From Okeania sp. SIO2B3 (GTDB lineage Bacteria > Cyanobacteriota > Cyanobacteriia > Cyanobacteriales > Microcoleaceae), in the NCBI RefSeq assembly GCF_010672525.1, contig NZ_JAAHGH010000044.1, forward strand, positions 1 through 54,062: a stretch of DNA of 54,062 bases, read 5' to 3'. A program made the translations under genes and the position numbers. A model generated the notes under the pieces. It was not told where the DNA came from. It searched no databases and saw only the letters and a list, made by a program, of their open reading frames with translations. How positions within the stretch are numbered: the stretch's first letter is position 1; every line of letters begins with the position of its first letter. Below, piece by piece: positions 1-54,062 of this stretch.

Positions 1-195
1 TCTTTCCTAGGAGCTATTTTCCTTGGTTTAGTAGCAATTATCCCTACGGCAGTAGAAAGTGCGACTCGTGTACCTACTTTTAGAGGATTAGGAGCTACCT
101 CTCTATTAATTCTAGTGGGTGTAGCTATAGACACAGCAAAGCAAATTCAAACTTATGTGATCTCTCAGAGATACGAAGGAATGGTGAAGCAATAG
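1..195 (+). CDS. secY: SecY preprotein translocase subunit, 3' end only
   Basis: The window opens inside this gene. The visible 64 residues contain two hydrophobic segments and end in ...SQRYEGMVKQ. This matches the last transmembrane helices and cytoplasmic tail of SecY, the channel subunit of the Sec translocon in cytoplasmic and thylakoid membranes. Its place just before adk and infA is the standard cyanobacterial order. The stop TAG (193-195) shares its last G with the GTG start of adk (TAGTG), so translation of the two is probably coupled. The 5' part lies outside the window. Confidence 0.9.
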   Translation, partial: SFLGAIFLGLVAIIPTAVESATRVPTFRGLGATSLLILVGVAIDTAKQIQTYVISQRYEGMVKQ

Positions 196-791
196 TGGTA
201 AAACTGATATTCTTAGGTCCGCCAGGGGCGGGTAAGGGAACACAGGCATCTCGAATAGCAGATTTTTACCAAGTTCCTCATATTTCTACAGGTGATATTT
301 TACGCAATAATGTGGCACAGAAATCACCCCTGGGTTTACAAGCAAAAGAATATATGGACAAAGGTGATTTAGTTCCCGATGGACTCATCCTTGACATGGT
401 TGAAGAAAGACTGAAAAAAGATGATGCTCAAAATGGTTGGGTTCTAGATGGTTTTCCTAGAAATGTGGCTCAAGCACATTTTGTAGAAAAACTTTTATCT
501 GCAAGCAAAAATGGAAATGACACTCAAGAAGAAAAAGCTGAAATTAGTAATTCTTTGATGGTCATAAATTTACAAGTGCCAGATGAGGTTTTAGTCGGTC
601 GCTTATTATCAAGAGGTCGGCAAGATGATAATGAGGAAACTATTAGAAACCGTTTAAAAGTCTACGACCGACAAACACAACCTTTGATTGAATTTTACAA
701 AGAACGTCAGCAGCTAGTTACAATAGATGGAAATCAGTCTGTTGATGCTGTGACTAATTCTCTCAAGCTATCGGTTAATATATCATCATAG
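195..791 (+). CDS. adk: Adenylate kinase
   Basis: Catalyses AMP + ATP to 2 ADP in the cytosol. It has the P-loop GPPGAGKGT at residues 8-16, the STGDILR and LDGFPRN motifs of AMP binding, and a short LID region around residues 135-155 without zinc cysteines, so it is a short-LID adenylate kinase. At 198 aa it is slightly long for that type because of a Glu/Asn-rich insertion near residues 103-118. The GTG start overlaps the secY stop by one base, which supports this start. It sits in the ribosomal superoperon, as usual. Confidence 0.97.
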   Translation: MVKLIFLGPPGAGKGTQASRIADFYQVPHISTGDILRNNVAQKSPLGLQAKEYMDKGDLVPDGLILDMVEERLKKDDAQNGWVLDGFPRNVAQAHFVEKLLSASKNGNDTQEEKAEISNSLMVINLQVPDEVLVGRLLSRGRQDDNEETIRNRLKVYDRQTQPLIEFYKERQQLVTIDGNQSVDAVTNSLKLSVNISS

Positions 792-1019
792 GGTAAAAAA
801 GAATTAGATTTTGATAAATTTTTTCTACCTTAAATATCTAGTTGTAGCTCTCTAAATGCCAACTAAATATTTTAGAGATATATTATGTCTGGCTCATGCT
901 CAATAACCTCTGAAAATCTAAGAACTTTTTGATAGGATATGTTGAGGGGAATCACCTGAAATAACAGGCTGTTCCCAATATAAAAAATTGGTTACTTGCA
1001 GCGTTGAGGTTATTAACAG

Positions 1020-1244
1020 TTGGCAAAACAAGATCTCATAGAAATGGAGGGTACAGTGACGGAATCCCTTCCTAATGCTATGTTCAGAGTAGACTTAGAT
1101 AATGGGTTTAATGTGCTAGCTCATATTTCTGGTAAAATCCGTCGCAATTACATCAAAATTCTGCCAGGAGATCGAGTCAAGGTAGAGTTAACACCTTATG
1201 ACTTGACAAAAGGTCGAATTACATATCGCCTAAGGAAAAAGTAG
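1020..1244 (+). CDS. infA: Translation initiation factor IF-1
   Basis: A 74-residue single OB-fold (S1-like) protein that binds the 30S A site during initiation. The sequence [13 protein letters not shown]...[22 protein letters not shown] is typical of bacterial IF-1 along its whole length. The start codon is TTG. GAGGT at 1004-1008, about 11 bases upstream, is the likely ribosome binding site. A 228-base spacer separates it from adk, and an imperfect hairpin (CTCTAC/GTAGAG) follows the stop codon. Confidence 0.96.
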
Positions 1245-1349
1245 TAATGATCAAAGTCTCTACTCAATAATTTGTAGAGAGATTATCTACTTGCTGAAAA
1301 CATTAGTAAATGATACAATACTAAATTTGTAGTATTGCCATAATAAGGC

Positions 1350-1463
1350 ATGAAAGTTAGAGCATCTGTCAAAAAAATGTGTGAAAAGTGTCGTGTTATT
1401 CGTCGTAAAGGACGAGTAATGGTTATATGCGTTAATCCCAAACATAAACAACGCCAAGGTTAA
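1350..1463 (+). CDS. rpmJ: Ribosomal protein L36 (bL36)
   Basis: A 37-codon ORF starting with ATG at 1350 after AAGG and ending in TAA at 1461. It reads [14 protein letters not shown]... and ends ...[10 protein letters not shown]. It is the zinc-binding form of L36, with CxxC (Cys11, Cys14), Cys27 and His32 as the metal ligands. Its position between infA and rpsM is the standard bacterial order. Confidence 0.97.
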
Positions 1464-1550
1464 GCATATTTTGACACAGGCATCAGATTGTTGCCTACTA
1501 CTAATTAACCTAGTTTAAGTTTAATTTTAAGGTGATGGAGATAAAGTAAA

Positions 1551-1934
1551 GTGGCACGAATTGCAGGAGTAGACCTCCCACGCGATAAGCGTATAGAAAT
1601 TGGTCTGACATACATCTATGGAATTGGACTATCTCGGTCTCAAGAAATTTTAGATGAAACGGGTGTAAATCCTGATACCCGTGTTAAGGATTTAAGTGAT
1701 GCTGATATAGCAGCACTTCGTTCTATGGTCCAGAATAACTACCAAGTTGAAGGAGACCTGAGACGATTGGAAGCCATGAACATCAAGCGGTTGATGGATA
1801 TTGGTACTTACCGAGGTCGTCGGCACAGGATGGGTCTGCCAGTTAGAGGACAGCAAACTCGCACTAATGCCAGAACTCGTCGAGGTGTACGTCGAACTGT
1901 AGCTGGTAAGAAAAAAGCTAGTGCTAAGAAATAG
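1551..1934 (+). CDS. rpsM: Ribosomal protein S13 (uS13)
   Basis: A 127-residue small-subunit head protein that contacts the P-site tRNA and the bridge to the large subunit. It begins [22 protein letters not shown] and has the conserved C-terminal TNARTRRG segment followed by a Lys-rich tail. The start is GTG. An unusually long spacer of 724 bases separates it from rpsK, with which it is normally almost contiguous. Confidence 0.98.
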
Positions 1935-2658
1935 AAGTTTGTTTGTATCTTTATGTAAAGCTATTACTCTAAATTACGTAGATATCTAGCTCACTAAAGG
2001 GTGGGAAAAACTGAGTCAAAACCTTACTTTCTACTGAGTATTATTTGATTTGATAATCTACTTAACTATTAATTCTACTTCTATATAGCTTACTTGAGTA
2101 CAAACAAATTGATGTGATTTATTCACATTAAAAGTAAATTCATCGAATTAAATTATCAACTCTGAAAGTAAATTGTTATTGTCTAATTATAACTCTTAAA
2201 TTAAGGAGAAAAAAATATTTCTAATCTAATTGGTTGACTTAAGTGAGAAAATTTTACCAGGTTTTGAAACACAAAAAAATTAGCTATTTCAGATATTAAA
2301 ACAATTATATACTCATAGCTATACTACTAAAAGTAAAAACTTGACAAGGTAAAAAATCATCACATTAATGAGTTGACTATGTATACTAAGATTTTGTTTT
2401 CAGATATAAAATATGGCTGTTGGTACTATTAAAATTATAGCATTTAAAAATTCAATAGCCAACAAAAGAAAAGCTTATTTCTCAGACATTCTGTGATGTA
2501 AGACCAAAATACAATATTTCTAGTAACTTTAAGGATATAGCATAGCTTTTAACGCTATATAAAAGCAAAAAATTCTTATAGGATTGAAATTAGAAATAAG
2601 TCCAGTTGCTCTGAGAAAAGTACATTACTAACTTGAGATACCACTCATAAAGACAAAT
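1935..2658 (+). other. Long AT-rich spacer inside the ribosomal operon
   Basis: 724 bases between rpsM and rpsK with no credible ORF. I see no transposase remnant, no clear terminal inverted repeats and none of the repeat families found elsewhere in the window. It is very A+T-rich. These two genes are usually separated by tens of bases, so this is an expansion; it may hold a second promoter for the rpsK-rpoA-rplQ half, but I cannot point to one with confidence. Confidence 0.6.
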
Positions 2659-3054
2659 ATGGCACGACAACCAGGTAAAAAAACAGGTGCAAAAAAGCAA
2701 AAAAAGAATGTGCCTAATGGGGTAGCTTACATTCAGTCTACCTTCAATAATACAATTGTAACTATTACTGACTTGAATGGTGAAGTAATTTCTTGGGCAT
2801 CAGCAGGTTCTAGTGGATTCAAAGGAGCAAAAAAAGGAACTCCCTTTGCTGCACAAACAGCGGCAGAAAGTGCAGCACGCCGAGCTAACGACCAAGGAAT
2901 GCGTCAGATTCAAGTGATGGTTAGTGGTCCTGGAGCAGGAAGAGAAACTGCTATTAGGGCTTTACAAGGGGCAGGACTAGAGATAACTTTGATCCGAGAT
3001 ATTACCCCAATTCCTCACAATGGCTGCCGTCCACCAAAACGGCGTAGAGTCTAA
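2659..3054 (+). CDS. rpsK: Ribosomal protein S11 (uS11)
   Basis: A 131-residue 30S platform protein. It has a Lys-rich N-terminus, the conserved core [27 protein letters not shown] near residue 95, and the C-terminal [16 protein letters not shown] start. rpoA follows closely, as in other bacteria, so the two are probably co-transcribed. Confidence 0.98.
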
Positions 3055-3082
3055 TCAAATTATTAACTCTGGGGTTTAATGT

Positions 3083-3102
3083 TCAAGGGAGGTCACTCCG
3101 TG
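3083..3102 (+). promoter_or_regulatory. Shine-Dalgarno site that sets the rpoA start
   Basis: AAGGGAGG lies about eight bases before GTG 3100 and overlaps the first codons of the alternative ATG at 3079. It therefore cannot serve that ATG and argues for the downstream start. Confidence 0.7.
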
Positions 3103-4041
3103 GCGCAGTTTCATTACGAGTGTATAGAATCTAAAACTGACAAAGATCGTAGTCAGTACGGAAAATTTATTATAGAGCCATTAGCTCGCGGTCAAGGGAC
3201 AACAGTAGGTAATGCACTGAGGCGGGTTCTACTATCTAACTTAGAAGGAACAGCCATTACATCAGTGAGGATAGCTGGGGTTAATCATGAGTTTGCCACA
3301 ATCAAAGGGGTAAGGGAAGATGTTCTAGAGATCCTACTGAACATGAAAGAGGTTGTTCTCAAAAGCCATTCCAACCAACCACAAATTGGTAGAGTCAGGA
3401 TAGAAGGGCCAGCAACATTAACTGCAGATCGTTTTGATGTACCTTCGGAGGTAGAAATAATTGATCGCAGCCAATATGTCGCTACCCTATCTCCTGGGTC
3501 AACTCTGGAGATGGAGTTTAGAATTGAGAAAGGGACTGGTTATAGAGCGGTAGATCGTACTCGCGATGATGTTACAGCTCTTGATTTTCTGCAAATTGAT
3601 GCTATTTTCATGCCAGTTCGTAAGGTTAACTATACAGTGGAAGCTCGTATAGGTGGATCTTTAGAAGAAGACCGACTCATTATGGAGGTTTGGACAAATG
3701 GCAGTTACACACCTCAAGATGCTTTGAGTCATGCTGCTGGTATCTTAATGAGTTTGTTTGAGCCACTCAAAGATATTACTAATATGGCAGAGCCTCCATC
3801 AGGAGAGCCTACAGATCCAACAAGTCAAATTCCAATAGAAGAATTACAACTATCGGTTCGGGCTTATAACTGTCTGAAAAGAGCGCAAATTAACTCTGTT
3901 GCAGACCTACTGGAGTACAGTCAAGAAGACCTTTTAGAGATCAAAAACTTTGGTCAAAAATCTGCTGAGGAAGTTATAGAAGCTTTACAAAAACGCTTGG
4001 GAATAACTTTACCTCAAGAAAAAGTTGCTAAAGCTACTTAG
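3100..4041 (+). CDS. rpoA: RNA polymerase alpha subunit
   Basis: Forms the dimer that nucleates RNA polymerase assembly. The N-terminal dimerisation domain covers about residues 1-230; the C-terminal domain (about 245-300) contains the helix-hairpin-helix segment LLEIKNFGQKSAEEVIEAL that contacts UP elements and activators. An in-frame ATG lies 21 bases upstream at 3079. I prefer the GTG at 3100 because AAGGGAGG ends about eight bases before it and the product then begins MAQFHYEC, as in cyanobacterial relatives, giving 313 aa. Confidence 0.95.
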   Translation: MAQFHYECIESKTDKDRSQYGKFIIEPLARGQGTTVGNALRRVLLSNLEGTAITSVRIAGVNHEFATIKGVREDVLEILLNMKEVVLKSHSNQPQIGRVRIEGPATLTADRFDVPSEVEIIDRSQYVATLSPGSTLEMEFRIEKGTGYRAVDRTRDDVTALDFLQIDAIFMPVRKVNYTVEARIGGSLEEDRLIMEVWTNGSYTPQDALSHAAGILMSLFEPLKDITNMAEPPSGEPTDPTSQIPIEELQLSVRAYNCLKRAQINSVADLLEYSQEDLLEIKNFGQKSAEEVIEALQKRLGITLPQEKVAKAT

Positions 4042-4210
4042 AGGCCAAAAGTTAGGAATTCAAACCAGTTTTTGTCAATGGCATAAAAAATGTAAATCTG
4101 AAATACTATGCTTTCAAAGATGATCGACCGAGTCTTTGAAGCTGTTAGTAGCAGTAGGGAAACACAAATCAAAAACATTAGCTCAAATTTTTTAGATACT
4201 CAAAGTAGTC

Positions 4211-4561
4211 ATGCGTCATAGTCGTCGTGTTCCAAAGCTAGGAAAACCAGCAGATCAGCGTCGCGCTCTTCTGCGGTCTCTAGCCACTGAATTAATCCGT
4301 CATGGTAGGATTACTACCACAAAAACCCGTGCTAAAGCTGTACAGTCAGAAGCAGAAAAAATGATTTCCTTGGCAAAGGATGGATCGTTAGCAGCTCGCC
4401 GACAAGCTTTAGGTTATATATTTGACAAAAAGCTAGTTCACTCTCTATTTGAAGGGGCACAGGAGAGATACGGTTCTCGTAATGGAGGTTATACCCGTGT
4501 TTTAAGAACTGTTCGCCGTCGTGGAGATAACGCAGAAATGGCAATTATTGAACTGGTTTAA
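4211..4561 (+). CDS. rplQ: Ribosomal protein L17 (bL17)
   Basis: A 116-residue large-subunit protein near the exit tunnel. It begins [20 protein letters not shown] and ends with [15 protein letters not shown], both conserved family segments. It follows rpoA after 169 bases, the usual order. Confidence 0.98.
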
Positions 4562-4596
4562 GGTATATACTTATAGAAGTAGTTGGGAAATCAATC

Positions 4597-5457
4597 ATAA
4601 ATAGAGAAGTCCCTGAGAAGCCTACATCTGATTCTTGTAATCAGTGTGGGAGTATATCACTTCAGCGTGTTGCTCTTGTAATTCAATATCAAGGCACTCA
4701 TTTTCATGGGTGGCAAAGACAGCCAAATCAACGAACTGTACAAGAAGAGATTGAAAATACTATTTCTTCTGTGGTTAACCAGCCTGTAATATTACATGGT
4801 GCAGGAAGAACGGATGCGGGAGTTCATGCCGCAGCACAAGTAGCTCATTTCGATGTTCCAGGCCCAATTCCTGCCCATAAGTGGGCTACTATACTCAATT
4901 CACGACTAGCTAATGATATCTTAATCGCAAGTTCTGCTCAAGTCGAATCTACCTGGCACGCTCGGTTTTCTGCAACTTCGCGGCGTTATCGCTACACTTT
5001 ATATACAGAAAAACGGCCTAATTTGTTTGTGATGCCTTTTGTTTGGCATTACTATCAAGCACCATTAGATCCATTGTTGATTCAAGCAGCTTTGAATCCT
5101 TTAATTGGCCGTCATCACTTGGCTGCTTTTCAAAGAGCTGGCTCTTCTCGTCCTCATTCTTGGGTAGATGTACAAGAGGTGAAGTGTGAAAGTCAGGGAC
5201 CATTTATTCATATAGAGGTTCAAGCTAGTGGGTTTCTATATGGAATGATGCGATTATTGGTGGGGTTACTTATTCAAGTGGGTCAACAGCAGCTATCTCT
5301 GGAAAGTTTTACAGATATCTGGGTTAATCAAAGAAGGGAAGTTGTGAAGCACTCAGCTCCGGCTAGTGGCCTCTGTTTATTGCGGGTTGGTTATCTGGAA
5401 TTTCCTTTTAATCAAGAAGTTTGGTATAATAATATGCCTAAATTTATTTTTTATTGA
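4597..5457 (+). CDS. truA: tRNA pseudouridine(38-40) synthase TruA, start codon uncertain
   Basis: Converts U38-U40 in the tRNA anticodon arm to pseudouridine. The catalytic Asp lies in GAGRTDAGVHAA, and the C-terminal GFLYGMMRLLVG motif is present. The conserved N-terminal segment, ALVIQYQGTHFHGWQRQP (4672-4725), is in frame and open, but there is no ATG, GTG or TTG between the preceding in-frame stop (4549) and GTG 4771. GTG 4771 lies inside the conserved domain and would remove it. The start given here is a guess: ATA 4597, eight bases after GGGA. ATC 4594 or ATA 4654 are alternatives, or the start codon is mutated or mis-sequenced. The product is clear; the start is not. Confidence 0.85.
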   Translation: MNREVPEKPTSDSCNQCGSISLQRVALVIQYQGTHFHGWQRQPNQRTVQEEIENTISSVVNQPVILHGAGRTDAGVHAAAQVAHFDVPGPIPAHKWATILNSRLANDILIASSAQVESTWHARFSATSRRYRYTLYTEKRPNLFVMPFVWHYYQAPLDPLLIQAALNPLIGRHHLAAFQRAGSSRPHSWVDVQEVKCESQGPFIHIEVQASGFLYGMMRLLVGLLIQVGQQQLSLESFTDIWVNQRREVVKHSAPASGLCLLRVGYLEFPFNQEVWYNNMPKFIFY

Positions 5458-5463
5458 TTGAAA

Positions 5464-5699
5464 TAGCAGTCAGCGGTCAGCGGTTAGCTATCAGCTTCTA
5501 GTTGAATCTATAATGGGAGATTTAAACCCTTGAATTTTTAGCCCTCTAGCTAAATGCTGATAGCTAGTTAAATAAACTTCTTGCAGGAGTCAGGGAATAG
5601 GGGGATGAAATTGTTGATTTCATATCTTGAATTGATTTAATTAAATGCCCCTTTTAAAAGGCTGAAAGCTGTAAGCTGATTGCTGAACGCTTCTAAAAA
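5464..5699 (+). repeat. Dispersed palindromic element, TAGCTATCAGC family
   Basis: The truA-rplM spacer is bounded by AGTCAGCGGTTAGCTATCAGC at one end and by GCTGTAAGCTGATTGCTGAACGC at the other, which are partly complementary. Related copies lie at 12302-12520, 31880-32100 and 41390-41517. This copy is the most diverged. Confidence 0.55.
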
Positions 5700-5721
5700 A
5701 AACAACTAAATTAAGTAAATT

Positions 5722-6171
5722 ATGAATACAACATACGTTCCACCACTGAATTCTCTAGAGCCAAAATGGTATGTTATTGATGCTAAAGAACAACGTTTAG
5801 GGCGATTAGCTACTGCTATTGCGATGATTATTAGGGGTAAGAATAAACCTACTTATACTCCACATCTCGATACAGGAGATTTTGTAATTGTCGTTAATGC
5901 TGAAAAGGTGAATGTAACTGGTAAAAAAAGTAGTCAGAAACTTTATCGTCGCCATTCTGGAAGGCCAGGAGGTATGAAAACAGAGGTTTTTTCTAAGTTG
6001 CAAGCTCGTTTGCCTCAAAGAATTATTGAGGAGGCAGTTTACGGAATGCTACCAAAAAATTCTCTGGGAAGAAAACTTCATGCTAAACTAAAAGTTTATC
6101 CAGGGCCTGACCATCCTCACCAAGCTCAAAAACCTGAAACGTTAATTATTGAAACTACTCCAGGAGAATAA
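5722..6171 (+). CDS. rplM: Ribosomal protein L13 (uL13)
   Basis: A 149-residue large-subunit assembly protein. The core [19 protein letters not shown] and the segment [13 protein letters not shown] are diagnostic, followed by the C-terminal extension ending [14 protein letters not shown] seen in cyanobacteria. rpsI follows after five bases, the usual L13-S9 pair. Confidence 0.98.
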
Positions 6172-6176
6172 AAATA

Positions 6177-6587
6177 ATGCAAGCAAAAGAAAGTGGCCGT
6201 GCTATGTATTGGGGTACTGGTCGTCGTAAGTCTTCGATCGCTTCAGTACGCCTAGTTCCAGGTACAGGTAAATTGATTATTAATGGTAAAGATGGTGAGT
6301 TATACCTACAATATAATCATGGTTATTTATCATCTGCTAAAGCTCCACTAGAGACTTTAGGTTTGGAAAATGAGTATGACATTCTAGTGAAAGCTACAGG
6401 AGGTGGGTTAACAGGACAAGCTGATTCTATTAAATTAGGAGTTGCTAGGGCTTTGTGCCAGTTAGACCCAGATAATCGTAAACCTCTGAAGACAGAAGGA
6501 TATTTGACTCGAGACCCCCGGGCTAAAGAACGGAAAAAGTATGGTTTACGCAAAGCTCGTAAAGCACCTCAATATTCCAAACGATGA
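6177..6587 (+). CDS. rpsI: Ribosomal protein S9 (uS9)
   Basis: A 136-residue 30S head protein whose C-terminal tail reaches the P-site tRNA. It has [14 protein letters not shown] near residue 14, the conserved [18 protein letters not shown], and the terminal SKR. Five bases separate it from rplM. The ATG at 6177 gives the usual length; ATG 6204 is a shorter possibility. Confidence 0.97.
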
Positions 6588-6599
6588 TATTTTAACGAG

Positions 6600-6643
6600 A
6601 TTGCCAATTATTACAAATTTGTGATAATTGGCAAAAATTTTCT
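6600..6643 (+). terminator. Strong hairpin after rpsI
   Basis: TTGCCAATTAT (6601-6611) and ATAATTGGCAA (6624-6634) are perfectly complementary, with a further ACAAA/TTTGT pairing inside. AAATTTT follows. It is likely to end or stabilise the rplM-rpsI transcript. Confidence 0.65.
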
Positions 6644-6806
6644 GGCAAAAGAGGGAACAGGGAATAGGAAACAGGGAGAAATAATTGATGACAAACCTAT
6701 CCCCAACCCAGTAACATAATGCACAAAATTAACTGTGTCAATTCAGTAGAATAAGCTAAAATATTATATAGAAAAAATATTTGTAATTTTAAGTAGAGTA
6801 AAGAAA

Positions 6807-7058
6807 ATGCCTAAAACTGGTATTCATCCTGAGTGGTATCCAGAAGCCAAAGTTTACTGTAATGGTGAAGTGGTAATGACAATTGGTTCCACAAAACCAG
6901 AGATTAATGTTGATGTTTGGTCGGGAAATCATCCCTTTTTTACAGGTACTCAGAAAATTATTGATACTGAAGGAAGAGTTGAGAGATTTATGCGTAAATA
7001 TAGTAAGAAAGATGGAGGGAAAAGCTCTAAATCTAAAAAGAGTAAGGATAAAAAATAG
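6807..7058 (+). CDS. rpmE: Ribosomal protein L31 (bL31), zinc-free form
   Basis: An 83-residue protein of the inter-subunit bridge region. The IHPEWYPEAKVYCNGEVV start and the HPFFTGTQ motif identify it. Of the four cysteines that bind zinc in the zinc form, only Cys18 remains; the second pair is replaced in DVWSGNHPFF. This is therefore the C-minus type, as in many cyanobacteria. The tail is Lys/Ser-rich. Confidence 0.95.
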   Translation: MPKTGIHPEWYPEAKVYCNGEVVMTIGSTKPEINVDVWSGNHPFFTGTQKIIDTEGRVERFMRKYSKKDGGKSSKSKKSKDKK

Positions 7059-8576
<1,518 letters not shown>

Positions 8577-8627
8577 TTGACATTTTGTGAAATGGACTTA
8601 TTCAAATAATATCAATATCAGTGAAAA

Positions 8628-8654
8628 AGCGAGGACAAGGTTCTCGTTTTTTTT
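8628..8654 (+). terminator. Rho-independent terminator after prfA
   Basis: GCGAGGAC pairs with GTTCTCGT across a short loop and is followed by a run of T. It lies about 50 bases after the prfA stop. Confidence 0.6.
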
Positions 8655-8737
8655 ATAAAATACGCTTATATTAGCAAGTATTAACGTAGTAAACTATTCT
8701 AATTCTAGCAAATTAAAGAAAAGTAGGAGATTTGGGC

Positions 8738-9217
8738 ATGACTACCAATGAAGAATTATCTTGGGAATGTGGAATGGGTTTCTATGTGCCAATTTTAAAT
8801 GATGGAGAATTAGTGGGCATTTGTAAACCTGAATATGCCGAAGAAATTCTAGAAGTTATGAATGAGCAGGAAAGGCTACGCAAGGCTTTAAGACTAGCTT
8901 GTCTAGATTTACTGCGACGGGTGGGAGGAAAAAGAAGTAGAGTCAATGACTTAATGCAGAAATATATCGCCCTGGCTGAACGACCTAAATATGGACCAAG
9001 AGCGGTCGCCCTCTTGTTGCGAGAAAGGCAAGAACAACTACAGGTTAGTGGCCATGAGTTTATTAAATTCTGTGATATTCATAAAATTTCTCCTGAACAG
9101 CTTAAAGATATTTATGCAGGTAAAGCAGTAGATACAAACTTAGTAGGACCTATAGCAAGAATTTTAGGCAAAACTAATAATGAGGTACAAGAAATACTAG
9201 AAGGTCCTAGTGAATAA
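8738..9217 (+). CDS. Conserved hypothetical cyanobacterial protein
   Basis: A 159-residue soluble, charged protein with no signal peptide or membrane segment. The C-terminal third, DIHKISPEQLKDIYAGKAVDTN followed by LVGPIARILGKTNNEVQEIL, reads like a small helix-turn-helix or XRE-like helical bundle, so a regulatory role is possible but unproven. TTG 8732 is in frame, but ATG 8738 lies eight bases after TAGGAGA and is preferred. I do not recognise a named function. Confidence 0.75.
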   Translation: MTTNEELSWECGMGFYVPILNDGELVGICKPEYAEEILEVMNEQERLRKALRLACLDLLRRVGGKRSRVNDLMQKYIALAERPKYGPRAVALLLRERQEQLQVSGHEFIKFCDIHKISPEQLKDIYAGKAVDTNLVGPIARILGKTNNEVQEILEGPSE

Positions 9218-9465
9218 TATTGTAATTATTAATTAGCACTCAGTTTTTTGATTTTCCTGGTCTTAGACTTAATTTTAAAATTTAATTAATATGCTCTATC
9301 ATCCTTTTAGATGAGTTATTCAATTAGATTATTATTTTTTTTACTTACAAAAACTTTTTCAAATCTGTCGCTCTTCCCTATCTTTTAAAATATTGAATTT
9401 CCTGCTAATATCTCAAACATAAATAGTATTTATATTACATAGTTAAAATACTAAAAACTTCAAGG

Positions 9466-10323
9466 TTAATAATTATGATTGACTTTACCATTAGGCATAA
9501 TTGTTTCCTGAAGATTAGCCTCAGAAAAGTTAATATCATTAATCAAAGCATCAGTAAGATTAGCTTTATTTAGGTTAGCACCTCTCAAATCAGCACCTCT
9601 CAAATCTGCTCTAATTAAAATAGCCTTACTTAGATTAGTTCCTCGGAAATAAGCCCTCCTCAAATTTGCATCTAGAAAATTAACTTTTTTGAGGTTTGCA
9701 AACCTAAAATCTGCTTTATAAAGATTTGCTTCCTTTAAAGAAGCATTTGATAAATGAATTCCACTAAGATGAGCTTCAATCAGATTAGCTTTGTCTAAAT
9801 TAGTCTGATAAAAATAAGCCCCAATCAATTCAGCTTCATGGAGATTAGCATGACTAAGATTAGCATAACTGAAGTTAGCTTCCATTAAGTCTGCTTTTGC
9901 TAGGTTGCTTCTTCTCAGGTCTGCTGAAGTAGCATCAGCATATCGACAAATAGCATTTTGTAAATCAGTTCCAATCAAATTTGCGCTCACTAAATCAGCA
10001 TCTATTAAGTTAGCCTGTCTTAGATCTGCAGAAATCAAATTAGCATATCTTAAGTTAGCTCCCTGAAGATTAATAGAAGTAAGGTTAGCATGAATTAGTT
10101 GAGCTGAAGTTAAATTAGCACCACTACAGTTAGCTGTTTTTAATTGAGTTAAACAGAGATTAGCCTCTGTTAAATTTACCCCTTGGAAATTAATACTTTG
10201 CAGGTGAATACTTCTGAGGTTGGCATTAGTAAGGTCTGGTTGTAGATGTAGATTTTTATTTCTCCATTCATTCCATGAAGTTATACCCCGATTAAGTAGG
10301 GCTAGATATTCTTGATTTGCCAT
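9466..10323 (-). CDS. Pentapeptide-repeat protein
   Basis: 285 residues. From about residue 30 to 280 it is made of A(D/N)Lxx units (NLTEANL, ANLRYANLISADLRQANL and so on), which fold as a right-handed quadrilateral beta-helix. There is no signal peptide or membrane segment, so it is probably cytosolic. Some family members mimic DNA and protect gyrase; nothing here shows that. It is convergent with the upstream gene and followed by no partner, so its role is open. Confidence 0.88.
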   Translation of the reverse strand: MANQEYLALLNRGITSWNEWRNKNLHLQPDLTNANLRSIHLQSINFQGVNLTEANLCLTQLKTANCSGANLTSAQLIHANLTSINLQGANLRYANLISADLRQANLIDADLVSANLIGTDLQNAICRYADATSADLRRSNLAKADLMEANFSYANLSHANLHEAELIGAYFYQTNLDKANLIEAHLSGIHLSNASLKEANLYKADFRFANLKKVNFLDANLRRAYFRGTNLSKAILIRADLRGADLRGANLNKANLTDALINDINFSEANLQETIMPNGKVNHNY

Positions 10324-10741
10324 TTTTTGCTCGATAACTTCTTAGAGATATTTATATATTTCTGCTATGGAGTAACAACTATAATTTACAATTATTATTT
10401 ATATTATTAAAATTAGTAGTAACTCTATATAGAAAAATAAACCTGCGCTTTTCTTTGGGAAAGAGGGTATTTAATAATTAACTTTCTTCCATACAATTAG
10501 TCTATTATTTTACATAAAATATATATAAATAAATTTATATGACTATCAACTAAATATTTTATAGTGATTTTTGTAATAATATCAAGTCTCATTAATTAGC
10601 CATAATAAAAATGTTTGATTTGATAAATTTCTCCCTGTTCCCTGTTCCCTGTTCCCTAAAATTTTTATTGTGGGCATTTTTAAAGATACATGATATGAGA
10701 GAGTGTCTATCAAATAAATATTAGATCGTCTAGAGTGCGAA

Positions 10742-10829
10742 GGGATAGTCAACGACTTGCCACTTCGTGTCTTATAACCCCAAACAATTTTCAGCACCCC
10801 CATTGACGGTGGGGTATTCAACCCGCAAG
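10742..10829 (+). repeat. About 90-base repeat, copy 1
   Basis: It runs from GGGATAGTCAACGAC to ATTCAACCCGC and contains the hairpin CACCCCCATTGACGGTGGGG. A close copy in the opposite orientation occupies the atpH-atpA gap (30066-30152). It may be a solitary end of an IS200/IS605-type element; that is inference from its hairpin. Confidence 0.6.
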
Positions 10830-10834
10830 TTAAC

Positions 10835-10955
10835 GAAGTCAGAAGTCAGAAGTCAGAAGTCAGAAGTTATTTTTGTAACGGGGATTTGAGCTCCGCTCCA
10901 AAAATATTGCGCCTTAAAAGGCGGGGTTTTAGACCCGTTTTATTTTGATAAAATA
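10835..10955. repeat. AAGTCAG tandem tract plus roughly 80-base repeat
   Basis: Four AAGTCAG heptamers are followed by a segment from GGGGATTTGAGCTCC through GCCTTAAAAGGCGGGG to TATTTTGATAAAA. The same arrangement recurs at 46490-46629 after the CPBP gene, including the AAGTCAG tract. GCCTTAAAAGGC is a perfect palindrome. Confidence 0.6.
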
Positions 10956-11109
10956 TAAAAGACCTTATTTTATCACATAAAATCACAAATATACAGAATA
11001 TTAATTAAACTTATATATAATTGTTGAAAATTAACAAAGATTAACTTAATATTAAGTAAAATGATACGAATCAAGAGTTAAACTAACAGACAAGAACAAA
11101 AATCAACAT

Positions 11110-11560
11110 ATTGAAGAGCCATGACCTAGCCATTGCAAACCGAAAGTGAAATTATTAGTATAGTCCAAAAAAATGAATGTCCCTGATTTAAGGATATTAC
11201 TAAAAACGTCAGCACATCTTGGTGATCAAACGGCTCTGCCAAGTTTATTGGATGAATGGAGAAAATAGCTACACTGCAAACCTGTAGAATGTGTTGGCTA
11301 AAACTCCAAGATAGTCAAATGAAGTCTGGAAAGTGGGAGAAAACGCACCTCTTAGGATAGCTTCCCTGAAATGAGACAGAAAATTTCAACCTCCTAAAAG
11401 TGTTGAAAGTTTAGAACTTTGCCTGCCTTCAGGCATAGATTAAGCTGGTTATTTTAGTAGCATTACTAAAATACTCCTTCAGTATGAGGTAATTTATAAT
11501 TCAAACTGGTAAAGAATTAAAAGTGATCGTAAACACAAGTTAGATTCACGTCGCCATAAT
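11110..11560 (+). ncRNA. Candidate structured RNA (unidentified)
   Basis: This segment is less A-rich than its surroundings and contains several compact hairpins: CTTGG/CCAAG (11218-11243), GCCTGCCTTCAGGC (11421-11434), TTTTAGTAGCATTACTAAAA (11452-11471) and ATACTCCTTCAGTAT (11471-11485). It matches no RNA class I can name; tmRNA, RNase P RNA and group II domain V signatures are absent. A 31-codon ORF, MNVPDLRILLKTSAHLGDQT..., lies at 11173-11268 and may be coincidental. Strand is uncertain. Confidence 0.3.
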
Positions 11561-12261
11561 GAAAATTACCAAATCAGTCAATTAGTCACAAATATAAGGA
11601 TTTGACAACTATGCTAAACATAATACCTACCAAGCAGCCGTTAAATCCAGATCAAAACGTGAATCACGGTTGTACTTTGAAGTGGAAGTTAGGAGATAGA
11701 CAAGAATATCGGCTTTATACTATAGTTTTGAGAAGAAGTAAAATAACAATAAAACACCAATAAAGGCATAAATTCAGTTTTGCTATCAAATAAAGACACT
11801 GTCATAGGTTTTGGTGTTGACAAAATAGTAATTATTAGCATCTGGTTAACCTTTTACAAGAGGACTTCCTAAGTCTATGGCATCAGTCAATCTTGAGATT
11901 ATACAAAGATTGTCTATATTTATGATGTCTAAAATTGCTTCAATGTATTTTAAGAATTTCATTGATATTTCCTAGTAGCGATCAAAAAAAACTGTCAATG
12001 TACTAAACTATTTGTATTAAGTATTGAAGGCACTGCTCAGAAATACTGTAGTAACAAAAATAATTCACTGAATAATTGATAATTAATAATTTTAGGTTTG
12101 AAACCTCTCCTGTTAAGGAAAAAAAATCATTCTTATGTCTTTTGATACCAAATTCACACAAAGATAGTTACAGTATTAATCTCTAGATTTCCACCAGCCA
12201 AACTACTGTAGCAATATTGTATAAAACTGGTATTAGTCAGTCCTCTTCTTTTTAAGAAAAG

Positions 12262-12297
12262 GTAATTATTAATTATTAATTATTAATTGTTGAATTA
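12262..12297 (+). repeat. TAATTAT tandem tract, end of a dispersed element
   Basis: Repeats of TTAATTA ending in TTGTTGAA, preceded by CTTTTTAAGAAAAGG. The same end is found in the element that splits the DUF262 gene (36219-36469) and in the copy after the ferredoxin gene (43996-44184). Only this end is recognisable here. Confidence 0.55.
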
Positions 12298-12301
12298 GCA
12301 T

Positions 12302-12520
12302 TAACTAGCTATCAGCTATTAGCTATCAGCCTAAAAATTTGTGCATAGATAATGGTATCAGTTTGCAGAGCATTCCGGAACGGAAAAACTTGGGTTTAAA
12401 TCCCCGACTTCTAACTTGTCGTTTAATTTTAGGAGGGGTTGCGCATCCCCTTTCCGTACCAGAATGCTACGCAAACGCACAAAGCTGACCACTGATGGCT
12501 GAACTGCTAAACGCTTTTTA
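12302..12520 (+). repeat. Palindromic element, TAGCTATCAGC family, full copy
   Basis: Starts TTAACTAGCTATCAGC and ends GCTGAACTGCTAAACGCTTTTTA. Internally it carries the TTTGCNNAGCATTCCG motif, a block TCCCCGACTTCTA...GTCGTTTAATTTTAGG and TACGCAAACGCACAAAGCTGAC. The copy at 31880-32100 in the atp operon is collinear along its full length. Confidence 0.7.
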
Positions 12521-12574
12521 ATGAAAAAAACTCCTCTAAGGAAGTAACAATAACCCTAAACACCACCTCAGTCA

Positions 12575-12590
12575 TGTACTATAATGTGCT
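12575..12590 (+). promoter_or_regulatory. Possible -10 box of the mysA promoter
   Basis: TATAAT at 12580-12585, about 92 bases before the mysA start, just downstream of the palindromic element. I see no good -35 hexamer, which is common for cyanobacterial type 2 promoters. Weak evidence. Confidence 0.3.
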
Positions 12591-12676
12591 GATAAACTGA
12601 TTTTAAGTGCAAGCAGAAACTTCTATTGTGTGATCGGAAGTAAAACTTCAGAGCAAACCATTAACTAACTAAAATT

Positions 12677-14020
12677 ATGACCAACACAACCTCACCCCCT
12701 ACATCATTCACCGAAGAAATCAGCAAACCAGACTTCACATTTGACCCCAGTATTCGGCGTAATCATGCAGAAAAGTACCGAACCTCAGAATGGTACGACG
12801 GTCGTGGGGAAATAAAGGCAGTAGAAGATGGTCGCTCATTTGAGATTTCTGCAACCTTTACCCTCAAATCAGAAGTAAAGTTGGTAAACGGAGTCTTAGA
12901 CCCATCTAATCCAGTTTTAGCAGAAATCTACAAAAGTCGCGGTCGTTGTGTAGCAGTTGTCGATCAAACAGTGGATGAACTGTACGGAGAATCACTGCAA
13001 GCTTACTTTAAGCACAATGAGATTCCTCTAGAAACTCTAGTCTGTCGCGCATGGGAATCAGACAAAACTCCAGAAACAGTCCAGCACATACTCAAATTCT
13101 TAGGTAAAGATGGCTGTGATGTATCCCGCAACGAACCGGTATTAATTATCGGAGGTGGCGTACTCAGCGATGTGGCAGGTTTAGCCTGTGCTTTGCAGCA
13201 CCGACGAACACCTTATGTAATGATTGGAAGTTCAATTGTTGCAGCTATTGACGCCGGACCATCGCCTCGTACCTGCACAAATGGTCAGCTATTTAAAAAT
13301 AGTATCGGTGCCTATCACCCTCCCGTCATAACCATAGTAGACCGTAGCTTATTCCGTACTTTGGCAAAAGGTCATATCCGCAATGGGATGTCAGAAATTA
13401 TCAAAATGGCAGTAACTGATGACCCAGTGTTATTCGATTTACTAGAAGAATACGGTCCACGGTTACTTGAAACCCATTTTGCTAACTTTGATGCGGATGA
13501 GGAACTGATTAAAGTAGCTGATGAAGTAATTTATCGAGCATTGTATTCCTACATGAAGCATGAGGGAACAAATATGTTCGAGACCTATCAAGACAGACCC
13601 CACGCTTACGGTCACACTTGGAGTCCCAAGTTTGAGCCAGTTGCCAAATTGATGCACGGTCATGCTGTTACTATTGGTATGGCTTTTGGAGCAACCTTGG
13701 CAATGGAAATGGGTTGGTTAGAAAAAGGCGATCGCGACAGAATAGTGGCATTGTGTAGCTCTCTTGGTTTATCAGTTTATCATCCTATCCTTGAAGACAG
13801 TGAATTGATGATTCAAGGACAGAAAAATATGCGTCGCAAGCGGGGTAGTAGTGGGTTATGGGCACCTTTACCTACAGGTATTGGTGCTTGTAGTTTTGCT
13901 GGAGAAGTACCTCCAGACTTATTAATATCTACTGTGAAGGAACATAAGAATTTTTGTACCTCTTTGCCAAATGAAGGAAAAGGCGAACAGATATATTTGA
14001 GTGACCTTGGTTTGGAGTAG
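12677..14020 (+). CDS. mysA: Desmethyl-4-deoxygadusol synthase (MAA step 1)
   Basis: A 447-residue member of the sugar-phosphate cyclase branch of dehydroquinate synthases. In MAA synthesis it cyclises sedoheptulose 7-phosphate to desmethyl-4-deoxygadusol using NAD and a metal. Visible are the NAD-binding GGG (159-161, IIGGGVLSDVAGLACA), likely metal ligands Glu240 (MSEIIKMAV), a His in HAYGHTW (309-313) and His329 (MHGHAVTIGMAFG), and SPRTCTNGQLFKNSIGAYHPP. Identification as DDGS rather than the close relative 2-epi-5-epi-valiolone synthase rests mainly on the neighbours mysB, mysC and mysD. It starts at ATG 12677 and leads the locus. Confidence 0.92.
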   Translation: MTNTTSPPTSFTEEISKPDFTFDPSIRRNHAEKYRTSEWYDGRGEIKAVEDGRSFEISATFTLKSEVKLVNGVLDPSNPVLAEIYKSRGRCVAVVDQTVDELYGESLQAYFKHNEIPLETLVCRAWESDKTPETVQHILKFLGKDGCDVSRNEPVLIIGGGVLSDVAGLACALQHRRTPYVMIGSSIVAAIDAGPSPRTCTNGQLFKNSIGAYHPPVITIVDRSLFRTLAKGHIRNGMSEIIKMAVTDDPVLFDLLEEYGPRLLETHFANFDADEELIKVADEVIYRALYSYMKHEGTNMFETYQDRPHAYGHTWSPKFEPVAKLMHGHAVTIGMAFGATLAMEMGWLEKGDRDRIVALCSSLGLSVYHPILEDSELMIQGQKNMRRKRGSSGLWAPLPTGIGACSFAGEVPPDLLISTVKEHKNFCTSLPNEGKGEQIYLSDLGLE

Positions 14021-14123
14021 AAAAAACAGCAATTTTGTTGTGGAGTAGAGAAAACAAGAAATTCCTCCCTACTCCCTTTTCAAAAAAGAGCGACGGTGGA
14101 CAAATATCACAAAATTTTCATTG

Positions 14124-14216
14124 TATAGCAGAAGGAAGAAGGAAGAAGGAAAAGTATTACTTTGTCTGAATTTTCAACTTTTGAACTGTCAAACATCTTT
14201 CCTTCTACTGCTATTA
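14124..14216. repeat. Small inverted-repeat element, TAGCAGAAGGAA family
   Basis: Bounded by TATAGCAGAAGGAA and TTCCTTCTACTGCTATTA, an imperfect inverted repeat around a roughly 60-base core that includes TACTTTGTCTGAATTTTCAAC. A second copy lies at 43145-43275. It fills part of the 387-base mysA-mysB gap; no gene is present in that gap. Confidence 0.6.
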
Positions 14217-14407
14217 TGGATAATTCAATCTTTACCCCACCTTACTGTTATCTTTTTCCTGATGGGTTTAACCCACGCGCGTCACTCATGCTGTCAATGA
14301 GGTTGGTGGAGCGATCGTCGCCATCGAACATTCTCAGTGACTCATTGACTAACAATTAACAACTACTGAGTACTGACTACTTGTTCAATAAGTAATGGAA
14401 TAGAAAT

Positions 14408-15238
14408 GTGACAACCGTTGTAAATATAGAAACTGCCAGACCAGTTACACCATTGGGTATTTTGGTAGAACAACTTGAGAAAACTGTCAAGATGGCAGAG
14501 ACCGCAGATATACCTGTAGAACTTGCTGAGGCGATAAAAGAAGCCTATCAATTAGCAGAAGGTCTTGACCCCTACATTGAAAATAATACTACCCAGGAGT
14601 CAGATGCGCTGGCAGCTTTAGCACAAAAGACTCGCCAGGAACCCTGGAATTTACGATTTTCTGATGGTGAAACTGTACGTCAGTTGGAACAGGAAATGTT
14701 ATCTGGACATATTGAGGGGCAAACCCTGAAAATGTTCGTTTATATGACTGGGGCAAAACGTATCCTAGAAATTGGGATGTTTACTGGGTATTCTGCATTG
14801 GCAATGGCAGAAGCTCTACCAGAAGATGGATATGAAATTGCTTGTGAAGTCGATCAATATGTGGCTGACTTTGCCAAATCTTGTTTTGAAAAGTCTCCTG
14901 ATGGGAAGAAAATATCAGTGGAAGTAGCGCCAGCTTTAGAAACAATGCAAAAGTTGGCAGATACAGGAGAAACTTTTGATTTAGTATTTATTGATGCTGA
15001 TAAAAAAGAGTATATAGAATATTTGAAAATGCTCTTAGATACAAATTTATTAGCACCAAATGGATTTATTTGTGTTGATAATACTTTACTGCAAGGGCAA
15101 CCTTATCTCCCACCAGAAAAACGTACTGCCAATGGAGAAGCGATCGCTCAATTTAACCGTTTTGTTGCAGAAGACCCCAGAGTTGAACAAGTTTTATTGC
15201 CTTTGCGAGATGGGGTAACTATTATTAGGCGAAAGTAG
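14408..15238 (+). CDS. mysB: 4-deoxygadusol-forming O-methyltransferase (MAA step 2)
   Basis: A SAM-dependent class I methyltransferase related to caffeoyl-CoA O-methyltransferases, 276 aa. Motif I is EIGMFTGYSALAMAEALPEDG from residue 121; the metal-site segment FDLVFIDADKKEY and FICVDNTLLQG are present. In the pathway it methylates the mysA product to 4-deoxygadusol, the common MAA core. The GTG start at 14408 follows TAATGGAATAGAAAT. The product assignment relies on its place between mysA and mysC. Confidence 0.92.
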   Translation: MTTVVNIETARPVTPLGILVEQLEKTVKMAETADIPVELAEAIKEAYQLAEGLDPYIENNTTQESDALAALAQKTRQEPWNLRFSDGETVRQLEQEMLSGHIEGQTLKMFVYMTGAKRILEIGMFTGYSALAMAEALPEDGYEIACEVDQYVADFAKSCFEKSPDGKKISVEVAPALETMQKLADTGETFDLVFIDADKKEYIEYLKMLLDTNLLAPNGFICVDNTLLQGQPYLPPEKRTANGEAIAQFNRFVAEDPRVEQVLLPLRDGVTIIRRK

Positions 15239-15307
15239 CAATTATCGAAGGACAAATAATTTCTCTTATTTAGGTAAAATCATTCTAATTTTTCGGAGGA
15301 CAATCAA

Positions 15308-15658
15308 ATGTTAATTACAAGCTTGAAGAGCAAACTGCATAGAGTAAAAGTAACCGAAGCACAATTGTACTATGAAGGTTCTATTACTATTGACGAAGAA
15401 CTACTAAAAACTGCGGGTATTCTTGCCCATGAAAAAGTACAGGTAGTTAACGTTAATAATGGTTCCCGACTGGAAACATATACTATTCCTGGTGAATGGG
15501 GTAGCCGAACTATTTGTCTTAATGGTCCTGCTGCCAGAATGAATTCTGTAGGCGACGAAGTAATAATTATTGCCTACGCTCAAATGACAGAAGATGAGGC
15601 ACTTTTACATCGTCCGAAAGTAATTCTGGTGGATGAAAACAACAATCCACTTACTTAA
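15308..15658 (+). CDS. panD: Aspartate 1-decarboxylase (pyruvoyl enzyme) inside the MAA locus
   Basis: Decarboxylates L-aspartate to beta-alanine, normally for pantothenate and CoA. All key residues fall at the classical numbers: Lys9, Tyr22, the self-cleavage pair Gly24-Ser25 in YYEGS, Arg54 and Tyr58. The 116-aa protein therefore looks active once processed to its pyruvoyl form. A strong GGAGGA site lies nine bases before the ATG. It follows mysB by 69 bases on the same strand and precedes a hairpin terminator and mysC. A panD gene is not part of the MAA clusters I know; it may supply beta-alanine as a building block or may be the ordinary CoA gene placed here. Confidence 0.95.
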
Positions 15659-15680
15659 CTCAAGTCTACATTAGACAACC

Positions 15681-15720
15681 TTCATAGAGGCAATATTAAT
15701 ATTGTCTCTATGAAAAATTA
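15681..15720 (+). terminator. Hairpin between panD and mysC
   Basis: TTCATAGAG (15681-15689) pairs with CTCTATGAA (15706-15714), extended inside by CAATATTAATATTG. AAAATTA follows, so it is a weak or partial terminator. It may separate mysAB-panD from the downstream mysC-transporter-mysD part. Confidence 0.55.
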
Positions 15721-15820
15721 CAATTTGGGAATTTAAAATTGATAGAATTTATTCCCTGTCAAAAACTTCAAGTTGCTTAACAGTTCTAATGTAAAATAAT
15801 GTCTTTACCAAACTACTAAT

Positions 15821-17185
15821 ATGGCACTCATACTATTTGTTCAAGGGCGCGCTTATGCACTGTGCCAAAATATTGGTACTATTACTTTATTATTAATTGT
15901 TTTACCCTTTAATTTACTAATAGTAATACCATCAATTATCTGGAATTTTATCGGTAAAAATTTTCAAAAAAAAGTAGTAGTTCAAGACCAGAAAAATGTC
16001 TTAATTACGGGTGCAAAAATGACAAAATCTTTGCAACTTGCCCGTTCATTTCATGCAGCAGGACACAAAGTTTTTCTATTAGATTCTAATAAATATTGGT
16101 TATCAGGAAATAGGTTTTCTAATGCCGTTACAGGTTTTTACACTGTACCTGCACCAAAGAAAAATTGGGATGGTTATTGCCAGGAATTACTGGAGATTGT
16201 CAAGAAAGAAAAGATAGATATATTTATCCCTGTCTCGGGTGCTGCTGTTTGCTACTATGAATCTTTGGTAAAACCAATTTTATCTCCCCATTGTGAAGTA
16301 TTTCACTTTGACCCTGACATTACTAAAATGTTAGATAATAAATTTACTTTTATTGAAAAAGCTAAAAGTTTTGGTTTGTCTGTACCAAAATCATTTTTGA
16401 TTACAGATCCAGAACAAATTCTCAATTTTGACTTTGCTACTGATGGGAGTAAATATATTCTCAAAAGTATTTCTTACGACTCAGTGCGTCGTTTAAATAT
16501 GACAAAACTGCCGATGAATTCCAAATCAAAAATGGAGGAATTTATCAACAGTTTACCAATTAGTGAAGAGAATCCCTGGATTATGCAGGAATTTGTGAAA
16601 GGCAAAGAATATTGTACCCATAGCACTGTCAGAAAAGGAAAAATTCGACTGTATTGCTGTTGTGAATCATCAGAATTTCAAGTCAATTATCACCATATTC
16701 ATAAACCTCAAATTTATGAGTGGGTAGAAAAATTTGTCCGAGAATTAAATATTACTGGGCAAATTTCCTTTGACTTTATTGAAACAGAAGATGGTCGAGT
16801 TTATCCTATTGAATGTAATCCGAGAACTCACTCAGCTATTACCACATTTCACGACCATCCAGGGGTAGCAGATACTTATTTAAAAGATAGTAAAAATGAA
16901 AATGAAGCTTCACTAATACCACTGCAAAATAGTAAACCTACTTATTGGACTTACCATGAACTATGGCGACTGAGAAAAATCAGGTCTTTGGGGCAATTAA
17001 AAAGTTGGATAAAGAGAATTACTACTGGAACAGATGCAATTTTTCAGGTGAATGATCCATTACCATTTTTGATGGTACACCATTGGCAAATACCTTTACT
17101 ATTGTTGGGGAATCTACGAAAATTAAAAAGCTGGGTGAGCATCGACTTTTGTATTGGGAAACTGGTCGAATTGCAAGAAGAATAA
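15821..17185 (+). CDS. mysC: ATP-grasp mycosporine-glycine synthase (MAA step 3)
   Basis: Couples 4-deoxygadusol to an amino acid, usually glycine, with ATP, giving a mycosporine. 454 aa. An N-terminal hydrophobic segment at about residues 18-45 (TLLLIVLPFNLLIVIPSIIW) suggests membrane association, as in MysC homologues. The Rossmann-like part starts at NVLITGAK (about 65). The ATP-grasp core includes WIMQEFVKGKEYCTHS and the metal site FIETEDGRVYPIECNPRTHS. It is the first gene after the hairpin that follows panD. Confidence 0.92.
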   Translation: MALILFVQGRAYALCQNIGTITLLLIVLPFNLLIVIPSIIWNFIGKNFQKKVVVQDQKNVLITGAKMTKSLQLARSFHAAGHKVFLLDSNKYWLSGNRFSNAVTGFYTVPAPKKNWDGYCQELLEIVKKEKIDIFIPVSGAAVCYYESLVKPILSPHCEVFHFDPDITKMLDNKFTFIEKAKSFGLSVPKSFLITDPEQILNFDFATDGSKYILKSISYDSVRRLNMTKLPMNSKSKMEEFINSLPISEENPWIMQEFVKGKEYCTHSTVRKGKIRLYCCCESSEFQVNYHHIHKPQIYEWVEKFVRELNITGQISFDFIETEDGRVYPIECNPRTHSAITTFHDHPGVADTYLKDSKNENEASLIPLQNSKPTYWTYHELWRLRKIRSLGQLKSWIKRITTGTDAIFQVNDPLPFLMVHHWQIPLLLLGNLRKLKSWVSIDFCIGKLVELQEE

Positions 17186-17389
17186 ATATTGTGAAGAATC
17201 CTCTAATATACTAAAAAAAACTCTAGAAATAAATCACAAATATTTCCAGTAGCTAGGGATTAAATTTAGGTAGATTTTGAAAAAAAATCTAGCTTTAATA
17301 TTCTTTAATTTTCGGCTTTGCTTTGAGGCAAAAACAAAGTTTATTTGCAAATAACATTAGCAACAAACTAAAAGCTAACCCACTAACTA

Positions 17390-18823
17390 ATGGAGAAACA
17401 AATTTGGATTGCGATAACATTTATTGCCTTTTTGCTGTCATTTACAGTAGTAGGTATTTACTCCGCAACCCAAAAACAAAACACAACAACTGATTACCTG
17501 CTTGCAAGTAGAAATGTTAATCCTTGGTTGACAGCATTATCAGCGATGGCAACACATCAGAGTGGCTATCTATTTATTGCTACGATTGGTTTTACGTACA
17601 AGGTTGGATTTGCTTCTATTTGGATCGCCATCGCCCCTCGTATAGGAGACTATATTGCTTGGTGGTTAGTATTCAAAAGATTGAGGTTAGTTTCTCAGCA
17701 AACAAACTCAGAGACAGTTTCCTCATTCTTGGGTCAAGAAAATCTGGGGCAAAAAAATCAAGGGCGGTTGATTACAATAATTTCAGCATTAATTATCATA
17801 GTATTTCTAGGCACTTATGCCTCTGCTCAATTATTAGCAGCAAGCAAAGGATTGAATGCTATATTTGGCTGGAACTATCAAATAGGGATTATTATTGGAG
17901 CTGTAATTGTGGTTGCCTACTGTTTTTCAGGAGGTATCCGTGCTTCTATCTGGACTGACTCCGTGCAGGCAGTTTTAATGATAGTATCTTTGTGGGTTTT
18001 GTTTATAGTAAGTTTAATTGCCTGTGGAGGGTTTGGAGAACTTTGGGTTAAGCTTAATGCCATTGACCCCACCTTAACAAATTGGATACCTGCCAATTTA
18101 CCTTGGGGATTTTTTCCTTACTTTTTGGGATGGTTGGCGGCAGGGTTTGCTGTAGTTGGTCAACCTCATATATTAGTGAGAGGAATGGCAATTGACTCCC
18201 CAGATAACATAGCCTTAGCTCGTAATATAAAAGTTGTCTGCAGTCTAATGAATTCACTGGCTGCTTTTGGTATAGGATTAACTGCCAGAGTATTGTTGCC
18301 AGACTTAATGACATCTGGGGACCCAGAGTTAGCATTACCGAATTTATCTATAGAATTATTACCAGCAGTTTTGGTAGGGTTGATGTTAGCAGGACTTTTT
18401 TCTGCAGCTATTTCGACAGCAGACTCCCAAATATTATCATGTTCTGCTGCATTAAGTCAAGATTTAGTTCCTAGTGCTACTCACTCTTATCGAAAAGCTA
18501 AAATTGCCACCCTGGTTGTTACCGCTCTTGTGTTAGCGATCGCTCTAACAACAAACAAGAGTGTATTTGCTGTGATAATTTTCTCTTGGTCAGTTTTAGC
18601 TTGCGGTTTAGGTCCGTTGTTGGTATTGCGGGTATGGCAAAAACCTGTAAGTGTGCCAGTGGCAATAACAATGATGATTATTGGCATAGTCGTTTCCATT
18701 ATTTGGAAATTAGGACTTAACCTATCAAGTGCTATTTATCAAGTATTTCCCGGTATGGTAGCAGGTTTTATTGTTTATGGAATTGCTAATTTTCTGATTG
18801 AGCCTAAAAATTTGAGTAAATAA
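17390..18823 (+). CDS. PutP-type sodium/solute symporter, copy 1
   Basis: A 477-residue membrane protein with about 13 hydrophobic helices, of the solute:sodium symporter (SSS) family. The PutP-like Na+ site signatures are LSAMATHQSG (near residue 52) and STADSQILSCSAALSQD (about 343-359), close to PutP LSAGASDMSG and STADSQLL. Family substrates are amino acids, betaines and similar zwitterions; the actual substrate cannot be read here. It lies between mysC and mysD and is followed by a second copy, so it may import an MAA building block or move the MAA itself. Both are inference. Confidence 0.9.
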   Translation: MEKQIWIAITFIAFLLSFTVVGIYSATQKQNTTTDYLLASRNVNPWLTALSAMATHQSGYLFIATIGFTYKVGFASIWIAIAPRIGDYIAWWLVFKRLRLVSQQTNSETVSSFLGQENLGQKNQGRLITIISALIIIVFLGTYASAQLLAASKGLNAIFGWNYQIGIIIGAVIVVAYCFSGGIRASIWTDSVQAVLMIVSLWVLFIVSLIACGGFGELWVKLNAIDPTLTNWIPANLPWGFFPYFLGWLAAGFAVVGQPHILVRGMAIDSPDNIALARNIKVVCSLMNSLAAFGIGLTARVLLPDLMTSGDPELALPNLSIELLPAVLVGLMLAGLFSAAISTADSQILSCSAALSQDLVPSATHSYRKAKIATLVVTALVLAIALTTNKSVFAVIIFSWSVLACGLGPLLVLRVWQKPVSVPVAITMMIIGIVVSIIWKLGLNLSSAIYQVFPGMVAGFIVYGIANFLIEPKNLSK

Positions 18824-18938
18824 TAAAATTATTAGGTAGCTGAAGCTGCGAGGTAATAATTTTGAATTGATAATTGATAATTTTGAATTGTAGCGAAGCG
18901 ACTTGACTTTTGAGTTCCGCCCAGTATGTTACCTAATT

Positions 18939-20375
18939 ATGGATAGACAAATTTGGATTGCAATAACATTTATTGCCTTTTTACTATTATTTACAGTAGT
19001 AGGCATTTACTCCGCAACCCAAAAACAAAACACAACAAATGATTACCTATTAGCAAGTAGAAATGTTAATCCGTGGCTGACAGCACTATCAGCAATGGCA
19101 ACAGGTCAAAGTGGGTATTTATTTATTGGAGTAATTGGCTTTACTTACAAAGTGGGAGTTGCTTCCATTTGGATACCTGTTGCTTGGGCCATAGGAGACT
19201 ATATTGCTTGGTGGCTGATATTCAAAAAGTTGAGATTAGTCTCTCAGCAAACTAATTCAGATACAGTGTCCTCATTCCTCGGTCAAGAAAATCTAGAGCA
19301 AGGCAAAAATAATGGGCGCTGGATTACAATAATTTCAGCCTTAATTACTATTGCTTTTCTCGGTACTTATGCCTCCGCTCAACTGGTAGCAGCAAGCAAA
19401 GGACTAAATGCAATATTTGGCTGGAACTATCAATTAGGAGTTATCATTGGAGCTATAATTGTAGTGATATATTGCTTTTCAGGAGGCATTCGTGCTTCTA
19501 TCTGGACTGACTCAGTGCAGGCAATTTTGATGATTGGCTCATTGCTGGTTTTGTGTGCAGTAGGTTTGATAGAATGTGGTGGTTTTGGAGGACTTTGGAC
19601 AAAACTCAATGCAATTGACCCCACACTCACAAATTGGATTCCTACCAATCTACCTTGGGGATTTTTTCCCTACTTTTTAGGATGGGTAGTGGCAGGGTTT
19701 GGCGCCGTCGGTCAGCCTCAAATATTAGTGCGAGCAATGGCAATTGACTCTGCAGAGAATGTAGCTTTGGCTCGAAACATCAAATTTGTCTGCGGTCAAA
19801 TGAACTCTGCCACAGCTTTTGGTATTGGGTTAACAGCAAGAGCATTGTTACCAGATTTAATCACATCCAGTGACCCAGAGTTGGCATTACCTTATCTATC
19901 TATGGAACTGTTACCAGCAGTTATGGTGGGGTTAATGTTAGCCGGATTATTTTCCGCAGCGATTTCTACAGCAGACTCTCAGATACTATCTTGTTCGGCT
20001 GCACTCAGTCAAGACTTGATTCCTAATATAGCTGATTCTTATAGAATGGCTAAAATTGCTACGTTAGTTGTCACAGCTATTGTATTAGCAATTGCCCTAA
20101 CAGGAGACAATAACGTATTCGCTTTAGTAATTTTCTCTTGGTCAGTTTTAGCTTGTGGTTTAGGACCGTTATTGGTATTGCGGGTTTGGCAAAAGCCAGT
20201 GAGTCTACCAGTAGCGATCGCCATGATGATTATTGGAATTATTGTTTCCATAGCCTGGAATTTAGGACTTGGTTTATCTAGTGCTATTTATGAAGTGCTT
20301 CCCGGTATGGCTGCAGGCTTTATTGTTTATGGAATTGTTCATTTTTTGATCGACTCTAGAGAGTTGAGTCAATAA
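18939..20375 (+). CDS. PutP-type sodium/solute symporter, tandem copy 2
   Basis: A 478-residue paralogue of the preceding gene, near-identical in long stretches and with the same Na+ site (STADSQILSCSAALSQD). It differs around the substrate region: LSAMATGQSGYLFIGVIGF here, LSAMATHQSGYLFIATIGF in copy 1. The frame is open from TTG 18903, but ATG 18939 aligns with the start of copy 1 (MDRQIW and MEKQIW). Tandem duplication followed by divergence suggests selection for transport capacity or a second substrate. Confidence 0.9.
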   Translation: MDRQIWIAITFIAFLLLFTVVGIYSATQKQNTTNDYLLASRNVNPWLTALSAMATGQSGYLFIGVIGFTYKVGVASIWIPVAWAIGDYIAWWLIFKKLRLVSQQTNSDTVSSFLGQENLEQGKNNGRWITIISALITIAFLGTYASAQLVAASKGLNAIFGWNYQLGVIIGAIIVVIYCFSGGIRASIWTDSVQAILMIGSLLVLCAVGLIECGGFGGLWTKLNAIDPTLTNWIPTNLPWGFFPYFLGWVVAGFGAVGQPQILVRAMAIDSAENVALARNIKFVCGQMNSATAFGIGLTARALLPDLITSSDPELALPYLSMELLPAVMVGLMLAGLFSAAISTADSQILSCSAALSQDLIPNIADSYRMAKIATLVVTAIVLAIALTGDNNVFALVIFSWSVLACGLGPLLVLRVWQKPVSLPVAIAMMIIGIIVSIAWNLGLGLSSAIYEVLPGMAAGFIVYGIVHFLIDSRELSQ

Positions 20376-20450
20376 AAAAATTATACTACCTTATTTTATG
20401 TCCAAACTCTGCTAGAATTACAATTAAAATTTGTCATAGAGATAGGAAGA

Positions 20451-21137
20451 ATGTTTGTAGACACAAGTACAATAGACAAAGCTGTTGAAGGCTACAAAAA
20501 TATGTTAGCTTATCATTAGTATATTGAGAAGTTATTTGAAACCTTAGACAATCGCTTTGAATATGGAGAAAATGGGAAGCGACTTTTACCTGTCTCAAAA
20601 AAGAGGCTTTTTGCAAACTCAAATGATTATGCTTTATATAGTAAAGCGGAATACCCATGTGATATATGGCTGCCACCTTGGCACGGTCGTTTCTATGTTG
20701 ACATAGATTCTTTAGGAGAAGAACTCAGTAATATCTCTATTGATGACTATCCTACAGATCGAGTTATGCATTTGGCTTTTGTCTGGACGTGGATAGGGTA
20801 CAATGATGCTCATGTGGCTGATACAGAAAATCCCGAATGCTGGATTGGCTTTATGAAACCACAACCAACCGATCCTAAGACTCGTTTGTATGATGTCTGT
20901 GATATGGCATGGAAGTTCATACGCATTGAGACAACGACTGAAGAAGAATTTGAAGGATGGATTAAGGGACGCTTTTACCCTAATAACTTTGGCTCACAGT
21001 TAAACGGATATTGGGAAATAAAGCGTTTCCCTTTAGAACAGCTGTCTACCATGTATACAATTCAAACATTGGTTGTCTCTGAACTAACTGAAAAGTTCAA
21101 CCAATTAGGCAAAAACTCCACTGTTAAAAGTATGTAG
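20451..21137 (+). pseudogene. Unknown gene interrupted by an in-frame TAG
   Basis: ATG 20451 opens MFVDTSTIDKAVEGYKNMLAYH, then TAG at 20517-20519, then the same frame continues YIEKLFETLDNRFEYGENGK... to a stop at 21137 (about 228 codons in all). A single CAG-to-TAG change would explain it. The open part is acidic and soluble with many Trp and Tyr (WLPPWHGRFYVDID, WIGYNDAHVADTENPECWIG, YWEIKRFPLEQL). I do not recognise the family. It sits between symporter copy 2 and a duplicated symporter end, so it was probably brought in by a rearrangement. Re-initiation at ATG 20766 would give a 123-aa C-terminal piece. Confidence 0.6.
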
Positions 21138-21198
21138 TTGCCACAGGTTACGATCAACTCAAGCTGATCGTAACAACCATCTGATAATATCGTAACTC

Positions 21199-21398
21199 GA
21201 TTGCGGGTTTGGCAAAAACCTACAAGTGTGCCAGTAGCGATCGCTATGATGATTATTGGTATTATTGTTTCTATTGCCTGGAATTTAGGACTTGGTTTAT
21301 CTAGCGCTATTTATGAAGTTCTTCCCGGTATGGCTGCAGGCTTTATTTTTTATGGAATTGTTCATTTTTTGATCGACTCTAGAGAGTTGAGTCAATAA
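21199..21398 (+). pseudogene. Third symporter copy, C-terminal fragment
   Basis: Repeats the last 65 codons of symporter copy 2 and its downstream sequence (GAGTCAATAAAAAAATTATACTAC) almost exactly; the few bases at its left edge (CAAAAACCTACAAGTGTGCC) look more like copy 1. It has no start region and cannot make a transporter. It marks a segmental duplication bracketing the unknown gene at 20451-21137. Confidence 0.85.
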
Positions 21399-21529
21399 AA
21401 AAATTATACTACTTTGTATCGGTTTTATGAAGAGGAAAAAAGATGGACGCTACAAATAAAGTATCACGATTTGAAGGCAAAAGTTGAGAGCTTTGCTAGA
21501 ATTAAATGACATCTCATCATCACCGAGAA

Positions 21530-21738
21530 GGCGTTGCTGATTATGGGTATGATGCAAGCCCCCCGAGCAAGCCAAAATTGGGGGGAATAAAACTCTAAAA
21601 GTCCCCCTTGATCCCCCTCCCGTCCCCCGCAGGATCGGGGGAAGCCAGATGTTGCTGCGCTTTTTGTTGAACGGGGGATGCGCGGGGGCTTTACCAGAAC
21701 CAAACAATCGCACATTCATACTTCAATTCAGCAACGCC
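21530..21738. repeat. Inverted-repeat element, GGCGTTGCTGA family
   Basis: Bounded by GGCGTTGCTGATT and ATTCAGCAACGCC (13-bp inverted repeat with one mismatch), about 209 bases. The interior is rich in CCCCC/GGGGG blocks that can fold on themselves (CCCCCCGAGC with CAATTGGGGGG-like partners; CGGGGGATGCGCGGGGGCT). The reading frames in it are by-products of the GC-rich repeat. A solitary end of the same family follows the M14 peptidase gene at 48516. Confidence 0.7.
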
Positions 21739-21968
21739 ACCTAGAAAAGTTCTAACAGCTTTTGGTAATATATTTAATAGACTTGTCGCTTTATAACTTA
21801 CAGCGGTTTTCATGATTAGTAGACCACAGTAGGGGCGATTTCCTACGGAATGCTCCTAATTACGCGAATCGCCCCTACAGGGTTTTGGTTATGACGATGT
21901 GGTTCATCAATCTGAAAAGCGCTGTAAAAACCTCCCAAAAACCCTTAACTAATTGAATAGAAACAAAT
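21739..21968. other. mysD upstream region with a palindrome
   Basis: Contains AGACTTGTCGCTTTATAACTTA (21780-21801), also found at 42184-42205, and a palindrome in which AGTAGGGGCGATT (21827) pairs with AATCGCCCCTAC (21868). The palindrome core, CCTACGGAATGCTCC, is the reverse complement of the TTTGCGNAGCATTCCG repeat found at five other sites. It may form an RNA structure in the mysD leader. Confidence 0.5.
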
Positions 21969-23078
21969 ATGACATTAGAAAAAATTCCTCAGATTCAACC
22001 TTCATCCTTAACCACAATGCCAATGTTACGAGTATTGCACCTAGCAGGTTCCCTTGTATCTGACTTTTACTACAATTTATCAATACTCTATGCAAAAGAA
22101 GTAGTACAACCAGTGGGTGTCAGTAGCTACTATGCAGTGGTACACCCTGACAGTCTTTGGCAGTTAGGAACATCCTTAGATTCCTTGTCGGAAAAGATGT
22201 CTCTCCAGGATATGATTCCTCGACTACCTCAGATTGACGTAGTAGTTCCCCATATGTTCTGCTTTCCTGGAATGACCAGTTTCAGGGCTTTATTTGAGGA
22301 TATTATTGGTATCCCCATAGTTGGCTCACCATCCCATTGCACAGCATTAGCAACTAACAAAGCCCATACAAGAAATATTGTTTCTACATCAGGTGTTCGG
22401 GTTGCCAAAGCACAACAATTACGTCAGGGAGATAAATTAACAATGCAGCCGCCCTTTGTCGTGAAACCAACCTCAGAAGACAATTCTTTGGGTGTGACAT
22501 TGGTGCGGGATGAATCTCAAATAGAGGCAGCATTGAAAGTTGGGTTTGAACTAGACGAGACTTTGTTAGTTGAGGATTATATTCCTGGAAGGGAACTCCG
22601 TGTAGGTGTGGTTGAATATGAAGGTAAGTTGTCCGTCTTGCCGATGATAGAGTATTTAGTGACGGAGGAAAACCCTATTAGAACTGTACATGATAAGTTG
22701 GAGCTAAAATCAGACGGAACCCCTGGAAAACAACCTGAGAAACCAGAAGTAAAGCCAGTATGTCCAGCTAATGTCACACCAGAACTATTCGAGAAACTAG
22801 CAGATGCTGCCAAGAAAGCTCATGTTGCTTTAGGTTGTCGCGATTATTCTTTGTATGACTTCCGAGTCCATGCTGAAACCAACGAACCATATCTGCTGGA
22901 GGCTGGTTTGTTTTGGTCTTTCGGTAGAATTGGCATGATTTCCCGGATGCTTCAAGCTGATGGGCAAAATTTAGAAGATGTGGCTTTGCAACTATGGAGT
23001 GTAGCAGCAGGGAGGACTCGTGTAGCTTGTGGTTCGTTGTTTAAGTACAGCAAATCAGACCAAGTAGCAAAGGTATAG
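21969..23078 (+). CDS. mysD: D-Ala-D-Ala ligase-like MAA synthetase (MAA step 4)
   Basis: An ATP-grasp ligase of 369 aa that condenses a mono-substituted mycosporine with a second amino acid (serine, threonine or others), giving imino-MAAs such as shinorine. ATP-grasp landmarks are PPFVVKPTSEDNSLGV (about 161-176), LLVEDYIPGRELRVGVV and the C-terminal PYLLEAGLFWSFGRIGMISRM. It is separated from mysC by about 4.8 kb that holds the two symporters and the rearranged segment, so it is probably transcribed from its own promoter. MysD sets which amine enters, so its specificity bears on the role of panD. Confidence 0.92.
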   Translation: MTLEKIPQIQPSSLTTMPMLRVLHLAGSLVSDFYYNLSILYAKEVVQPVGVSSYYAVVHPDSLWQLGTSLDSLSEKMSLQDMIPRLPQIDVVVPHMFCFPGMTSFRALFEDIIGIPIVGSPSHCTALATNKAHTRNIVSTSGVRVAKAQQLRQGDKLTMQPPFVVKPTSEDNSLGVTLVRDESQIEAALKVGFELDETLLVEDYIPGRELRVGVVEYEGKLSVLPMIEYLVTEENPIRTVHDKLELKSDGTPGKQPEKPEVKPVCPANVTPELFEKLADAAKKAHVALGCRDYSLYDFRVHAETNEPYLLEAGLFWSFGRIGMISRMLQADGQNLEDVALQLWSVAAGRTRVACGSLFKYSKSDQVAKV

Positions 23079-23095
23079 TACCATTTATCATTTTA

Positions 23096-23410
23096 TTGAG
23101 CAGCGGAGTGGCTAGGGACGTTGTATGCAACGTCCCTACATGGGGTACTTGTATTGAAGCATGGTTTGTTGCTAACCATCAAAGAAAGAGCCGGAGTTGG
23201 TTAGTATTTTTGATCGTATTTTTAATAACGTTGGTGCAAAGTTGTCGAGAAAAATTGATTTCAGGCGATCGCAAATATAGAGCTTTGGATGTAGCATTTG
23301 AAGATGGTACTAATTTATCATTTTTGGATGTGTACTATATTATCAAAACCTATTGGAACAACGCAGAAATGTATGATTGGCAAGAGGGGCTATCAACAGT
23401 ATTAAAATAA
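23096..23410 (+). CDS. Doubtful small ORF with a hydrophobic segment
   Basis: A 104-codon frame after mysD. Its first 20 codons fall on a palindromic repeat (GGGACGTTG/CAACGTCCC, 23115-23136), so they are unlikely to be genuine. The later part has SRSWLVFLIVFLITLVQSC, which resembles a lipoprotein signal (VQSC), then RKYRALDVAFEDGTNLSFLDVYYIIKTYW. It may be the remains of a small lipoprotein gene. No family recognised. Confidence 0.25.
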   Translation: MSSGVARDVVCNVPTWGTCIEAWFVANHQRKSRSWLVFLIVFLITLVQSCREKLISGDRKYRALDVAFEDGTNLSFLDVYYIIKTYWNNAEMYDWQEGLSTVLK

Positions 23411-23414
23411 TTAG

Positions 23415-23933
23415 ACAAAGTTAGACACAATTATATTAGAAGACTTAAATGTTTCCGGTATGGTTAAAAACCGCAAATTAGCCAAGGCAATTAGTGATTT
23501 AGGTTGGAGAAAATTTAGGACTTTAACTGAGGCTAAGTGCGAGAAATATAGTAGAGAATTTAGAGTCATAAACAGATGGGAACCCACTTCTCAAAAATGT
23601 AGTTGTTGTGGGTTTAAAGGTGGGAAGAAAGAGTTAAATATTAGGGAGTGGACTTGCTTAAACTGTGGCACTTTCCATGATAGAGATATTAATGCTGCTG
23701 TAAATATTCTTAATACTTCTGTTGCAGAAACAGTAACTCAACCGATAACCAAAGTTGAAGAAACTGTTAAACAGGAGAATCCTGTACAACTATCACTTTT
23801 CAATCAAGTCGCCGAGGGGCACTCGGAGACGATTAAACGGACACGGAGGAAGCCTCAGACTGGCAAGCCAGCAGATTCCAATGATGTGTCAACCCGCCCT
23901 GAGTCATTTGTTCAGCTTAGTCTGTTCGAGTGA
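23415..23933 (+). pseudogene. tnpB: TnpB (IS200/IS605) 3' fragment
   Basis: Only the C-terminal half of the RNA-guided nuclease TnpB remains. It begins at TKLDTIILEDLNVSGMVKNRKLA, which contains the second RuvC catalytic acid (Glu in LEDLNVSGM). It then has the zinc finger CSCCGFKGG...CLNCG and the third RuvC acid in HDRDINAAVNI. The N-terminal half, with the first catalytic Asp, is missing upstream, where a stop precedes it. The last codons run into the guide-RNA-like region and end PESFVQLSLFE. It cannot be an active nuclease. Confidence 0.85.
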
Positions 23934-23984
23934 TGGATGGGAATCCCGCGCTGTACCGTCAGGTCAGCGTCGGGAGGATGTCAA
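23808..23984 (+). ncRNA. TnpB guide RNA (omega/reRNA)-like right end, copy 1
   Basis: Starts GCCGAGGGGCACTCGGAGAC (hairpin GAGGGGCACTC), continues TAAACGGACACGGAGGAAGC, TGTCAACCCGCC and GAATCCCGCG, and ends CGTCGGGAGGATGTCAA. It overlaps the 3' end of tnpB, as the guide RNAs of TnpB systems do. The same string of motifs recurs at 42028-42175 and, on the minus strand, at 25427-25602. The guide would be the bases after TCAA (23985 on). The RNA call is by analogy; the sequence similarity between copies is direct. Confidence 0.6.
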
Positions 23985-24035
23985 AGCTCTTATATGAAAG
24001 AGAATCAAAACAGTAAAAAACTGTTCAACATGGAA

Positions 24036-24240
24036 AGCATACCATTAAGGACTGGAAACGCGGAGCGCGGAACGGAGTTCTATCCCACTCTAATATGGAA
24101 TCCGGTTATACAGTATTATGTTTATAATTCTATCCACACTTCAATCTCCCCATCTCCCCATCTCCCCATCTCCCATCTCCCCATCTCCCCATCTCCCCAT
24201 CTCCAAAAACTATATAATAAGTATTCAACTGGACATGATA
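24036..24240. repeat. CTCCCCAT tandem tract and right end of a TATCATGTCC element
   Basis: 24144-24204 is an octamer tandem (CTCCCCAT, about seven units with one deletion). It lies inside what looks like a degenerate TATCATGTCC-family element, whose right end CATGATA (24234-24240) is followed by TTA. The left end is not clear; TTA then TACAGTATTATG at 24106 is a candidate. 24040-24080 holds CGCGGAGCGCGGAACGGAG, similar to part of the insert at 36300. No gene lies between 23934 and 24248. Confidence 0.5.
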
Positions 24241-24248
24241 TTACAGGT

Positions 24249-25130
24249 CTAATCGTTAAAGCCTAAATGTTGGCGTAGAGAATGGCGCATAATATCAACT
24301 GGGACAGACTTTTGTAACCATAATTCCAAGGCAGTAGCCCCTTGTTGAACCAACATTTCTAATCCATCAATAGCGATCGCTCCTCTAACCAGAGCTTGTT
24401 GAAGAAATTTAGTAGGGTTGGGAATATAGATTAAATCATAGACTATTGCTCCTGGTGATAATAGATTGAACACTTTCTCATCTACTGGAGACTGCTCGAT
24501 ATTAGGATACATTCCAATCGGAGTAGTATTCACTAGCAAATCTGCCTGTGAAACTAATCTTGACATTTCATCCCACTTATGTATTTTTAGATTTACTGGT
24601 AAAGGAGAATTAATCCAACTTTGCCTAAAAGCAGCTAACTTTTCTTGAGACCGACCAATAACATGAATTTCTGCACAACCCAATTGAGCACAACCAGCCA
24701 CTACTGCGCGAGATGCACCACCATTACCTAAAATCAATGCTACCTTTTGATGCCAATCCCAATTATAAGTTTTTAGTGGAGAAAGAAATCCTTCCACATC
24801 TGTATTTGTCCCCTCCCATCCCTTATCTGTTTGATAAACAGTATTAACTGCCCCCACTGCTTGAGCAAGGTCTGAAACTTTTGACAAAAGTGGTAATATT
24901 GTTTGTTTGTGGGGAATAGTAATATTAAAACCCTGAATGCCAATAGCAGAAAACCCAGCAATAGCTGTTTTTAAATTTTCTGGTTTAATTGGAAAAGGTA
25001 GGTAAACATAATCTATTAAGTTTTGTTGATTATTTATTGCTTTAATTGCAGCATTGTGCATTACTGGAGACAAAGAATGTTCAACGGGATAGCCAATGAC
25101 TCCTAATAATTTTGTTTTACCTGTAATCAT
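24249..25130 (-). CDS. aroE: Shikimate dehydrogenase
   Basis: Reduces 3-dehydroshikimate to shikimate with NADPH in aromatic amino acid synthesis. 293 aa. It has the substrate motif YPVEHSLSPVMHN (about residues 14-26), the catalytic Lys in NITIPHKQT, Asp in NTDVEGF, the NADP Rossmann loop LGNGGASRAVV (GNGGAS in place of the usual GAGGA) and NTTPIGMYP. It is encoded alone on the minus strand between mobile remnants. Shikimate chemistry is next to the MAA pathway in textbooks, but no operon link exists here. Confidence 0.96.
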   Translation of the reverse strand: MITGKTKLLGVIGYPVEHSLSPVMHNAAIKAINNQQNLIDYVYLPFPIKPENLKTAIAGFSAIGIQGFNITIPHKQTILPLLSKVSDLAQAVGAVNTVYQTDKGWEGTNTDVEGFLSPLKTYNWDWHQKVALILGNGGASRAVVAGCAQLGCAEIHVIGRSQEKLAAFRQSWINSPLPVNLKIHKWDEMSRLVSQADLLVNTTPIGMYPNIEQSPVDEKVFNLLSPGAIVYDLIYIPNPTKFLQQALVRGAIAIDGLEMLVQQGATALELWLQKSVPVDIMRHSLRQHLGFND

Positions 25131-25207
25131 TTGGGAAATATAAGTAAAAATTGCTATAATTTATTTTATAGAAATTAAACAACAAAAACTATAGTGCTAT
25201 AGTAAAA

Positions 25208-25390
25208 ATGACTATTATTGGAACTAGAGAAGCAGCTTTTTTATTAGGTATTTGTTGTCAACGCGTCAGAGTTTTACTTTCTCAAGGTAGAATCAAAGGC
25301 GCTTATAAACACAAGGGATTTTGGCAAATTCCTCTTTATGGCCAAATGCCTGTTGTTATACCAGGGACTAGAGGTCCTAAAGGTATGTAG
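25208..25390 (+). CDS. Small helix-turn-helix (excisionase-like) protein, truncated
   Basis: 60 residues reading MTIIGTREAAFLLGICCQRVRVLLSQG...KGFWQIPLYGQMPVVIPG. TREAAFLLGI...RVRVLLSQGRIKG is the typical HTH_17/MerR-type DNA-binding helix pair followed by a wing (GAYKHKGFWQIP). The frame ends at GPKGM* about 36 bases before an IS200/IS605-type end (25427). The family proteins I recall are longer beyond RGPKG, so the C-terminus has probably been lost to that insertion. It is divergent from aroE. Confidence 0.6.
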   Translation: MTIIGTREAAFLLGICCQRVRVLLSQGRIKGAYKHKGFWQIPLYGQMPVVIPGTRGPKGM

Positions 25391-25426
25391 TGCCATCGAC
25401 AGCGACAGAAGCCAACCATGATTCAT

Positions 25427-25602
25427 TTGACATCCCCCCCCGGCCTAAAAGGTACGGAGATTCCTACCGAGCCTAAGCTCCTCGGCGGGTTGACGTTTTG
25501 CGCTCCGCAAAGCTCCGCTAACATTGGCTGCTGCACCCACCCCTCTTGCTCCCCTCCCGGGAGGGGATGGGGGTGGGTTACGCTTGCCTCCACGTCCGTC
25601 TC
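25427..25602 (-). ncRNA. TnpB guide RNA-like right end, copy 2 (no tnpB attached)
   Basis: Read on the minus strand it contains GACGGACGTGGAGGCAAGCG, then GTCAACCCGCCGAGGAGCTTAGGCTCGGTAGGAATCTCCG, then GGCCGGGGGG...GATGTCAA, closely matching 42045-42175. Between the blocks sits a GC-rich insert, CCCACCCC...GGGAGGGG, of the kind scattered through the window. No tnpB lies upstream of it on the minus strand. Confidence 0.55.
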
Positions 25603-25705
25603 AAGTATTTCAAAATGAGTTGCTTAGGCGTTGAAGTTGTTACTCATCTTCCTGAAGGAAAAGACGGAAGACGAGTCACCGCCCGCTCATGCATGAAAAG
25701 TAGAA

Positions 25706-26404
25706 AGACCATTCCGCAGCGTCAAAGAAATGCACGAAACCCTTTACCATCTGAAGGAACCAGAAACTGAAAAAGAAGCTAATGTAGGTTTAATGCAATT
25801 TCTCCACTACTACAACAGTCAACCTCACCGCAACGAACCTCACTCTAGAATAGAAGACTGGTTAGCTAACCTACCCCCAGAAAACATACGTCAAATGTGT
25901 AGTTGGGAACGTTTTTGTACCTTTGCTCGCGAACCCGAACGTCGTAAAGTTGGTATTGATGCTCGTGTCAGTATTGATGGAGTTGCTTATGAAGTAGACT
26001 CAGACTTAGCCGGAGAGACAGTCACCTTTTGGTGGGGACTATTTGACAATGAACTGTATGTGGAACATACTGACAAACGCTACGGACCTTACTCTCCTAT
26101 CAGTGGTCCTATCCCTTTACATCGTTACCGTAACCTCAAAAAAACACGCACTCAAAAAAGGGCAGACCGAATAGAAGCCTTAGCCAAGCAATTATCTCTT
26201 TCCAATTCTAGTAACGTCAATGGTATCATCAATTTTCCCAATTTCACAGAGATTCTTGAACTGCCAGTGCAGCCATTTGTCGATCCAGACCCCTTTCAGG
26301 AGCTGACATTTCCAAATATCATAGCAGCCAAACGAGCTATTGCTGATTTTCTCGCAACGGTATCAAAAAGTTACTTCACTTCGTGCAGAAGACGCTGCAC
26401 ATAA
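25706..26404 (+). pseudogene. DDE integrase/transposase, C-terminal fragment
   Basis: The frame begins RPFRSVKEMHETLYHLKEPETE and continues through GLMQFLHYYNSQPHRNEPHSRIEDWLANL to a Mu-transposase-like C-terminal beta domain (RKVGIDARVSIDGVAYEVDSDLAGETVTFWWG, then ELYVEHTDKRYGPYSPISGP). The catalytic core with the first Asp residues is missing upstream. It resembles IS481-like or Mu/TniA-like retroviral-type integrases. The array of repeated motifs at 26629-26810 downstream is probably its transposon end. Inactive. Confidence 0.75.
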
Positions 26405-26628
26405 AGCTTTAAATATTTTAAGTAAATCAGAGAATAAATTCTTTTAATAGTTGCTGTAATAAAAGTATATAAAATACATACTTTTTCAACTCAGAATTTA
26501 TGTTGTGAACAGAGTATTAGTACTACTCTGCCCTTGTGGACTGAGGGTTGCTGTTAACATTTGTCTTCGCAGTTGAGACATTATATTTTTTAAAGCCTGT
26601 AATCTAGGCATCAAAAAGCTTACAGCCT

Positions 26629-26810
26629 ATTTGCAATTAATGTGAGCTGAAAATCTTGTTTGCAAGCTGTTTGCAATTAATGTGAGCTTGTTTGCAGATA
26701 ATGTGAGCCGAAGGGTGTTTTTATTTGCAGTTAATGTGAGCTGTTTGCGGAGCATTCCGTAGGAAAAATTGCCTTGTTTGCGAGCCGAGGTGTTTTTGTT
26801 TGCAAGCCGT
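26629..26810 (+). repeat. Array of TTTGCAATTAATGTGAGC repeats (likely transposon end)
   Basis: Four direct copies of TTTGCARWTAATGTGAGC start at 26630, 26670, 26691 and 26724, with two shortened versions (TTTGCGAGCC at 26778, TTTGCAAGCC at 26800). Ordered arrays of short direct repeats are the transposase-binding sites at the ends of Mu-, Tn7- and related elements. They lie about 225 bases downstream of the integrase fragment. A TTTGCGGAGCATTCCG repeat has landed inside the array at 26744. Confidence 0.65.
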
Positions 26811-26857
26811 TACAACTAACAATATGATGACATATCTACAGACAAAAATCAACTAAA

Positions 26858-26920
26858 AAGTCGCCCGCTTATGGGCGAGGCTTGAAACCCAATTTTTCGG
26901 TCAGTCAGCAAAATAAGTTT
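26858..26920 (-). repeat. IS200/IS605-type left-end hairpin, minus orientation
   Basis: On the minus strand: ACCGAAAAATTGGGTTTCAAGCCTCGCCC then CGGGCGACTTTTTAG. GTCGCCCG pairs with CGGGCGA-type partners to form the hairpin. The same sequence at 41936-41983 (plus) lies just before a guide-RNA-like right end, which suggests that this is a left end. Confidence 0.55.
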
Positions 26921-26971
26921 GTCGTACCCTGCGGAGTAGCACTGCTGCTGCCTTTTCCCTCCTCTGAATAA

Positions 26972-27012
26972 ATAAGAAAAAAAATACGCCTGAGTCATCC
27001 CAGACGTATTAA
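26972..27012 (-). terminator. Terminator of the ATP synthase operon
   Basis: On the minus strand AATACGTCTG and CAGGCGTATT pair (one G-U), followed by a run of eight T. It lies 30 bases after the gamma-subunit stop codon. Confidence 0.8.
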
Positions 27013-27041
27013 CAATATAAATAATTTTCCAAAGTAGCCTA

Positions 27042-27989
27042 TTACTCTAAAGCACTAGCACCACCCACAACTTCCAGAATTTCTTGAGTAATAGCAGCTT
27101 GCCGAGCTTTGTTATAAGAAAGAGTTAATGTACCAACTAATTCACTAGCATTATCACTAGCATTACTCATTGCTGTCATCCGAGATGCTAACTCACTAGC
27201 AGATGATTCTTGCCACGCCCTCAATAACTGGTTAGTTAAAAATAATGGCAAGAGAGCTTCTAAAATTTGAGTTGGGTCTTGCTCAAAAATCATATCGCGG
27301 GGAAAGCTTTTAGTAGGTGCTGTTACTTTATCCCGTGATACTTCAAAGTGACCACCTTTAGTAGTTAAACGGAAGATTTCATCATCTTGAACTTCTAAAC
27401 CTTGAGGATCGAGAGGTAAGAGAGTTTGAATCACAGGTTGAGAGCTAATTAGTGAAATAAATTTGGTATAAACTAACTCTACTCTATCTACTGTTCCTGA
27501 GAGAAAATCAGCAAGTACTTCATCAGTAACTGCTGAAGCATCATCAGCTGTCGGAATTTTTTCAGGATTATCATAAGTGTTTAAAATTGGAGCTTCCCGA
27601 CGTTGGAAATATTGAATCGCTTTACGTCCAATCAATAAATATTTATAATCAACTCCTTGCTCAGTGAGTTCACTAGCTCTGGTTTCTGCGCGTTTAATGA
27701 TGCTGCTGTTATAGCTACCACATAAACCACGATTTCCAGAAATGACTAATAACCCTACTGTTTTAACTTCCCTTTGTTTTAGTAGGGGTAAATCTACACT
27801 TTCAAATTGTAAACGTTCGGCAAGTCCATATAAAACTTGAGCAAGGCGGTCGGCAAAAGGCCGAGTTTTAATCACTTGTTCCTGGGCACGACGTACTTTG
27901 GCCGCAGCCACTAGGCGCATTGCTTCTGTAATTTTTTTAGTGTTTTTGACCGAATTGATGCGATCGCGAATAGCTTTTAAATTAGGCAT
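27042..27989 (-). CDS. atpG: ATP synthase gamma subunit
   Basis: Central rotor shaft of F1, 315 aa (called atpC in cyanobacterial literature). It begins [36 protein letters not shown] and ends [15 protein letters not shown], the two long coiled helices. It carries the cyanobacterial insertion around residues 195-240 ([22 protein letters not shown]). The only cysteine is in [10 protein letters not shown], so the redox-regulatory disulfide of chloroplast gamma is absent. It is last in the operon, 506 bases after atpA. Confidence 0.97.
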
Positions 27990-28134
27990 AATTTTGTATA
28001 GGAAGGAGTAACAAGTAACAATGAAGAAAGAAGAAGGGAACTCTCAACCCTTTTTTTCTATAAGTCTATTTTCTATAAGTCTATAGAGATTGGCCTATAA
28101 ATTAAGTGCGAATTAGTCTTCAAAGTTAGGTAGT

Positions 28135-28390
28135 TTGACATCCTCTCCCGTTAAATAAGAGCGATTATAACGGGAGATTCCCAAACCTCACGATTTAGGT
28201 TTACTGCTTGAGTGGCACTTATCTAGATTGAAAACAACCCCCGACAGTACGCCAACGAGCGTCAATTTGTTGAACCACGATCTGCAAAGGTCGCAGTGAC
28301 ACCATTCTATCTCAATGGAGTGCTTATTGTTTGTTTGGTCGCGATTCATCTCCCGGTAAATCGGAGATTATACCGGAAGTCCTCAAAGCT
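28135..28390 (-). repeat. IS200/IS605-type end between atpA and the gamma gene
   Basis: On the minus strand it reads from TTCCGGTATAATCTCCGATT, through AGTGCCACTCAAGCAGTAAACC and GGGAATCTCCCGTTATAATC, to ACGGGAGAGGATGTCAAA. The last part has the same GAATC..CCCG..GGAGGATGTCAA layout as the guide-RNA-like ends at 23984 and 42175. CTCCCGTT/AACGGGAG and TCTCCGATTTACCGGGAGA can form hairpins. It is transcribed with the atp operon on the same strand. Confidence 0.55.
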
Positions 28391-28495
28391 CCATTTTTGA
28401 TAGTTAAGTATTAATAACTAATAATTAGTGGCTAGTTGCTTTTGAGCATTAACAACTAACCACTAAATGTTAATACCTAGAAAGTAACTAATTTA

Positions 28496-30022
<1,527 letters not shown>

Positions 30023-30065
30023 TTATTGTCCAGTCTTTATTACAAAAAATGAGTGAGTTATCTTT

Positions 30066-30152
30066 TGCGGGTTTAATACCCCACCGTCACTTGCGGTGCT
30101 TAAAATTGCTTGGGGTTATAAGACACGGAGTGGCCGGTCGTTGACTATCCCC
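30066..30152 (-). repeat. About 90-base repeat, copy 2, in the atpH-atpA gap
   Basis: Inverted copy of the repeat at 10742-10829, including GTCTTATAACCCCAA and the hairpin CCCCACCGTCACTTGCGGTG. It sits in a transcribed gap of the operon. CTTCTGC heptamers follow at 30166-30180. Confidence 0.65.
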
Positions 30153-30183
30153 ATGCAATTACACCTTCTGCCTTCTGCCTTCT

Positions 30184-30729
30184 TCAAGATTTGAGGCTAT
30201 TCCCAATTCGGCGTAGTTGTCCTTGCAGACTAGAGTCAATTATCTGAGAGCCTATTTTGATAATGACACCACCGAGTAAGCTGGGGTCGATTTTGGTTTC
30301 AATATCTACATCCCTTGCATCAGTCATTGATTTGACTCGTTCGCGGACTGTATTTTTTTGGTCTTCGTTTAATTCTACTGTGGAGGTCACTTCTGCTAGA
30401 ACAGTTTGATTTAGTTCTCGCAATAGTGCTAGGTATTTTTTCCCTATCTCTTCTAGAAAAATAATCCGACCTCTATCAACTAGCAGCTTTAAAAAATTAC
30501 GCATATAGGGATTGACTTCATCGCCCATCATGCGTTGCAGTACTGCTTTTTTGTCTTCTGGTTTAATAATTGGATTTCCCATAAATTGCTTCAATTCTGG
30601 GGATTCATCCATAATATTAATCAGGGAACGTATATCTTCCCCAAACCTCTCGGCAAGGTCTTTTGATTTAGCCAAGGACATTAGAGCTGCTGCGTAGGGT
30701 TCTACAATTTCACCAGCAATTACAGTCAT
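30184..30729 (-). CDS. atpH: ATP synthase delta subunit
   Basis: 181 aa (OSCP homologue) linking the F1 top to the b stalk. N-terminal helical domain [24 protein letters not shown]-terminal segment [29 protein letters not shown] is diagnostic. Its ATG overlaps the atpF stop by four bases, which indicates translational coupling. Confidence 0.97.
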
Positions 30730-31259
30730 GATTGACCTCCTAATAACCCCAGACTACGATCTATTAATTGTTGCTGGGAATTCTCATCTAAAGTTTCTTT
30801 GAGGCGAGATTCTACTTGTGCCAATGCTTTAGATGCTACAATTGAGCGCAGTTGGGCAATTGCTTTATCTCTTTCAGAGTCCATCTCTTGGCTAGCAGTA
30901 GCTTTCATCCGCTCAATATCTTGTTCTGCCTGTTGCTCAATTTTTTGCTTGACTTCCTGTGCTCTTGTTTCAGCAGTGGCTAGAATTTTTTTGGCCTCTA
31001 CTTGAGCTTGAGCCAACTTTTGTTGTTGAGCTTCTAGAGCTGATGCTGCTTCTTGTTGACGTTTTTCTGCTTCTTTGATTGCTTGTTCAATAGTGGCGCG
31101 TCTTTCACTAAGAATTTTCCCTATAAAGCCTCGCCCAAAATAAATTAAAACTACAATCAAAATTCCTAAATTAATTAGGTTAGTGTCTAAAATATCCAGG
31201 TTTAGACCAAAACCTTCTTCTGCGCTAGCTTCTGTGGCTAGCCATAAAACATTTACCAT
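30726..31259 (-). CDS. atpF: ATP synthase subunit b
   Basis: 177 aa peripheral stalk subunit. One N-terminal membrane helix ([20 protein letters not shown], about 30-50) is followed by a long charged coiled coil. It is paired with the divergent b' gene immediately upstream, as in photosynthetic organisms that use a b/b' heterodimer. Confidence 0.97.
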
Positions 31260-31350
31260 GATATCCTGTGATAGTTAGCCTTAAATTATCTTGTTGTATG
31301 CTGAGTTTTACGATCAATAGCTCAACTTTTCAACCTGGAATTTTCTTTGG

Positions 31351-31836
31351 CTATCTGACCAATTCTGGTCCTAATAGTTTTTCTAGAATTTGGCGGCTCA
31401 AAGAGTCTACCTGTTCTTCTAACTGTTGCAAAGCTGCTTGCTTTTGCTGTTCTATTTCTTGAGCTGCTTGTTCTCTTTTGGCTTGTGCTTCTTGTTGAGC
31501 TTTAGCCACTTTTTCGGCTACTATTTTCTGAGCTGCTGCTTGAGCTTCAGTAATAATTGCTTGAGATTTTTTACGAGTTTCTGCTAGGTCTTGCTCGTAT
31601 TGTTCAGCTAATTTTTTGGTCTTTGCCAAACCCTCTTCTGCTTTTATTTGATTGTCGCGGATATAATCTGCACGAGAATCTATAGCTTTACCCAGTGGTT
31701 TGTAAAAAATTTTATCCAAGACAAAAGCCAGAATCAGAAACTGAATTGCCATTAAGGGTAGAGTTGCGTTAATGTCAAACAAACCACCCTTTTCTGCTAC
31801 TTCTTCAACGGCTAGTAATATTGTCCAATTTATCAT
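31351..31836 (-). CDS. atpF2: ATP synthase subunit b' (second b subunit)
   Basis: 161 aa (atpG in older cyanobacterial naming). An N-terminal membrane helix ([20 protein letters not shown]) is followed by a Gln/Ala/Glu-rich coiled coil ([19 protein letters not shown]). It partners atpF in the peripheral stalk. Confidence 0.96.
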
Positions 31837-31879
31837 TTTCTCTAATTTTTAGGTGGTTCCCAATAGTTTAGGTTGGGTT

Positions 31880-32100
31880 TAACTAGCCATCAGCTATCAG
31901 CTATCAGCCTAAAAATTTGCCCATATAATTTAGGTATCTGTTTGCGTAGCATTCCGCCAGAAAAAGCTTGGGTAAAACATCCCCGACTTCTAGCTTTTCG
32001 CTTAATTTTAGGGGTTGCTTTAAATCCCCTTTCCGTTCAGAATGCTCTGCAAATGCGCAAAGCTGACTGCTAATTGCTGAACTGCTGAATGCTTTTTAAA
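31880..32100 (+). repeat. Palindromic element, TAGCTATCAGC family, in the atpE-b' gap
   Basis: Collinear with 12302-12520: TTAACTAGCCATCAGC, CAGCCTAAAAATTTG, TTTGCGTAGCATTCCG, TCCCCGACTTCTAGC, CCCTTTCCGTTCAGAATGC, CAAAGCTGAC and ...GAATGCTTTTTAAA. It fills most of the 329-base spacer inside an essential operon. Confidence 0.7.
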
Positions 32101-32165
32101 GATTTTAGATTTTCGATCTCCAAAATCAAAAATCTAAAATCCCTATTTTCTATAATGAGGGTTGT

Positions 32166-32435
<270 letters not shown>

Positions 32436-32527
32436 CTAAAGTACAAACTTGACGATTAACTAGAACTATATTGATTACACTGTTGCGTAATCAACTACAT
32501 ACACAATTGTCACTTTTTTCGATGAAC

Positions 32528-32594
32528 TGATGTGATGGTTGAAGTGAAATCCGAAACTCAATAAGTTCAAGTTTCATGCTTTTATCTCACATCA
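32528..32594 (-). promoter_or_regulatory. Nested hairpin in the atpB-atpE spacer
   Basis: Outer arms TGATGTGA/TCACATCA (8 bp, perfect; 32528-32535 and 32587-32594) enclose a second stem GAAACT/AGTTTC (32553-32558 and 32570-32575). It lies in the 346-base gap about 120 bases upstream of atpE. A role in raising c-subunit output or in RNA processing is plausible but inferred. Confidence 0.5.
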
Positions 32595-32757
32595 CTCGTC
32601 AACTCTGAAGTTTACTTGTTTTGTTGTTTTGGGGGACTTATTGCTCTACCATTTCCAGTTTCCGTGAATCTGGCGAGAATTCATCCCATTCACTGCCTAG
32701 AATACCAGACTTTGAGTTACTTTTAAGCAAATTTTTTTTCTACTACTTAACTAACTC

Positions 32758-33507
32758 TTAATCGTGATGTTCTGCGCCGTGTTCTTCTAACGCTTCTCCG
32801 ATGTAGTTAGCAGCTAGGGTTGCAAAAATTAGTGCCTGAATAGCACTTAAAAATAGACCCAAAACCATTAGTGGTAGAGGAATAAATAGAGGTACTAGCA
32901 GAACTAGCACTCCCACAACCAATTCATCAGCAAGAATATTACCAAATAAACGGAAGCTTAGGGACAAAGGCTTGGTAAAATCTTCTATGATCTTAAAGGG
33001 GACCATAAATGGTACTGGTTCAGCATAGCCCGCAAAATATCCTAAGCCTTTTTTGCTGATACCTGCATAAAAATATGCTATGGAAGTCAGTAGTGCCAAT
33101 GCCACTGTTGTATTAATGTCACTTGTGGGGGCAGCTAGTTCTCCCGCAGGTAGTTCTATTACTTTCCATGGTACTAGCGCTCCTGACCAATTTGACACAA
33201 ATATAAATAGGAACAAAGTACCAACAAATGGCACCCAAGGCCGATAATCTTTTTCACCAATTTGGTCTTTTGTTAGGCTGCGTATAAATTCTAGGATGTA
33301 CTCCATGAAATTTTGCATCCCACTAGGAATTCGCTGCACATTTAGTGTTGCTGTTAAGGCAGCCAAGACTATCAAGGCAATTACAAACCAGGATGTGAGT
33401 AAAATTTGCCCATGTATTTTGAGGCTGCCTAGCTCCCAGTAAAAATGCTGGCCAACTTCTAGTTCAGCCAGAGGTAAATAGTTAATAGTATGCAAAATAT
33501 CTAGCAT
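32758..33507 (-). CDS. atpB: ATP synthase subunit a
   Basis: 249 aa membrane subunit that forms the proton half-channels. The essential Arg is in [19 protein letters not shown]. About five to six membrane helices; ends [12 protein letters not shown]. It lies between atpI and atpE as expected. Confidence 0.97.
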
Positions 33508-33573
33508 TTTGATTCTCAGGCTTCCCGATTTATATCAAGTGGATTTTTCAACAATTAGAATTAGCTTGAATTG

Positions 33574-34017
33574 CTATGAGTTTGGCATCAAAGTGGTTCG
33601 CAGTACATGTATTATTAGTGCTGCTTTGTAAGTCAGAAACCCTAGGAAAATCGGCAAAATTTTGAGCTGATTTAACTGAGTTGCTAATATTATTAGCCCG
33701 ACAAATATTGCTAGTCTGGTTTTACCTACACTTCTTTTATCCCCGCCAATACTCTCAACTTCTTTAGCTAACATTCTTAAGTAAACCACACTTGTAGTTG
33801 CTCCTATCAAATAATTAAGAGCAATGTTTAGGGAGTAAAAAACCCAGACAAAGATAAATATTATACCTGTAATTGTCAAGGTGATTACATATAATTCCTG
33901 CTGCAGTTTGTAATACTCTTGCATTGAAGTGTTTGGTTCTGCCGCTGCAGTTTCAACTTCTGGAGTATTACTATCGTCAACAGTTATGGTTTCTGGTGAT
34001 GTATCAGATGTATTCAC
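33574..34017 (-). CDS. atpI: ATP synthase subunit I (assembly protein)
   Basis: 147 aa. After an acidic N-terminus come four hydrophobic segments ([73 protein letters not shown]). The first gene of the cyanobacterial atp operon is a membrane protein of this type, which helps c-ring assembly. The operon promoter probably lies in the 365 bases upstream. Confidence 0.85.
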
Positions 34018-34382
34018 AAAAATTTAGATACTAATCACAAGTGGTAGGCTTTTTCTATATGCCAAGAGTCATCATACCATGTTGGAGCAAGCATACCCAG
34101 AAGTCAAAAGTTAAAATTTAGAGGCCATAAGTCTGAGGAGTCAGGACTCAGGAGTCAGGAGTCAGGAGGAAAAAAGAAGGAAGAGAAGAAGAAAGTTTTT
34201 TATCACTAATTATTCAGAACAAGATATAATATCATGTTTCTTTGAATACCCACAATAAAAAATTGAAGGAATAGGGAACAGGGAGAAATTGATCGGGGAA
34301 AAGATTTTTATTATGGCTAATTAATACCTCGCCATCCCTCGACCACTTTTTTCTCCTATAAGGAAGAGGCTTTAATTCTTAA
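34018..34382. other. Repeat-filled spacer upstream of the atp operon
   Basis: Contains AGGAGTC heptamers (34136-34168), a decayed end of the TATCATGTCC family (34195-34236, TATCACTAATTATTCAGAACAAGATATAATATCATG), a CCCACAATAAAAA segment with AATAGGGAACAGGGAG (34250-34290) that matches in reverse the tract at 10600-10675, and the end of the AATTATTCGG element (34326-34395), which supplies the methyltransferase stop. No gene. Confidence 0.5.
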
Positions 34383-35579
34383 TTATTCGGTAAGTAGAAT
34401 CAAAAGTCTGGACTGAAGCGATCGCACAATTTCTAATCCTACTGGTACATTAGCTAATATTTCTCCTACTGTGGATGGAGATTGGCTGTTAGAGTTAGTA
34501 TCACAAGCTTGTAGAAATTCATATTCTTCCCTTGACAAATTTACCAATTTATAATCTCCATCAAATATATTCTCGCTCGGCCATCCCTGAATACAAGGAC
34601 TTAATTTAGGTGTTGCTGCTAAGAGAAGGCGATCGTCAGACCAATTAATCCTGGGCAAAGGTGGCCTACTCAAGAAAAACTCATAATGACTAATCTGGGG
34701 GTCTAATAATTCAATTAAACGATAACGTTCTTGCTCATCCAAACCAACAACTCTATCGAGCAACTCGGAAGATTTTCCGACCAGTCTCTCTATATTCCAG
34801 TATTCACGATTAGAAAATCCCAGAAACTCTAAACCAGATGCTTCTATTAACTCAAATAGAGTATCGATATTATAATCAATCTCTTGGGGATGGACATACA
34901 TATCTGCAAAACACTCATCTCTTTTATTTTCAAAAGCCCATCTTTCCTGTTCATATTTGACAAGACGGTTATTTTCTGGTAGAGAAGCAAAAAGTTGACG
35001 TCCGATTTTCACTCCATCTTGATAGTTGCCACGTTCATTACCTTGAAGGATAGCGATCGCCTGTTGCATGAGTCTAATTTCCCAGCGACCCAACTCTGCA
35101 TAAACAAAGATGTGCATAATTCCACCAGGAGCTAATTTCAAAGCCAGATTTTGAATACCTCTAATTGGATCGGGTAAATGATGCAGCACTCCTACACAAT
35201 TAATAAAGTTAAACTCTCCTTCTATTTGGCCTACATCATATATGCTGAGATGATGAAATTCTACTCGTGAAGCTCCCGAACGACTACACCGTTCCTTGGC
35301 CACTTGTAAAGCTCCACTACTTAAATCAATTCCAACTACAGATGCTTGAGGATTAAGATGAACTAAATAATCTGTACTAGAACCAGTGCCACAACCTGCA
35401 TCTAAAATCCTAATATTTTGTTTTTGGGGTGTTTGACCAGTGCAAAAACTGTAAGCTACTGGCCAACTCCAGCGCCAGTTATATCCGGGTGGTGCTTCAT
35501 CTACTAAAGGGTCTGGGGGAAATGGAAAAGTATCGTACAGTCCCTCTACAGCAGAACTAATATCTAATTTATCCTTCAT
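34383..35579 (-). CDS. Class I SAM-dependent methyltransferase
   Basis: 398 aa. SAM-binding motif I is LDAGCGTGSSTDYL (from residue 59), with GIDLSSGAL for the acidic loop, FNFINCVGVLHHLPDP as motif IV and LAPGGIMHIFVYA. The C-terminal 200 residues are not catalytic and may bind the substrate. The N-terminal YDTFPFPPDPLVDE is seen in a family of cyanobacterial methyltransferases of unknown target. The final residues and stop overlap the AATTATTCGG repeat, so the C-terminus may have been altered by insertion. Confidence 0.85.
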   Translation of the reverse strand: MKDKLDISSAVEGLYDTFPFPPDPLVDEAPPGYNWRWSWPVAYSFCTGQTPQKQNIRILDAGCGTGSSTDYLVHLNPQASVVGIDLSSGALQVAKERCSRSGASRVEFHHLSIYDVGQIEGEFNFINCVGVLHHLPDPIRGIQNLALKLAPGGIMHIFVYAELGRWEIRLMQQAIAILQGNERGNYQDGVKIGRQLFASLPENNRLVKYEQERWAFENKRDECFADMYVHPQEIDYNIDTLFELIEASGLEFLGFSNREYWNIERLVGKSSELLDRVVGLDEQERYRLIELLDPQISHYEFFLSRPPLPRINWSDDRLLLAATPKLSPCIQGWPSENIFDGDYKLVNLSREEYEFLQACDTNSNSQSPSTVGEILANVPVGLEIVRSLQSRLLILLTE

Positions 35580-35896
35580 TTTGTTTTGGGTTTAATAGTT
35601 ACTAAATATATTTGCTAAAAATTATAGTGCTATATATAGCAATCCCAAATAATTTGTCAAAAAATCTAAGGATAGATAAAAATTATGAGACTTTTACCAG
35701 TATTCCCAGATACGGTATTCCCTATTGCCTAAATTAAAAGATATTTTTACCGAAAAATCAGAGAATTCTGTATTTTCGTAGCTTCCTTATTGCAGAGGTA
35801 CTGATAACTGATAACTGATAAGTGAAATAGGATTAGTATATGTAATTTCTTAAATTGATAAATTTGCAAATTATTGTTAGTGTTGCCGTTTTCATC

Positions 35897-36055
35897 TTGA
35901 TTTTTTTTATTACAAAGATACAATAATTGCGTCAATTCCTAATATAAAGTTATAAATAATATGACAAATTATTTTTGATTTTTTTTATTACAAAGATACA
36001 ATAATTGCGTCAATTCCTAATATTTAAAGTTATAAATAATATGACAAATTCTTTC
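35897..36055 (+). repeat. 78-base tandem duplication covering the DUF262 start
   Basis: Copy 1 (35897-35974) and copy 2 (35975-36055) are nearly identical, from TTGATTTTTTTTATTACAAAG to ATAATATGACAAATT. Copy 2 has three extra bases (TTA). Each holds the ATG of the downstream gene; in copy 1 the frame ends after MTNYF, in copy 2 it continues into the gene. The leader and first codons have been duplicated. Confidence 0.85.
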
Positions 36056-37165
36056 TCGCCTCTAGTACAATACACGACAAAAGCTCAAAATGAAAGTATC
36101 AGAACTATTGTGGGCAAATTGGATGATGGAGAGGTATATATTCCTGATTATCAAAGAGATTCTGAACAATGGGATTATCGTAAACAATCTCTATTTATAG
36201 AATCTTTACTAAATAATCTTACCGAATAATTAAGGTTTAAAGCCTCTCACTCGCTGTGGAGAAACAAGCGGTCGTTTGCTTCGCAACGCTGACGAGAAAC
36301 GCGACAGCGGAACGGAGTTCTCTCTTCGCAGCTTTCCCGTAGGGTGGGATGGATGGGTTTCCTAACCATATCTAATCGACCAAGAGAGAAAAAAATTTCC
36401 TTTGAGTCAATCCTATCCGTTTGTAATAATTAATTATTAATTATTAATTATTAATTATTAATTGTTGAATGTACCAGCTTTCTTTTTTTGTGAAGGTGAA
36501 GACTTGAATGATGAGGTAGTCGATGGTCAACAACGTCTTAGTACTATCTATAAATTTTATAACAATGATTTGACTATGAATGCTAATGATAAGGTTTCTT
36601 ATATAGCACCTCAATCAATCTTATACAGTGGTAAAAAATTTAAGGAGTTAGATAAAAAGCTACAAAAAATATTCTTAAATTATCCTTTGACTATTATTTA
36701 TCTTCCCAAAGATTTAAAATTAGAAACCAAACTGGAAATCTTCAGAAGAATAAATGAAGGTGGAACACCTCTTTCTGGTTAAGATATTAGGTTAGCTTAC
36801 TATAGTGAATCTAAATCAGTTACTTTCATTAGATTAGTCGGTATTCACAAAAATTATACTACTATAAATGATGAGGATAGTGAAAATGATGAAGATCGTC
36901 ATAAGCCATTTCAGAGAATGGTTGAAATAGCTAAAAAACAAGGGCTATCTAACCCTTGGGATAATTTTACTGATGCTATAGAAAAATTTATTGGAGAATC
37001 CAACCCATCTTAAAATTAGATAAAGAACTTAAGGCTGACCATATTTATCCTTTCAGCAAAGGTGGTTTAACAACTTGGGATAATCTGCAACTTCTTTGTA
37101 TTTCTTGTAATAGTAAAAAAAGTAATAAGTTAAAGTATAAAAAATCATACTTATTTTTATTTTAA
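36041..37165 (+). pseudogene. DUF262-HNH (GmrSD-like) restriction/defence gene, broken
   Basis: DUF262 is the ParB-like NTPase domain of GmrS and related phage-defence enzymes. Piece 1 (36041-36220) has VYIPDYQRDSEQWDYRKQSLFIESLL. A 250-base repeat element then interrupts. Piece 2 (from 36471) resumes VPAFFFCEGEDLNDEVVDGQQRLSTIYKF, with the DGQQR signature. TAA at 36780 replaces a codon between GGTPLSG and DIRLAYYSES. After a frame change near 37010 the end reads LDKELKADHIYPFSKGGLTTWDNLQLLCISCNSKKSN, an HNH nuclease motif. One split, one nonsense codon and one frameshift/deletion make it inactive. Confidence 0.8.
36219..36469 (+). mobile_element. Non-coding element splitting the DUF262 gene
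   Basis: Runs from TTACCGAATAATTAAGG to the TTAATTA tandem and TTGTTGAA. It matches, in reverse orientation, 43996-44184 at both ends and at CTAATCGACCAAGAGAGAAAAAAA. Further ends lie at 12262-12297 and 34326-34395. It has no ORF. The reading frame on either side joins as ...SLLNNL + VPAFFF..., which defines the insertion point within a few bases. I cannot define a target duplication. Confidence 0.8.
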
Positions 37166-41517
<4,352 letters not shown>

Positions 41518-41527
41518 TTGCATTTAT

Positions 41528-41562
41528 CCTCTGCTATAGATTTTTATAGCAGGGGATTTTTG
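41528..41562 (+). terminator. apcE terminator
   Basis: CCTCTGCTATA pairs with TATAGCAGGGG around GATTTT and is followed by ATTTTT. It lies after the palindromic element, 135 bases past the apcE stop. Confidence 0.75.
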
Positions 41563-41935
41563 ATCGTATTTAGGAAGGTTTAATAGCAGAAGAAAGAGGG
41601 AAGAGGGAACAGGCAAAAAGGAAGAAAAAAAGGGAAATAATATTTAGAGAAGCAGGTAATAAGGTATTGCTAAAACCTGCTAAGTCAGATTTTGCAATAC
41701 GTTAAATTATTCTCTACTAACTATTACTGGTACTTAGACATTTTTTTGGTAGAACAAATGCTTCAAAGTCAGTCTAGTCAAGGGAATTACGTCGATGTCT
41801 TAGAAATGGCTAGAAACCTTGGTAATTCAGGATTTATACCTTTTTGACGTAAAAGCCTCTGCCCATATATATTTGAGCCTATTTTCAGGGTTAATTTTGT
41901 GTAAGTCCCATTACCAGCAAGTGCTAAAGTAGCAT

Positions 41936-42175
41936 TTACCGAAAAATTGGGTTTAAAGCCTCGCCCTTGTAGGGCGACTTTTTATTTTATTTGCAAGTGA
42001 ATGGAATATATGCTACAGTGTTTTTAGTTGCCGGGGGGCACTCGGAAACTCTAAACGGACGTGGAGGAAAGCGTTAGACTACCGCCAAGGAAGCAGTACC
42101 CTGTGAAGTGTCAACCCACCGAGGAGCTACGGCTCAGTAGGAATCCCCGCGCCTTTAGGCCGGGGAGGATGTCAA
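41936..42175 (+). mobile_element. Tnp-less IS200/IS605 derivative (left hairpin plus guide-RNA-like right end)
   Basis: The left part (41936-41983) is TTTACCGAAAAATTGGG followed by the hairpin GCCTCGCCCTTGTAGGGCGAC, the same as 26858-26920 in reverse. The right part (42028-42175) is GCCGGGGGGCACTCGGAAAC...AAACGGACGTGGAGGAAAGCG...GTCAACCCACCGAGGAGC...GGAATCCCCGCG...CGGGGAGGATGTCAA, matching the sequence fused to the tnpB fragment at 23808. Only about 45 bases lie between, so the element keeps both ends but no tnpA or tnpB. Confidence 0.65.
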
Positions 42176-42271
42176 TAATTACTAGACTTGTCGCTTTATA
42201 ACTTAAAAAATCCCCAAAATCCTTGTTCGATAAGGATTGTAGCTATTTGCTTCTAAAATGCCTTGGGATTA

Positions 42272-42301
42272 TTGCTCTGTCTAGGTTGGAGCAATTTTTT
42301 C
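42272..42301 (+). terminator. Hairpin with T run
   Basis: ATTGCTC pairs with GAGCAAT across TGTCTAGGTTG, followed by TTTTTT. It points to the right (+), although the next gene (42305-42691) is on the other strand. It could end a transcript of the guide-RNA-like element. Confidence 0.45.
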
Positions 42302-42304
42302 CCT

Positions 42305-42691
42305 CTATTTAGCGACAACTCTACTAAAAATAACTACAATAATACCTATAACAAGTACCATCGCCATAAAAACTAGAGCATTAACTAATAACCAATATTG
42401 TAGTCGATATAGTTTTCGGAGTTCACCTAAAGCACCCATCAGGTTAACAATATCATTACCTTCTGTATCAACAATTAGTTTAAAAGAAGAAGCAGCATTT
42501 AGAGTCCAAGTACCAATAAATGTCTGAACAACCCCTTGAATAATAGCACCTGGATTTATACTCAACAACCCAATTATTCCAGAAAGAACTCCAATAGCAA
42601 TTAAAAAGTAGCTCACAAAGCGCATTTTGTTGGATAAGTCTAAAATCAATTCATTTTGAGAATGCTCGAATTCGTATTGTTGACCTTCCAT
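42305..42691 (-). CDS. Conserved small membrane protein
   Basis: 128 aa. A hydrophilic N-terminus (about 25 residues) is followed by hydrophobic helices at about 26-45, 46-66 and 99-124 (LLVNALVFMAMVLVIGIIVVIFS). Between them is a soluble piece, SSFKLIVDTEGNDIVNLMGALGELRKLYRLQ. It looks like an integral membrane protein of unknown function, of a kind seen in filamentous cyanobacteria. No partner gene is adjacent. Confidence 0.7.
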   Translation of the reverse strand: MEGQQYEFEHSQNELILDLSNKMRFVSYFLIAIGVLSGIIGLLSINPGAIIQGVVQTFIGTWTLNAASSFKLIVDTEGNDIVNLMGALGELRKLYRLQYWLLVNALVFMAMVLVIGIIVVIFSRVVAK

Positions 42692-42815
42692 TTTTTTCCC
42701 TGAGATAATGAAAATTGAATTGAAGTCAATTATATCAATTTTAGAAAATAAGATTAAAAAATTGTGGCGATCGCTACACAGAGAACAAGCAATAAAAATA
42801 TTAAAAACGGTCTTA

Positions 42816-42974
42816 TATCATGTCCGGATAATTAGTGATAAAAAAACTTTCTCTTTCTTCTTCTTTCTACCCTCCTGACTCCTGAGTTCCCCTCCTGGGA
42901 GGGGGAGGGGCGAGGGGTGGGTTGACTCCTGACTCCTTCGTCGTTTATTTATAACTGTTCAACCGGACATGATA
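42816..42974. mobile_element. TATCATGTCC element, intact copy with TTA target duplication
   Basis: Terminal inverted repeat TATCATGTCCGG...CCGGACATGATA. TTA lies directly outside both ends (42813-42815 and 42975-42977). The interior has GATAATTAGTGATAAAAAAACTTTC, GACTCCT heptamers and a 37-base GC-rich unit at 42887-42923. Length 159 bases, no ORF. Confidence 0.85.
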
Positions 42975-43144
42975 TTATTTGACTTTGAAATTAATTTTAA
43001 TCAGGAGATTATAGATAGAGAAGTTGACAGGTTTATGAACTAGATAATAGTTTATAGTTTTGATGAAATAAATTAAATTACTTTATTTTGCTTTGGATTA
43101 TGTCTAGCTACTTAACTTATTTTTTTTAATATTGCACGGTTTTT

Positions 43145-43275
43145 TTATAGTGTAGCAGAAGGAATAAAGAAGAAGGAATTTAGTTATCTAGGAGGGAAGG
43201 AAGAAGGAAAAATATTGCTTTGTCTGAGTTTTAGCTTTTGATATGTCTGCGCCCTTTCCTTCGACTGCTGTATAT
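43145..43275. repeat. Small inverted-repeat element, TAGCAGAAGGAA family, copy 2
   Basis: Bounded by TAGTGTAGCAGAAGGAA and TTCCTTCGACTGCTGTATA, with the shared interior ATTGCTTTGTCTGAGTTTTAGC. The rest of the 951-base spacer before the ferredoxin gene (42692-43642) contains only AT-rich DNA besides the TATCATGTCC element. Confidence 0.6.
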
Positions 43276-43642
43276 TTCTAGCATGGCTATTTAAGTTTGT
43301 GTTGAAGTAAAGCTAAGAAATAAAAAATTATCATAAATCAAAGATGATTTTGAAATTTATTTTCTAGATAAAATTACTTTTAGATTTTCTTGAATTAGTA
43401 ATACCTGCTGTTAATAAAAATTCTATTTGAATAAAAAATACTTCTAAAGATAAAAATAAGTTTTCTCTCAGTTAAGTGATTTTTGAATATTGAAAAATTT
43501 TGTCACTATTAGGATTGTAAAATTTTGTTTCATTTTGGAGAATTAACGTTGCCCTCAATCTCTAAAAGGGCTAATATACATAGGATTTCATAAAATCAAG
43601 GAGCCTAAATTCCTCTCTGGAATTAAATCTACAAATTACAAT

Positions 43643-43981
43643 ATGTCAAAGACTTATACTGTTGAAATTCACCACCAGGGACAAACTCACACTATTGAGG
43701 TGCCAGAGGATAAAAAAATATTAAAGGTTGCTGAGGAGGAGTATGGACTAGATTTGCCTAACTCTTGCAATGCAGGGGTTTGTACAACCTGTGCAGCCCA
43801 AATTCTTGGAGAGGGTACTGTAGATCAAGCTGATGGTATGGGAGTTAGTCCAGAACTTCAAAAAGAGGGTTATGTTTTATTATGTGTTGCCTATCCTCGG
43901 TCTAATTTAAAGATAGAAACTGGAAAGGAAGATGAGGTTTACGACCGTCAATTTGGTGCTTCACAAATAGCTTCAAAATGA
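43643..43981 (+). CDS. [2Fe-2S] ferredoxin, plant type
   Basis: 112 aa soluble electron carrier. Cluster ligands are Cys42, Cys47 and Cys50 (CNAGVCTTC) and Cys81 (LLCVAYP). It differs from photosynthetic PetF (CRAGACSTC) and has about 16 extra C-terminal residues (EDEVYDRQFGASQIASK), so it is more likely one of the minor ferredoxins than the main PSI acceptor. It stands alone. Confidence 0.92.
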   Translation: MSKTYTVEIHHQGQTHTIEVPEDKKILKVAEEEYGLDLPNSCNAGVCTTCAAQILGEGTVDQADGMGVSPELQKEGYVLLCVAYPRSNLKIETGKEDEVYDRQFGASQIASK

Positions 43982-43995
43982 ATGAAAAGGAAGAC

Positions 43996-44184
43996 TTCAA
44001 CAATTAATAATTAATAATTAATAATTAATAATTACCTCTTCTTTATCAAGGAGAGGATTGACGCGGTAGGGATTTTTTTTTCTTCTCTTGGTCGATTGGA
44101 TATGGCGAGGAGAACTCCCCCATTCCTCGACCGCTTTTTTATCCTTTAAAGGAGAGACTTTAAACCTTAATTATTCGGTAAATA
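43996..44184 (-). mobile_element. AATTATTCGG/TTGTTGAA element, second full copy
   Basis: In reverse orientation it matches the element inside the DUF262 gene: TTACCGAATAATTAAGGTTTAAAG, CCAATCGACCAAGAGAAGAAAA, then the TAATTAT tandem and TTGTTGAA. It lies between the ferredoxin gene and the next small gene. No ORF. Confidence 0.75.
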
Positions 44185-44239
44185 AAGTTTATTTCGTAAA
44201 CTAATTAAATTAAAATTGTACTGATAACTGATAACTGAA

Positions 44240-44434
44240 ATGACTACTCACTTTATTAATGCTGAAATTGACCTACAAGAATCACCAAATAAACTCACTC
44301 AAGAAATTGAAAAAGAGTTAGAAAAACGTGGTGAACCTCTACGTTGGGCAGTGACAAAGATAGATACAGAAAAACAACAAGCTCATGTAGAAGCTGTTGT
44401 AATTGAATCAGAAAGTTTAAGCACTAATTCTTAA
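44240..44434 (+). CDS. Small conserved hypothetical protein
   Basis: 64 aa, acidic, soluble: MTTHFINAEIDLQESPNKLTQEIEKELEKRGEPLRWAVTKIDTEKQQAHVEAVVI. The alternation suggests a small alpha/beta fold. I recall similar short proteins in filamentous cyanobacteria but no function. ATG 44240 follows ACTGATAACTGAA. Confidence 0.6.
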   Translation: MTTHFINAEIDLQESPNKLTQEIEKELEKRGEPLRWAVTKIDTEKQQAHVEAVVIESESLSTNS

Positions 44435-44599
44435 TTAGTTATTCATGCTTTTTGATTGATAATTGTTGAGTGTAGGGTTAGGTATTATCGTAAATAAACC
44501 TAACCTAAAATTATTTTTAATAGAGTTGAAAAATTAGCTTTCCTGCTGAAATTATTGAATCAAAAACTTGTTAAAACTTTTGAACTTACTTTTTGACTT

Positions 44600-45667
44600 T
44601 TGACCTTCGACTTAAAACCTTATACAGTAGTCTTAATTATTCCCACTGGTATCGGTGCATCTATTGGTGGTTATGCTGGAGATGGTCTACCAGTGGCACG
44701 AGCGATCGCGCAAACTTGCGACCTCTTAATTACTCACCCCAATGTTCTGAATGGGGCACAACTCTATTGGCCATTATCTAATACTCTCTATGTAGAAGGC
44801 TATGCCCTTGACAAATTTGCTCAGGGATGGTATGGATTACAACCTGTACATCAAAACCGAGTGGGTTTAATCCTTGACCAAGGCATTGAACCAGAATTGC
44901 AACTGCGCCATTTACAAGCTGCGGATGCGACTAGAGCAACTTTAGGGCTAAATCTCACAGATTATATAATTACAGATGTCCCACTAGAAGTACAATTACA
45001 ACAATCTGATTCTGGAGCATCCTGGGGCACCATAGCTAATTCAGATAGTTTGCTACGAGCTGCGGAAACTCTAATTCACAAAGCTAAAGCAGAAGCGATC
45101 GCTGTTGTTGCCAGATTTCCCGATGATGAAGGTAGTACAGGATTACAACTATATCGCCACGGACAAGGAGTTGACCCTTTAGCTGGTGCAGAAGCAGTTA
45201 TTAGTCATTTGATTGTCAAAACTTTTCAGGTTCCCTGCGCTCATGCTCCTGCTTTATTACCTCTACCCTTAGACCCTAACTTATCGCCTCGGTCTGCTGC
45301 CGAAGAAATTGGTTACACATTTTTGCCTTGTGTATTGGTGGGGTTGAGTCGAGCGCCACAATTAGTAAAAACAAAAGATAGTCCCCTACCCCCTAATACT
45401 ATTTTGGCAAAACAAGTAGATGCTGTAGTTGTACCTGCTACTGCTTGTGGTGGTAGTGCAATAATGAGTTTCAGTCAAACTCCAGCGCAAATTGTTGCCG
45501 TCAGAGAAAATCAAACTCAAATGCAAGCTTCACCAGAAAGTTTGGGGATAAAAGCATTAGAGGTTAATTCATATTTGGAGGCGTTGGGGGTATTAGTTGC
45601 TCATCGAGCTGGTATTAGTTCAGAAGCATTAAGGCCAGAAATATTACCTATTGCCAAAATTCAGTAG
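44600..45667 (+). CDS. DUF3326 family protein
   Basis: 355 aa soluble protein that fits DUF3326: VLIIPTGIGASIGGYAGDGLPVARAIAQTCDLLITHPNVLNGAQ at the N-terminus and DGVVVPATACGG-like VDAVVVPATACGGSAIMSF near residue 285. Length and domain cover the whole ORF. The start appears to be TTG 44600; no ATG exists upstream in frame before the repeats. Function is unknown; the glycine-rich N-terminus suggests an enzyme. Confidence 0.8.
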   Translation: MTFDLKPYTVVLIIPTGIGASIGGYAGDGLPVARAIAQTCDLLITHPNVLNGAQLYWPLSNTLYVEGYALDKFAQGWYGLQPVHQNRVGLILDQGIEPELQLRHLQAADATRATLGLNLTDYIITDVPLEVQLQQSDSGASWGTIANSDSLLRAAETLIHKAKAEAIAVVARFPDDEGSTGLQLYRHGQGVDPLAGAEAVISHLIVKTFQVPCAHAPALLPLPLDPNLSPRSAAEEIGYTFLPCVLVGLSRAPQLVKTKDSPLPPNTILAKQVDAVVVPATACGGSAIMSFSQTPAQIVAVRENQTQMQASPESLGIKALEVNSYLEALGVLVAHRAGISSEALRPEILPIAKIQ

Positions 45668-45675
45668 TACAGCGC

Positions 45676-45758
45676 TTCGCGCAGGCAACAGGCAACAGGC
45701 AACAGGCAACAGGCAACAGGCAACCCACCCCTCGCCCCTCCCCCTCCCAGGAGGGGAA
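45676..45758 (+). repeat. GGCAACA heptamer tandem followed by a 37-base GC-rich unit
   Basis: About six GGCAACA units (45683-45724) end directly in AACCCACCCCTCGCCCC...CAGGAGGGGAA (45722-45758). The same 37-base unit, reversed, sits within GACTCCT or CTCCTGT tandems at 42887-42923 and 49518-49554. Confidence 0.75.
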
Positions 45759-45890
45759 TAAAAAACTTATCTTATAAGACTTTTAGCTATTGGGTAGTTC
45801 CTGCAATTTGTAAATATACCAGCACGCACTGCTATACCATCCTATACAATAGTTAAATATAAAATCTAAACTTAATTTAATGGCGGACAA

Positions 45891-46481
45891 GTGACAGAGC
45901 AAATTCCTGAAAATCCAGAAATCGAGCCTCTAACTCGTACTCAAGTATTGGTGGCAATGGGAGTAACAGCATTAGTATTACTGGCAATCTCTAAAACCTG
46001 TTTGCTACTTGGTGTTGATTTATTACCTGTGAGTTGGAATCCCAGAGCATTATTGTGGGGAGTAGCGATCGCTTTAGGTATTACTATTGCCAGTTCCTTA
46101 GTTTATCGCATTTGGCCAACTTATCGTCGTAGTGCAGATCAATATCTTAAATTAGTTGTGACTCCTTTGTTATGGCCCGATTTAATCTGGTTGGGATTAC
46201 TACCAGGATTGAGTGAAGAATTATTATTTCGAGGTGTAATTTTGTCTGCCTTGGGATTGGATACAGTGGCATTAATTGCTTCAAGTATTTTCTTTGGTGT
46301 TTTACATTTGAGCGGTAAGCAACAATGGCCTTATATGGTTTGGGCAACAATAGTTGGAATGGTGTTGGGATATAGTGCCTTAGTAACAGGTAATTTATTA
46401 ATACCAATTATCGCGCACATTTTGACAAATTTGATTTCTAGCAGTATGTGGAAATGGGAACATAATTACCAAGAGTCTTAA
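45891..46481 (+). CDS. CPBP family intramembrane metalloprotease
   Basis: 196 aa with about five membrane helices. The Abi/CPBP active-site signature SEELLFRG (Glu109, Glu110, Arg114) is followed by FGVLHLSG and LIPIIAHILTN, which supply the conserved histidines. GTG start at 45891. Members act as CAAX-like or bacteriocin-immunity proteases; the role here is unknown. Confidence 0.88.
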   Translation: MTEQIPENPEIEPLTRTQVLVAMGVTALVLLAISKTCLLLGVDLLPVSWNPRALLWGVAIALGITIASSLVYRIWPTYRRSADQYLKLVVTPLLWPDLIWLGLLPGLSEELLFRGVILSALGLDTVALIASSIFFGVLHLSGKQQWPYMVWATIVGMVLGYSALVTGNLLIPIIAHILTNLISSSMWKWEHNYQES

Positions 46482-46836
46482 CAAAGTCAGAAGTCAGAAG
46501 TTAAAAGTCAGAAGTTAACCCACCCCTAACCATGACCGTGGAGGGGAAGTAGGGGATTTGAGCTTCACTCCAAAAAATATTTGGCCTTAAAAGGCGGGGG
46601 TTGCGCGACCTATATTATTTTGATAAAAAGTTTAATAATTATGGTTCAAACTGATAATTTTACTCTCAGATTTGGCTTTCTAATTTAATTATAGTAATCC
46701 TAAATCATTCGCGATAATTTTATTGTTTTGGTGTTTCTTATTCCCTATTCCCTATTCCCTATTTCCTATTCCCTAAGATTTACAATATCTCACAACTCAA
46801 ATAAGATTGCTATGTATAGAGATTTAATAATTTAAA
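46482..46836. repeat. Repeat-rich spacer after the CPBP gene
   Basis: 46490-46520 has AAGTCAG heptamers, 46516-46547 a diverged GC-rich unit, 46548-46629 the roughly 80-base repeat also at 10870-10955 (GCCTTAAAAGGCGGGG...TATTTTGATAAAA), and 46738-46774 a TTCCCTA heptamer tract. No gene in the spacer. Confidence 0.6.
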
Positions 46837-48513
46837 ATGACAGAATCAGGGTTTGACTTTAGCCACTACTATACATATCAAGAAGTGGTGAATTTTTTGT
46901 ATCAAATGAGTGAAAGTAATCCCCATTTGATTGAGTTAGAAGTTATTGGTAAAAGCTACGGCGGACTGGATATTTTCTTAGCTACTGTTACTAACCAAAA
47001 TACAGGAAAAGCAAAAGAAAAACCTGGATATTGGATTGATGCTAATATTCATGCTGGAGAAGTTACAGGTTCTGCTGTTGCTCTATATATTATTTATCAC
47101 CTACTTAATAATTACGCTAGGGAACCTCAAATTACTCGTTTATTAGACAACTACACAGTTTATGTATTACCTCGTATTGCTGTTGATGGAGCAGAACAAT
47201 ATTTAACAACTCCCCAAAGATTGCGATCGAGTATTCGTCATTATCCATATCCCGAAGAACGCGACGGACTCCACTGGGAAGATGTAAATGGGGATGGGTT
47301 AATTTTGCAGATGCGACTCAAGGATGACTGTGGAGCGTGGAAAATTTCGCCAGAAGACCATAGAATAATGGTGCGTCGTGAACCCGATGAATTTGGAGGC
47401 ATTTACTACACTATTCTCCAAGAGGGAATCATCAAAAACTATAACGGTTACGATATTAAAATTGCTCCTGTACTAGAAGGAATGGATTTTAATCGCAACT
47501 ATCCTTATGAATGGCAACCGGAGGGAAAACAAACAGGTGCTGGAGATTTTCCTTTTTCTGAACCGGAAACTCGTGCTGTAGCAGAATTTTGGCGCGAGCA
47601 TTCTAATATTAATGGTTTCATTAGTTATCATACCTTTTCTGCGGTAATTTTACGTCCTTATAGTATTTATCCAGATGACCGCTTACCTGTGGAGGATTTG
47701 GAAATTTACGAGTTGATTGGGGAAAAGGGTACTGAAATTACTGGTTATGAATGTGTTTCGGTTTATCATAACTTTTGCTATCCTGCTAACCGGAAGACTT
47801 ATGGTGGGATGGATGATTATTGTTACGATCGCTTTGGTTGGTTTGGTTTTGTTATAGAGCTTTGGGATGCACCTACGGCAGCAGGTGTTCAGAAGGAAGA
47901 TTATGTTAAGTGGTTACAACGCCATCCTGTTTCAGACGATTTGAAATTGATGCAGTGGAATGATGAAAAGTTAGGTGGGAAGGGTTTTATTGACTGGCAA
48001 CTGTTTGAACATCCACAACTAGGTACTGTAGAAATTGGTGGATGGAATCATAAGGAGGTTTGGCAAAATGCTCCTGTAGAATATTTACCAAAGTTGTGCG
48101 AGCAACATTGTCAGTTTGCTATTTCTCATGCTTTGATGTCACCTCATTTGGCAGTTAGTCAGACGGTAGTTGAGCATCAGGGTGGTGATATTTATTTGGT
48201 AGTGGTGCAGTTGGAAAATCAGGGATTTTTGCCTACTTATACCAGTGAAAAAGCGAGGGAAGGAAAAAGTGTTCGACCTATAGAGGTGATGTTGACTTTG
48301 CCTGAAAATGTAGTGTTGCTTAGTGGGAAGCAGTTACAGGAAATAGGTCATTTGGAGGGGCGATCGAATAAAGCTTTTGCTAATTCTGCTGGAGGTAATG
48401 ATTATCGTTGTCATGTTGAGTGGGTGATTAAAGGTTTTGCTGGTTGTGAAATTGAAATGACGGCGCGGGGGCAACGTGCGGGTGTGGTGAGAACTGTGAT
48501 TACTTTAAAATAA
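46837..48513 (+). CDS. M14 family zinc carboxypeptidase
   Basis: 558 aa. The zinc site is His72-x-x-Glu75 (NIHAGEVTGSA) plus His265 (ISYHTFSA), with catalytic Glu341 in FVIELWDAP. NRNYPYEWQ supplies the Asn-Arg substrate contact. The C-terminal 150 residues form a beta-rich extension (GGDIYLVVVQLENQGFLPTYTSEKA). No signal peptide is visible, so it may be cytosolic. Substrate unknown. Confidence 0.9.
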   Translation: MTESGFDFSHYYTYQEVVNFLYQMSESNPHLIELEVIGKSYGGLDIFLATVTNQNTGKAKEKPGYWIDANIHAGEVTGSAVALYIIYHLLNNYAREPQITRLLDNYTVYVLPRIAVDGAEQYLTTPQRLRSSIRHYPYPEERDGLHWEDVNGDGLILQMRLKDDCGAWKISPEDHRIMVRREPDEFGGIYYTILQEGIIKNYNGYDIKIAPVLEGMDFNRNYPYEWQPEGKQTGAGDFPFSEPETRAVAEFWREHSNINGFISYHTFSAVILRPYSIYPDDRLPVEDLEIYELIGEKGTEITGYECVSVYHNFCYPANRKTYGGMDDYCYDRFGWFGFVIELWDAPTAAGVQKEDYVKWLQRHPVSDDLKLMQWNDEKLGGKGFIDWQLFEHPQLGTVEIGGWNHKEVWQNAPVEYLPKLCEQHCQFAISHALMSPHLAVSQTVVEHQGGDIYLVVVQLENQGFLPTYTSEKAREGKSVRPIEVMLTLPENVVLLSGKQLQEIGHLEGRSNKAFANSAGGNDYRCHVEWVIKGFAGCEIEMTARGQRAGVVRTVITLK

Positions 48514-48722
48514 TTGGCGTTGCTGAATGATTTGATGATTTTTAGTAGTTAGTAGTTACAGCAGATTCTATTAAGCCTGAGGTACACCCCATCGCGGGCA
48601 AGATGCCCATTTCACAAAACTATTAAAATCATCCCGCATTTATGCAACTCCTGAAATCTGGTTATACAATTGACACTGTGTTATGAGATTAACATACAGG
48701 AGTTTTATTATTTTTATTTCTA
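48514..48722. other. Spacer with a solitary GGCGTTGCTGAAT end
   Basis: GGCGTTGCTGAAT (48517-48529) begins three bases after the M14 stop and matches the ends of the element at 21530-21738; no partner end follows. CACCCCATCGCGGGC and AACTCCTGAAATCTGG follow without clear structure. Confidence 0.5.
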
Positions 48723-48725
48723 TTA

Positions 48726-49006
48726 TATCATGTTCGGATAATCAGTGATATCATGTCCGGTAGCATCGGTATTGCATAGAGAAGGTCAGGAAGAAGGAAG
48801 AAGTAGGGGCGAACAGCAGTTTACTTCACAATATGACGGTAGATATTTCTCCAATCTTTATACACAAACGATACCAACGGACATGATATGATAAAAAAAC
48901 TTTATCCCTTTTCACCTTTCCTTTTCTTCCCTTCTGCCTTCTGCCTTCTGCCTTCTGCCTTCTGCCTTCCTTCCTCCAAAGTGTAAGTATTCAACCGAAC
49001 ATGATA
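48726..49006. mobile_element. TATCATGTCC element, outer copy, TTA target duplication
   Basis: Left end TATCATGTTCGG (48726), right end CCGAACATGATA (to 49006); TTA flanks both (48723-48725 and 49007-49009). After removing the inner element the interior reads GTGATAAAAAAACTTTATCCC, as in the copy at 42816. It also has a CTTCTGC heptamer tract (48932-48970). The right-hand TTA is the stop codon (TAA on the minus strand) of the zinc-ribbon gene. Confidence 0.85.
48749..48888. mobile_element. TATCATGTCC element nested in another copy, TGA target duplication
   Basis: 140 bases with ends TATCATGTCCGGTAGCATCG and CGATACCAACGGACATGATA. TGA is repeated on both sides (48746-48748 and 48889-48891). Removing it restores GTGATAAAAAAAC, the interior of the outer element. 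The inner sequence differs from the outer one except at the ends, so it is a second subtype; the solitary end at 37177 (TATCATGTCCGCACTTGATCGTTTGTG) belongs to this subtype. Confidence 0.85.
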
Positions 49007-49279
49007 TTAGGCAATGCCAAGTAAGTTCATAACTGTTTTTTCTTCATGCAAGTGGGTTTCTACATTTCTGTAGGCAGTTTTGATTGCGACTTGACAAGAA
49101 TGTTCACGAAAACTGTTTAAAATAATTTGTTTTTTGAGCTGATCTACTAAATTTGGCATTTCTGCCTTACAGTGCGAACAATACCAATAAATTTGGGAAT
49201 TACGACTATGACGCAGCATTTGAGTAGAGCAACAAGGACAGTTATTCATGGCTAAATTATGATTATTTTCAAACTTCAC
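49007..49279 (-). CDS. Small zinc-ribbon protein
   Basis: 90 aa (80 if ATG 49249 is used, giving MNNCPCC...). It has a CPCC...CSHC four-cysteine ribbon: NNCPCCSTQMLRHSRNSQIYWYCSHCKAEMP. The second half is helical (VDQLKKQIILNSFREHSCQVAIKTAYRNVETHLHEE). Probably a nucleic-acid or protein-binding regulator; I do not know the family. Its stop codon falls within the target duplication of the adjacent element. Confidence 0.65.
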   Translation of the reverse strand: MKFENNHNLAMNNCPCCSTQMLRHSRNSQIYWYCSHCKAEMPNLVDQLKKQIILNSFREHSCQVAIKTAYRNVETHLHEEKTVMNLLGIA

Positions 49280-49321
49280 AAACTGAAAAAAACTTAGGAT
49301 TAAATTGAAAGTTTAGTTAAT

Positions 49322-49606
49322 TAGGGCTTGCTGATTAATTCTAAAAGTATTTACAGATAAAGGTTTGAGCCTTTTTTTTGCCTTTAAAAAGTGCCTGGTA
49401 TTACGTCTAAAACCCTCAAAAAGGAGCGTATGTTAGGCGCATAGTTGGGCAGAAAAATCATTCTTACAATTCTTACTCCTACCTCCTCGCTCGTACCCAT
49501 TTCTCCTGTCTCCTGTCTTCCCCTCCTGGGAGGGGGAGGGGCGAGGGGTGGGTTGTCTCCTGTCTCCTACCCTCATCCATAAGACTAGTGAAGCGCAAAC
49601 CCTAAT
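49322..49606. mobile_element. Small element with TTAGGGTTTG ends, copy 2
   Basis: Left end TTAGGGCTTGCTGATTAA, right end GCAAACCCTAATTA. Collinear with 37330-37556: TAAAAGTATTTACAGATAAAGG, GTTAGGCGCATAGTTGGGCAGAAAAATC, CTCCTGTCTCC, CCTCATCCATAAGAC. A 37-base GC-rich unit (49518-49554) has been added inside the CTCCTGT tandem. Confidence 0.75.
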
Positions 49607-50530
49607 TATTTCTAAATACAAAAGTTATTTAATGTAAGGTTTGTATTTAGAGAGAATGAAAAATTGATAGGAAGAACTACAGTCATTGGGATAACTATAT
49701 TTAACTAAACTTTCTGAAATAAAGTTTCTACATTTCTTCTAAGATTGAATTGGCTAGATTACTAAAACTGTTAATCGTAGTTCTAGTTTCAGAGAATACT
49801 GATATGAAAAAATCTAGTTATAACTAGATAATTATTAAGTTTTGACTATTAGTAGTAATGATTGAATTGCATAAGTAATTCTGCTGATCGAAAGCAAATC
49901 AGTATTTGATTTTCAATGCTTCCCTTAAGGATATTCGTGTGAAAAATGTTTAAAATCTATCAAGTTATACATTTATTAGTGGAACTTAATTGCTAATGAT
50001 ACATTAAGCAAAAGTAAATTGTGTATCAAATTTAGCCATCTTCAAAAATAATTAGTATTTCAGATCAAGAAATAAATTCAAAGTGCATATTTACTCAAGT
50101 ATTTTAGTTACAAAATATACAGTTTATAGCAATTTTCAACTAAAGTTAATATTCTTGCATTAGAAGTACTATTTCCTATTGCTTGATTATTCCTTTTTTC
50201 TGGAAATTGTCTAATTCACTTTTTCCTACAAATACTTAAAGTAGTTTTAGAGTTGATGAGGTACAAAATTTTAGGACTTTAGGGAGTAGGGAAAAAAAGA
50301 TTAATCTTAAAACCCACATTCCGCACGTCAATTTGTAGCATTAAAAGTAGTATATAAATCCGTAGCTTGGTAGGTATTTATACTATGCAAATCATCTCAA
50401 TTACTTTTTTCGTCGATCAAATTCTGAGTAAAAAATTTACGCATAAATACTTGCTCGATGGTGTACTCGATCGCGACAGCTATGATTTTCTTCTCAAATT
50501 CTGTCTCCTGTCTCCTGACTCCTGACTCCT
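49607..50530. other. AT-rich spacer without a recognisable gene
   Basis: About 0.9 kb with no supported coding region. A 44-codon frame from ATG 50384 (MQIISITFFVDQILSKKFTHKYLLDGVLDRDSYDFLLKF) runs into a CTCCTGA tandem; it could be the start of a gene cut off by that repeat, but I cannot confirm it. The rest shows nothing. Confidence 0.4.
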
Positions 50531-50760
50531 TCTTCCTGTACTGTTCTTCTTGACCTTCACGGTAACGCTGACATACCTCACAACGACGACCATAAAATTA
50601 AAGCTCTTGCTAAACTATGACGACTTTCACCACGATTGAGTTGGGTTAAAATGCGACGACGATCAGCCTCATCATCTACATAATTGAGCAAATACAAAAT
50701 TGGTGACATTCTTTTTTCAAATTTGCTTAACACTTGAATGATTGATTTGTCAACTGCCAA
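50531..50760 (-). pseudogene. tnpA: Tn3-family transposase, C-terminal fragment with frameshift
   Basis: MSPILYLLNYVDDEADRRRILTQLNRGESRHSLARAL is the C-terminal signature of Tn3 transposases. The frame then slips by one base near 50600 and resumes YGRRCEVCQRYREGQEEQY, the next family segment, before running into GGAGTCA tandem repeats. Only about 70 of roughly 1000 residues remain. The matching transposon ends are not visible. Confidence 0.75.
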
Positions 50761-51340
50761 AAGTCTTAAATTTAAGAAAAAAACATCTGTAAAAATAATA
50801 AATATCTATTGATATATAAATATCTTCATCAAATCTTTACAAGAATTCATTATTATTTAAAGATTTGATGAAGATGAGAAAAAATTGATGTTTTTTCAAA
50901 AAAAAAGTTAATAATAGTAAGTATGAATTTCAACTAACTTATAGTAACCTCAACTAAGTAACCTAGATATATCTGTTATGTCTTTTGTAGTCAAGCATAG
51001 CAGATTTTTTATTCTTGCAGACACTATGAAGTACATCATATCTGTATCAACCCAAACAACCGATTTAACTCCCCCGGCGGGAAGTCCCGCGCTCTCCCGT
51101 TTTGCTAGCGCAGAACTGCGTTAACGGCTGTCGCCGACATGTTTGCGGAGCATTCCGTCAGGAAAAGGCGGAGCAAGTGCGGCAGCTATTAGGGGAGCGG
51201 AGGGATGGGAAAGCCGGGCGTTGTATTTGTTGTTCCTCAGCGAATTTTTTCTTTATTCTCTTTATAGAATACATATTATAGTTATTTTACTATAGTTATT
51301 GACAATTGCAAATATAGTCACTATAATTGTTACCAACACA
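50761..51340. other. Spacer with GC-rich mobile debris
   Basis: 50761-51060 is AT-rich; a direct repeat TCAAATCTTTA/AAAGATTTGATGAAGAT (50827-50874) can pair. 51070-51230 is a GC-rich island: CCCCCGGCGGGAAGTCCCGCG, AACTGCGTTAACGGC, and another TTTGCGGAGCATTCCGTCAGGAAAA repeat (51142-51166). It resembles debris of IS ends. No gene. Confidence 0.5.
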
Positions 51341-51435
51341 GGGGGAGGACATCACCTCTGTTAAAACAGCGGCCAAGATTTATCTGGCTGAAGAATCCCG
51401 CTTTGTCGCGCTTGCGCAACGTCGGGAGTATGTCA
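51341..51435 (+). ncRNA. TnpB guide RNA-like right end, copy 4 (partial)
   Basis: GGGGGAGGACATCACCTCTG...AAGAATCCCGC, then CGTCGGGAGTATGTCAA. The final 45 bases follow the GAATCCCGC...GTCGGGAGGATGTCAA layout of the copy at 23941-23984. It ends on the stop codon of the Lin0512 gene, which runs the other way. Confidence 0.5.
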
Positions 51436-51795
51436 AGTATCTACCAACACGGTTACTGCTGCTACCGCAATTAACATTTCATCATTTTTATCTTCCAACT
51501 CAGCGATCGCCCGACCCTGGACTACCATACCTCCATCTTCAATAGTAATACTTTTCTGGCCAAAAGGCAATACTGCCAAAACCTCTTCTACCTTCACCTC
51601 TTCTGGGTAAGGTACAGCTACCTGTACTTCTACAATCATTTCATTGGGGTGACTTAAACCTGCTACTTCCCAGACTCCGGGTAAAGCATTATGAGCGATC
51701 GCATTTCTGACAGCTCTAGCTGCAGCTACTGTTGGCTCCTGGCCATGCTGGTCTATCCCCATACCCATTTCAATAATTAAACGTTTTCTAGCCAT
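51433..51795 (-). CDS. Lin0512 family protein
   Basis: 120 aa soluble protein: MARKRLIIEMGMGIDQHGQEPTVAAARAVRNAIAHNALPG, then VEVQVAVPYPEEVKVEEVLAVLPFG and DGGMVVQGRAIAEL. This pattern fits the Lin0512/TIGR02058 family of unknown function, which is small and widespread in cyanobacteria. The last codon is followed by TGA, which is provided by the TTGACA of the adjacent IS-type end, so the natural C-terminus may have been slightly changed. Confidence 0.8.
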   Translation of the reverse strand: MARKRLIIEMGMGIDQHGQEPTVAAARAVRNAIAHNALPGVWEVAGLSHPNEMIVEVQVAVPYPEEVKVEEVLAVLPFGQKSITIEDGGMVVQGRAIAELEDKNDEMLIAVAAVTVLVDT

Positions 51796-51913
51796 AACTA
51801 CCCAAAATTAACTACAATTTTTTCAAAATCAGGACTTACGCATTACCGCTACATATAGTGTATTATTTGTCATTATTGCTGATATAAAAACTATGATTGG
51901 TGCAATTGCGTAA

Positions 51914-52092
51914 TATCATGTCCGGTTGAACAGTGATAAATAACTACGGAGTCCTCAGGAGTCAACCCACCCCTCGCCCCTCCCCCTCCCAACCCACCCC
52001 TAACCCCTCCCAGGAGGGGAGGGGAACTAAGGAGGGAAGAAAGAGGAGTTGAAGGAGAAAGTTTTTTTATAACTAATTATCTGGACATGATA
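51914..52092. mobile_element. TATCATGTCC element, intact copy with TAA target duplication
   Basis: TATCATGTCCGG at the left and TCTGGACATGATA at the right; TAA lies directly outside both (51911-51913 and 52093-52095). The interior has TTGAACAGTGATAAATAAC, two incomplete GC-rich units in tandem (51964-52025) and GTTTTTTTATAACTAATTAT. Length 179 bases, no ORF. Confidence 0.85.
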
Positions 52093-52254
52093 TAAGTCCT
52101 GAAAATAATAGAATTACCAGGAATTTCCCAGTAATTCTATTATCCTATCAAGGTAAAACTATAAGCTCTATAGTCTTTTGTTAGTTCTAATTCAAAAGCC
52201 TTGAGCAATTTAGCACTCAGCAAACAGCTTAGATTGGCCTTAGAAATTTCAACC

Positions 52255-52291
52255 CAAGCTGAAAGCTGAAAGCTGACAGCTGACAGCTAAA
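52255..52291. repeat. AGCTGAA/AGCTGAC heptamer tract
   Basis: CTGAAAGCTGAAAGCTGACAGCTGACAGC lies directly after the stop of the RTX gene. It resembles the arms of the TAGCTATCAGC palindromic family but has no partner. Confidence 0.5.

Positions 52292-54062
<1,771 letters not shown>

Follow-up and report, generated by a model that had tools for sequence, protein, structure and literature searches.

The window, the whole 54,062-nucleotide stretch of DNA analyzed here from the marine filamentous cyanobacterium Okeania sp. SIO2B3, carries at 12677-23078 a locus for mycosporine-like amino acids (MAAs), in which mysA, mysB, panD, mysC, two sodium:solute symporter (SSS) genes and mysD follow one another on the + strand, and all the named genes are open. 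The features are as follows.

12677..14020, + strand: mysA, DHQS-like sugar-phosphate cyclase, 447 aa (Pfam PF01761/PF24621)
14408..15238, + strand: mysB, putative O-methyltransferase, 276 aa (PF01596, 180 bits)
15308..15658, + strand: panD, predicted aspartate 1-decarboxylase of Rhodothermales-like type, 116 aa (TIGR00223, PF02261, tree)
15681..15714, + strand: predicted hairpin 3' of panD, at the same site in Okeania SIO3I5, two Symploca and Moorena SIO3H5
15821..17185, + strand: mysC, putative ATP-grasp ligase, 454 aa (NF005315)
17390..18823, + strand: sss1, sodium:solute symporter of the mys-associated subclade (PF00474, TIGR00813, tree)
18939..20375, + strand: sss2, tandem symporter (the ORF listing begins at an upstream TTG, 18903)
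20451..21137, + strand: orphan reading frame interrupted by a single stop, in the sss2-mysD gap
21200..21471, + strand: incomplete third copy, covering the symporter 3' end plus downstream flank, in the sss2-mysD gap
21969..23078, + strand: mysD, D-Ala-D-Ala-ligase-like, 369 aa (PF07478)

Core genes and intergenic elements of the mys locus

Profile scores place the four core proteins in the MysA, MysB, MysC and MysD families, in agreement with the sequence-only reading, and this gene content predicts MAA production by the locus, whose genes would probably be co-transcribed. MysA matched DHQ synthase models and missed the aroB cut-off (142.7 vs 305 bits), and therefore fails as a housekeeping AroB. 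MysC passed the cut-offs of PRK06849 (NF005315; 552 vs 406 bits) and PF02655 (28.4 vs 23.2). MysD scored 77 vs 24 bits against PF07478, reached the cut-off of none of the Ddl models listed, and as a profile matched Ddl structures among those solved (best 2e-27). The two omega-loop residues from which section 6 of PMC11983340 derives the MysD product could not be matched to columns of our MysD alignment, in which L016 and L017 were left out.

The enzyme families, their order and their single strand are those of compact cyanobacterial mysABCD clusters, as far as these are described in PMC9918943 and PMC10510106, whereas the locus in the window differs from them in having panD inserted between mysB and mysC, and a pair of SSS genes separating mysC from mysD; both insertions had been noted in the sequence-only reading, and both were seen. 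The mysA-mysB gap measures 387 bp in the window and 14-16 bp in Roseofilum, Symploca and Moorena SIO3H5. Section 7 of PMC10510106 describes MAA clusters extended by MysE, MysF, MysH, MysI or MysC2/MysC3, which share with the window growth by added genes and horizontal transfer; their additions, however, are biosynthetic enzymes, and that section names neither panD nor SSS genes. Among titles and abstract openings in an open-licence library, no paper was found that connects MAA clusters with panD or with a symporter.

The hairpin pattern after panD has a single match in the genome by pattern scan. In a 5-row count, 98.2% of cells were paired, with both-side changes in 3 of 11 pairs, and the hairpin is absent from the lowest-energy fold of L068 alone; an intrinsic terminator was rejected, as no T run was seen downstream. 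The sss2-mysD gap measures 1.6 kb. Its orphan frame (20451-21137) has no relative among the loci compared, and the 123-aa part thereof matched no Pfam, NCBIfam or PHROG family. L062, L070 and L034 each have one stretch that is matched both by 21200-21471 and by the end of sss2; judging from these matches, the partial copy at 21200-21471 is a duplication remnant.

A symporter subclade associated with mysC

Sss1 exceeds the SSS superfamily thresholds (PF00474, 200.8 vs 22.8 bits; TIGR00813, 190 vs 184), and sss2, which is 83% identical to it, is closest to a copy in Okeania SIO1I7. PutP and PanF (TIGR02121, TIGR02119) belong to the SSS family too, but both of their cut-offs are missed widely. 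PanF identity, which would have explained the neighboring panD, was rejected (sss1, 161.5 vs 328 bits). In a tree of 34 rows, 11 of them from loci fetched through panD, and omitting rows shorter than about 330 aa (among them the G046 copy in two pieces, a truncated G050 copy and a second copy in Okeania SIO3I5 that carries a deletion), the window symporters fall in a clade (support 98) in which 11 of the 15 copies drawn from the order sample, an unbiased set of 148 genomes, are found no more than 7 kb from mysC, while one further order-sample copy adjoins a mysD-like gene. Adding the 11 panD-fetched rows brings linkage to 22/26. All 13 order-sample genomes represented in this clade hold MysC, relative to a base rate of 62/148.

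Comparison with relatives thus suggests that the symporters belong to the sunscreen system, where they likely mediate sodium-coupled import of MAAs or of MAA amino acids. It is unlikely that they are general, proline-like amino-acid importers lying beside mysC by accident: PutP is the best named model for sss1 (267.5 bits, though under a cut-off of 515.5), and 4 of the 15 order-sample copies in the clade lie away from mysC, yet the association extends over 7 of the sample's family codes, with 11/20 genomes within 6 kb, and a separate, 8-row sister group is never mysC-linked. To this extent the proposal that the module has its own transport is supported, by association of the subclade with mysC. 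A single module of panD plus symporters was rejected, because nine order-sample genomes have an SSS gene next to mysC but no panD in the mys locus (G019, G024, G027, G042, G046, G061, G084, G120 and G127), and because the stretch examined at the three panD-bearing loci of the Roseofilum genus contains no SSS gene.

Identity, recurrence and loss of the mys-linked panD

The window PanD scores above the curated NCBIfam cut-off (TIGR00223, 161.6 vs 106 bits), and is the sole PF02261 match in a search of the 10.0 Mb genome, in which panB and panC each occur once, on other contigs. Its translation has Gly-Ser at 24-25, the expected self-cleavage site, and shares with the E. coli enzyme the position of Lys9, His11, Gly24-Ser25, Arg54 and Tyr58; aspartate decarboxylation is predicted. 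Unlike housekeeping PanD, however, it sits in a secondary-metabolite locus, and is of a distinct type, sharing 42-56% identity with ordinary cyanobacterial PanD and 62-74% with its best non-cyanobacterial relatives, the nearest of which, among the best 80 of 479 relatives and in the listed part of the tree, are Rhodothermales. That tree (126 rows, reduced to 108 once near-identical rows were removed) has about 130 columns and SH-aLRT support alone. In AU tests with three fragments dropped, a single clade for all 43 cyanobacterial PanDs is disfavored by 31.9 log units, yet formally unrejected (p 0.058).

Uniqueness to this genome, one of the outcomes named at the outset as counting against the sequence-only reading, was not found: mysB-panD-mysC also occurs in at least 14 other genomes of Okeania, Trichodesmium, Hydrocoleum, Symploca, Moorena and Roseofilum, and is therefore beyond chance. 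In the order sample 130 genomes have a panD, nearly all in single copy, so sole-copy status is by itself unremarkable. However, all eight carriers of the window type lack any other panD, and 122 of the remaining 140 genomes have one taken as ordinary (part typed by sequence, in a count that ignores kinship), from which it appears that the window type stands in for the ordinary gene. Of the 19 carriers of the window type across the order and family samples and the genomes added by name, two possess a further intact panD match, namely Okeania SIO1I7 and a Centralia MAG.

Four mys loci in which panD is decayed or missing were judged against panD-bearing sisters. Two (G152 and G153) retain panD remnants at the mysB-mysC site and hold an intact ordinary panD elsewhere; the others (G093 and G076, of the Roseofilum genus) have a mys locus lacking panD, and an ordinary panD elsewhere. 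In all four, mysA-D are stop-free in the aligned stretches. Conversely, window-type panD occurs with no mys genes nearby in at least five cyanobacteria (G110, Prochloron, Cyanosarcina and two MAGs). Together with sole-copy status, these patterns leave the suggestion that panD gives the module its own precursor supply unsupported as the default reading; panD behaves like a housekeeping gene.

The panD-linked MysCs are all contained in a single clade (19 rows, SH-aLRT 99), and therefore one origin of the linkage suffices. Relative to two related loci, the Moorena SIO3H5 locus is 97-98% identical in MysA, 93-96% in MysB and 95-97% in SSS, as against 64% in MysC, and panD is present; on these identities it is visibly a panD-mysC replacement, apparently transferred as a cassette. 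In the window itself, panD DNA is 79% identical to that of O. hirsuta and 88% to that of Symploca, against 93 and 74%, respectively, for mysA DNA. MysC has a long N-terminal helix (residues 2-46; AlphaFold2 model, mean pLDDT 74) and a clade-specific Thr342, seven residues past the ECNPR motif, which is found in 18/18 clade MysCs covering that column, relative to Met in 42/44 others. The spacing of residue 342 from the ExN motif resembles, we presume, that to the Ddl second-substrate site; a sequence-profile search gave no usable match for placing it on a solved enzyme.

Probable passengers of two kinds

We consider it probable that the mysABCD sunscreen locus carries passengers of two kinds, namely a housekeeping panD and SSS symporters of the MAA system. 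As the genome's only aspartate decarboxylase gene, panD would make beta-alanine for pantothenate and CoA, and is more likely a vitamin gene lodged at the mys locus. It may be a xenologue, akin to Rhodothermales/Balneolales genes, that joined mysC once and then spread with the locus and between genera. At least one transfer would have moved panD and mysC together as a cassette, with homologous mys genes on either side probably serving as recombination sites; its retention would follow from being essential where no other panD exists. The tandem symporters are most likely sodium-coupled importers, which would either take back leaked MAAs or bring in the amino acids attached by MysC and MysD. Against this explanation, Okeania SIO1I7 keeps an intact mys-linked panD alongside two ordinary ones, and this case, together with a linkage that has outlasted speciation and transfer, could mean that panD has a role in MAA metabolism.

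One such role would be supply of a building block, with the panD-associated MysC (or MysD) ligating beta-alanine to 4-deoxygadusol, and the vitamin function shared or secondary. Published MAAs already include beta-alanine types. According to PMC4665425, a sea anemone yields mycosporine-beta-alanine (described in a patent), and euhalothece-362 has been proposed to originate from beta-alanine; PMC6627687 reports mycosporine-threonine-beta-alanine in a red alga. For Nostoc, Orn/Lys use by other MysCs has been proposed (PMC10510106). A review table lists beta-alanine MAAs for Cnidaria and Rhodophyta only, and so, as far as that table goes, the usual cyanobacterial MAAs are not known to carry beta-alanine. 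The joint entry of panD and mysC into Moorena SIO3H5, and the contrast at residue 342, favor this role, and panD losses are compatible with it, because beta-alanine could still come from an ordinary panD at another site. We nevertheless regard it as decidedly improbable, given that losses track the presence of another panD while mysA-D stay open, that this PanD type also occurs away from mys genes, and that G042, which gave no panD match, encodes close relatives of these MysA, MysB, SSS and MysD proteins in its mys locus. Moreover, Thr342 is confounded with descent, being found also in panD-less clade members and in one MysC outside the clade, and sequence profiles left the residue unplaced in solved structures. 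Little credence likewise attaches to the version in which panD-mysC is a transferable beta-alanine module, its Thr342 MysC using PanD's own product; were it true, beta-alanine mycosporines would be expected from Okeania, Trichodesmium, Symploca, Moorena and Roseofilum, with one gene serving vitamin and sunscreen, and dedicated sodium symporters for re-uptake where present.

It is also improbable that panD is a housekeeping gene in an adaptive position, whether because, through co-expression with mys genes, CoA supply responds to UV or salt stress, or because an essential gene anchors a dispensable locus. Linkage recurs in several genera, palindromes adjoin panD, and the two carrier genera of the family have mys genes in 11/12 sampled genomes (the twelfth is incomplete and outside the test), in contrast to MysC in 2/8 genomes of its other genera, in a comparison that takes in neither habitat nor relatedness. 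However, the mys genes of G152 and G153 are still open after panD decay.

If the two-passenger explanation is right, it would tie the evolution of an MAA locus to CoA supply, and caution against assuming that each gene within a biosynthetic cluster serves its pathway. The SSS subclade found with mys genes is a concrete candidate for uptake of MAAs or their precursors. The only copy of an essential vitamin gene would then sit in a dispensable sunscreen locus of marine cyanobacteria, the carriers of mys-linked panD including two Trichodesmium MAGs.

Organization and recurrence of the locus

The co-occurrence of mys genes, panD and two symporters reported by the sequence-only reading is confirmed, as are the coordinates given there: the window carries mysA-mysB-panD-mysC-sss1-sss2-mysD, all on the forward strand and with all frames open, where sss1 and sss2 are tandem sodium:solute symporter (SSS) genes. 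The orphan ORF between sss2 and mysD adjoins a third, incomplete copy of the symporter 3' end, and so this region has undergone duplication and erosion; the ORF, which has no relatives among the fetched loci, looks like an insertion into the duplicated symporter region. A TnpB C-terminal fragment lies downstream of mysD. The predicted N-terminal helix of MysC suggests membrane attachment of the ligase.

Additional features of the window
15824-15958, forward strand: long, hydrophobic-rich N-terminal helix of MysC (residues 2-46; AlphaFold2 model, pLDDT ~60)
20451-21471: orphan ORF interrupted by a single stop, next to a partial symporter copy
24249-25130, strand opposite to mysD: aroE, shikimate dehydrogenase, ~1.2 kb downstream of mysD

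The panD-containing arrangement is real and recurrent. Among fetched loci, 12 further genomes carry an open panD between mysB and mysC, comprising three of the window's own genus (G164, G156, G160), five of genus g86 (G157, G173, G167, G161, G165), three of genus g36 (G034, G141, G057), and G118. A named-genome scan with the window PanD, in which the best 80 of 479 relatives were kept, placed 13 mys-linked PanDs among those 80 (Okeania, Hydrocoleum, Trichodesmium MAGs, Symploca, Moorena SIO3H5 and Roseofilum); 11 of these 13 genomes overlap the fetched set, as judged by contig coordinates, the additional loci being a Symploca stretch (L068) and Moorena SIO3H5 (L069). Both sets combined, with the window counted in, give 15 genomes with mysB-panD-mysC, so that panD, far from being a peculiarity of this genome, neighbors mys genes in 14 others. 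Within an order sample of 148 genomes not chosen by mys genes, the linkage occurs in 5 of the 62 with a MysC match.

The open-licence literature yielded no report joining mycosporines with aspartate decarboxylase, none tying a symporter to a mycosporine-like amino acid (MAA) cluster (judged by title and abstract start), and, by title, none on mys linkage among work on panD or pantothenate in cyanobacteria. Neither panD nor an SSS is named in an MAA locus in the available excerpts of PMC11888242, PMC9918943, PMC11983340, PMC4665425, PMC6627687, PMC10384724 and PMC10510106, of which the PMC9918943 excerpt describes Brasilonema MAA clusters with an unspecified transporter. Six mys loci (L010, L014, L015, L018, L157, L163) have a mysA only 36-38% identical to that of the window, a divergence which may already be known, as two distant MysA clades are described in PMC10510106.

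Housekeeping gene or pathway gene

The window PanD scores above the PanD equivalog cut-off, and retains catalytic positions of E. coli PanD. Its gene is the sole panD in the genome (G000; 10.0 Mb in 249 contigs, the window being C189), with panC and panB matched once each on other contigs. In the order sample, 130 of 148 genomes have a panD match, only four of them in more than one copy, and the eight with the Rhodothermales-like PanD type of the mys locus all lack any other panD. Across order, family and named-genome searches, another intact panD match accompanies this type in 2 of 19 genomes. This sole-copy pattern favors a housekeeping role, since a dedicated pathway paralogue should much more often accompany an ordinary (usual cyanobacterial) panD. 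Having just one panD is, however, the rule in most genomes whatever its type. The counter-case is Okeania SIO1I7 (G164), which retains the linked panD next to two ordinary ones. Two genomes (G152, G153) hold panD remnants at the mysB-mysC site, and two others (G093, G076) have the site without panD; all four encode an ordinary panD elsewhere, intact in G152 and G153, and their mysA-D have no stops within aligned stretches. Congeners of G093 and G076, namely G034, G141 and G057, have no panD other than the mys-linked one. The type also occurs without mys genes nearby in G110, Prochloron (G023), Cyanosarcina (G043) and two MAGs; no MysC match was found in G110 or Prochloron, and that of Cyanosarcina lies elsewhere in the genome, split in two pieces. 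Together, the stand-in pattern, decay, and occurrence without nearby mys genes favor housekeeping, and panD is most likely no part of the MAA system.

Use of panD-derived beta-alanine for MAAs is, by comparison, improbable. According to passages of PMC4665425 and PMC6627687, MAAs with beta-alanine have been published from a sea anemone (in a patent that the first paper cites) and from a red alga (in the second), and euhalothece-362 has been proposed to derive from beta-alanine. Among 63 MysCs compared, residue 342 is Thr in all 18 rows of the panD clade that cover this column, and outside the clade Met in 42 of 44 (Thr and Val once each); it falls in a short predicted helix directly after the ECNPR motif (AlphaFold2 model). 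At the threshold used, eight positions are clade-specific, residue 342 among them; being confounded with descent, it is a lead for testing rather than evidence of specificity. Four cyanobacteria with MysC (G042, G014, G018, G092) have zero panD matches in their genomes.

A probable sole, movable vitamin gene

The more interesting part is the history of this probable housekeeping panD as a sole, movable vitamin gene. In the PanD tree (132 columns, quick method, support as SH-aLRT alone), 14 mys-linked rows, one decayed, fall inside a 17-row cyanobacterial clade (95), itself nested, together with Prochloron, Cyanosarcina and Rhodothermales/Balneolales, in a clade of 56 rows (98); ordinary cyanobacterial PanDs fall outside this larger clade. 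With 105 rows, uniting all 43 cyanobacterial PanDs cost 31.9 log units (AU p 0.058), and uniting the 18 rows of the mys-locus type cost nothing. The tree and constraint tests thus make transfer of this type into cyanobacteria likely, if not proved, in a direction that we infer.

All panD-linked MysCs sit within one 19-row clade (99), three members of which lack panD, hence a single origin of the linkage would suffice. Moorena SIO3H5 shares 97-98% (MysA), 93-96% (MysB) and 95-97% (SSS) identity with the related loci L013 and L020 but only 64% in MysC, which clusters with Symploca (support 99); panD and mysC seem to have arrived there jointly, displacing the resident mysC. At the DNA level, the window panD is 79% identical to that of O. 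hirsuta and 88% to that of Symploca, whereas for mysA the values are 93 and 74%. Blastn matches to the window run continuously over panD and its flanks into mysC in Symploca and Moorena, but not in O. hirsuta. A hairpin 3' of panD is common to the window, Symploca, Moorena and Okeania SIO3I5 (five rows; 98.2% of alignment cells paired, covariation score reached by 0 of 500 shuffles), although the lowest-energy fold of L068 lacks it. Identity contrasts, blastn continuity and the common hairpin together show exchange of panD at a fixed site, for which homologous recombination in mysB and mysC would provide the means. Upstream of panD, a varying inverted repeat, TCGGTAACA...TGTTACCGA, was seen by eye in other Okeania, Hydrocoleum and Trichodesmium loci (L066, L070-L072, L074, L076), the window differing; it may be operator-like or a transcript hairpin.

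The symporters

Of the self-contained sunscreen module envisaged from sequence, with its own precursor supply and transport, the precursor part probably falls away with panD, but the symporters probably do belong to the MAA system, judging by their association with mysC. Searching with sss1 (E up to 1e-100) matched 20 of 148 genomes, 11 of which have an SSS copy within 6 kb of mysC. In the SSS tree, one clade (98) comprises 26 rows, of which 15 come from the order sample, unselected for mys genes, and 11 from panD-fetched loci; 11 of the 15 lie within 7 kb of mysC (22 of 26 with the panD-fetched rows), and one of the remaining four adjoins a mysD-like gene. MysC is present in 13/13 order-sample genomes of this clade vs 62/148 overall, and the eight-row sister group is never mysC-linked, five of its eight genomes lacking MysC. 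The mysC-linked copies span seven family codes, independently of panD. As SSS family proteins are importers, these symporters likely serve in re-uptake of leaked MAAs or in import of their amino acids. In the tree, sss2 clusters with own-genus copies, and sss1 is grouped with sequences from Trichodesmium, Okeania SIO2F4 and SIO3I5. A tandem arrangement is also present in Trichodesmium MAG_R02 and, in eroded form, in Okeania SIO3I5 and G153.

Other transporters were seen in the Moorena SIO3H5 locus (L069:10126-13500), where two EamA-type genes flank a nitroreductase (the first transporter and the nitroreductase were tested against Pfam), and in Roseofilum acuticapitatum (L003), where a frame similar by eye lies between panD and mysC. 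Two loci, L025 (G157) and L036 (G153), each contain two mysD copies.
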